Shown piece by piece: positions 1 through 28,861 of a stretch of 28,861 nucleotides of DNA. The position numbers and the translations under genes were made by a program. The notes under the pieces were generated by a model that was not told the origin of the DNA, made no database searches, and was given only the letters and a program-made list of their open reading frames with translations. The stretch is from the IMG/VR virus record IMGVR_UViG_3300037070_006643, positions 1 through 28,861 of that record. One strand, written 5' to 3'. Each line of letters opens with the position of its first letter. The stretch's first letter is position 1. The DNA is from a virus.

Positions 1-151
1 AGAAGCCGTCGTACGGGCAGAAGAGTACGCCGTTCGGTCCCTCTTTCAGCGGGGTGAAGTCGTTGGGGCATTCCACGGGGATCTTCGTGGCTTCCTCGCG
101 TTCCAGCGCGCGGGCTTCCTCGATGATGCCGATCAGCTGCTGCCAAGCCAT
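1..151 (-). CDS. Small zinc-binding phage protein, partial (runs off left edge)
   Basis: Reading leftwards from ATG at 151, the frame stays open to the window edge (50 codons visible). The N-terminus begins MAWQQLIGIIEEAR, an amphipathic acidic helix. It is followed by a CPND motif and later CPYDG, which look like the two Cys pairs of a small zinc ribbon. Proteins starting this way are common next to head genes in actinophages, where they are hypothetical. It starts 3 nt after the stop of the gene at 154-396, so it continues the same operon. The function is unknown. Confidence 0.7.
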   Translation of the reverse strand, partial: MAWQQLIGIIEEARALEREEATKIPVECPNDFTPLKEGPNGVLFCPYDGF

Positions 152-153
152 GG

Positions 154-396
154 TCACGCCCCCTTTGTGGCGCTGAACGCCGAAATCGTTGCGGCGACGG
201 CGGCGGTGACACCAGCTACCGGAATGCCGTACCGCCACCGTTCCAGGGCTCTCAGTCGGGTCTCGTGATCGGGGACAGCCTTCGTCTGTTCGACCAGCGC
301 GGTCACCTTGTCCCGCGTGTCCTGGCCTTCTCGGCGCATCTCCCGAAGCTCGTCCAGGATGCGTGCAAATTCCTCGTTCACGGGTTCCCTCTCCAT
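154..396 (-). CDS. Small coiled-coil protein with C-terminal membrane segment
   Basis: This 80-residue protein starts with MEREPVNEEF. Residues 8-45 are charged and heptad-like (LDELREMRREG and on), which suggests a coiled coil. A hydrophobic Ala/Val-rich stretch near residues 57-75 looks like one membrane segment. This layout (coil then TM, as in XhlA-like proteins) recurs in phage structural operons, but no function can be assigned. I chose ATG 396, directly after the upstream stop (TGACATG). An ATG at 411 is possible but would overlap the upstream gene by 14 nt. Confidence 0.7.
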   Translation of the reverse strand: MEREPVNEEFARILDELREMRREGQDTRDKVTALVEQTKAVPDHETRLRALERWRYGIPVAGVTAAVAATISAFSATKGA

Positions 397-397
397 G

Positions 398-1003
398 TCA
401 GCTGATCCCATACCACTGGGAGCCCCAACCGGTGTTAATGGTCGAGGTCGCTTGGGTACTCAGAGTAATGGATGCAGGTAGAGTCGTCTGCCCTGTCAAG
501 AGAGTGCTGTACCGAAGCGCCCCCGCCGACAGCCCCGCGTTCACCGAAACACCGCCACCGGTCGCCTTCAGAGTGAACGAGTTGGTCGTCCAGGTGCCGT
601 TCAAGAGCAACGCGATGTAATAGAATCCGGGCTTCACGCGAACCGGTGTCGCCATTGCCAGAGGCTTCGCAACCGCGCTCGTGGTCAGACTCGCCGACAC
701 ATCCGCCGACGTCGCCACGAGCGTTCCGGTGGAGTCGTACAGACCGATGTAGCAGTTCGCAAGAACATCACCACCGGCAGGCAGACCCGACAACCCCAGC
801 CAGATGTTCGAAACGAGAATCGACCGCCGGAACTTGATCCGGACGAGCGTCACCCGACCACCCACACCGGCAGCGGAATGCGCCGTCACATGCCCGGCGT
901 CGTTGGGGTCACCCGTCCAGGCGAGGAGATTCTGATCCTCCGGCACCGGCTTGTCGTCGTTGAGGCGATCCCGCGCCTCCTGAATCGGATCGAGGATGCT
1001 CAC
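398..1003 (-). CDS. Probable minor virion protein (beta-rich)
   Basis: The product has 201 residues. A polar N-terminal stretch of about 35 residues is followed by a Gly/Ser/Thr/Val-rich region with alternating hydrophobic residues, typical of a beta-sandwich. The segments VRIKFRRSILVSNIWLGLSG and YYIALLLNGTW resemble jelly-roll or carbohydrate-binding-like strands of phage surface proteins. There is no signal peptide, Cys cluster or catalytic motif. It overlaps the stop of the upstream gene by 4 nt, so it is co-translated with the other virion genes. A head fibre, decoration or minor tail protein would all fit. Confidence 0.65.
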   Translation of the reverse strand: MSILDPIQEARDRLNDDKPVPEDQNLLAWTGDPNDAGHVTAHSAAGVGGRVTLVRIKFRRSILVSNIWLGLSGLPAGGDVLANCYIGLYDSTGTLVATSADVSASLTTSAVAKPLAMATPVRVKPGFYYIALLLNGTWTTNSFTLKATGGGVSVNAGLSAGALRYSTLLTGQTTLPASITLSTQATSTINTGWGSQWYGIS

Positions 1004-1317
1004 GAGTCTGCCTCCATGAAAGCCGCGCGGACGGCACCTCCGGCCACGGTTCGGGCGATGTTTGCACGCCAGTACCGGAACGCGACACCCGTAAAACTCG
1101 CCGCGTAGTTGGTCCGGCCCGACAGTTCGATGGTACGGACTATCGCCCAGTTCGAACCATCCATCGACACCTCGATGTAGACGAGACCCGTCGTGGGCGC
1201 CCCCGACGGCACCAGAACTACGGAGACGTTCCGTTTGGCTGTCAAGAAGTCGACCGTGGTACCGGCTCCGGCTGCACTGACGTCGTCCAGGGAAACTTGT
1301 GCTGTGACACTCGCCAT
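1000..1317 (-). CDS. Small probable virion protein
   Basis: The product has 105 residues starting MASVTAQVSLDDV. It is rich in beta-prone residues, with motifs such as VYIEVSMDGSNWAIVRTIEL and FRYWRANIA. A 'Y-x-V-S-x-D-G-x-x-W' pattern of this kind occurs in small beta-sandwich phage proteins. ATG 1317 is used because it follows the stop of the gene at 1320-1823 by 2 nt. An in-frame start at 1341 would overlap that gene. It belongs to the run of five small proteins downstream of the capsid. A decoration or head-fibre role is inference. Confidence 0.65.
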   Translation of the reverse strand: MASVTAQVSLDDVSAAGAGTTVDFLTAKRNVSVVLVPSGAPTTGLVYIEVSMDGSNWAIVRTIELSGRTNYAASFTGVAFRYWRANIARTVAGGAVRAAFMEADS

Positions 1318-1319
1318 GA

Positions 1320-1823
1320 TCAACCCCTCAGCTCTCGCCACACAACGGAGATGTTCCAGAAATGCCCGACCGCCCCGAAATCCTGCCGGATAACGATCCC
1401 CTCACCCGGATACACCACGAACGGATTGAACCCGAGGGGAGCGTCGACGTCCTGGATATCCGACGAAGCCTGCTGGCCGTTAGTGATGCCGGGTGCTGCG
1501 CTGAAGAAACCCGCCCCCAGGGCGATCGTCGGGTTATTCGATCGGATGATCGTCGACGGGGCAAACCGTTGGGTGTCGAACCGGCAGATTTCCGACTCGG
1601 CGTGCAGGGTGCCCCCCGTCGGCTCAGCGGAGATCCGATAGCCGCGCAGAGGGTACGCCGGAGCCGGATTGGTCGCCATGTACGAGATGAAAATCCCGCC
1701 CATGGCAAGAGTCTTTCCGCTGGTCAGCGGATTGTAGACGGTCAGGAAGTTCTTCCCCAGGGCCAGCGAATCCTGCCGCTGGAGACTGAAGTCGAACAAC
1801 GCCGTAGCGTGCGTATCAGGCAT
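1320..1823 (-). CDS. Probable virion protein, head-associated
   Basis: The 167-residue product starts MPDTHATALFDFS. It is beta-rich, with many Gly/Pro turns and a C-terminal VVWRELRG. The middle has a GGIFISYMATNP segment followed by alternating strands. No enzyme motif is visible. ATG 1823 overlaps the stop codon of the upstream gene (ATGA), which fixes the start. A start at 1919 would lie deep in the upstream gene. Its position in the post-capsid series suggests a structural protein, but the role cannot be told from sequence. Confidence 0.65.
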   Translation of the reverse strand: MPDTHATALFDFSLQRQDSLALGKNFLTVYNPLTSGKTLAMGGIFISYMATNPAPAYPLRGYRISAEPTGGTLHAESEICRFDTQRFAPSTIIRSNNPTIALGAGFFSAAPGITNGQQASSDIQDVDAPLGFNPFVVYPGEGIVIRQDFGAVGHFWNISVVWRELRG

Positions 1824-2242
1824 CAGAGCACCCCGAACGACAGGTAGATGTGAATGGTTCCCTGCTTCGCGTTCCCGGCCCCCGAAATCGTCGGCTGGAC
1901 GCTCCCGCCGTGATGCCACCGTCGGTACACGGTGATCCCCGCCTGACCGATCAGCGGAACTCTGTGGGATGCCAGAGTCGACGACAGGTTGAAGCCGACC
2001 GACGTCCCCGCGCCGTCATCGAACAGACTGAGACTCAGATCATCGATCAAGTCGACGTCGTACTGAGTTGTCGGAGCGACACCGCCCGCCCCCGGAACAA
2101 ACTCGACAGCGAGGAGCGTCCCCACAGCCATCGCGAACGAAGTGCCGTTGACATCCCCAGACGCGTCGGACGTCCAGGTCACGGAGTACTTCAGGATGTT
2201 GTTTACGACCTCGCGAGTGGTTACCACGATCGAACCGGCCAT
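1823..2242 (-). CDS. Small probable virion protein
   Basis: The 139-residue product starts MAGSIVVTTREVVNNILKY. It is beta-rich, with a 'TWTSDASGDVNG' turn and a C-terminal IHIYLSFGVL strand. Phage proteins with this 'kysvtWtsdasG' opening are usually small capsid-associated or hypothetical proteins. A GGGAGG ribosome binding site lies 8 nt before ATG 2242. The gene follows the hairpin at 2257-2299, so its expression may be tuned separately from the upstream decoration genes. Confidence 0.65.
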   Translation of the reverse strand: MAGSIVVTTREVVNNILKYSVTWTSDASGDVNGTSFAMAVGTLLAVEFVPGAGGVAPTTQYDVDLIDDLSLSLFDDGAGTSVGFNLSSTLASHRVPLIGQAGITVYRRWHHGGSVQPTISGAGNAKQGTIHIYLSFGVL

Positions 2243-2256
2243 GCTCTAAACCTCCC

Positions 2257-2299
2257 CACGGCAAAGGGCCGCCGCCCAGTGGACAGCGGCCCTTCCGTG
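2257..2299 (-). terminator. Hairpin between two structural genes (attenuator or terminator)
   Basis: AAGGGCCGC (2264-2272) pairs perfectly with GCGGCCCTT (2286-2294). A flanking CACGG (2257-2261) pairs with CCGTG (2295-2299). On the minus transcript it follows the gene ending at 2306 and precedes the one starting at 2242. No clear U-tract follows, so partial termination or mRNA end protection is as likely as full termination. Confidence 0.5.
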
Positions 2300-2305
2300 T
2301 ACGGA

Positions 2306-2776
2306 TCAGGCTGCGACGAGAGTTGCCCCGTCGGTCAGCGGGACCCAGGTGATGACGGCCTCAACCGTGCCGTCGATGCCGGAGGCACCTACAAGCTCCA
2401 GCTGACCGGTCGTCACGACCAGGTTGGTCAGGGCAATCCCGTTCTCCGCGAAGGAGTAGGGGACGACCGAGGCGTCGGCAACCGCAACCTCACGGATACC
2501 GATGATGGTTCCAGCCGTGCTGTCGGAGGTACCGAGATCGGTCGCCGTGACGATCGAGCTCGCGGTGTCACCGGTGGTCGGGTTCGACTGGAGCGCCAGC
2601 GTTCCACCGGCCGCCGCGATGGTGACCGTGGCACGCAGGTAGAAGGAAGTCACGAGAACCTCGCCGCCCGCGATGGTGAAGATCGGCAGGGTCGCTGCGG
2701 ACAGCGCCTGAGTCTTCGCCGCACGAGTACCGAGCGCAATCTGACGAAGCTGAGTGCCCTGGATGATGACAGACAT
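2306..2776 (-). CDS. Probable capsid-associated (decoration-type) protein
   Basis: The 156-residue product starts MSVIIQGTQLRQIALGTRAA. After an N-terminal helix it is strongly Ala/Thr/Val/Gly-rich with alternating polarity, ending VITWVPLTDGATLVAA. It contains no Cys, no signal peptide and no catalytic motif. Its composition and its place two genes after the capsid fit a head decoration or head-fibre protein. That role is inferred from context only. Confidence 0.65.
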   Translation of the reverse strand: MSVIIQGTQLRQIALGTRAAKTQALSAATLPIFTIAGGEVLVTSFYLRATVTIAAAGGTLALQSNPTTGDTASSIVTATDLGTSDSTAGTIIGIREVAVADASVVPYSFAENGIALTNLVVTTGQLELVGASGIDGTVEAVITWVPLTDGATLVAA

Positions 2777-2790
2777 GATTCAGCCCCCGA

Positions 2791-3225
2791 TCACGCCGAC
2801 AGGGAAGACCGAAGGTTGCTCGGCTTCCGCTGGACGAGAAGGTCGTGGATGATCGCGACCAGCGAACCAGCCGAAGCCGTGCCCTGGATCTGGTCGTAGC
2901 CCTGGGTGAGCTGCGACGCGTGCACCGTGATGACACCGGTGTCGTTGGTCGCCCCACCGAGGGTGTAGACGTTCGCGGAGGTCTTGGCCTTCGCGGTCCA
3001 GGTGCCACCCGTGTCGGGGCCGATGTAGTACCCGTTGTCCTCCGCAGCCGCAGGCAGGTCGATCTCGGAGAGAACGGCGCGCGAGTCAGTCTGCGTGAGA
3101 GTCAGCGTGGCGGTGCCGGTACCGGCCTGGCTGTGGACGAAGGTCACCGCAGTTGCCTGGGTCATCGGGACGTCCAGGCCCGATGCGGTGAAGATCACGT
3201 TGAGGACGCGACCGAGTCCGTGCAT
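2791..3225 (-). CDS. Probable head decoration protein
   Basis: The 144-residue product starts MHGLGRVLNVIFTASGLDVP. It is Thr/Ala/Gly-rich with predicted beta strands (TATLTLTQTDSRA) and a C-terminal helix (IHDLLVQRK). It is the first gene after the major capsid gene, the usual slot for decoration proteins. ATG 3225 has an AAGGAG site 8 nt upstream; a start at 3255 would lie inside the hairpin element. The initiation region reads GATTGAAATG and shares ATTGAAA with the loops of the two hairpins just upstream (3242-3301), suggesting translational control. Confidence 0.7.
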   Translation of the reverse strand: MHGLGRVLNVIFTASGLDVPMTQATAVTFVHSQAGTGTATLTLTQTDSRAVLSEIDLPAAAEDNGYYIGPDTGGTWTAKAKTSANVYTLGGATNDTGVITVHASQLTQGYDQIQGTASAGSLVAIIHDLLVQRKPSNLRSSLSA

Positions 3226-3241
3226 TTCAATCTCCTTGTCC

Positions 3242-3301
3242 GGCGGGGGTTTCAATGCCCGCCTGGGCGGTCCCCGGGGAGGGTTTCAATGCTCCCCGGG
3301 G
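3242..3301 (-). ncRNA. Two tandem hairpins with identical 10-nt loops
   Basis: Hairpin 1 pairs 3242-3247 (GGCGGG) with 3258-3263 (CCCGCC). Hairpin 2 pairs 3272-3281 (CCCCGGGGAG) with 3292-3301 (CTCCCCGGGG). Both enclose the same 10-nt loop, GGTTTCAATG on the plus strand (CATTGAAACC in the minus transcript). Different stems with the same loop is what a selected RNA structure looks like. The element sits between the capsid stop and the ribosome binding site of the next gene. Neither hairpin has a U-tract, so simple termination is unlikely. Confidence 0.6.
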
Positions 3302-3315
3302 GGTGGATCACATCA

Positions 3316-4662
3316 TCAGGCCCGAGCGGCGAGCTTGACGAAGGGCGACAGCGTCGGGCCCGAGTTGCGCGGAGTGAGCGCGCTCTGGAGCCACGGGCGG
3401 CCGTCCACGCGGGACACGAACTTGAAGCTCGTCTCACCGTTCTGGAACCGGTAGTGCGGGGACGACTCCACGGTCAGCGCCTGACGGTCACCGATCAGGT
3501 AGTACGAGAAGTCCACGAAGTTGATGTCACCGGCGTCGCCCAGCGCGGGCACCTTCTCGGAGATGACAACCGGACGGCCCAGGATGGTCGCCGGAGGACC
3601 GGAAACACCGTTGTTGAGCCAGATCGGACCGCCACCCGTACCGACCGAGAGCGCCATGGTGGCCAGCTCCGGGAAGGTGTCCGGGGAGACGACCCACACC
3701 GCGCGGTTCAGGGACTGAGGCAGCATGCGCGAGTACATCTTGACGATGTTCTCCCACACGATGGTGTCTGCAGCCTGACCGGACTCCTTTGCGACCTCCA
3801 CCGACGCGTTCGCGTTGAGGAAGCCCTCCGGCTGACCGGCACCCGTACCACTGATGAACGCGACGTCCTCGTAGTACGCCAGAGCCTCCGGGAAGGCGGA
3901 ACGCATGAACGCCTCGAAGGAGATCGCAGAGTCCGCAATCAGCTCGTTCGGGACGTTGGCGAACGCCGTCAGCTTCCAGGCCTCCAGCGCGATCCGGCCG
4001 AAGTCAGCAGCCGTGTCGGTCATCTGACCGGACTCGGGAGTCCAGTACGCCGTCACACCACCGAAGACAGTGGAAGCGTTCGAGGTGGAGTCGACCGTCG
4101 GGTACAGAACCCGGGAGGTGGACATCGGGACGATGCGCGCGCGCGGACGGACGACGCCGGTTTCCAGAGACAGCTGGAGCAGCTCGGCACGGAACTCCTC
4201 CGGCACCAGGAAGCCACCACCGGACGGCTCACCCGAGGATGCAGCCGCGTTGCGAAGCTTGCCGATTCGGGCCTGAACGCCGTTCTCGTGCTGGTTGCGG
4301 TGCCAGATGGTGTTGAAGAAGTCCGGCATGTCGTCGAACTCGCGGTCCAGCTGAGCGCCGACAGCCTTCGAGTTGTAGACCGAACGGTCGCCGCCGTTCT
4401 TCGTGACCGCCTGGACACCACCACGCTTCAGGGCTTCGAGACCCTTGACGTCCTCGTTCTCACGCAGGTATTCGGCGAGGACGCGCTGTGTCTCTTCCTT
4501 GACCTGAGTCTGAAGTGCCTGGTCGCTGTCCATCTCGTGCTTCGCATACGCCTTGACGACGTCAGCGAACTGGCCTTCGGCCATCAGGTTCTGAACCTTC
4601 GCACCGTCACCGAGCAGCTCTTCGAGTCCGGCCCGGTCGGTGGGGATAACGGTCTTAGCCAC
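3316..4662 (-). CDS. Major capsid protein, HK97 family
   Basis: The 448-residue product forms the icosahedral head shell. Residues 1-110 are charged and helical, like the scaffolding-type delta domain that the prohead protease removes in HK97. The HK97-fold part begins near residue 140 with SGGGFLVPEEFRAELLQL. It continues through typical family segments: RVLYPTVDSTS, ELIADSAISFEAFM, FISGTGAGQPEGFLN, and near the end FSYYLIGDRQALTVE. The gene overlaps the protease stop by 8 nt, as expected in portal-protease-capsid operons. The assignment is secure at family level; the cleavage site cannot be placed by eye. Confidence 0.93.
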   Translation of the reverse strand: MAKTVIPTDRAGLEELLGDGAKVQNLMAEGQFADVVKAYAKHEMDSDQALQTQVKEETQRVLAEYLRENEDVKGLEALKRGGVQAVTKNGGDRSVYNSKAVGAQLDREFDDMPDFFNTIWHRNQHENGVQARIGKLRNAAASSGEPSGGGFLVPEEFRAELLQLSLETGVVRPRARIVPMSTSRVLYPTVDSTSNASTVFGGVTAYWTPESGQMTDTAADFGRIALEAWKLTAFANVPNELIADSAISFEAFMRSAFPEALAYYEDVAFISGTGAGQPEGFLNANASVEVAKESGQAADTIVWENIVKMYSRMLPQSLNRAVWVVSPDTFPELATMALSVGTGGGPIWLNNGVSGPPATILGRPVVISEKVPALGDAGDINFVDFSYYLIGDRQALTVESSPHYRFQNGETSFKFVSRVDGRPWLQSALTPRNSGPTLSPFVKLAARA

Positions 4663-5476
4663 GGATTCCCTCCTTCAGGGAAGCTCGGAAGGCTTCGAAG
4701 TTCCATTGGAACTCCGACTCTTCCTGGGTCTCGACCACCGGTGCCGGGGTCGGCTCGACGACTGGTGTCGTCTGGTTTTCTACCGGTGCGGGGGCTTCCT
4801 CGCGACCGGAGTACTTGTAGACGCTCATGTCGAACGTCTCGGGGACGGGGGCCTTGCGGCCTTCGACCTCATCGCAGAGCCCGGCGGCCAGTGCCTCCTC
4901 GGCGCTGTACCAGGTCTCTTCACGCATTCGGTCTCTCCAGATCATCGGCTCCCCGCCTGCCCGGTCAGCGTACACGGAGGCGATGTTGTCGGAGATCCGA
5001 TCGAGCATGTCGGCGGTCTTCCGCATCGTCTTCGCGTCACCGGAAGCGAAGGTGAAACCTTCGTGGATCATGAAAGAAGCCTTCGAGCCCATGACGACCC
5101 GGTCACCGGCCATAGCGATCACCGAAGCGATCGAAGCAGCCAGGCCCGTGATTTTCATGGTGACGCGCCCGGGGAAGTCCAGGAGCGCCTGGTAGATGGC
5201 GATGCCGTCGAAAACGTCACCACCGGGCGAGTTCATGTTGACGACCAGCTCGGACTCATCCTGAAGCATGGCCAGCTGACGGACGAATTCGTTAGCCGCC
5301 GTCCCCCAGTAGCCGATCTCGTCGTAGATGAAAATCTCGGGCGCCGATCCCGCGTTGTTCTCGAAGCGGAACCAGTCCGTGCGCCCTTCCTTCAGGCGCG
5401 CGAGCGGCCGGGTGACCTTCAGGCCCTCCCCGGACTTTGCGAGCGGCCCGAGGGCGACACCGTTGCGTACGGTCAT
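4655..5476 (-). CDS. ClpP-like prohead maturation protease
   Basis: The 273-residue product is a serine protease of the ClpP/crotonase fold that trims the capsid delta domain during head maturation. MNSPGGDVFDGIAIYQAL (81-98) is the ClpP-type oxyanion/Gly motif. Ser115 in GLAASIAS and His138 in MIHEG fit the catalytic pair. The third position, aligned with ClpP Asp171 just before the W-Y-S-A-E-E motif, is Glu187. The C-terminal 50 residues are Pro/Glu-rich and low-complexity, possibly a scaffold-like tail. The gene overlaps the portal stop by 4 nt and the capsid start by 8 nt. Confidence 0.92.
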   Translation of the reverse strand: MTVRNGVALGPLAKSGEGLKVTRPLARLKEGRTDWFRFENNAGSAPEIFIYDEIGYWGTAANEFVRQLAMLQDESELVVNMNSPGGDVFDGIAIYQALLDFPGRVTMKITGLAASIASVIAMAGDRVVMGSKASFMIHEGFTFASGDAKTMRKTADMLDRISDNIASVYADRAGGEPMIWRDRMREETWYSAEEALAAGLCDEVEGRKAPVPETFDMSVYKYSGREEAPAPVENQTTPVVEPTPAPVVETQEESEFQWNFEAFRASLKEGIRG

Positions 5477-6831
5477 TCTCTTACCTCCCTGGCCGGACTC
5501 GGCTTCTTCGGTTCCTGGTTCGGCTTCGGATCCCCACCGGCCTGACTTTCCACCGGAGGCTCCGGCGGGTTCATGGCCAACTCGTGAGCCTCCTGCGCCA
5601 TCTTCAGTTTCATCTCATCCCGCTTCGCGGGCGGGAAGCCCACGATCTCAAGAGCGTCGTCCCAGTCCATACCGGCTTCCACCAGCATCTTCAGAGACTG
5701 CGCCTTCGTGATCCGATCCTGGGAGTCGGCTTCGCGGTCCTCGGGTACCGGATCCTCGAAATCGAATTCCAGAGTGCGGGCCGCCTGCTCGCCGAACATA
5801 GGCAGGAGTCCGTTATTCAGAGCGTACTTGATCTTCTCAAGACGGGGTCGCAGAAGATACCGACCGAACATGCGTTCGTTGGCGTCAGCGACGGCTTTGT
5901 TGACGTCCTCGGTGGCGCCGGTCATTCCCTTCGGATATCCGAAAGCCTCCCGGATATCCTCCCGGGACAGTTCGGCCAGCTCGGGGAACGCGATGTCTTT
6001 CATCGAAAACTTGCGTTCAACCCACTTGCCCTGCTCCAGAATCGCCACCCGGTGGGCGTTCGCCACACCCTGATGCTGTTCCCGCCACCGCTGAGTCAGC
6101 TCACGGAACTCGTCGTCACTGAGCCGGTCCTCGATTTCGATGATGCCGCCGGGCTCCGCCGAATTCAGGAAAAAGTTCCGGTTGTATTCGGCGGCCAGGC
6201 GGTTCGAATCCAGCTTGAGGACGAGCGCCTGCATCGGGCCGAGACCCCGGTAGATATCCATCGGATTGGGGCGACGGCCCTGGATGACGACGTCCTTCGG
6301 CAGCGGTACCTGTTCGCCGTCGGGGCCGAGGTAGATGTAGCCGGTGAGAGCTTCGGTTGGCGAGGTGACGATCTTCACCCGGTCGGGACGCATCGGCCAC
6401 AAAGCCAGCGGGCCCGCCGCCTGGATCGAACCGTACTCGGCCGCCCACCACCACTCGCCCGTGGTGTCGTAATGCTGGATGGACGTCTCGATGAACTCCA
6501 TCGTGTCCATGACCGGGTTCGGCTTGTTCAGAAGATCCAGGGCGGCGTGCCGGGTGACTTCTTTGCGCATCTCGACTTCGCGGTACACGCGACGGCCGTC
6601 GGTGTTCTTCCGGTACAGATGCCACTTGACCATGCCGGTCGTCTCAGCGAGACGGGAAATGATCCCGAAAGCCGTCCCCACCTCGCCGTACTGTTCCATA
6701 CCCCGACGCATGTGGTCGGCCGTCGACTTCCGGCTTCCGCCCATGACGTTGAAGACTTCACGCTCGGAACGCGGGGCGAGAGGAATCGGGGCCTTGTTGA
6801 GGAACGTAGCAAGGTTTCGTCCCAGGCTCAC
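5473..6831 (-). CDS. Portal protein
   Basis: The 452-residue product forms the ring at one head vertex through which DNA is pumped. It has typical HK97-like portal features: MVKWHLYRK early, LLNKPNPVMDTMEFIE, a WWWAAEYG segment, a Y-I-Y strand, then NPMDIYRGLGPMQALV and the family signature SREDIREAFGYPKGMTG. The last 50 residues are Pro/Glu/Lys-rich. GTG 6831 is chosen because it overlaps the upstream stop (GTGA) and has a GGAGGT site about 7 nt before it. Extension to 7053 would overlap the upstream membrane protein. Confidence 0.92.
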   Translation of the reverse strand: MSLGRNLATFLNKAPIPLAPRSEREVFNVMGGSRKSTADHMRRGMEQYGEVGTAFGIISRLAETTGMVKWHLYRKNTDGRRVYREVEMRKEVTRHAALDLLNKPNPVMDTMEFIETSIQHYDTTGEWWWAAEYGSIQAAGPLALWPMRPDRVKIVTSPTEALTGYIYLGPDGEQVPLPKDVVIQGRRPNPMDIYRGLGPMQALVLKLDSNRLAAEYNRNFFLNSAEPGGIIEIEDRLSDDEFRELTQRWREQHQGVANAHRVAILEQGKWVERKFSMKDIAFPELAELSREDIREAFGYPKGMTGATEDVNKAVADANERMFGRYLLRPRLEKIKYALNNGLLPMFGEQAARTLEFDFEDPVPEDREADSQDRITKAQSLKMLVEAGMDWDDALEIVGFPPAKRDEMKLKMAQEAHELAMNPPEPPVESQAGGDPKPNQEPKKPSPAREVRE

Positions 6832-7082
6832 CGTCCCACCTCCCGATCCTTCTCGTGACTCCACTGAAGCGCCCAGACGAGCGCTCCGGCAACGACGTAC
6901 CCGGCAGGCTGGTACACCGACCAGACACCGTAGGCCACCAGTGTAGCCCCAGCGCATGAGACAGCAAGGGACAGAAGGGTCCCCACCATTGCTTTGAAGG
7001 CTAGCAGGTGCTTTTCCCTGCGACCAGCAGCCGCGCGCCACCGCTGCCTCCACAACGGCAGAGGGATGAGATCGTTCGCCAT
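6828..7082 (-). CDS. Small membrane protein between terminase and portal
   Basis: The 84-residue product has a basic N-terminus (RQRWRAAAGRREK), then hydrophobic segments at about 28-50 and 56-74, separated by VYQPAGY. It ends in charged residues. Two membrane spans are likely. ATG 7082 has a GAGGAG site 9 nt upstream. The gene lies between the terminase and portal genes and overlaps the portal start by 4 nt, so the proteins are made together. Its role is unknown; a holin is less likely because a holin-like gene sits by the endolysin. Confidence 0.75.
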   Translation of the reverse strand: MANDLIPLPLWRQRWRAAAGRREKHLLAFKAMVGTLLSLAVSCAGATLVAYGVWSVYQPAGYVVAGALVWALQWSHEKDREVGR

Positions 7083-7095
7083 GGGTGGGGACTCC

Positions 7096-8547
7096 TCAGT
7101 AGGTGATCGAACGGACTCGGGGGCGGGCCTTCAGGTCACGCTGGGCGACCATATACCGGAGGGCGTCCATCCCGTGATCGTCCTCCTTGACGGGGGCCTC
7201 CTTCGGCGGCTTCCCCTTCTCCTGGGCGATGACCGTACCCCGGTCCCAGACGTAGCCGACGACCTCGTCGAGTGTCGAAGTCGGCTTCTTCTTGTCGAGC
7301 AGCTCCTGATCGCGTTTCACGACGGCGTCCAGACACAGATAGATCTTCGGCTTACCGTTGTGCTCCTGGACCCGCATCCGCTTCTTCACCGCCTGAATGC
7401 CATCCTCTACCGTTTTCTTCGCCGCGACCGTCGACATGCCCAGTTCGCGCTCCAGAACAGCCCGACCCTCCGCGTCGTGATCGCAGATGATCAGCCGGGG
7501 GCGGGGTTCCTTCTTCAGATTCATATGTTCCCTGATCAGCGGCGCCATCTGATCGACGGTCGTCTTCGTCGCGTACAGCTCTTTGTACAGGTAGAGGATC
7601 CCCTCATCGTCCTCCGCCCAGAACTGCACGACCATCGGATTGGTGTACCCGAAGTCGACGGTGATGTACCTCGTCCACGAAATCGGCGGCACCTGGATGT
7701 GCTTGTGGATGTGGATGTCGGGGTCGAACTCCTCGTAGATCAAGCCCTCGGCGGCACACCAGATGCCTTTACGGAGCCTCTTGTGCCGGACACCGGTGAG
7801 AGCGTCCAGCTTCTCCATATAGGCCGCCCCCTTCTCGGTGAGCGCGCCCGGCCCGTCAGGGGTCTGATGGAACAAGACGGGGTTGTCCTCGTGCCGGGAC
7901 CGGATGTAGGTGGTCTTCCCCAGGTCGCAGCGGACCTTCAGCCAGTGCGTGGGGACGTCCGGGTTGGCGTCGGCGATGATCTGCTGGTAAGGCATCTTGC
8001 CGTTACGCAGACGGGTCGTGATGGCCTCCCAGTCGGCTTCCAGGAGCTCTGTGGCCTCCTGGACGTACACGACGTCGTATTCCGAAGACATGATTTTCAT
8101 CGCCTTATCCATGCCTCCTACAACGATCCTGCTCCCGTTGCCGTACCTGTAACAAGCCGCCTCCTTCGCGCTACCACCAAACCACTTCACCTCCCCGTTC
8201 GCCAGATGCTCCTTCGCAACATGCTCCTCGTACGTCACCAGCGCGGTACTGCCCAGAGACGCCAGAGTCTTCCGGACGATCAGACCGCGCATCCCCGGAT
8301 ACTTCAGAGCGATCGCGTGCATTTTCTCGATCAGGCACTTCGACTTCCCCGTACCCGCAGGCCCCGCGTACAGCAACTCCGGATCCTTGCAGCGGAAAGC
8401 CTCCACAGCCGTACCGAACGGCTGATAGACGTGACGCTTCCCCTTCGACTGCAAAGCCGCAACCCGGCGCCGCTCCGCCCGCTCCGCATCCCCACGAGCC
8501 ACAGCGGCAGCGACCAGCTCATCAGGATCGTGAAGACTAGATGTCAT
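7096..8547 (-). CDS. terL: Terminase large subunit
   Basis: The 483-residue product is the packaging motor and nuclease. Walker A is GPAGTGKS (62-69). A Walker B-like YDVVYVQEATEL with catalytic Glu164 follows, and the coupling motif IIADANP is near 190-196. The C-terminal RNase H-like nuclease has acidic residues in ITVDFGYTNP (Asp298), IICDHDAEG (Asp356/358) and VKEDDHGMDALRY near the end. Length and motif order match phage TerL. It overlaps the small terminase gene by 11 nt and heads the head-assembly operon. The gene symbol is generic. Confidence 0.95.
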   Translation of the reverse strand: MTSSLHDPDELVAAAVARGDAERAERRRVAALQSKGKRHVYQPFGTAVEAFRCKDPELLYAGPAGTGKSKCLIEKMHAIALKYPGMRGLIVRKTLASLGSTALVTYEEHVAKEHLANGEVKWFGGSAKEAACYRYGNGSRIVVGGMDKAMKIMSSEYDVVYVQEATELLEADWEAITTRLRNGKMPYQQIIADANPDVPTHWLKVRCDLGKTTYIRSRHEDNPVLFHQTPDGPGALTEKGAAYMEKLDALTGVRHKRLRKGIWCAAEGLIYEEFDPDIHIHKHIQVPPISWTRYITVDFGYTNPMVVQFWAEDDEGILYLYKELYATKTTVDQMAPLIREHMNLKKEPRPRLIICDHDAEGRAVLERELGMSTVAAKKTVEDGIQAVKKRMRVQEHNGKPKIYLCLDAVVKRDQELLDKKKPTSTLDEVVGYVWDRGTVIAQEKGKPPKEAPVKEDDHGMDALRYMVAQRDLKARPRVRSITY

Positions 8548-9043
8548 CGATGCTCACCCCCACCACCTGGTAGACAGTCTGCTCGTTGGTCACGTTCACG
8601 GACGTACGAGTCGGCAGCTGGCCCAATTCCTCCGCCACCGCCTTCAGGATGGTCACCAAAACCTCCTGATTACGCGGAGAAGACCCATTAGCCATTTTCT
8701 CCGCCGCCTGCTGATATTCAGCAATCCTTTCCATTTTCTTCGCCACCCACAAACCGGCGTATTCGTCAGCCATGGAATTCCGGACCTCTTCGATTTCCAT
8801 GAAATGACGCTTCTTGAAAGAACTGATACTCGTCTGAGAAACCCCGTACTGAACGGCCAGCACCCGCTGGGACTTCTCACCGATCGCCATGTCCCGGACA
8901 AGACGATGCTTCACCCACCCCCGCTCCAGATGATTCTTCCGAGCAGGCAGGTTGTCAGACCGGCGAGGCTCCAGCTCCTTCGACGCCTCACCCGCGCTGA
9001 ACTCGTCACTCCCCGGCTGCTGAATCTTCTTCACGTCCGCCAT
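8537..9043 (-). CDS. terS: Probable terminase small subunit
   Basis: The 168-residue product lies directly upstream of terL and overlaps it. It has an N-terminal polar arm, then a helix-turn-helix (IGEKSQRVLAVQYGVSQTSI) that would bind the packaging site. A long helical oligomerisation region follows (EIEEVRNSMADEYAGLWVAKKM and on). This HTH-plus-helical layout and position fit TerS. ATG 9043 is chosen over an in-frame TTG at 9049 because AAGGAGGT lies 8 nt before the ATG and only 2 nt before the TTG. The assignment rests on context and the HTH. Confidence 0.8.
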   Translation of the reverse strand: MADVKKIQQPGSDEFSAGEASKELEPRRSDNLPARKNHLERGWVKHRLVRDMAIGEKSQRVLAVQYGVSQTSISSFKKRHFMEIEEVRNSMADEYAGLWVAKKMERIAEYQQAAEKMANGSSPRNQEVLVTILKAVAEELGQLPTRTSVNVTNEQTVYQVVGVSIDDI

Positions 9044-9152
9044 CTGCAACTACCTCCTTCGGGGTCCACGGATGCTGCCACCCGCCGTGATCATGCTTGC
9101 AGGCTCCACACAAAGCACACAGACAATCGATGGACGTCATCGAACACTCCAC
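9006..9152 (-). CDS. Cys/His-rich small ORF overlapping the terminase start
   Basis: A GTG at 9152, preceded by GAGGTG at 5 nt spacing, opens a 48-codon frame ending 38 nt inside the small terminase gene. The product contains CLCALCGACKHDHGGWQHPW. Five Cys (3, 10, 12, 15, 18) and His 20, 22 and 27 could bind zinc. Similar tiny Cys-His-Trp peptides exist in actinophages. An internal ATG at codon 5 is an alternative start. The overlap with terS could couple their translation. The function is unknown; the dense Cys/His pattern argues against chance. Confidence 0.55.
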   Translation of the reverse strand: MECSMTSIDCLCALCGACKHDHGGWQHPWTPKEVVADGGREEDSAAGE

Positions 9153-9556
9153 GGTGTCACCTCACGGTGTTACATTTTCGATTTTCGTTAAAGTCCAGAA
9201 ACCGGACCGTCCCCGGGCCCGGCATGAATTTGCGGAAGCAACGCAGCAATTTCACACTGCAAATACAGACATATCACCCATATCCACCCATACCCACCCT
9301 TATCCCCCTATATCTATACACATCCACCTATTACCTGACATACACACCCATATCACCCACTATCACCCCTTATCCACACACACCATCACATACTGACTTT
9401 ACTTTCTCTTTGCTCTCTCATTACTCACCCTTGACCATCGAGGGGATACACTGGGGGTACACCAGAAAGGAAGACCTCCTCCCATCCACCCACCTCCACC
9501 TCCAGCACCCACCCGGGTACTGACCATGGCACCCCCATCCCTGAAGGAGCATGATC
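9153..9556. other. Divergent intergenic region with G-depleted, G4-capable tract
   Basis: No convincing gene is seen here. From about 9262 to 9430 the plus strand has almost no G and is made of CACCCATA- and TATCC-like units. C-runs at 9277-9279, 9287-9289, 9293-9295, 9297-9299 and 9304-9308 give a canonical G-quadruplex motif on the minus strand (loops of 7, 3, 1 and 4 nt). A TTGACC at 9431 is followed by a tandem GGGGATACAC/GGGGGTACAC repeat at 9442-9462, but no -10 at normal spacing. This region must hold the divergent promoters and, given its place beside terS, could hold the packaging site. Confidence 0.5.
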
Positions 9557-9748
9557 ATGAGCATCACCCTTACCAGGATCACCCCCACCCAACACCAGTC
9601 GGCTATCGAATGGATCATGATCGCCATCGTCGACAGTCACTGGGTCAACAACCTCACCCCCCAGCAGGCCTACCGACTCGTCCAGGCTGGCTACTCCGGT
9701 GGATGGTCCGGCTTCGTCACTGATCTTGGTGACGACAACTGGTGCTGA
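9557..9748 (+). CDS. Small hypothetical protein
   Basis: The 63-residue product starts MSITLTRITPTQHQ. It contains a hydrophobic helix (IEWIMIAIVDSHWV) and a second helix (LTPQQAYRLVQAG), and ends in DDNWC. It is not recognised. ATG 9557 has a GAAGGAG site 7 nt upstream; an in-frame ATG at 9551 is too close to that site. It is the first gene of the rightward small-gene block. Confidence 0.65.
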   Translation: MSITLTRITPTQHQSAIEWIMIAIVDSHWVNNLTPQQAYRLVQAGYSGGWSGFVTDLGDDNWC

Positions 9749-9764
9749 CAAGGAGTGACGAGAG

Positions 9765-9782
9765 CGCCCAGCCCTCTGGGCG
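9765..9782 (+). terminator. Short GC-rich hairpin between two small genes
   Basis: CGCCCAG (9765-9771) pairs with CTGGGCG (9776-9782) around a CCCT loop. It lies in the 72-nt gap between two rightward genes. Only TT follows, so it is an attenuator or mRNA-stabilising hairpin at best. Confidence 0.4.
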
Positions 9783-9820
9783 TTGTCACCACCCGTTGTC
9801 AGCTCACACCAGGAGTGGTC

Positions 9821-10153
9821 ATGTCTGAAACCGTCACCGTTCCCCCGTCCGCCATCCGTCCCGAGGTCATCGACGCTGTCCGTCTCGTCGGCAAGATCGT
9901 CACCTACCGTGACCAGCAGTACAAGATCTACTCCGTCGAAGGAATCGACTTCTACGCCTTCGGATCCAAGACCCCCGGAGACAACAACATCACCGTCGAC
10001 CTCAACATGACCCGCGGCTTCCGGACCAGCGTGTACGCCTACATCATCCCCACCGGATGCGTCGTCGGAGAAGGCTACGGCCAGGAGATCCCCCTCGAAT
10101 GGATCACCCCCGGAGTCTGCCTCGCCAAGCAGGGACAGTCCGTATGGCACTGA
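9821..10153 (+). CDS. Hypothetical early-region protein
   Basis: The 110-residue product starts MSETVTVPPSAIRPEVIDAV. The predicted fold is mostly beta: GKIVTYRDQQYKIYSVEG, FYAFGSK, ITVDLNMTRGFRTSVYAYII. There are no Cys pairs or catalytic motifs. An AGGAG site lies 5 nt before ATG 9821, and an in-frame start at 9755 lacks one. The function is unknown. Most codons end in C or G, as expected for a coding gene in this genome. Confidence 0.7.
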   Translation: MSETVTVPPSAIRPEVIDAVRLVGKIVTYRDQQYKIYSVEGIDFYAFGSKTPGDNNITVDLNMTRGFRTSVYAYIIPTGCVVGEGYGQEIPLEWITPGVCLAKQGQSVWH

Positions 10154-10187
10154 CAGTGACTGTCGATACGGGTAACTAAGCACCATC

Positions 10188-10253
10188 ACTCCGTCCCTGG
10201 TGGGATTGGCTGACCGGGTGGTCAGTGAAGGGGTTCGATTCCTCTTCGGAGTA
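10188..10253 (+). tRNA. tRNA-like element, compact, 6-nt anticodon loop
   Basis: ACTCCG(T) (10188-10194) pairs with (T)CGGAGT (10246-10252), giving a 6-bp acceptor plus one T-T mismatch. The T-arm AGGGG-TTCGATT-CCTCT (10229-10245) matches the TTCRANY loop rule. CTGAC/GTCAG (10210-10225) forms a perfect anticodon stem, but the loop is 6 nt (CGGGTG). An 8-nt loop is possible with a shifted stem. The D-arm is only 15 nt and mostly wobble-paired. The total is about 66 nt with no encoded CCA; CTCAG follows the discriminator A. It could be a degenerate tRNA, a tRNA mimic or an attachment-site remnant. Confidence 0.45.
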
Positions 10254-10295
10254 CTCAGATTACATCACGATGCTTAATCACAGAGAGGTCACGTC

Positions 10296-10478
10296 GTGAA
10301 GCGCTTCAAGATCACTGTCCCGGACACCGAGGGGAGGGAGTACGTGTACTGCGTCACCGGCAACAACGAGGCCCACGCGGCTTGCCTGGTGTACAGCGAG
10401 CACGGTCAGGCTCATCGGTCTGGTCTGGTTCCGGCTCTGCTCACTCCGTGGTTCGAGGCTGAGGAGGTCGGAGAGTGA
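10296..10478 (+). CDS. Small hypothetical protein
   Basis: The 60-residue product starts with GTG at 10296 (MKRFKITVPDTEGREYVYCV), with an AGAGAGG site upstream. The N-terminal half looks like a beta hairpin and the C-terminal half is mixed. Its stop overlaps the start of the lipoprotein gene (GTGA), so the two are translationally coupled. Proteins of this length with a 'tdtegr.y...v.g.ne..A' pattern are common phage orphans. No function can be assigned. Confidence 0.65.
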   Translation: MKRFKITVPDTEGREYVYCVTGNNEAHAACLVYSEHGQAHRSGLVPALLTPWFEAEEVGE

Positions 10479-10720
10479 GGATCAGGCTGGCGTTCACCGC
10501 GATCACCCTGGTCGCTCTGTCGGTGGTCGGCTGTACTCCCGACACCCTTCCTCCGGTCACTCATGGTGGCTTTCCGGTCTGTGAGTCTCTCCCGGCTTCT
10601 GAGCCGTGTGTGGAGGTCGAGTGGGAGTCGGGGGGTGATGGGTCTGGTGTGCTGTTCCAGCCGTCGGGAGAGGCTTTTCTGATCAACTTCTGGGCGGATG
10701 GGGAGTTCGAGCTCCACTGA
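10475..10720 (+). CDS. Predicted phage lipoprotein
   Basis: The 81-residue product has a classic type II signal peptide: basic start MRIRLAF, a hydrophobic core, and a lipobox ending VVGC with Cys20. After lipidation, about 60 residues with three further Cys would be displayed outside the cell membrane. GTG 10475 overlaps the upstream stop, with GAGGAGGT 6-7 nt before it. Prophage and phage lipoproteins often block superinfection by binding receptors or the DNA-injection machinery. That role is a family-level inference here. The mature part is not recognised. Confidence 0.75.
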   Translation: MRIRLAFTAITLVALSVVGCTPDTLPPVTHGGFPVCESLPASEPCVEVEWESGGDGSGVLFQPSGEAFLINFWADGEFELH

Positions 10721-10784
10721 TCGTCTTCAGTCATCCCCGGCTACGTCGGTCGGGGGTGGCTGTGGATCATCGAGAGGAGAGGTT

Positions 10785-10979
10785 GTGGAGCACAGCTCGC
10801 ATGCAGCTTGGGCCATGCGGAAGAGTCTGATCGGCCAGGAGGCACGTCGTCACTCCGGCTGTCAGTGGAAGGTCGTCCGGGACGTGATCATCAGTCCGTA
10901 CCGCAACGCGTACACGATCATCTTCGTCGACGGCTCAGAGTGTGACATGTCGACGTACTGCTCGTTCGAAACCCGATGA
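10785..10979 (+). CDS. Small hypothetical protein
   Basis: The 64-residue product starts with GTG at 10785, preceded by GAGAGGAGAGG. It begins VEHSSHAAWAMRKSLIGQEA (helical), then forms likely beta strands (WKVVRDVIISPYRNAYTIIF) with Cys near the end (ECDMSTYC). No known family is recognised. Starting at 10698 instead would overlap the lipoprotein gene and lacks a site. The 64-nt gap from the lipoprotein gene holds no clear signal. Confidence 0.6.
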   Translation: MEHSSHAAWAMRKSLIGQEARRHSGCQWKVVRDVIISPYRNAYTIIFVDGSECDMSTYCSFETR

Positions 10980-10989
10980 GGGAGTGATC

Positions 10990-11265
10990 ATGGCCGGTAA
11001 GTTCGCGATCAAGATGGTGTCCGATGCAGGTGGCAGGTACCCGCTCGTCCACGAGGAGCGGGAAGTCTCGTTCAACGACCTCCTCCGGCTCTGTTCCACT
11101 CTCTCTGACCTCCACGGACATCCTCCGGTGGTCGAGGGTAAGGGTGTCGGCCGTCGGGACGAGAAGGGCAACCGGCGTCACTTCCGGTACGCGTGGGAGT
11201 CGCCGTTGATCAACGATCGTCGTGCGACCATCGTTCTCTGGGTTCGTGTGATCTCCTGGAACTAG
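10990..11265 (+). CDS. Hypothetical protein
   Basis: The 91-residue product starts MAGKFAIKMVSDAGGRYPL. It is mixed alpha/beta with an NDLLRLCSTLSDLHG helix and a basic linker (GRRDEKGNRRHFRY), and ends TIVLWVRVISWN. The GGAG site 6-8 nt upstream supports ATG 10990. It is the last gene before the promoter and structured leader of the FtsK-like gene. The function is unknown. Confidence 0.65.
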   Translation: MAGKFAIKMVSDAGGRYPLVHEEREVSFNDLLRLCSTLSDLHGHPPVVEGKGVGRRDEKGNRRHFRYAWESPLINDRRATIVLWVRVISWN

Positions 11266-11287
11266 GAATACTCCCAGGTCAGAGTGT

Positions 11288-11315
11288 TTGAGGGGAGTGC
11301 TCCGGGGTATATATT
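11288..11315 (+). promoter_or_regulatory. Candidate promoter for the FtsK-like gene
   Basis: TTGAGG (11288-11293) and TATATT (11310-11315) are separated by 16 nt, close to the vegetative sigma consensus. The -10 lies in the only AT-rich stretch nearby. Transcription would start near 11322, giving a leader of about 155 nt that contains the hairpins at 11321-11447. Confidence 0.6.
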
Positions 11316-11320
11316 ACTCA

Positions 11321-11447
11321 GGAGCATTTCCTCCAAATCCTCTAACGAGGTAAGCGCGTACACAAAGGGGTTCCCTCACTGTTAGGCGCGCTTAGGACCG
11401 GTGACCCAGCTATAGGGGGTCCCTCACTGGTGGACGGTCACCGGTCC
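11321..11447 (+). ncRNA. Structured 5' leader with two related tandem hairpins
   Basis: Four possible hairpins follow the promoter: GGAG/CTCC (11321-11334), CCTC/GAGG near 11338-11350, an 8-bp stem TAAGCGCG/CGCGCTTA (11351-11394), and a perfect 12-bp stem GGACCGGTGACC/GGTCACCGGTCC (11395-11447). The last two hold almost the same 17-nt core inside (11366-11382 and 11414-11430, 15 of 17 identical). That core has a small AGGG/CCCT hairpin followed by CACTG. Unrelated outer stems with a shared core suggest a selected RNA, or a pair of operators. Confidence 0.55.
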
Positions 11448-11476
11448 GATTTCAACAACAGAATGAGGAGTCAGTC

Positions 11477-12388
11477 ATGGAATGGCTGCATAACGCCAAC
11501 CCCTACACCGGGTTGGGAGGATCGGGCGGAAGCATTCCTGAGTTCGTCACCATCGACGACATTCCCGCTTCTGGATCCACCACCGTGTCTCTCGGGGTCG
11601 GCATGACCGGTCCGGTCGTCATCGATCTCGCAGGAGAGTCGCCGCACATCCTGGTGAACGCTCCGACCAATCTGGGCAAGTCGACTGTCGCTCGGTCGCT
11701 GGCCGCTCAGCGTATGGCTCAGGGCGATGTGGTCGTCGTTCTCGATCGCAAGATGCATTCTCATCGCTGGGCCCGTGGTCTTGAGCCGATGGCTCATTAC
11801 TTCGACACCGTTCCGGCGATCGGTGGTGCTCTCGTCAATCTGGGCGAGGAGCTGACTCGCCGGAATCAGATCGTCAAGGAGTGGGATCAGCCTGGCGATC
11901 CTCCGATCGGTCCCCGGATCATCGTGATCTTCGAGGAGACCAACGCCACGCTGACGCATCTCAAGAATCTCGACAAGCGTCAGGTTGCCGGTGGATACGG
12001 TGCGATGGACGCTTTCTCCGATCTGATCTTTATGGGTCGTGCGGTGAGGATGCACGTCATCGCGTTCGCCCAGCTGGCCAGCTACCGGTCTGGTCTGACC
12101 CCGGACATCATCGAGAACTTCGGCACGAGGGTGATGATCGGGTATTCGGACAAGGCGTGGAAGTGGCTTGCGGCTGACTGTGGCCGGTATCGGGTTGCTC
12201 CGGCTGGTGTCGGCCGTGGTGTTGTATGCCAGCTCGGTAAGGCTCGTGAGACTCAGCTGGTGTATCTCCCGGAGGAGTCGGCAGCGGAGTTCGTCACCTC
12301 TTCCATCCCCGCTCAGAGGGCCGCTCGTGCCCTTGTGGGGGGTCGTCAGAACCTCTCTCCGGTGTGGCGGGGAGCGATCGGTCGATGA
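11477..12388 (+). CDS. FtsK/TraB-like DNA-translocase ATPase
   Basis: The 303-residue P-loop ATPase is of the FtsK/HerA type. Walker A is APTNLGKS (62-69), with Ala in the first position and Asn-Leu where FtsK usually has Gly-Ser. VVVVLDRK follows as the next strand. Walker B is IIVIFEE (148-154), and FAQLAS near 195-205 resembles the conserved Gln region. The C-terminus is arginine-rich. It is short next to FtsK (over 700 residues) and lacks N-terminal membrane segments and a gamma domain. It resembles the mobile-element translocases of actinomycetes. A GAGGAG site precedes ATG 11477. Its role in phage DNA movement or segregation is inferred. Confidence 0.75.
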   Translation: MEWLHNANPYTGLGGSGGSIPEFVTIDDIPASGSTTVSLGVGMTGPVVIDLAGESPHILVNAPTNLGKSTVARSLAAQRMAQGDVVVVLDRKMHSHRWARGLEPMAHYFDTVPAIGGALVNLGEELTRRNQIVKEWDQPGDPPIGPRIIVIFEETNATLTHLKNLDKRQVAGGYGAMDAFSDLIFMGRAVRMHVIAFAQLASYRSGLTPDIIENFGTRVMIGYSDKAWKWLAADCGRYRVAPAGVGRGVVCQLGKARETQLVYLPEESAAEFVTSSIPAQRAARALVGGRQNLSPVWRGAIGR

Positions 12389-12442
12389 TCGAGGAGAGCT
12401 CCTGGATTCGTCAGGATCCAGAGGTTCTCTCCGATTCTCGGT

Positions 12443-12470
12443 TTCAAGCATCACCCTCAGGGAATACTCT
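12443..12470 (+). promoter_or_regulatory. Candidate promoter inside the rightward block
   Basis: TTCAAG (12443-12448) and TACTCT (12465-12470) are 16 nt apart. The same TACTCT -10 recurs in two minus-strand promoters in this window. A start near 12477 would give a short leader to the ATG at 12493. Confidence 0.5.
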
Positions 12471-12492
12471 AGTCAGGAAGGAAGTGGAGAAC

Positions 12493-12750
12493 ATGACCGA
12501 CTGGCGCGAACTGGGCATCGACCGTGGATGGGACCACCAGAACTACGTCGAGGCCTACGGTGAAGAGCATGACAGTCCGATCGACTATCCGGCTCGCCTC
12601 GAATCCGACTCCCGATACGGATTCGGCGGTCCTGAGGCGTCCGAAAGGGTTCAGGACCGTCGGGATTTCGCCGCCGGTTGGAAGCTCGGTCGGTCCCGTC
12701 GCAAGAATGGCATGTATCCCGATGGCACCCGTGACACCGAAGGGGTCTGA
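12493..12750 (+). CDS. Small hypothetical protein
   Basis: The 85-residue product starts MTDWRELGIDRGWDHQNYV. It is acidic at first and turns basic at the C-terminus (DFAAGWKLGRSRRKNGMYP). It is not recognised. The start after the promoter at 12443-12470 is preferred over an upstream ATG at 12364, which would overlap the ATPase gene. The next gene begins 1 nt after its stop. Confidence 0.65.
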   Translation: MTDWRELGIDRGWDHQNYVEAYGEEHDSPIDYPARLESDSRYGFGGPEASERVQDRRDFAAGWKLGRSRRKNGMYPDGTRDTEGV

Positions 12751-12751
12751 C

Positions 12752-13075
12752 ATGATCAACTACAGCGGAACCGTCCTCGCCAACCCGAAGGGCGGGACCA
12801 TCACTCTCGACGGGAAGCCCCTCCCCACCACCGGATACTTCGTCGACGGAATCGTCTCCCCGCTGATCTACAGCCCCGTCTCCGAACCGAGTGACATCGA
12901 TGAGTTCGCCGAATACCTGAGCGAGTACTCCGGAGCCGACTACCTCGACTGGTGGGTCGACCAGGAAACGGATCTCTTGTGGATCAACGGCCTGTCGTGG
13001 CACGAGAGCCTGACAGCCGCTCTGATCGTCGCCAGGGATCGTGACGGGGCGGTCATCTCGAACATCGGCGGATAG
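12752..13075 (+). CDS. Hypothetical acidic protein
   Basis: The 107-residue product starts MINYSGTVLANPKGGTITLD and is rich in Asp/Glu and Trp (YLDWWVDQETDLLWINGLSW). No Cys or catalytic motif is seen. Low pI and small size would fit a host-interaction protein or DNA mimic, but this is only a compositional remark. It is closely spaced with its upstream neighbour. Confidence 0.65.
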   Translation: MINYSGTVLANPKGGTITLDGKPLPTTGYFVDGIVSPLIYSPVSEPSDIDEFAEYLSEYSGADYLDWWVDQETDLLWINGLSWHESLTAALIVARDRDGAVISNIGG

Positions 13076-13106
13076 GCCGGAATCCGTCTGTAGCGGCATC
13101 GGGTCC

Positions 13107-13122
13107 CCCTCCTCCGGGAGGG
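13107..13122 (+). terminator. Short hairpin in the gap after 13075
   Basis: CCCTCC (13107-13112) pairs with GGAGGG (13117-13122) around a TCCG loop. It lies in the 100-nt gap before the next small gene. There is no U-tract, so it may be an attenuator or processing site. Confidence 0.35.
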
Positions 13123-13175
13123 TGGCCCCCTTGTCCCGACAGCAGGATCATCACCTCATGGAGGGGTGGAGAGAG

Positions 13176-13325
13176 ATGACCGACCAGGAAGTAGCGGACC
13201 GGTTGCGATCGGTTCCCAGAGAGAGAACCCCCGAGCAGGTCCACGAAGCCGAGAGGCTGAGGGACAAGGAGCGGGGTCTGTTCATCCAGCCGGAGCATCA
13301 CGAACACGGAGAGTCGAGGCATTGA
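13176..13325 (+). CDS. Small charged hypothetical protein
   Basis: The 49-residue product starts MTDQEVADRLRSVPRERTP. It is helical, very charged and ends HHEHGESRH. A GGAGAG site precedes ATG 13176. An in-frame ATG at 13158 (MEGWRE) lacks a good site. The function is unknown. Confidence 0.5.
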   Translation: MTDQEVADRLRSVPRERTPEQVHEAERLRDKERGLFIQPEHHEHGESRH

Positions 13326-13327
13326 TC

Positions 13328-13648
13328 ATGGCGAATGAAATCACGGTCGTCGGAGCACCCGGATATCTGGAGCACTTCCGGGCGAAGCTGATTCCGGGCC
13401 TGGGGGACATGCCCGCCCGGGACGACAGGGGGAACCTGGCGGTCATCACGTACGGCGACGGTGAGCTGACCGTGGTTCCGTCCAGCTGTGTCGTCACCGG
13501 GCTGGATCTGGTGAAGCGTCTGGAGCTGGATTACGACTGGCACGAGGAGTCGTGGGGTGTCCGACACGCGTTCGGTGGTCCGTTCATCTTCCACGGGCCT
13601 GAGATCACCTGCCGTCTGTACCGCCGCCTGAAGGTCGGGGGGTCATGA
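13328..13648 (+). CDS. Hypothetical protein
   Basis: The 106-residue product starts MANEITVVGAPGYLEHFRAK. It is alpha/beta, with the segments LAVITYGDGELTVVPSS and FIFHGPEITCRLYRRLKVGG. It contains two Cys but no zinc pair. ATG 13328 lies 2 nt after the upstream stop, and its own stop overlaps the next ATG (ATGA). The function is unknown. Confidence 0.65.
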   Translation: MANEITVVGAPGYLEHFRAKLIPGLGDMPARDDRGNLAVITYGDGELTVVPSSCVVTGLDLVKRLELDYDWHEESWGVRHAFGGPFIFHGPEITCRLYRRLKVGGS

Positions 13649-13758
13649 CCATCGTGCTGGGTCTGGCCGGTCTGTATCTGGTCGGTCTGGCCTGTCGCTG
13701 GGGTCTGTACTGCAAACACAACCGTCCGCGTCACCGCTGCTACCAGAAAGGCTGCTGA
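13645..13758 (+). CDS. Tiny membrane protein (37 aa)
   Basis: The frame starts at the ATGA overlap with the upstream stop. The product reads MTIVLGLAGLYLVGLACRWG in its first 20 residues. That is one hydrophobic helix, followed by a basic Cys-rich tail (CKHNRPRHRC). It would insert as a single-span peptide with a positive end. Genes of this size are easily missed. The coupling with its neighbour and the clean membrane segment support it. Confidence 0.6.
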   Translation: MTIVLGLAGLYLVGLACRWGLYCKHNRPRHRCYQKGC

Positions 13759-13761
13759 TCA

Positions 13762-13947
13762 GTGAAGACAGTCATCCTGCCCTACGGTCTGGAACTCCGT
13801 CGGGAGCGGAAGGGTCTGCGCAAGGTCTGGAACGCCTACCGGGACGGTGTGTCTCTGGACTGGTCGTACCGTCACTATCACGATGCGGCCGTCCACATGG
13901 AGACAGTGCTCGGGTTCGAGGCTACGATCAAGGAGCTGGGGTTCTGA
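13762..13947 (+). CDS. Small hypothetical protein
   Basis: The 61-residue product starts with GTG 13762 (MKTVILPYGLELRRERKG). It is basic in the first half, then helical (HDAAVHMETVLGFEATIKEL). Its stop overlaps the next start (TGATG). The start is 3 nt after the upstream stop. The function is unknown. Confidence 0.6.
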   Translation: MKTVILPYGLELRRERKGLRKVWNAYRDGVSLDWSYRHYHDAAVHMETVLGFEATIKELGF

Positions 13948-14123
13948 TGATCCGCATCGGTGACGTCCACTGCCGACACTGTGGTGATGAGTTCGAGCCG
14001 GATGGTTACGTCGACGAGGACGGGGCGTTCTGTTCCGTGTCGTGCGAAGAGTTCTCCGACGACGAGAGGTCTGACCGTCAGGCCTACGACGAGGCCCGGT
14101 ACGGGGCCGCTCGGGTCTTCTGA
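13947..14123 (+). CDS. Small zinc-ribbon protein
   Basis: The 58-residue product has CRHC near the N-terminus and a CSVSC cluster in the middle, a four-Cys site likely to bind one zinc. The rest is strongly acidic (EEFSDDERSDRQAYDEARY). Such mini zinc fingers are common in actinophages and may contact nucleic acid or host proteins. It is the last gene of the rightward block and is followed after 7 nt by the strong terminator at 14131-14170. Confidence 0.65.
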   Translation: MIRIGDVHCRHCGDEFEPDGYVDEDGAFCSVSCEEFSDDERSDRQAYDEARYGAARVF

Positions 14124-14130
14124 TCTACGG

Positions 14131-14170
14131 GAAAGCCCCCCGCTTCCTTTCGAGGAGGTGGGGGGCTTTC
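14131..14170. terminator. 18-bp bidirectional terminator with UUCG loop
   Basis: 14131-14148 pairs with 14153-14170 over 18 positions, with only G-U wobbles, closing a TTCG tetraloop. The stem ends in GAAAG/CTTTC, giving a U-rich end in both directions. It separates the rightward block from the converging minus-strand operon and can serve both. Confidence 0.85.
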
Positions 14171-14182
14171 TGCTGTGTCGGC

Positions 14183-14710
14183 TCAGACGTCGGGCCCTTC
14201 GGGGTCGAAAGGCGTCTGGGGGATGCCGTCGCCGACGTTGGGGGGCCCTTCGGGTTCTTCAGTCTGCTCGGGCGGGATGGGTTCGCGTGCGGGTTCGGGC
14301 CGTCCGGCCAGGTCGGGGTTGATCATGATCTGGACGCGGGCGGCGGCGATGGACTGCGCCGCATTCGATCCGTGACCGACTGCAATGGCGACGATCTCAC
14401 CCTTCTTCACAAGCGCGTGGTGCACGAATGTGTGGTCGGGGCGGACGGCGTCCGACTCGCCCGTGTAGTCCTGCTCCTGTCCGTCGATGTAGTGCTTCCG
14501 TGCGTACGTTCCAGCCGACCAGTGAACATCCACCTGGAACGTCGCGAGTCCGGCGACGGGCATCCGGAAGTACGGTCCGGCCTGCCGGTGCATTCCGAAC
14601 GGGTCGCGCTGTTCGCCGAGCGGAAATACAACGGGGTGAATCCCCCCCACCGGAATGGTGAGGGGGGCACCGTCTGACGTGTACGCGATCGAGGCGTAGT
14701 AAACACTCAC
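14183..14710 (-). CDS. Hypothetical beta-rich protein with Pro/Glu tail
   Basis: The 175-residue product starts with GTG 14710 (MSVYYASIAYTSDGAP). Residues 15-130 look like a beta-sandwich: FRMPVAGLATFQVDVHWSAG, then KGEIVAIAVGHGS. The last 45 residues are Pro/Glu-rich and low in complexity. The sandwich resembles C1q-like or virion surface domains, but I cannot assign it. It is the last gene of the leftward operon, coupled to the tiny Cys-rich ORF by a GTGA overlap. A displaced structural gene or secreted/host-binding protein would fit. Confidence 0.6.
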   Translation of the reverse strand: MSVYYASIAYTSDGAPLTIPVGGIHPVVFPLGEQRDPFGMHRQAGPYFRMPVAGLATFQVDVHWSAGTYARKHYIDGQEQDYTGESDAVRPDHTFVHHALVKKGEIVAIAVGHGSNAAQSIAAARVQIMINPDLAGRPEPAREPIPPEQTEEPEGPPNVGDGIPQTPFDPEGPDV

Positions 14711-14775
14711 CGGGTGGTGTCCTTTCTGATATCACACCAGGCGCAGCCTTTGTCTTTGCAGTTTATGCAATTCAC
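14707..14775 (-). CDS. 22-residue CxxC zinc-knuckle peptide
   Basis: A GTG at 14775 overlaps the stop of the upstream gene (GTGA), and its own stop overlaps the start of the next gene (GTGA). AAAGGA lies upstream. The peptide has four Cys as C-x2-C-x4-C-x2-C within 14 residues, the spacing of a zinc knuckle. It may work as a mini zinc peptide or only couple translation of its neighbours. Double GTGA coupling and the regular Cys spacing argue that it is real. Confidence 0.5.
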   Translation of the reverse strand: MNCINCKDKGCAWCDIRKDTTR

Positions 14776-15371
14776 GGTGAATTCCTTTTTTCGCATTCGT
14801 CGATGTGTTCGGCCCAGACGAGGAGTTCGCCCAGCTCGATGGCAGCATACGTTCCCTGGGCCATGCGCTGGCCGCACCGCTTGCACCGGGGGTTGCGGGG
14901 GTCGGCCTCGAAGGTGAGCGGTTCCGGTGTTCCGATCTTGTTCCAGTCGAGCTCAAAACCCGGGGTCACCGCACCGGGGACAGGAGATGTGGCCGTCGAG
15001 GGCCCCGAGGAAGGGCGACGAGGGGCCACAGGCGACCTCTGGGGTGCTTTTGGGGCTCCGGTGCCACCGGCTTCCTGAACGGGGCTCTGAGGGGCTGTGT
15101 GGCCGTTTTTTGTACAACGGTGCTCTGGTACAACCATCGGCCTCTCCGAGGGTTCCCCCCTCAGTGCCCCCAGAACGGCGTGTGACGCGCTGCCGAACGA
15201 AGAGGGCCGCCCACCCAGGGCGTGCACTCGGTAGAGCGGCAGGGAGGCGATGAGGGCCCGTCCTGCTGTCTGGGCGTCCACAGGGGTCGGGTCACACCGG
15301 ACGACCACACCCATGAATCGATCGACCAGCAGTACGCCACCACACCCCTTGCAGGGTTCAACCTTGATCAT
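14772..15371 (-). CDS. Two-zinc-ribbon protein of the ATPase operon
   Basis: The 199-residue product starts MIKVEPCKGCGGVLLVDRF. The N-terminal domain has CKGC plus a later Cys (VVRCDPTP) and the C-terminal domain has CKRC, His and Cys (HIDEC). They are joined by a Pro/Ala/Ser-rich linker (about 100-145). Similar proteins occur in actinomycete mobile elements near replication genes. ATG 15371 has GGAAGG 6-7 nt upstream; a start at 15410 lacks one. The iteron array lies immediately upstream, between it and the ATPase gene. A DNA-binding accessory role is inferred. Confidence 0.65.
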   Translation of the reverse strand: MIKVEPCKGCGGVLLVDRFMGVVVRCDPTPVDAQTAGRALIASLPLYRVHALGGRPSSFGSASHAVLGALRGEPSERPMVVPEHRCTKNGHTAPQSPVQEAGGTGAPKAPQRSPVAPRRPSSGPSTATSPVPGAVTPGFELDWNKIGTPEPLTFEADPRNPRCKRCGQRMAQGTYAAIELGELLVWAEHIDECEKRNSP

Positions 15372-15401
15372 TTTCAACCTTCCATCGAGGCCTTCAAGAA
15401 C

Positions 15402-15581
15402 TGCGAACACTCTTAGGGCCTATTACATAGGCCCCTAAATGGTTGTTCGCATGTTCGCACTAAACTGTTCGCACTTGTTCGCACTATGTTCGCGCAGGTC
15501 AGGGATGTTCGCAGTTCTGTTCGCACTGTTCGCAAAGGCTGTTCGCAGAGGGGGGTGCGAACAAAGATCATCTGTTCGCAC
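15402..15581. repeat. Iteron-like array: twelve TGTTCGCA octamers
   Basis: The octamer occurs ten times in direct orientation, with the heptamer GTTCGCA starting at 15445, 15453, 15467, 15477, 15488 (last base G), 15507, 15519, 15528, 15541 and 15574. It occurs twice inverted (TGCGAACA at 15402 and 15556). Spacing is 8-19 nt over most of the array. Chance would give far less than one copy here. Position in the 227-nt gap behind the RepA/RecA-like ATPase gene fits a plasmid-style replication origin or a multi-site operator. Confidence 0.75.
15412..15438. repeat. AT-rich imperfect palindrome beside the iterons
   Basis: TTAGGGCCTAT pairs with ATAGGCCCCTAA around TAC, with a single bulged C. It sits at the edge of the octamer array. 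In an origin it could be the melting region; in RNA it would be a hairpin after the ATPase gene. Confidence 0.45.
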
Positions 15582-15598
15582 TTCGTCCCCCTCCGCTG

Positions 15599-16957
15599 TC
15601 ACTCGATTACACTCTGTGCACCCTCTCTGGCGGCTTTCTGATGGGCCATCCAGGCCCCCGCAGAGTGGATTCCGGACTGGCTGATGCGGTACTTGGGCGC
15701 CCCCGAGAAGTCCTTCTTCTCGACCATTCCGATGGCTGCGAGACGGTTCGCGTTGGACCGAATCCGGGCCTTGTCGTTCCTCGTTTCGGCTCCCATGAGG
15801 GCCGCCATGTCCGTGGTGGACATCCATGCCCCGTCGTCCGCCAGGTTGACCAGGAGAGGCCCCAGGCTGGGAGGGGGGAGCTGGGGGGCCACGACGTCAC
15901 GCGCGGCGCCGTCAGAGCCCGTGGAGCCGCCTTCGAACAGCTTCGGGTCGACACCCCATAGTTCAACGACGGGCGGAACGCCGTGGTTACGTCCGTCGAT
16001 CTTGAAGTCTCCCCGCCAGAACTGTCCGCCGTCACCGGAGGGGAGTGCGTCGGGCCGGACACCGCCCGGCTTGTCCTTGGCGACCTTCAGCCGAAGTTGA
16101 CCGCGTCCGCCCTTCACGAACGGGTTGACCGGTTCGGCGGTGTACGAGACGCCGTCGATGGCCGCTTTCTTGTGCTGGGAGCCGATAGCCCTTTCGCCCT
16201 TGTCCTGAGGGGTGTGGTCGACGATGACGACAGCCGGGGCGGATTCCAGCCGGGCGACCCTTTTCGGAAAGTCGTTGTACCAGGAGGCGACTTCGTTCTC
16301 ATTCCGTCCGTCGAGTCCGGCGACCGACATGGATTCGGTGACGGCGTCGATGACGATAATCGCGAGGTCGGCGATTTCGGAAAGGGCCTGATATCCGGCG
16401 TCGCCGAAGGCGGTTTCGGGTCGGAGGTAATGGAATCGCTTGACGATTTCTTCGCGGGTGAGGCCGAATACGTGCCGGAGCCGGTTGACGATGGCCTGTC
16501 CGCCGTCTTCGAAGTCGATCATCGCGGCGTGCCGTCCGGCTTTGATTTCCTGGGCGACGACGTGCAGCAGCACCATCGTTTTGCCGGATTCGGACGGTCC
16601 GTGGATTTCGTTGACCTTCCCCCGGTAGAAAACGCCGCCGCCGTTGGAGGTGTCACCGAGGTGGAAGGCGCCCACGGTGGGAAGCTCTTGTTCGGTGTCG
16701 AACAGCTCGTCGAGGTCGACGAACGCCCACGAGTTTTCGGCGCCGGAGCGTTCCCGTTCCAGTCGGTCGGCGACACGCACCGTCTCCCGGTACAGCAGCA
16801 TGTTCTCGGCGGACTGGAGGATGGCGGCGTCGCGTGCCAGCTTTTCCAGCTCGGCGAGGAACTTCAGCCCGTCGGGATCGTCGGGCAGGAACGAGATTTC
16901 GCAGGCCGTTTCGAGTTCTTCGGCTGTCAGGTGACGCGGCTGGAGAATGATCGGCAT
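15599..16957 (-). CDS. RepA/RecA-like ATPase with C-terminal winged helix
   Basis: The 452-residue product belongs to the AAA_25/RepA-like group. Walker A is GPSESGKT (120-127). DFEDG follows, then a Walker B-like IIVIDAVTES (200-209). The strand VVIVDHTPQDKGERAIGS (243-260) resembles the RepA hexameric helicase core of RSF1010-type plasmids. The last 110 residues contain a probable winged helix (MSTTDMAALMGAETRNDKAR), which could bind DNA. ATG 16957 overlaps the upstream stop (TAATG). The iteron array directly downstream suggests a role in replication initiation or helicase loading. Confidence 0.75.
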   Translation of the reverse strand: MPIILQPRHLTAEELETACEISFLPDDPDGLKFLAELEKLARDAAILQSAENMLLYRETVRVADRLERERSGAENSWAFVDLDELFDTEQELPTVGAFHLGDTSNGGGVFYRGKVNEIHGPSESGKTMVLLHVVAQEIKAGRHAAMIDFEDGGQAIVNRLRHVFGLTREEIVKRFHYLRPETAFGDAGYQALSEIADLAIIVIDAVTESMSVAGLDGRNENEVASWYNDFPKRVARLESAPAVVIVDHTPQDKGERAIGSQHKKAAIDGVSYTAEPVNPFVKGGRGQLRLKVAKDKPGGVRPDALPSGDGGQFWRGDFKIDGRNHGVPPVVELWGVDPKLFEGGSTGSDGAARDVVAPQLPPPSLGPLLVNLADDGAWMSTTDMAALMGAETRNDKARIRSNANRLAAIGMVEKKDFSGAPKYRISQSGIHSAGAWMAHQKAAREGAQSVIE

Positions 16958-17166
16958 TAGTCGCACCCCCGTCCGCACTCACCGCAGTACCTGCCGTACG
17001 AGTGCCAGACGGTCACTTCTGGTTCACCGAAGGGGCTTTCGGCGGTGATGTCGTCGATCAGGTGAGCCTCCCAGCGGGTGGCGTGCACGTCGCCGGAGTT
17101 CAGTACGAGGTCGCCGTGTTCTTTTTGGATCTTCTTGAGCTTCTCGATGGCCTCACTGATTTTCAT
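16957..17166 (-). CDS. Small protein with C-terminal Cys pairs
   Basis: The 69-residue product starts MKISEAIEKLKKIQKEHGDL, a helix. Two strands follow, then a Cys-rich end (YCGECGRGCD). The opening 'ISEAIekLkkiqkehGDl' is typical of small phage proteins of unknown function. ATG 17166 overlaps the stop of the HTH gene (ATGA), with GGAAGGTG 5 nt upstream. Confidence 0.65.
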   Translation of the reverse strand: MKISEAIEKLKKIQKEHGDLVLNSGDVHATRWEAHLIDDITAESPFGEPEVTVWHSYGRYCGECGRGCD

Positions 17167-17339
17167 CGGCGCACCTTCCGCTCTTCGATCCAGGCGCGAA
17201 CGTCCGCCCAGTCGTAACGTCGGGCGCCTTCGATTTTCACGTACGGCGGTCCGGCGCCTTGGGATGCCCATCGGTCGACGCTCTTGGGGTGGACGCCAAG
17301 GTATTCGGCTACTTGCTTTGCGGTGGCAAGCCCCTCCAC
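17163..17339 (-). CDS. Excisionase/MerR-like HTH DNA-binding protein
   Basis: The 58-residue product starts with GTG 17339, and a GGAGGT site lies 5 nt before it. LATAKQVAEYLGVHPKSVDR is a textbook helix-turn-helix of the HTH_17/AlpA/excisionase group. The wing follows (VKIEGARRYDWADVRAWIEE). Such proteins act as transcription factors or directionality factors. There is no integrase here, so regulation of this operon is the better guess. The promoter at 17385-17413 lies directly upstream. It is coupled to the next gene by ATGA. Confidence 0.75.
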   Translation of the reverse strand: MEGLATAKQVAEYLGVHPKSVDRWASQGAGPPYVKIEGARRYDWADVRAWIEERKVRR

Positions 17340-17370
17340 GGAACACCTCCTCTCTTTGGAGCAAGAAGTA

Positions 17371-17413
17371 ACGGCAGGGTCCCCAGAGTAATCCCCGGGA
17401 ACCCTGCCGTCAA
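17371..17413 (-). promoter_or_regulatory. Promoter overlapping a terminator-like hairpin
   Basis: On the minus strand, TTGACG (17413-17408) and TACTCT (17390-17385) are 17 nt apart, a strong match to a vegetative promoter. The same DNA forms a 10-bp perfect stem (17371-17380 with 17401-17410). The hairpin can stop transcripts from the gene ending at 17424 while the promoter restarts transcription toward the HTH gene. Confidence 0.6.
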
Positions 17414-17423
17414 ACAGCTGACT

Positions 17424-17810
17424 TCAGCGAGGACGCCGCGCCAGAATTTCGGCTACCACCCGGTCCAGATCCCGGATCGGGATTCCCGACCCTTCGCAGT
17501 ATCCGGTACCCGGCTGGTCGGCGATCCGGTAGTGCGAGTTCAGCCGGTAGTTGCTCGGTGTCTGGGCGATCGTCGCGACCACCGCCGGAGCGTTGCAGAC
17601 CGGACACAGATGGGTGACGGGTTCCGCCGAGAATGCCAGCTTCTCGTTTTCGGCGGGGATTCCTTCCACCGGCATCCGGAGGGATCCGTCACACCGGGGC
17701 CAGAGGGAGGCCCGATCGGAGTGGCGTTCGAGGGCCCCGTCGGATCGCAGGTCGATCAGGTGGTTGCAGTAGTCGCAGACGGCTTCCCCGTAGGGGCCTG
17801 CGAGGCTCAC
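17424..17810 (-). CDS. Zinc-ribbon hypothetical protein
   Basis: The 128-residue product starts with GTG 17810 (MSLAGPYGEAVCDYCNH). Cys pairs at CDYC and CPVC, with further Cys and His, suggest one or two zinc sites. The C-terminus has a helix (RDLDRVVAEILARRPR). The start overlaps the upstream stop (GTGA). The function is unknown. It is the last gene before the hairpin/promoter at 17371-17413. Confidence 0.6.
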   Translation of the reverse strand: MSLAGPYGEAVCDYCNHLIDLRSDGALERHSDRASLWPRCDGSLRMPVEGIPAENEKLAFSAEPVTHLCPVCNAPAVVATIAQTPSNYRLNSHYRIADQPGTGYCEGSGIPIRDLDRVVAEILARRPR

Positions 17811-18067
17811 GGCCGCCCCCAGGTGGTGAGGGCTTCTCCGGCTTCGGGGAAGCCGCAGCAGTCGTCGAACTGGTTCCGGTGCCGGTTGCGCTGGCAGAGG
17901 ATGAGACTGTCGCGGCCAGAGCAGATTCCGACGTCGCCGTATTCGTTGCGGACGACGATCCAGTCACGGCCGACGGCTTCGATTTTCCGGCAGGTGTACG
18001 AGTCGCGTCCGAAGGCGCCTTCGGCGAAGCCGTGGATGATGTCACCGACGGCGAGGGGCTCAGTCAT
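17807..18067 (-). CDS. Small hypothetical protein
   Basis: The 86-residue product starts MTEPLAVGDIIHGFAEGAFG. It looks like a small beta barrel in the first 55 residues (CRKIEAVGRDWIVVRNEYGDV), followed by a Cys-containing tail. The opening resembles SH3-like 'vGDiI.gf..g.f' phage orphans. ATG 18067 overlaps the upstream stop by 8 nt. The function is unknown. Confidence 0.6.
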   Translation of the reverse strand: MTEPLAVGDIIHGFAEGAFGRDSYTCRKIEAVGRDWIVVRNEYGDVGICSGRDSLILCQRNRHRNQFDDCCGFPEAGEALTTWGRP

Positions 18068-18293
18068 CGATGGCCACATCCTCGATGGCGAAGGCGCTGG
18101 TGTGGAATTCGGTCTGTCCGGGCTGCTTGTGGGTGAGCAGCAGCCCGCCTTCGGGCTTGACTTCCCACTTGATGACGGTGCCGACGGGCTTGCTGCGCAG
18201 GAATCGCTGTTCGGCGTACCGACGGGCGGACAGCGAGTTGTCGAGGGTGATGACCTCACGGCCGTGGACGTTGAGCCGGTAGTGCAGCTTCAC
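18060..18293 (-). CDS. Small hypothetical protein
   Basis: The 77-residue product starts with GTG 18293 (VKLHYRLNVHGREVITLDNS), 5 nt after the upstream stop. A GAGGAC site precedes it. It looks like a beta hairpin, a helix (SARRYAEQRFLRS), then more strands. An upstream start at 18416 would lie inside the neighbouring gene. The function is unknown. Confidence 0.6.
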   Translation of the reverse strand: MKLHYRLNVHGREVITLDNSLSARRYAEQRFLRSKPVGTVIKWEVKPEGGLLLTHKQPGQTEFHTSAFAIEDVAIDD

Positions 18294-18298
18294 GGGAT

Positions 18299-18619
18299 TC
18301 AGTCCTCTTCGGTGCAGGGGCTGGACAGGGCGAGGGCGAGGGCGTTGTCGAGGTTGAGGGGTTCGTGATGGTCGGGGCAGTTCCAGCTGCGGGAGAAGTC
18401 CAGGCAGGCCGCGCACGGCTGGTAGACGCGGGCGCGGGCCTTGCCGTTGGGCTGGTCGGTGATCAGCTGAAACATGGGGCGCTGAAAGTTGGTTTCGCCG
18501 AGAGCACCCTCATACAGGGTGACGGTGAAATCTTCTTCGAAGGTGTGGTGGGTGCTGCTGTCGGTGTCGAGGTCGGCTTCGAGGTATTCGAGGGCTTCGG
18601 GGTTGGGTGCGGGGATCAC
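18299..18619 (-). CDS. Acidic hypothetical protein
   Basis: The 106-residue product starts with GTG 18619 (MIPAPNPEALEYLEADLDTD). It is very acidic at the start. It has a CAAC pair and a later C-P-D-H-H, possibly a zinc site, and a helical end (LDNALALALSSPCTEED). It overlaps the upstream stop (GTGA). The function is unknown. Confidence 0.6.
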   Translation of the reverse strand: MIPAPNPEALEYLEADLDTDSSTHHTFEEDFTVTLYEGALGETNFQRPMFQLITDQPNGKARARVYQPCAACLDFSRSWNCPDHHEPLNLDNALALALSSPCTEED

Positions 18620-18822
18620 AGCTGGTCGTCTCCTTCGACGATGTAGGAGGCACGGGTCATGGTGAACGCGAGGTCTCGGGCGAGTTCGGGGGTGAGGGTG
18701 ACTTCGACGCCGGTGGGGGCTTCCGGGTCGTCGTCTTCTTCGTCGAGGCCGGTGAAGACGAGTAGGACGGTCTTCTTGTCGGGGTTGATCTCAACGCGGA
18801 CTGCGGCGTCTTCACCGGCCAT
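18616..18822 (-). CDS. Small acidic hypothetical protein
   Basis: The 68-residue product starts MAGEDAAVRVEINPDKKTVL. It has two beta strands, an acidic loop (GLDEEDDDPEAP), then a strand and helix (VTLTPELARDLAFTMTRAS). The pattern resembles small phage proteins with a beta-beta-alpha layout. It lies 3 nt after the upstream stop. The function is unknown. Confidence 0.6.
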   Translation of the reverse strand: MAGEDAAVRVEINPDKKTVLLVFTGLDEEDDDPEAPTGVEVTLTPELARDLAFTMTRASYIVEGDDQL

Positions 18823-18825
18823 GTG

Positions 18826-19170
18826 TCAGGCCTCCAGTTCGAATTGCATGGTGTACAGGACGGGGATGTCGGTGGGGCGGAGTGCTTCGACGATCGCGAT
18901 GAGCCAGTACGGCTGCTCCCGGTAGTATCGGACGGTGGCGTCCATGAGACTGTTGCTGCCGTCCTTCTTGAGGACGTAGCCGCTGACGTCGATGCAGTAC
19001 TTCGAGGCGACCCATCGCGCGCTGTCCCGTGAGTACTGGTAGGTGATCTTAACCCGCTCGACTCGCATCATCTTGTTGTCGGCTCGCTGGGCGGAAACGA
19101 TCGGTCCGTCGGTGATGGTGGCGTGCCGGTTGACTGTCGGCCGGTCGTTGTGGCTGGGCTGGACGATCAT
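18826..19170 (-). CDS. Hypothetical protein
   Basis: The 114-residue product starts MIVQPSHNDRPTVNRHATIT. It is mostly beta with aromatic residues (VKITYQYSRDSARWVASKYC, YREQPYWLIAIVEAL). There is one Cys and no known motif. An AAGGAG site lies 10 nt before ATG 19170. The 75-nt gap to the RHH gene contains an AGGG-CTAA-CCCT palindrome (19221-19232). The function is unknown. Confidence 0.6.
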   Translation of the reverse strand: MIVQPSHNDRPTVNRHATITDGPIVSAQRADNKMMRVERVKITYQYSRDSARWVASKYCIDVSGYVLKKDGSNSLMDATVRYYREQPYWLIAIVEALRPTDIPVLYTMQFELEA

Positions 19171-19245
19171 CTTAGGGCAACTCCTTGGGATTACCGGGGG
19201 GAATGGGTGGGTAGTACTGAAGGGTTAGCCCTGTATGAGCGGAGC

Positions 19246-19440
19246 TCAGCCCCGGTAGCCGCGACGCTCGAAGTACTCGGCGAGGGCGGTGCGGACCACG
19301 TCGGCTTCCGAGACTCCCTGGTCTGTGGCCACCTTTGTGACCAGGGCCTTTGCGGCCGCGGGGAGCTTTGTGACCATCTGTGCGTCGTGGATCTTGGTAC
19401 GCTTACCGCCGTTGGTGAGATCGGCCAGGGTGTTCGACAC
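19246..19440 (-). CDS. Ribbon-helix-helix (CopG-type) regulator
   Basis: The 64-residue product starts with GTG 19440, with an AGGAG site 6 nt upstream. KRTKIHDAQMVTKLPAAAKA provides the beta ribbon. Two helices follow: AKALVTKVATDQG and SEADVVRTALAEYFERRG. This is the CopG/Arc layout, and RHH dimers bind operator DNA. As first gene of the leftward operon, beside a divergent lysis cassette, it may repress its own promoter (19474-19502) and perhaps lysis. An ORF start at 19662 would run through the promoter and into the endolysin gene. Confidence 0.75.
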   Translation of the reverse strand: MSNTLADLTNGGKRTKIHDAQMVTKLPAAAKALVTKVATDQGVSEADVVRTALAEYFERRGYRG

Positions 19441-19473
19441 GGTAACTCCTAGGTAGTTCTTGTGGTGACACTC

Positions 19474-19502
19474 AGAGTATGCCATCAGGGAACACCTCTC
19501 AA
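19474..19502 (-). promoter_or_regulatory. Promoter of the leftward operon
   Basis: On the minus strand, TTGAGA (19502-19497) and TACTCT (19479-19474) are 17 nt apart. Transcription would start near 19467, giving a leader of about 27 nt to the GTG at 19440. The region also lies just upstream of the endolysin gene, so divergent control is likely. A plus-strand TAAGAT near 19515 could be the opposing -10 but lacks a clear -35. Confidence 0.65.
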
Positions 19503-19549
19503 ACCAAGAATCTTGATAAGATTTTCGACGACCAGAAAAAGGAGACTCC

Positions 19550-20401
19550 ATGCCCCTGTCCAGAAGGAAGTACGTCAACACCCTCAGGTCCCAGGTCGGG
19601 ATCCACGAGGGCCGCGACAAGAACGGCAATTGGAACAACCACCAGCCGTACTCCCCTGCCACCCCTGGTCTGGAGTGGAGTCAGAACCAGGCGTGGTGCC
19701 ACACGTTCGCCTCCTGGGGCGCCTACTACTGCGGCGGTAAGGAGATCATCCCGATCACCGCGTCCTGCTACACCGGCGTCCAGTGGTTTCGCTCGCGCAA
19801 GCAGTGGACCGAATACCCCGTGCTGGGCGGCCTCTTCTACATGGGTTCCACCGGCCAGGACCACGTCGGTGTCGTGTACGCCTACGACGAGAACAGCATC
19901 TACACCGTCGAAGGCAACACCAACTCCGGCGGCAGCTACCAGGGTGACGGCGTCTACCTTCGCGTACGTCCCCGCCGTGGCGCCGGTTCCCCCTACGGCT
20001 ACGGCATCCCCGCCTTCGTCGAGGAAACCATCTCCGCCGACCCCCGACACGGAGGCACCCCGCGTGCCAGCGTTCTCGTTGACGACCCGCCCCCGGCGGA
20101 ACCCACGAAGCCGGTGGTGTCGGTCGCGCACATCGAAGCGGCCCGCAAGCGGGATCCGAAGCTGCCTCAGGGCGGTACCACCTGGGCGGCGGAAGTCAAC
20201 GTGGTCGAACAGGCTCTAGCCCACGAGGGTCTTCTGGACCGCCGGTACGCCACCGATGGCAGTTTCGGCAGCCTGACGGTGGAGGCGTACGATGCTTTCC
20301 GGCGGAATGTCGGCTACACCGGTACCGCCGCGAAGGGCTCCATCGGTAAGGAGTCCCTCACCAAGCTCGGGAACCGCCAGGGTTTCCGAGTTGTCGCCTG
20401 A
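19550..20401 (+). CDS. Endolysin: CHAP amidase/peptidase with C-terminal binding domain
   Basis: The 283-residue product would cut host peptidoglycan at lysis. The N-terminal domain is CHAP-type: Cys50 in AWCHTFASWG, His105 in QDHVGVVYAY, and Glu121/Asn123 in VEGNTN. A Pro-rich linker spans about 178-200. The C-terminal 85 residues (VNVVEQALAHEGLLDRRYAT, then TVEAYDAFRRNVGY) match a peptidoglycan-binding domain 1-type fold. An AAGGAG site precedes ATG 19550. No signal peptide is present, so release depends on the holin directly downstream. Confidence 0.88.
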   Translation: MPLSRRKYVNTLRSQVGIHEGRDKNGNWNNHQPYSPATPGLEWSQNQAWCHTFASWGAYYCGGKEIIPITASCYTGVQWFRSRKQWTEYPVLGGLFYMGSTGQDHVGVVYAYDENSIYTVEGNTNSGGSYQGDGVYLRVRPRRGAGSPYGYGIPAFVEETISADPRHGGTPRASVLVDDPPPAEPTKPVVSVAHIEAARKRDPKLPQGGTTWAAEVNVVEQALAHEGLLDRRYATDGSFGSLTVEAYDAFRRNVGYTGTAAKGSIGKESLTKLGNRQGFRVVA

Positions 20402-20420
20402 CCGAAGGAGTCACACCGAA

Positions 20421-20609
20421 ATGCTCTATCTGAAGCGTCTCGCCGAACTGGTGATGGCCGCGTTCGTCGCGGGTGCGGCCCCCGTGTTTCTGGATCAGGG
20501 TCTGTCGAAGGCGGGTGTCGCCGGTGCGGTCACCGCTGGTGGTGTCGCCGTCTACGGTCTCCTCGTGAAGGGTCTGGGCGGGGACAAGGACCGTCCGACC
20601 GTTCAGTAA
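20421..20609 (+). CDS. Holin
   Basis: The 62-residue product has two hydrophobic segments (about 9-25 and 31-50: LVMAAFVAGAAPVFL and AGVAGAVTAGGVAVYGLLV) and a charged tail (GLGGDKDRPTVQ). Size, topology and position right after the endolysin fit a small phage holin that opens the membrane for lysis. A GAAGGAG site lies 10 nt upstream. A strong terminator follows 12 nt after its stop. Confidence 0.75.
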   Translation: MLYLKRLAELVMAAFVAGAAPVFLDQGLSKAGVAGAVTAGGVAVYGLLVKGLGGDKDRPTVQ

Positions 20610-20621
20610 AACCGCAGGTCG

Positions 20622-20652
20622 AAGCCCCTCACTGCAAGTCGGTGGGGGGCTT
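20622..20652 (+). terminator. Terminator after the lysis cassette
   Basis: AAGCCCCTCACTG (20622-20634) pairs over 13 positions with 20640-20652 around a CAAGT loop. It is followed by T-containing sequence (TTGCCATTGCTTT). It closes the endolysin-holin unit. Confidence 0.8.
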
Positions 20653-20677
20653 TGCCATTGCTTTACCTTTAGGTTGT

Positions 20678-20706
20678 TTGGCATACGTTCCTCTGAGGCA
20701 TACTCC
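20678..20706 (+). promoter_or_regulatory. Promoter upstream of the non-coding RNA region
   Basis: TTGGCA (20678-20683) and TACTCC (20701-20706) are 17 nt apart, immediately after the lysis terminator. Transcription would start near 20713, run through the boxA-like motif and the tRNA-like structure, and then into the rightward genes from 21142. Confidence 0.6.
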
Positions 20707-20748
20707 AGTTGTGAGCGGCGCAGGACCGGCCGAAGCACCAGGCAAGAA

Positions 20749-20773
20749 CTTGAGAACTCAACAGTGGACCAAG
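20749..20773 (+). promoter_or_regulatory. rRNA-leader (boxA)-like antitermination motif
   Basis: CTTGAGAACTCAACAG with a following GTGGACCAAG closely resembles the TTTGAGAACTC...AGTGTG motif of actinobacterial rRNA leaders, where NusB/S10 bind boxA to make transcription resistant to termination. It lies about 36 nt after the predicted start of the transcript. The motif match is seen directly; antitermination here is inference. Confidence 0.55.
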
Positions 20774-20981
20774 AAGTGGGGACACCCCTCCCCGGCGAAG
20801 CGCAACACGCACCTTGCAGACGAAAAGGGGGACGGTCCGGCGGGACCTGAAAAACCCGTGCATCACCCCCATCGGATACGACCAGCCGGTTGAGCCTCAA
20901 GCTCCCGTCGGGGTCTCTGGTGGGTTCCTGAAAGTCCCCCTCTCCTCCGGTGGCCCAAACCCGGCGGAGCGGGGGGAACCA
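20774..20981 (+). other. Non-coding leader, no gene seen
   Basis: This 208-nt stretch between the boxA-like motif and the tRNA-like structure has open frames but none with a ribosome binding site or protein-like sequence. It contains several GC-rich inverted repeats, including GGTGG (20949-20953) with CCACC (20979-20983). It is most likely an untranslated leader or part of a longer RNA. Confidence 0.4.
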
Positions 20982-21105
20982 CCCTCGGTAGTCCAAGACC
21001 TTCAACGCCCAGCTGGACGCACTCCAATCAGGAGGGGGCGAAGAGGTCACGGTAGAGACGGCCCGAAAGGGACGCAACGTGCCGGTTCGAATCCGGCCCG
21101 AGGGA
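20982..21105 (+). ncRNA. Oversized tRNA-like structure (about 124 nt)
   Basis: CCCTCGG (20982-20988) pairs perfectly with CCGAGGG (21098-21104), followed by discriminator A. The T-arm GCCGG-TTCGAAT-CCGGC (21081-21097) is canonical. TA follows the 5' acceptor strand as in normal tRNAs. GTCC (20991-20994) can pair with GGAC (21015-21018), or GTC with GAC (21057-21059) after a D-loop-like GGTAGA. The middle has a CTCC/GGAG hairpin and a CCC-GAAA-GGG tetraloop hairpin. No standard 7-nt anticodon loop is found. It may be an interrupted tRNA, or a tRNA mimic with tmRNA-like layout but no coding part. Confidence 0.55.
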
Positions 21106-21141
21106 CGCAAAACCCCATCCCCGTTCGAAGGAGCACACACC

Positions 21142-21315
21142 GTGCAGCTCTTCTTGTTCTACATCATTGCGATGACTGCCTTCGGTGCGATCACGACCGT
21201 CTTCCAGGTCGGCAAGGTCCGGCCGGTCCTCACCCCCGGAATGGCCGCAGGCGCTGTCATCTGGTCGGCCGCCAACATCATCGGCTTCGCGTGGATCCTG
21301 TCGAGTCTCCAGTGA
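21142..21315 (+). CDS. Small two-span membrane protein
   Basis: The 57-residue product starts with GTG 21142 (VQLFLFYIIAMTAFGAITTV), with a GAAGGAG site 8 nt upstream. Hydrophobic segments at about 3-22 and 35-54 flank a short loop (GKVRPVLTP). It could be an accessory holin or another membrane effector. Its start lies 36 nt after the tRNA-like structure, so both may share a transcript. It overlaps the next start (GTGA). Confidence 0.65.
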   Translation: MQLFLFYIIAMTAFGAITTVFQVGKVRPVLTPGMAAGAVIWSAANIIGFAWILSSLQ

Positions 21316-21410
21316 GCTGCATCGCCCACGCCCTGATCCGTGACTGGGCGAACGGTATCTGGATTCTCCGGTGCGTCAATCCCGGCTGCGGCTACATGGT
21401 CGCCGAGTGA
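21312..21410 (+). CDS. 32-residue Cys-containing peptide
   Basis: The GTG at 21312 overlaps the upstream stop, and its own stop overlaps the next GTG. The peptide (VSCIAHALIRDWANGIWILR, then CVNPGCGYMVAE) has Cys at 3, 21 and 26, plus His6. This could be a tiny metal site. 'RdW.nGiWiLRCvnPgCG' resembles one half of a zinc ribbon. It is real by coupling, with unknown role. Confidence 0.5.
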   Translation: MSCIAHALIRDWANGIWILRCVNPGCGYMVAE

Positions 21411-21484
21411 AGGCCGCTCTCGGATTCGCTCTGGTTTTCCTCACCCTGATCGCTCTGATTCTGCACGCCGCACCCCCGAAGTAA
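21407..21484 (+). CDS. 25-residue single-span membrane peptide
   Basis: The GTG at 21407 overlaps the upstream stop (GTGA). The peptide is one hydrophobic helix (ALGFALVFLTLIALILHAA) with a Lys near each end. It is a candidate membrane microprotein. Its size makes it uncertain, but the overlap and clean helix support it. Confidence 0.45.
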   Translation: MKAALGFALVFLTLIALILHAAPPK

Positions 21485-21507
21485 CACCGAGTGAGAGGCA
21501 CCTCACC

Positions 21508-22017
21508 ATGCGTAACCTGACCGAAGAGATTCTCGCCCTCCCCACCACCAACCTGGACCGGGACATCAGTCGCAACCAGGTACTTCACGTCGTCAAGGGC
21601 GCCGTCGCCGTCGAGATCGACCGGAACATGTACCCGGAGGACCCGACGCACACCGAGCACAACAACCGGATCCTGGCGATCGTCTCCACCGCCTACAATC
21701 TTCTGGCCGATTACGCCGCCGAATACGCCGCGTCGAGGGTTCGGGCGGAGATGGAAGCAGCCGGAATCATCAGGCCGGACTTCACCGACGCGGCGCTGTT
21801 CGCCGCCAACAAGGAGTCCGGCGAGGGTGTGACTTCGTATCACGACCTGGCACCCCACGACGTCGACGCCATCATGGCGCTGGGCGACATCTTCAATCGG
21901 CTGATCAGCCTCGCCATCGAACAGGCGGAGTTCGGGCTCCGGCTGTCTCGCGTCATGGGTGGCGGCGTTCCCGACTTCACCGGCCTCAGCGAGTTTCTGG
22001 GAGACGACCGGTCGTGA
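21508..22017 (+). CDS. Hypothetical helical protein
   Basis: The 169-residue product starts MRNLTEEILALPTTNLDRDI. It is mostly helical, with a repeated Ala/Glu-rich pattern (LLADYAAEYAASRVRAEMEA) and a C-terminal GLSEFLGDDRS. There are no Cys or catalytic motifs. AGAGG lies about 10 nt before ATG 21508. Its stop overlaps the next start (GTGA). The function is unknown. Confidence 0.65.
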   Translation: MRNLTEEILALPTTNLDRDISRNQVLHVVKGAVAVEIDRNMYPEDPTHTEHNNRILAIVSTAYNLLADYAAEYAASRVRAEMEAAGIIRPDFTDAALFAANKESGEGVTSYHDLAPHDVDAIMALGDIFNRLISLAIEQAEFGLRLSRVMGGGVPDFTGLSEFLGDDRS

Positions 22018-22490
22018 TCGCCTTCACCTACCACGGGCGCCACCGGATCCTTCGGGATCCGGTGGTCCGGTTCACCAAGAAGTTCGATCTGATCATCATC
22101 GGCACCGACGCCGACCACGGCAAGGTACGGACGTTTCGGGTCGACCGAATCGACGGAAGGATCAAGACTCTTGACCCCGGAAAGCGCACGGGTCGCCCGA
22201 CGGCGGCGAGAATACCTCCGCAGCGTCGGCCGACCCCTTCTGGTGACCAGCCCCGAACTGGAATCCGTACAGCGGCGTGTCCGGTCGTATCGTTCCCGTG
22301 GCATGTCGCTACGACAGATGTCCGATCAGACCGGCGTGTCGTTCCGGACGATCGGAGAGATCGAAACCGCGACCGGGATACGCTCATCGACGCTCACCCG
22401 GCTGCGTACTCTCCGATTCGAACCGCCCAACGATTCGGCGCTGATCGACGCGACCGGAACCCGTCGCCGTCTGGCGTCACTCTGGTATGA
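22014..22490 (+). CDS. WYL-like domain protein with long overlapping tail
   Basis: GTG 22014 opens a 158-codon frame. Residues 1-55 match a compact WYL-like domain: FTYHGRHRILRDPVVRF, then FDLIIIGTDADHGKVRTFRV. WYL domains bind nucleic acid or ligands and regulate phage and defence genes. After residue 55 the frame becomes Arg/Pro/Thr-rich and does not look like folded protein. It overlaps the next gene by 320 nt in the +1 frame. Either a stop has been lost, or the true product ends by frameshift into the next frame. Confidence 0.55.
   Translation: MIAFTYHGRHRILRDPVVRFTKKFDLIIIGTDADHGKVRTFRVDRIDGRIKTLDPGKRTGRPTAARIPPQRRPTPSGDQPRTGIRTAACPVVSFPWHVATTDVRSDRRVVPDDRRDRNRDRDTLIDAHPAAYSPIRTAQRFGADRRDRNPSPSGVTLV
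22040..22065 (+). other. Perfect 11-bp UUCG hairpin inside the WYL gene
   Basis: CCACCGGATCC (22040-22050) pairs exactly with GGATCCGGTGG (22055-22065) around a TTCG loop, the extra-stable C(UUCG)G type. It lies within codons 9-18 of the WYL-like gene. It could slow or stop transcription or translation, or mark an RNA processing site. Confidence 0.6.
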
Positions 22491-23109
22491 CGGCTTTCCG
22501 ATCCCGTGGCTTCAGGAACGTCTGGGCGTACTCGACCGCCGTCACACACAGATCCTCATCCGGGGCGGGAAGGCTGTGGGTCGGCCCTCTCTGGTGAAAG
22601 GCGTCACAGCGGCGGCGGTGAACCGGCTATACGACGAACTGGATGGTCACGGTCCGGAAGAATTCGGGATCGCCCCGCGCGTCGTCAAGTTCTGCCGGAC
22701 GTTCGCCGTGAAGGTGGGCGCCACTCCCCGGCACTGTTGGGATCCGGACACCATCGACGATCCGGAAGCGATTCCCGAATGGACGGGGGCGTGCGGTACT
22801 TCGCGTGGCCTGCACATCCACTACCGGGATCAGATCCTTCCCGCCTGCGGGCCCTGTCTGGCAACCCGGACGGTGGAAACCCCTCACGCCGGAAGTTCCA
22901 CTTCCGGATTGCAGGGCCCGAAGCTGACGACCGCCAGAGAGAAGCGGGGTTTGTCCATCAGGGAGCTGGGTGTCGAACTGGGCGTCAGTGAGTCGACGGT
23001 CTACTACTGGGAGACCGGCCGGTCCGCGCCGCGTTCCCGTGAGCGTCTCACTCAGCTGTGCAAGACGCTGGGTTGCATGGAAACCGATCTGACAGGAGAA
23101 ACCGCATGA
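22171..23109 (+). CDS. Double helix-turn-helix regulatory protein
   Basis: The 312-residue product has a first HTH near residues 38-75 (RGMSLRQMSDQTGVSFRTIG) and a C-terminal XRE-type HTH at about 251-305 (REKRGLSIRELGVELGVSES, then YYWETGRSAP). Between them, CGTSRGLHIHYRDQ with later C-x2-C may bind zinc. It probably binds operators as a regulator. TTG 22171 has GGAAGG upstream; GTG at 22243 is an alternative start. A linker hairpin (CCGGAAGT/ACTTCCGG) lies at 22889-22907. Its stop overlaps the endonuclease VII start (ATGA). Confidence 0.75.
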   Translation: MTPESARVARRRREYLRSVGRPLLVTSPELESVQRRVRSYRSRGMSLRQMSDQTGVSFRTIGEIETATGIRSSTLTRLRTLRFEPPNDSALIDATGTRRRLASLWYDGFPIPWLQERLGVLDRRHTQILIRGGKAVGRPSLVKGVTAAAVNRLYDELDGHGPEEFGIAPRVVKFCRTFAVKVGATPRHCWDPDTIDDPEAIPEWTGACGTSRGLHIHYRDQILPACGPCLATRTVETPHAGSSTSGLQGPKLTTAREKRGLSIRELGVELGVSESTVYYWETGRSAPRSRERLTQLCKTLGCMETDLTGETA

Positions 23110-23591
23110 CGGAACCCGAATGCCGGGACTGCCGAGAGCAGGTGAGTCAGTACCGCGAATGGGTGGCCGGTGGCCGTCAGGGGAACTCTCCACCGGTACC
23201 CGGGCGTACACCCAGGGCGCTGGTGAAGAACTCTGGTGGCCGATGCACTTCGCATTGGAGGGAGGAGCGGCAGCGCCGGAAGGATGCTGCTCACGAGAAG
23301 CGGGTTGTGAAGGTGTACGGCCTGAAGCCGGGACAGTACAAGCTGCTGTACGACTTCCAGGGCGGTTTTTGCGCGATCTGTGTCCGGGCCAACGGCGCCA
23401 CCCGCAAACTGTCGGTCGACCACGACCACAAGACGGGGCTGGTCCGAGGGTTGCTGTGCAGGCCGTGTAACGACCTGCTGGGTCACATCCGGGACAACGT
23501 CGCGACCGCGCACCGGATCGTCCGCTACCTGGAGTCACCTCCGGCGGCGGCGCTCGGAATGAACGCGGTCCATGAGGAGAATCGTGGCTGA
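23106..23591 (+). CDS. Endonuclease VII-like Holliday junction resolvase
   Basis: The 161-residue product carries the endonuclease VII signature near its C-terminal half. C89-x2-C92 (FCAIC) and C118-x2-C121 (LLCRPCN) form the zinc site. The catalytic core is VDHDHKTGLVRGLL (Asp105, His106, Asp107, His108). T4 endonuclease VII cuts branched DNA before packaging. The N-terminal region has a further CRDC pair. AGGAG precedes ATG 23106, which overlaps the upstream stop. It overlaps the Cas4-like gene by 8 nt, so the two are probably made together. Confidence 0.88.
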   Translation: MTEPECRDCREQVSQYREWVAGGRQGNSPPVPGRTPRALVKNSGGRCTSHWREERQRRKDAAHEKRVVKVYGLKPGQYKLLYDFQGGFCAICVRANGATRKLSVDHDHKTGLVRGLLCRPCNDLLGHIRDNVATAHRIVRYLESPPAAALGMNAVHEENRG

Positions 23592-25161
23592 CGGCTATCT
23601 GTGCCGGGACTGCTCTCGGGTGGTGTCGGCGACCAAGAACAATCGCTACCGGTCACATAAGGACCGGGACGGGCAGACGAACTGTGCCGGATCGTCCACC
23701 GAGATCCCCGAGGATCTGCTGACGCAGCCTCCGTCGGACACCCGGAAGGCTGGAGTGCCGGAGGAGGGAAAGGACTTCGCGAAGTGCCCGCAATGCGGCC
23801 GCAACGTGACTCTGACCCGCCTGGGCTACTTTCCGCAGCACGACACAACACTGTACGGAGGTGAGCAGTGCAGCACGACGGGCGTGAGAGCGTTCCACGC
23901 AGCAGCCAAGACAGCGGATCTTCCACTGCCGGGGGACAGTCTGCCGGAGAAGGGCGTCGACCGGGCCGTGAGGCCGAAGGTGTCGAATCAGCTGGAAGTG
24001 GAACGCGAACGAGTCGGCAGGCCGATGAAAGAGTTGGAATCTGCACCTCCTGCCAGTTCTGGTGCCTCCACGGACTCCGACTCCCCGGCATCTACGACCT
24101 CTTCCGGCGAACCCCCGCCGAAAGAGGATCCACTGACACCCGAGGAGATCGCGGAAGCCTTCGAGGTTCCGGCGGGGATGCTCTCCCCGGAGTCGACGGA
24201 GAAGTCGTCGGTCGGGAGCGAGCCGAACGTCACGTCGAACTCTTCGCTCGCATCGCTGCCGGTGTTCACGCTCGGGAGGAAGCTGAGCGAGCTGATCCGT
24301 CAGCCGGACAGTCCGTTTCTTCAGCCTCCGGAGTGGAAGGAACCGCCGACGGTCTTCCTTCAGCCCCCGGCGTACGGGGGTCCGGAGAAGGCGGATCCGA
24401 TGGAGGGCGGGTCGGCGGAGATCGCGACTCGGTTCAGGGAGATCTTCTACAGCCATTCGAACCGGAGGACGACCGATAACCGTTCAGCTCAGACGACTCT
24501 CGGCCCGAGTGAGATCGGTACTCCATGCGATCGTCGTCTGGCGATGGCGCTCCTGAATGTGGAGCCGGTCAATCCGGGCGGCGACGGCTGGGCGGCCTGG
24601 GTGGGAACCCAGGGGCATGCCGGGCTGGAGCAGATGTTCTCGTGGGCGTCTGCGAATACCGGCCGGTTCGCGACCGAGGTCCGGCTGAAGTTTCCCAGCG
24701 AGTTCGTGCCGCGCGGTACGTCCGACTTGTTCGACCGGATGTACGGCGAGGTGTGGGACTTCAAGTTCATGGGCGAGTACTCGCTGAAGAAGTTCAAGCT
24801 GGAAGGTCCGTCGGAAACGTACCGGATCCAGGGCCACGTGTACGGTCTGGGTCAGCAGCTCGCCGGAGAGAAAGTCAAGAAGGTCGCCATCCTGGGGCTT
24901 CCCCGGGCCGGTGGTTCCCTGGATGGGATGCACGTCTGGTCGGAGAAGTTCGACCGGAAGGTCGCCGAGAAGGCTCTGAAGCGAGTCGATGATATCGCGG
25001 CCAGGGTGGAGGAGATCCGCAGGCTTGACGGTCTCGGTTCGATGCCGAGCCCGATGGCCACCGCTCAGACGTTTTCGACGGCCGACGCTCGGGAATGTAA
25101 ATGGTGTCCATTCAGCAATCCCCGCGACAAGGGGTTCCAGAGAGGGTGCCCCGGACCGTGA
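23584..25161 (+). CDS. Cas4/RecB-like Fe-S PD-(D/E)XK nuclease with zinc-ribbon N-terminus
   Basis: The 525-residue product starts with GTG 23584, with GAGGAG 5-6 nt upstream. The C-terminal half has a RecB-type core: His345 in GTQGHAGLE, Asp381 in RGTSDLF, Asp392 and Lys394 in VWDFKF, then Gln416/Tyr420 in RIQGHVYGLG. Cys315 with Cys505, 508 and 522 would hold a 4Fe-4S cluster as in Cas4 and AddB. Cys7, 10, 34, 68 and 71 suggest N-terminal zinc ribbons, joined by a low-complexity acidic linker (about 150-225). Cas4 is normally about 200 residues, so this is an extended form. A 5'-3' exonuclease role in recombination is likely. Confidence 0.8.
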   Translation: MADGYLCRDCSRVVSATKNNRYRSHKDRDGQTNCAGSSTEIPEDLLTQPPSDTRKAGVPEEGKDFAKCPQCGRNVTLTRLGYFPQHDTTLYGGEQCSTTGVRAFHAAAKTADLPLPGDSLPEKGVDRAVRPKVSNQLEVERERVGRPMKELESAPPASSGASTDSDSPASTTSSGEPPPKEDPLTPEEIAEAFEVPAGMLSPESTEKSSVGSEPNVTSNSSLASLPVFTLGRKLSELIRQPDSPFLQPPEWKEPPTVFLQPPAYGGPEKADPMEGGSAEIATRFREIFYSHSNRRTTDNRSAQTTLGPSEIGTPCDRRLAMALLNVEPVNPGGDGWAAWVGTQGHAGLEQMFSWASANTGRFATEVRLKFPSEFVPRGTSDLFDRMYGEVWDFKFMGEYSLKKFKLEGPSETYRIQGHVYGLGQQLAGEKVKKVAILGLPRAGGSLDGMHVWSEKFDRKVAEKALKRVDDIAARVEEIRRLDGLGSMPSPMATAQTFSTADARECKWCPFSNPRDKGFQRGCPGP

Positions 25162-25571
25162 CCAAGGGCAGGCGCGTTACCGATCTCCGTGCGCATTTTG
25201 AATCGAAGCTGATCGTCGGCCACCCCGAGGGGCATTGGTCCCTGGCTGCCAAGGTCAGCAGTGAGGGTTACGGAGTCATCTCAACCGGCCGAGGGGTGGC
25301 CTACGCTCATCGAGTTGCGTACGAGCTGTACGTGAGTGTGATTCCCGAGGGTCTGGACATCGACCACCTGTGCCGGACTCGATGGTGCTGCAACCCCGCA
25401 CACCTGGAGCCAGTCACCAGGTCGGAAAATATCCGGCGCGCCTACAGGGTTTGCGGATCTGGCGAGCACGACATGACGGATCCGGCGAACTACTACCAGC
25501 GAAAGAACGGCGGCCGGATGTGCAAGCCGTGTAATACCCGTCGCAACACCAACCGAAAGAGGAAGCCCTGA
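25158..25571 (+). CDS. HNH endonuclease
   Basis: The 137-residue product starts with GTG 25158, overlapping the upstream stop. His51 (AHRVAYELY), Asp69-His70 (DIDHLC), C77-C78 with Asn79 and His82 (CCNPAHLEP), and Asn91 form the HNH beta-beta-alpha-metal core. A second Cys pair (CKPC) lies near the end. The basic C-terminus (NTRRNTNRKRKP) may bind DNA. It resembles free-standing homing endonucleases of phages, but could also be a packaging-type HNH. No interrupted neighbouring gene is seen, so its target is unknown. Confidence 0.82.
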   Translation: MTKGRRVTDLRAHFESKLIVGHPEGHWSLAAKVSSEGYGVISTGRGVAYAHRVAYELYVSVIPEGLDIDHLCRTRWCCNPAHLEPVTRSENIRRAYRVCGSGEHDMTDPANYYQRKNGGRMCKPCNTRRNTNRKRKP

Positions 25572-25684
25572 TGTCCCGGATTCTGAAGGCGTTACGGTTC
25601 CTGGCGTACGGCCAGTGCACCCACCCGGCGGTGTACTTCGTCAACGGCAAGAAGATCTGCACGGAATGCGGGCAGGAGTGCTGA
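25571..25684 (+). CDS. 37-residue zinc-ribbon peptide
   Basis: The ATG at 25571 overlaps the HNH stop by 1 nt (TGATG). MSRILKALRFLAYGQC is a basic helix. It is followed by CTHPA and CTECGQEC, which give a four-Cys/His zinc ribbon pattern. It is coupled to the HNH gene. The function is unknown. Confidence 0.55.
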   Translation: MSRILKALRFLAYGQCTHPAVYFVNGKKICTECGQEC

Positions 25685-25689
25685 AAGGT

Positions 25690-25773
25690 TTGACCCCGAG
25701 GGAACTCGGGTAAGTTGTACTTGCGAGCCGGGGGTGTCAGTCCCCGGCCGTAGGATCGAAGCCCTAACCGATC
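25690..25773 (+). promoter_or_regulatory. Promoter with palindromic spacer and two leader hairpins
   Basis: TTGACC (25690-25695) and TAAGTT (25711-25716) give a promoter with a short 15-nt spacer. The spacer is a palindrome CCCGAG-GGAA-CTCGGG (25695-25710), a possible operator. The leader then has GCCGGGG/CCCCGGC (25727-25748) and GATCG/CGATC (25754-25773). It drives the gene at 25793. Confidence 0.5.
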
Positions 25774-25792
25774 TCTGAAGGAGACCCATTAC

Positions 25793-26512
25793 ATGTCCGG
25801 AATCCAGCAGCCCGGCATCTCCGCCCCCGGCGACAAGTTCGCCCCCGCCGAGAACAACGGCGCCCTGCTCCTCTTCTTCCCGACCGCCTTCACCGCCCAG
25901 ATCAAGACCGCTCACGGCGAACAGGATGCGGTCACCGCGAAGGTCGTCCGGCTCAACGACGGCCGGGTGTACGACAACGCGATGATCTTCTCCACCGCTC
26001 TCGTCACCCAGCTGAAGGGCGCCGTCCCCGACGGCATCGTCCTCGGCACTCTCGGGCAGGGCGAGAACACCAAGGGGAACCCGCCGTGGCTGCTCACCCC
26101 GCACACCGAGGAGCAGGTTGCTCAGGCGGAGGCATGGATGGCCGCAAACCCTCGGGTCCAGCAGGCGCCGCAGGCAACTCCGGCTGGACCGCCCGCCTGG
26201 AACGCTCCGGCTACACCGGCAGCTCCCGCCTGGGGTGGTGCTCCCGCTCCCGCCGCCACCCCCGCCTGGGGTAGCCCGGCACCCGCTGCAACCGGTTGGG
26301 GCGGCGCTCCCGCCGGGCAGATCAACCCGGCCGCCGCTGGCTGGGGTGCACCCGCTCCCGCCCCTGTCGCCCCCCCGGTGACGGCTCCGGCCTCGCAGCT
26401 GGATCCGAATGCCGTCGCCGCCCAGCTGACCGGTATGGGCGTTCAGATCCCGCCGGGCTGCACCGTGGAGACTCTGATGGGTCTCGCAGCGGTGTACGGC
26501 ATCACCTCGTAA
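25793..26512 (+). CDS. Possible DNA-binding protein with Pro/Ala/Trp-Gly linker
   Basis: The 239-residue product starts MSGIQQPGISAPGDKFAPAE. Residues 15-110 form a compact beta-rich domain (NGALLLFFPTAFTAQIKTAH, then AKVVRLNDGRVYDNAMIF) that could be OB-fold-like. Residues 120-205 are a flexible linker of Ala/Pro with repeated WG motifs. A small C-terminal domain follows. High expression is suggested by its own promoter and terminator. A single-strand DNA-binding protein is a reasonable guess, since it follows the recombination genes. That is context-based. Confidence 0.65.
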   Translation: MSGIQQPGISAPGDKFAPAENNGALLLFFPTAFTAQIKTAHGEQDAVTAKVVRLNDGRVYDNAMIFSTALVTQLKGAVPDGIVLGTLGQGENTKGNPPWLLTPHTEEQVAQAEAWMAANPRVQQAPQATPAGPPAWNAPATPAAPAWGGAPAPAATPAWGSPAPAATGWGGAPAGQINPAAAGWGAPAPAPVAPPVTAPASQLDPNAVAAQLTGMGVQIPPGCTVETLMGLAAVYGITS

Positions 26513-26575
26513 GACCAGTCCCGTAGGAACCGAACCTCTGGCGAATGTGCCGGGAAGGCGGTGAGCGGGACTCCC

Positions 26576-26609
26576 GAAGGCCCCACCGAGTGACGGCGGT
26601 GGGGCCTTC
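26576..26609 (+). terminator. Terminator after the gene at 25793
   Basis: GAAGGCCCCACCG (26576-26588) pairs perfectly with CGGTGGGGCCTTC (26597-26609), a 13-bp stem with an 8-nt loop. A weak T-stretch (ACTTTCC) follows. Confidence 0.85.
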
Positions 26610-26613
26610 ACTT

Positions 26614-26684
26614 TCCCCGGTAGCTCAACGGTCAGAGCGGCCCCCATTCTGGGGCGGCAGCCGGTTCAACTCCGGTCCGGGGAA
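26614..26684 (+). tRNA. tRNA-like gene with a 6-nt anticodon loop
   Basis: A full cloverleaf can be drawn: acceptor TCCCCGG/CCGGGGA (7 bp), D-stem GCTC/GAGC with an 8-nt loop, and anticodon stem GCCCC/GGGGC with a 6-nt loop (CATTCT). A 4-nt variable region and T-arm GCCGG-TTCAACT-CCGGT follow, then discriminator A. The total is 71 nt. The 6-nt loop breaks the rule of 7, so its anticodon cannot be read reliably. No CCA is encoded; CTCAG follows the A, as in the element at 10188. It could still be a charged tRNA with altered decoding, or a decoy. Confidence 0.6.
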
Positions 26685-26714
26685 CTCAGTCCAACCGATC
26701 AAGGAGCACGCGAC

Positions 26715-26858
26715 ATGGGCACGTACCGCGATGAGGGAGACCGCAATCTCCACCCGACCCTGAAGACTCTGATCGAATGGGCGGCCTACGGGGTGATCTT
26801 CGGTCTCCTCTTCCTGTTCTTCCTGGGCGTCTACGTCCTCGCTGACCTGGTGTTCTAA
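26715..26858 (+). CDS. Small single-span membrane protein
   Basis: The 47-residue product starts MGTYRDEGDRNLHPTLKTLI. It has a charged N-terminus, then one hydrophobic segment (AAYGVIFGLLFLFFLGVYVL). An AAGGAG site lies 8 nt upstream. It sits between the tRNA-like gene and the phosphoesterase gene. The function is unknown; topology suggests a cytoplasmic N-terminus. Confidence 0.6.
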   Translation: MGTYRDEGDRNLHPTLKTLIEWAAYGVIFGLLFLFFLGVYVLADLVF

Positions 26859-26896
26859 TGGGGTAGCCGCACCGACTGCAAGGAGAGCCACCCCTC

Positions 26897-27661
26897 ATGA
26901 GCAAATTGATCATCGTCATCCCCGACCTGCAAGTCCCCTTCCATGACGAGAATTTCATCCGCTCGACTCGGAAGTTCGTGAAAGCGATGCGGGCCTCACC
27001 GCTGTACCGGACGGTGGAGGTCGGTCAGATCGGCGACCTGATGGACCAGCCACAGACCGGCCGCTGGAACAAGGGGGCTGCTGGGGAATTCGCCGGTGAC
27101 TTCTGGGCGGATGTCCGGGAAACCCGCGCGGTGATCGCCGACTACGGTTTCGACTGGGTGAAGATCGGCAATCACGATCGTCGAGTTCTGGAGTACATCG
27201 AGAAGTACAATCCGGCGCTTCACGGCCCCGAGTCGGAAATCACTCTGGAGTGGATGCTCCGGATCGATCCGAAGAAGACGAAGCTCCAGCACAAGCCGTT
27301 TGTGATGGCGCCGGACTGGATCGCCGCCCACGGGGATGAGGGTTCCCTCTCTCCGGTGCCCGGCCGGACTGCTTTCGGTCTGGCGATGCGCTGGGACCGT
27401 TCGGTTGTCTGCGGCCACACCCACCGCGCTGGTCACGTCTCGACGACCATCGGCCGGGAACCCGACCGGCGCCGGATCACCGGCATGGAAGTCGGAAACG
27501 GGATGGTGGAGGACGCTGCGACGTACATCAAGCACGGTTCACCGAACTGGCAGAAGGGCCTCGGTCTTTTCGTGGTCGACCGGGGAAGAACCTTCGAACA
27601 CCTGATCACGATGGACTCGGACTGCACGTTCGAGTGGAACGGAAAGGTTTACCGGCCATGA
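26897..27661 (+). CDS. Calcineurin-like metallophosphoesterase
   Basis: The 254-residue product has the metal-binding motif series: IPDLQVPFHD (Asp10, with Gln12 in place of the usual His), GQIGDLMD (Asp47), GNHD (91-94), AHGDEG (144-149) and GHTHR (173-177). This family hydrolyses phosphomono- or diesters with two metals, and some phage members act on nucleic acids or nucleotides. There is no signal peptide, so it acts in the cytoplasm. GGAGAG upstream supports ATG 26897. It overlaps the next gene (ATGA). The substrate is unknown. Confidence 0.85.
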   Translation: MSKLIIVIPDLQVPFHDENFIRSTRKFVKAMRASPLYRTVEVGQIGDLMDQPQTGRWNKGAAGEFAGDFWADVRETRAVIADYGFDWVKIGNHDRRVLEYIEKYNPALHGPESEITLEWMLRIDPKKTKLQHKPFVMAPDWIAAHGDEGSLSPVPGRTAFGLAMRWDRSVVCGHTHRAGHVSTTIGREPDRRRITGMEVGNGMVEDAATYIKHGSPNWQKGLGLFVVDRGRTFEHLITMDSDCTFEWNGKVYRP

Positions 27662-27867
27662 GCGTTTACAACAGCCTGATGTCGGGGGATCCTTACACCC
27701 CGCCGCGCTCCAGCCGGTTGAAGCTGAGTGCCGTCGACGTCGCCGACATCCGGCGCCTGTATCACCACGAGGGCTGGACTCAGGTCGCTCTCGCCGAGCA
27801 GTACGGGGTTACTCAGCCCCAGATCTCCAAGGTCATCAACAAGCTTCAGTGGAAGGACTCATCCTGA
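27658..27867 (+). CDS. Small HTH DNA-binding protein
   Basis: The 69-residue product has one HTH at about 28-60: LYHHEGWTQVALAEQYGVTQ, then PQISKVINKLQW. It resembles resolvase- or Mor-type HTHs (GWTQ.ALAEQYGV.Q..IS). The N-terminus is flexible. ATG 27658 overlaps the upstream stop, and its stop overlaps the next ATG. It probably regulates genes here; the target is unknown. Confidence 0.7.
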   Translation: MSVYNSLMSGDPYTPPRSSRLKLSAVDVADIRRLYHHEGWTQVALAEQYGVTQPQISKVINKLQWKDSS

Positions 27868-28142
27868 TGCCCGCCTGGTGTCTCACCGTTCACCTGTCTC
27901 ATTTCTGGAGAAACAGCGAGCTCTCCTTCGAGGAGAAGCGCGACGGGATCGTCGATGTCCTCCGGAAGTCGCGATGGCGGCACATCACCCCGTGCGCCGA
28001 CTCGTACGTCGGGCTGGTCGACGAGCTGGAGGAGACCGGTAACATCGAGTGGTTCGATGCGGTGTTCAACGAGCTGTACAGCCTCGCCGACAGCGACGGG
28101 GTGTGGATCGAAACTCACGGAAAGGTAGTGAAGGTCTCATGA
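27867..28142 (+). CDS. Hypothetical protein
   Basis: The 91-residue product starts MPAWCLTVHLSHFWRNSELS. It is mixed alpha/beta (EEKRDGIVDVLRKSRWR, YVGLVDELEETGN, FNELYSLADSDGVWIETHG). It resembles small phage 'VHLSx' proteins of unknown function. The start overlaps the upstream stop (TGATG). Confidence 0.65.
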   Translation: MPAWCLTVHLSHFWRNSELSFEEKRDGIVDVLRKSRWRHITPCADSYVGLVDELEETGNIEWFDAVFNELYSLADSDGVWIETHGKVVKVS

Positions 28143-28414
28143 GTCGCTTACCGGGCAAGGGCAAGGATTTCGACGACCAGTGGAACGAATCCCACCGCGA
28201 AGGCAAGAAGAAGGCCGCGCAAGGGATCGGGCCCTGGTACGACGACCACCGACTGGAAGCCCTCAAGCAGTCCTACGACGCCTCCGGAGGAACGTCCGGG
28301 GAGACCACCGGCGCCAAGCATGCAAAGCCTTCCAGTGACAGCTGTGTGACCGCCCTGGGGATCCTGGGCGGTCTCGCGTGGGCCATCACCGAAACCATCC
28401 GCCACCTCACCTGA
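28139..28414 (+). CDS. Basic protein with C-terminal hydrophobic segment
   Basis: The 91-residue product starts MSRLPGKGKDFDDQWNESHR. It is basic and polar to residue 67. It then has a hydrophobic stretch (CVTALGILGGLAWAITETI) that could be a C-terminal membrane anchor. It overlaps its upstream neighbour by 4 nt. The function is unknown. Confidence 0.6.
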   Translation: MSRLPGKGKDFDDQWNESHREGKKKAAQGIGPWYDDHRLEALKQSYDASGGTSGETTGAKHAKPSSDSCVTALGILGGLAWAITETIRHLT

Positions 28415-28426
28415 GGAGAACACACC

Positions 28427-28615
28427 GTGAGCCAGGAACTGAAGATCCGGGATTCCGTCGTGGCCGCTCTGTGCGCCGCCGCCGGACTGGAACCGAAGTC
28501 CGTCGGGGAGATTTGGATCACCCCTGAAGCTGTCACCTACGAGGTGTTCATGGAGCCCGAGCAGACGGGCTGTTCTGGAACGCGAACTGTGTTTGTCACC
28601 CACCCGTACAGCTGA
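28427..28615 (+). CDS. Small hypothetical protein
   Basis: The 62-residue product starts with GTG 28427 (VSQELKIRDSVVAALCAAAG), with a GAGGAG site upstream. A first helix and then beta strands (EIWITPEAVTYEVFM, TRTVFVTHPY) suggest an alpha/beta fold. Its stop overlaps the next ATG. The function is unknown. Confidence 0.6.
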   Translation: MSQELKIRDSVVAALCAAAGLEPKSVGEIWITPEAVTYEVFMEPEQTGCSGTRTVFVTHPYS

Positions 28616-28833
28616 TGGCCGCACGCCAACCGGCCAAGGGCTGCAAGGCCGGACACAAGAGTTGCACCTGCGGAATGCTGTGCTGCTCGATCACACCCGA
28701 GCGGGTTGAGGAGATTCAGTCCTCGGCCCGCTCGGGCACCAACTGGGCGTTGACCGCCCACCCCGGAGCCGCTTGTGAATGCGGACTCCGATCCTCGACC
28801 GTATGCCACCGTCACCCGAAAGGCCGACCGTGA
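28615..28833 (+). CDS. Cys-rich hypothetical protein
   Basis: The 72-residue product has Cys at 10, 17, 19, 23 and 24 (GCKAGHKSCTCGMLCC), then ACECG and a final C-H-R-H. The many Cys suggest zinc or Fe-S binding. The start overlaps the upstream stop (TGATG). It is not recognised. Confidence 0.6.
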   Translation: MAARQPAKGCKAGHKSCTCGMLCCSITPERVEEIQSSARSGTNWALTAHPGAACECGLRSSTVCHRHPKGRP

Positions 28834-28861
28834 ATTACCTGCAAGCCGCCCTGATCGGTAT
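28830..28861 (+). CDS. Truncated gene at the right edge
   Basis: A GTG at 28830 overlaps the upstream stop (GTGA) and opens a frame (VNYLQAALIG) that leaves the window. Only about 10 codons are seen, so no function can be given. Confidence 0.5.
   Translation, partial: MNYLQAALIG

Follow-up and report, generated by a model that had tools for sequence, protein, structure and literature searches.

In phage lambda, the iterons lie inside the gene for O, an initiator without motor function. The C-terminal domains of SaPI Rep and SCCmec Cch2 bind iterons or repeats that are found just downstream of their own helicase genes, and SCCmec Cch has been compared with MCM (PMC7581432). The IncQ plasmid RSF1010 has a separate helicase (RepA), an AEP primase, hairpin priming sites (ssiA and ssiB) and iterons, the latter being read by RepC (PMC4234260, PMC4538821). 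In the crenarchaeal pRN1, ORF904 combines a primase-polymerase with an SF3 helicase and a C-terminal winged helix, and the origin is immediately downstream. This origin is a large stem-loop without iterons, and among relatives its sequence varies while the structure is kept (PMC4234260). The RepA prophage replicons of mycobacteriophages code for a RepA of 320-350 aa with an N-terminal HTH, and the authors found no iterons (PMC7157519).

We analyzed a stretch of 28,861 bp (the window), which is a whole IMG/VR record and probably a fragment. It contains an array of 12 octamers at the end of the gene for a RecA-fold ATPase (Table 1). The repeat cluster is very probably the site at which DNA replication of this actinobacterial phage begins. 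In layout, the locus is like SaPI Rep/ori and SCCmec Cch2 (an element-encoded helicase with downstream iterons), with iteron binding by the C-terminal domain being predicted for the window. The SaPI/SCC helicases belong to a different ATPase class (MCM/SF3-like AAA+), whereas the motor in the window is RecA-fold and is thus not a member of that helicase family. The RepA/RepB'/RepC origin of RSF1010 is similar in having a separate helicase, a primase, iterons and hairpins. There, however, a third protein (RepC) reads the iterons, while the helicase-like ATPase of the window appears to carry the reader domain itself. With pRN1 ORF904, the system shares the combination of primase-polymerase, helicase and C-terminal winged helix, a (here putative) origin at the gene end and a variable sequence of this site with kept structure, but pRN1 has an SF3 helicase and a stem-loop in place of iterons. 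The mycobacteriophage RepA systems are comparable as phage-encoded replicons: they belong to temperate phages of actinobacteria, and their origin is within the gene or adjoins it. They differ in the size of RepA, in the N-terminal position of its HTH and in having no recognised iterons. Lambda O/ori is comparable as an iteron origin tied to an initiator gene, but with the iterons within the gene and a non-motor initiator. In the literature searched (most subscription papers lie outside it), we found no description of downstream iterons or of an origin for this ATPase family.

Table 1. Coordinates of the features of the candidate origin region and of the neighbouring genes in the window.
Feature	Position	Strand	Basis
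Two-zinc-ribbon protein, downstream of the array	14772..15371	-	Syntenic in Dagobah, L135, L136
Non-coding gap holding the array, 227 bp	15372..15598	none	Between ATPase stop and probable zinc-ribbon ATG
12-octamer iteron-like array, putative replication origin	15402..15580	none	Pattern count, shuffles, family comparison
Palindrome GGGCCTAT-TAC-ATAGGCCC	15416..15434	none	Separates outermost inverted iteron from the other iterons
Inverted iteron pair around GAGGGGGG	15540..15563	none	Position matches iteron-built hairpins of relatives
RecA-fold ATPase, putative initiator helicase, 459 aa	15599..16978	-	Pfam RecA; C-terminal part of phrog_695
C-terminal winged-helix domain of ATPase, putative iteron reader	15614..15871	-	Residues 370-455, AlphaFold model, co-variation
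Walker A motif GPSESGKT of ATPase	16577..16600	-	Sequence
Small ORF, MKISEAIEKLKK..., between HTH gene and ATPase	16957..17166	-	Syntenic small gene in Dagobah
Small excisionase-like DNA-binding protein (HTH_17), perhaps a regulator or an accessory factor	17172..17342	-	Syntenic in Dagobah, L136

The array consists of 11 exact copies of TGTTCGCA and one near copy. Nine exact copies are on the plus strand (at 15444, 15452, 15466, 15476, 15506, 15518, 15527, 15540 and 15573) and two are inverted (minus strand, at 15402 and 15556). The near copy, TGTTCGCG, which has a final mismatch, is at 15487 on the plus strand. Read in the same direction as the ATPase gene, the ten direct sites are TGCGAACA. 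No further exact copy of TGTTCGCA occurs in the remainder of the window. When the densest octamer per 200 bp was counted on both strands, 11 copies were observed, while 200 dinucleotide-preserving shuffles of the window gave only 2-4 copies of any octamer. The sequence-only reading, which had reported 12 copies (ten direct, two inverted, one with a final mismatch) and had stated that chance predicts essentially none, was thus exact in the site listing and right about chance. It had placed the array between the ATPase gene and the two-zinc-ribbon gene. This placement holds, but the start of the zinc-ribbon gene had to be corrected from GTG 15410 to a probable ATG 15371, as the homologues from L135 and L136 have their start or a re-start at the corresponding MIQIEPC/MIKVEPC. 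With the start at 15371, the entire array is non-coding. The gap is relatively A+T-rich (47-57% GC compared with ~63% for the genome), and a distinct A+T block was not seen. The palindrome beside the array is real, but its description as AT-rich does not fit well (10 of 19 positions are A or T). A change in GC skew had also been proposed as a check, and a convincing switch at the array was not found.

The ATPase gene is assigned a GTG start (16978), with ATG 16954 as the alternative. The protein matches Pfam RecA (E 1.2e-8; class assignment Pfam RecA/AAA_25), and its motor aligns to positions 347-544 of phrog_695, "DNA polymerase/primase" (E 1.1e-17; the 10-sequence alignment covers the motor domain). 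A PDB sequence search returned RecA, RadB and KaiC. In a whole-protein fold search, the matches listed were RecA recombinases only, with poor global superposition, so that a helicase activity is suggested by the family context. In the AlphaFold model (56-sequence alignment, mean pLDDT 81), residues 370-455 form a separate winged helix (H-H-H-E-E-H, pLDDT ~75-96, mostly >90). The profile of the C-terminal region has weak matches to AdcR (E 0.003) and to the RPA32 subunit (E 0.0085). On the basis of the model, we are confident in predicting that the ATPase carries a C-terminal winged helix of the DNA-binding type. The 459-aa protein has no N-terminal primase-polymerase domain, and none is encoded elsewhere in the 28.9-kb record; the primase-polymerase gene of this phage is probably located beyond the end of the fragment. 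Elsewhere in the window, positions 11477-12388 code for an FtsK/SpoIIIE-like ATPase with 54% identity to a Dagobah gene. Proteins of this type are frequently found in plasmids and integrative elements of actinobacteria.

The nearest relatives (53-58% ATPase identity) lack TGTTCGCA and have differing arrays in the same place (TGAACCGGT, GTGAACCCA, CGGGAACCG). At the end of the ATPase gene, Dagobah has about ten copies of TGAACCGGT, L135 at least ten of GTGAACCCA and L136 about twelve of CGGGAACC(G). Conservation of TGTTCGCA among relatives was therefore rejected. The sequence-only reading had regarded an absence of the octamers from close relatives that keep the ATPase gene as evidence against an origin. 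The octamer is indeed absent, but every relative has an array of its own at this location, and the case for an origin is thereby strengthened. Arrays were also found for Microcystis phage MinS1 (ACCTCGTCCC), Verrucomicrobia phage P8625 (CTATCGGCA, first copy ~5 bp past the stop codon) and, at the 3' end of the ATPase gene, for two small plasmids, Kineococcus pKRAD02 (12.9 kb, GGGAACCACC) and Streptomyces griseoaurantiacus p-XQ-29-C (7.9 kb, ACCTGCCC). Among the other proteins tested from these two plasmids, none matched a Pfam replication initiator; one pKRAD02 protein has a weak O-like PHROGs match. The two plasmid homologues are consistent with autonomous replication from array and ATPase.

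A primase-polymerase is encoded by a separate gene in Dagobah and in the IMG/VR record of L135. Many relatives have it as a fusion, in some more distant ones (such as L137) placed in front of the ATPase, and the MinS1 homologue has a DnaB N-terminal domain. These ties to primase-polymerase and DnaB-N point to replication. They bear on the view that the array is a cis site for recombination or packaging, served by the RecA/RadB-like protein or a terminase, rather than for replication initiation. RecA and RadB are the best solved relatives of the ATPase, and in unrelated phage contigs (L087, see below) the octamer flanks, and also lies within, a gene resembling that for the terminase small subunit. 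The fusions and the occurrence on small plasmids argue against this view, as does the location of the probable terminase genes of the window, which are ~7 kb away with no exact octamer nearby. We regard it as extremely unlikely.

The position of the array was analyzed across the family. A single-sequence ATPase query returned no relatives from the IMG/VR and GTDB contigs, so that an alignment query was needed. This query identified 489 relatives in IMG/VR, of which 80 were kept, and another 49 in GTDB genomes; Actinobacteria account for nearly all of them. A set of 142 loci was reduced to 78 representatives (<70% protein identity), which were scanned for repeats without a preselected motif. 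For 57 of the 78 (with 7 ties), the repeat cluster that scores highest over the entire locus lies between -350 and +450 bp relative to the ATPase stop, while 6.8 are expected by length (P ~7e-44 when the loci are taken as independent, which they are not fully). A stronger cluster elsewhere was found for 14 loci. The mean repeat score has its maximum exactly at the stop codon. Windows with at least six copies account for 18% near the stop; the corresponding values are 0.7% for other, mostly non-coding windows and 0.6% for coding ones. The same layout, with an array at the end of the helicase-like gene and a varying repeat, is shared by dozens of related elements, namely phages, prophages and plasmids. 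Such an array had been expected to be unusual for this phage type, but within this family of ATPases it is what is normally found. The 49 good arrays comprise 25 located entirely downstream, 13 that span the stop codon and 11 wholly inside the ATPase gene. Neighbouring repeats on the same strand are most often spaced by 10-11 bp (one helical turn).

Perfect hairpins with stems of at least 10 bp are 8-fold denser near the ATPase stop than elsewhere, and several of them consist of inverted iterons. The array hairpins of L007 (11428-11451), L219, L205, L240 and L231 have a CTTTAG- or CTTTAC-like loop. This may be a shared priming or termination signal; the shared loop is suggestive, with counts that are too small for more.

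Among the loci with a stronger cluster elsewhere is that of Streptomyces phage KimJongPhill (L134), with an array 3.5 kb upstream of the ATPase stop. Six copies of CAGAACGCTTA (2550-2630) do not follow the primase/helicase gene but precede it by ~1.2 kb, in an intergenic region between divergent genes. Its origin may have moved away from the end of the ATPase gene. L173 has eighteen near copies of CGCTGTCGC in 220 bp (at ~3830), 2.3 kb upstream of the ATPase stop, and these may be coding.

The family-wide positions also bear on a regulatory function of the array. It could be a multi-site operator for the zinc-ribbon gene or for the whole operon, with the HTH_17 protein or a ribbon-helix-helix protein as repressor. 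In favour of this, the zinc-ribbon start is immediately downstream of the array, and the operon also codes for small DNA-binding proteins. However, the array position tracks the ATPase stop codon across loci, and those arrays that are wholly inside the ATPase frame are far from the following promoter. In the window, no sigma-70-like promoter was found at the array (an E. coli-type consensus was the only one applied), and the exact octamer does not recur elsewhere, e.g., at the start of the operon. The repeat also co-varies with the ATPase C-terminus (see below). We regard an operator as improbable and as less likely than an iteron origin.

The repeat motifs differ between lineages. If the C-terminal domain of the ATPase is the reader, repeats should resemble each other where these domains do, beyond overall relatedness. 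Repeat similarity was found to correlate with C-terminal identity when core identity was held constant (partial r 0.315, 38 loci). The value is 0.375 for arrays beginning at most 65 bp before the stop (26 loci) and 0.418 for arrays wholly downstream of the gene (21 loci). By label permutation, p is 0.0005-0.001, these being correlations across related sequences. For core identity with the C-terminus held constant, the partial correlation is close to zero or negative. Since the wholly downstream subset still correlates, codons shared by array and domain are ruled out as a trivial cause. When the alignment columns were searched one by one for specificity residues, the result was noisy, and columns of the core scored as well. 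Based on these comparisons, we infer that the ATPase binds the iterons by its own C-terminal domain. Among the proteins scanned, none of the RepC type was noticed; the operon does code for the HTH_17 protein.

Proteins of the ribbon-helix-helix type bind to clustered short repeats in direct and inverted orientation. The array could thus be a partition or incompatibility site (parS-like) of a plasmid-like prophage, bound by such a protein or by another centromere-binding protein. Positions 19246-19500 of the window code for a possible ribbon-helix-helix (Arc/CopG-like) protein with weak matches, a candidate operon regulator or partition protein; its Arc-like relative in Dagobah is encoded by the first gene of the replication operon. 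In mycobacteriophages Miko and Rachaly, an extra parS of five direct repeats adjoins repA (PMC7157519). On the other side, a ParA homologue was not noticed beside the array, the co-variation over 38 loci is with the ATPase C-terminus, and the dense TGTTCGCA arrays of L047 and L079 (see below) adjoin primase-helicase genes. We therefore consider a parS-like site to be very improbable.

We return to the replication origin, which we consider highly likely, with iterons to which the neighbouring ATPase would bind by its C-terminal domain. The sequence-only reading had proposed an iteron origin as a candidate, and this is strongly supported by the position-conserved, sequence-variable array at the ATPase gene end across the family. 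It is also backed by the co-variation of repeat and C-terminus, by the small-plasmid homologues and by the primase-polymerase that is fused to or encoded with the ATPase. The array, its family-wide position, the hairpin enrichment, the C-terminal co-variation and the predicted winged-helix fold were established computationally, and we propose the following scheme for unwinding and priming. The RecA-fold ATPase would be its own initiator, with its C-terminal winged helix binding the octamers just past its own stop codon. Several copies of the ATPase would assemble cooperatively, side by side, on the iterons. The RecA-fold motor would then load itself and melt the relatively A+T-rich gap. Finally, a primase-polymerase would prime synthesis, perhaps at the hairpin of inverted iterons or at the adjacent palindrome.

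We lean toward the view that this is a large overlooked class of one-protein initiator-motors of phages, prophages and plasmids, which combine a RecA-fold ATPase with their own C-terminal winged-helix iteron reader and have the origin at the end of their own gene ("large" refers to the 489 viral matches in one scan). As part of the same proposal, reader and repeat would change together and give each element a private origin specificity. The data suggest that origin specificity is switched by joint change of winged-helix domain and repeats, which would explain the coexistence of related elements in one cell. If the array is the origin, this would locate the replication origin for a broad family of phages, prophages and small plasmids, from actinobacteria and some others, and a simple rule for finding it would be to inspect the end of the gene for the RecA-like helicase. 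For Streptomyces, Gordonia, Arthrobacter and relatives, a set of replicons would also become available that may be compatible with one another.

The octamer was also searched for by DNA pattern alone, in a protein-blind scan of IMG/VR for paired TGTTCGCA. Among the matches listed, two other contigs have at least ten clustered copies. In L079 (8848-9142), eleven copies in an A+T-rich gap start 18 bp past the stop of a gene coding for a Prim-Pol/DUF927/Cch-HTH protein. This protein resembles the SaPI/SCC class, and the array is a probable SaPI/SCC-like origin that shares the octamer of the window. In L047 (2571-2762), ten copies begin ~50 bp beyond the stop of a gene for a primase with an AAA_25 motor; this array is closed by a hairpin-like sequence, CCCCC-TTTAG-AGGGG. 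A triple-repeat scan matched 38 contigs. Here, TGTTCGCA was also found around terminase-small-subunit-like genes and inside coding sequences, one of which has 14 copies. As it occurs in such unrelated settings, the octamer alone is not diagnostic and was rejected as a marker. In L087 (1330-1572), TGTTCGCA/TGCGAACA occur with similar spacing at both ends of an HTH gene resembling that for the terminase small subunit. This setting is also seen in L019, L026, L040, L055, L080, L099, L116 and L122, with a conserved GCGCGC-rich stretch nearby. The octamer sites around this gene might be packaging (cos/pac) or autoregulation sites.
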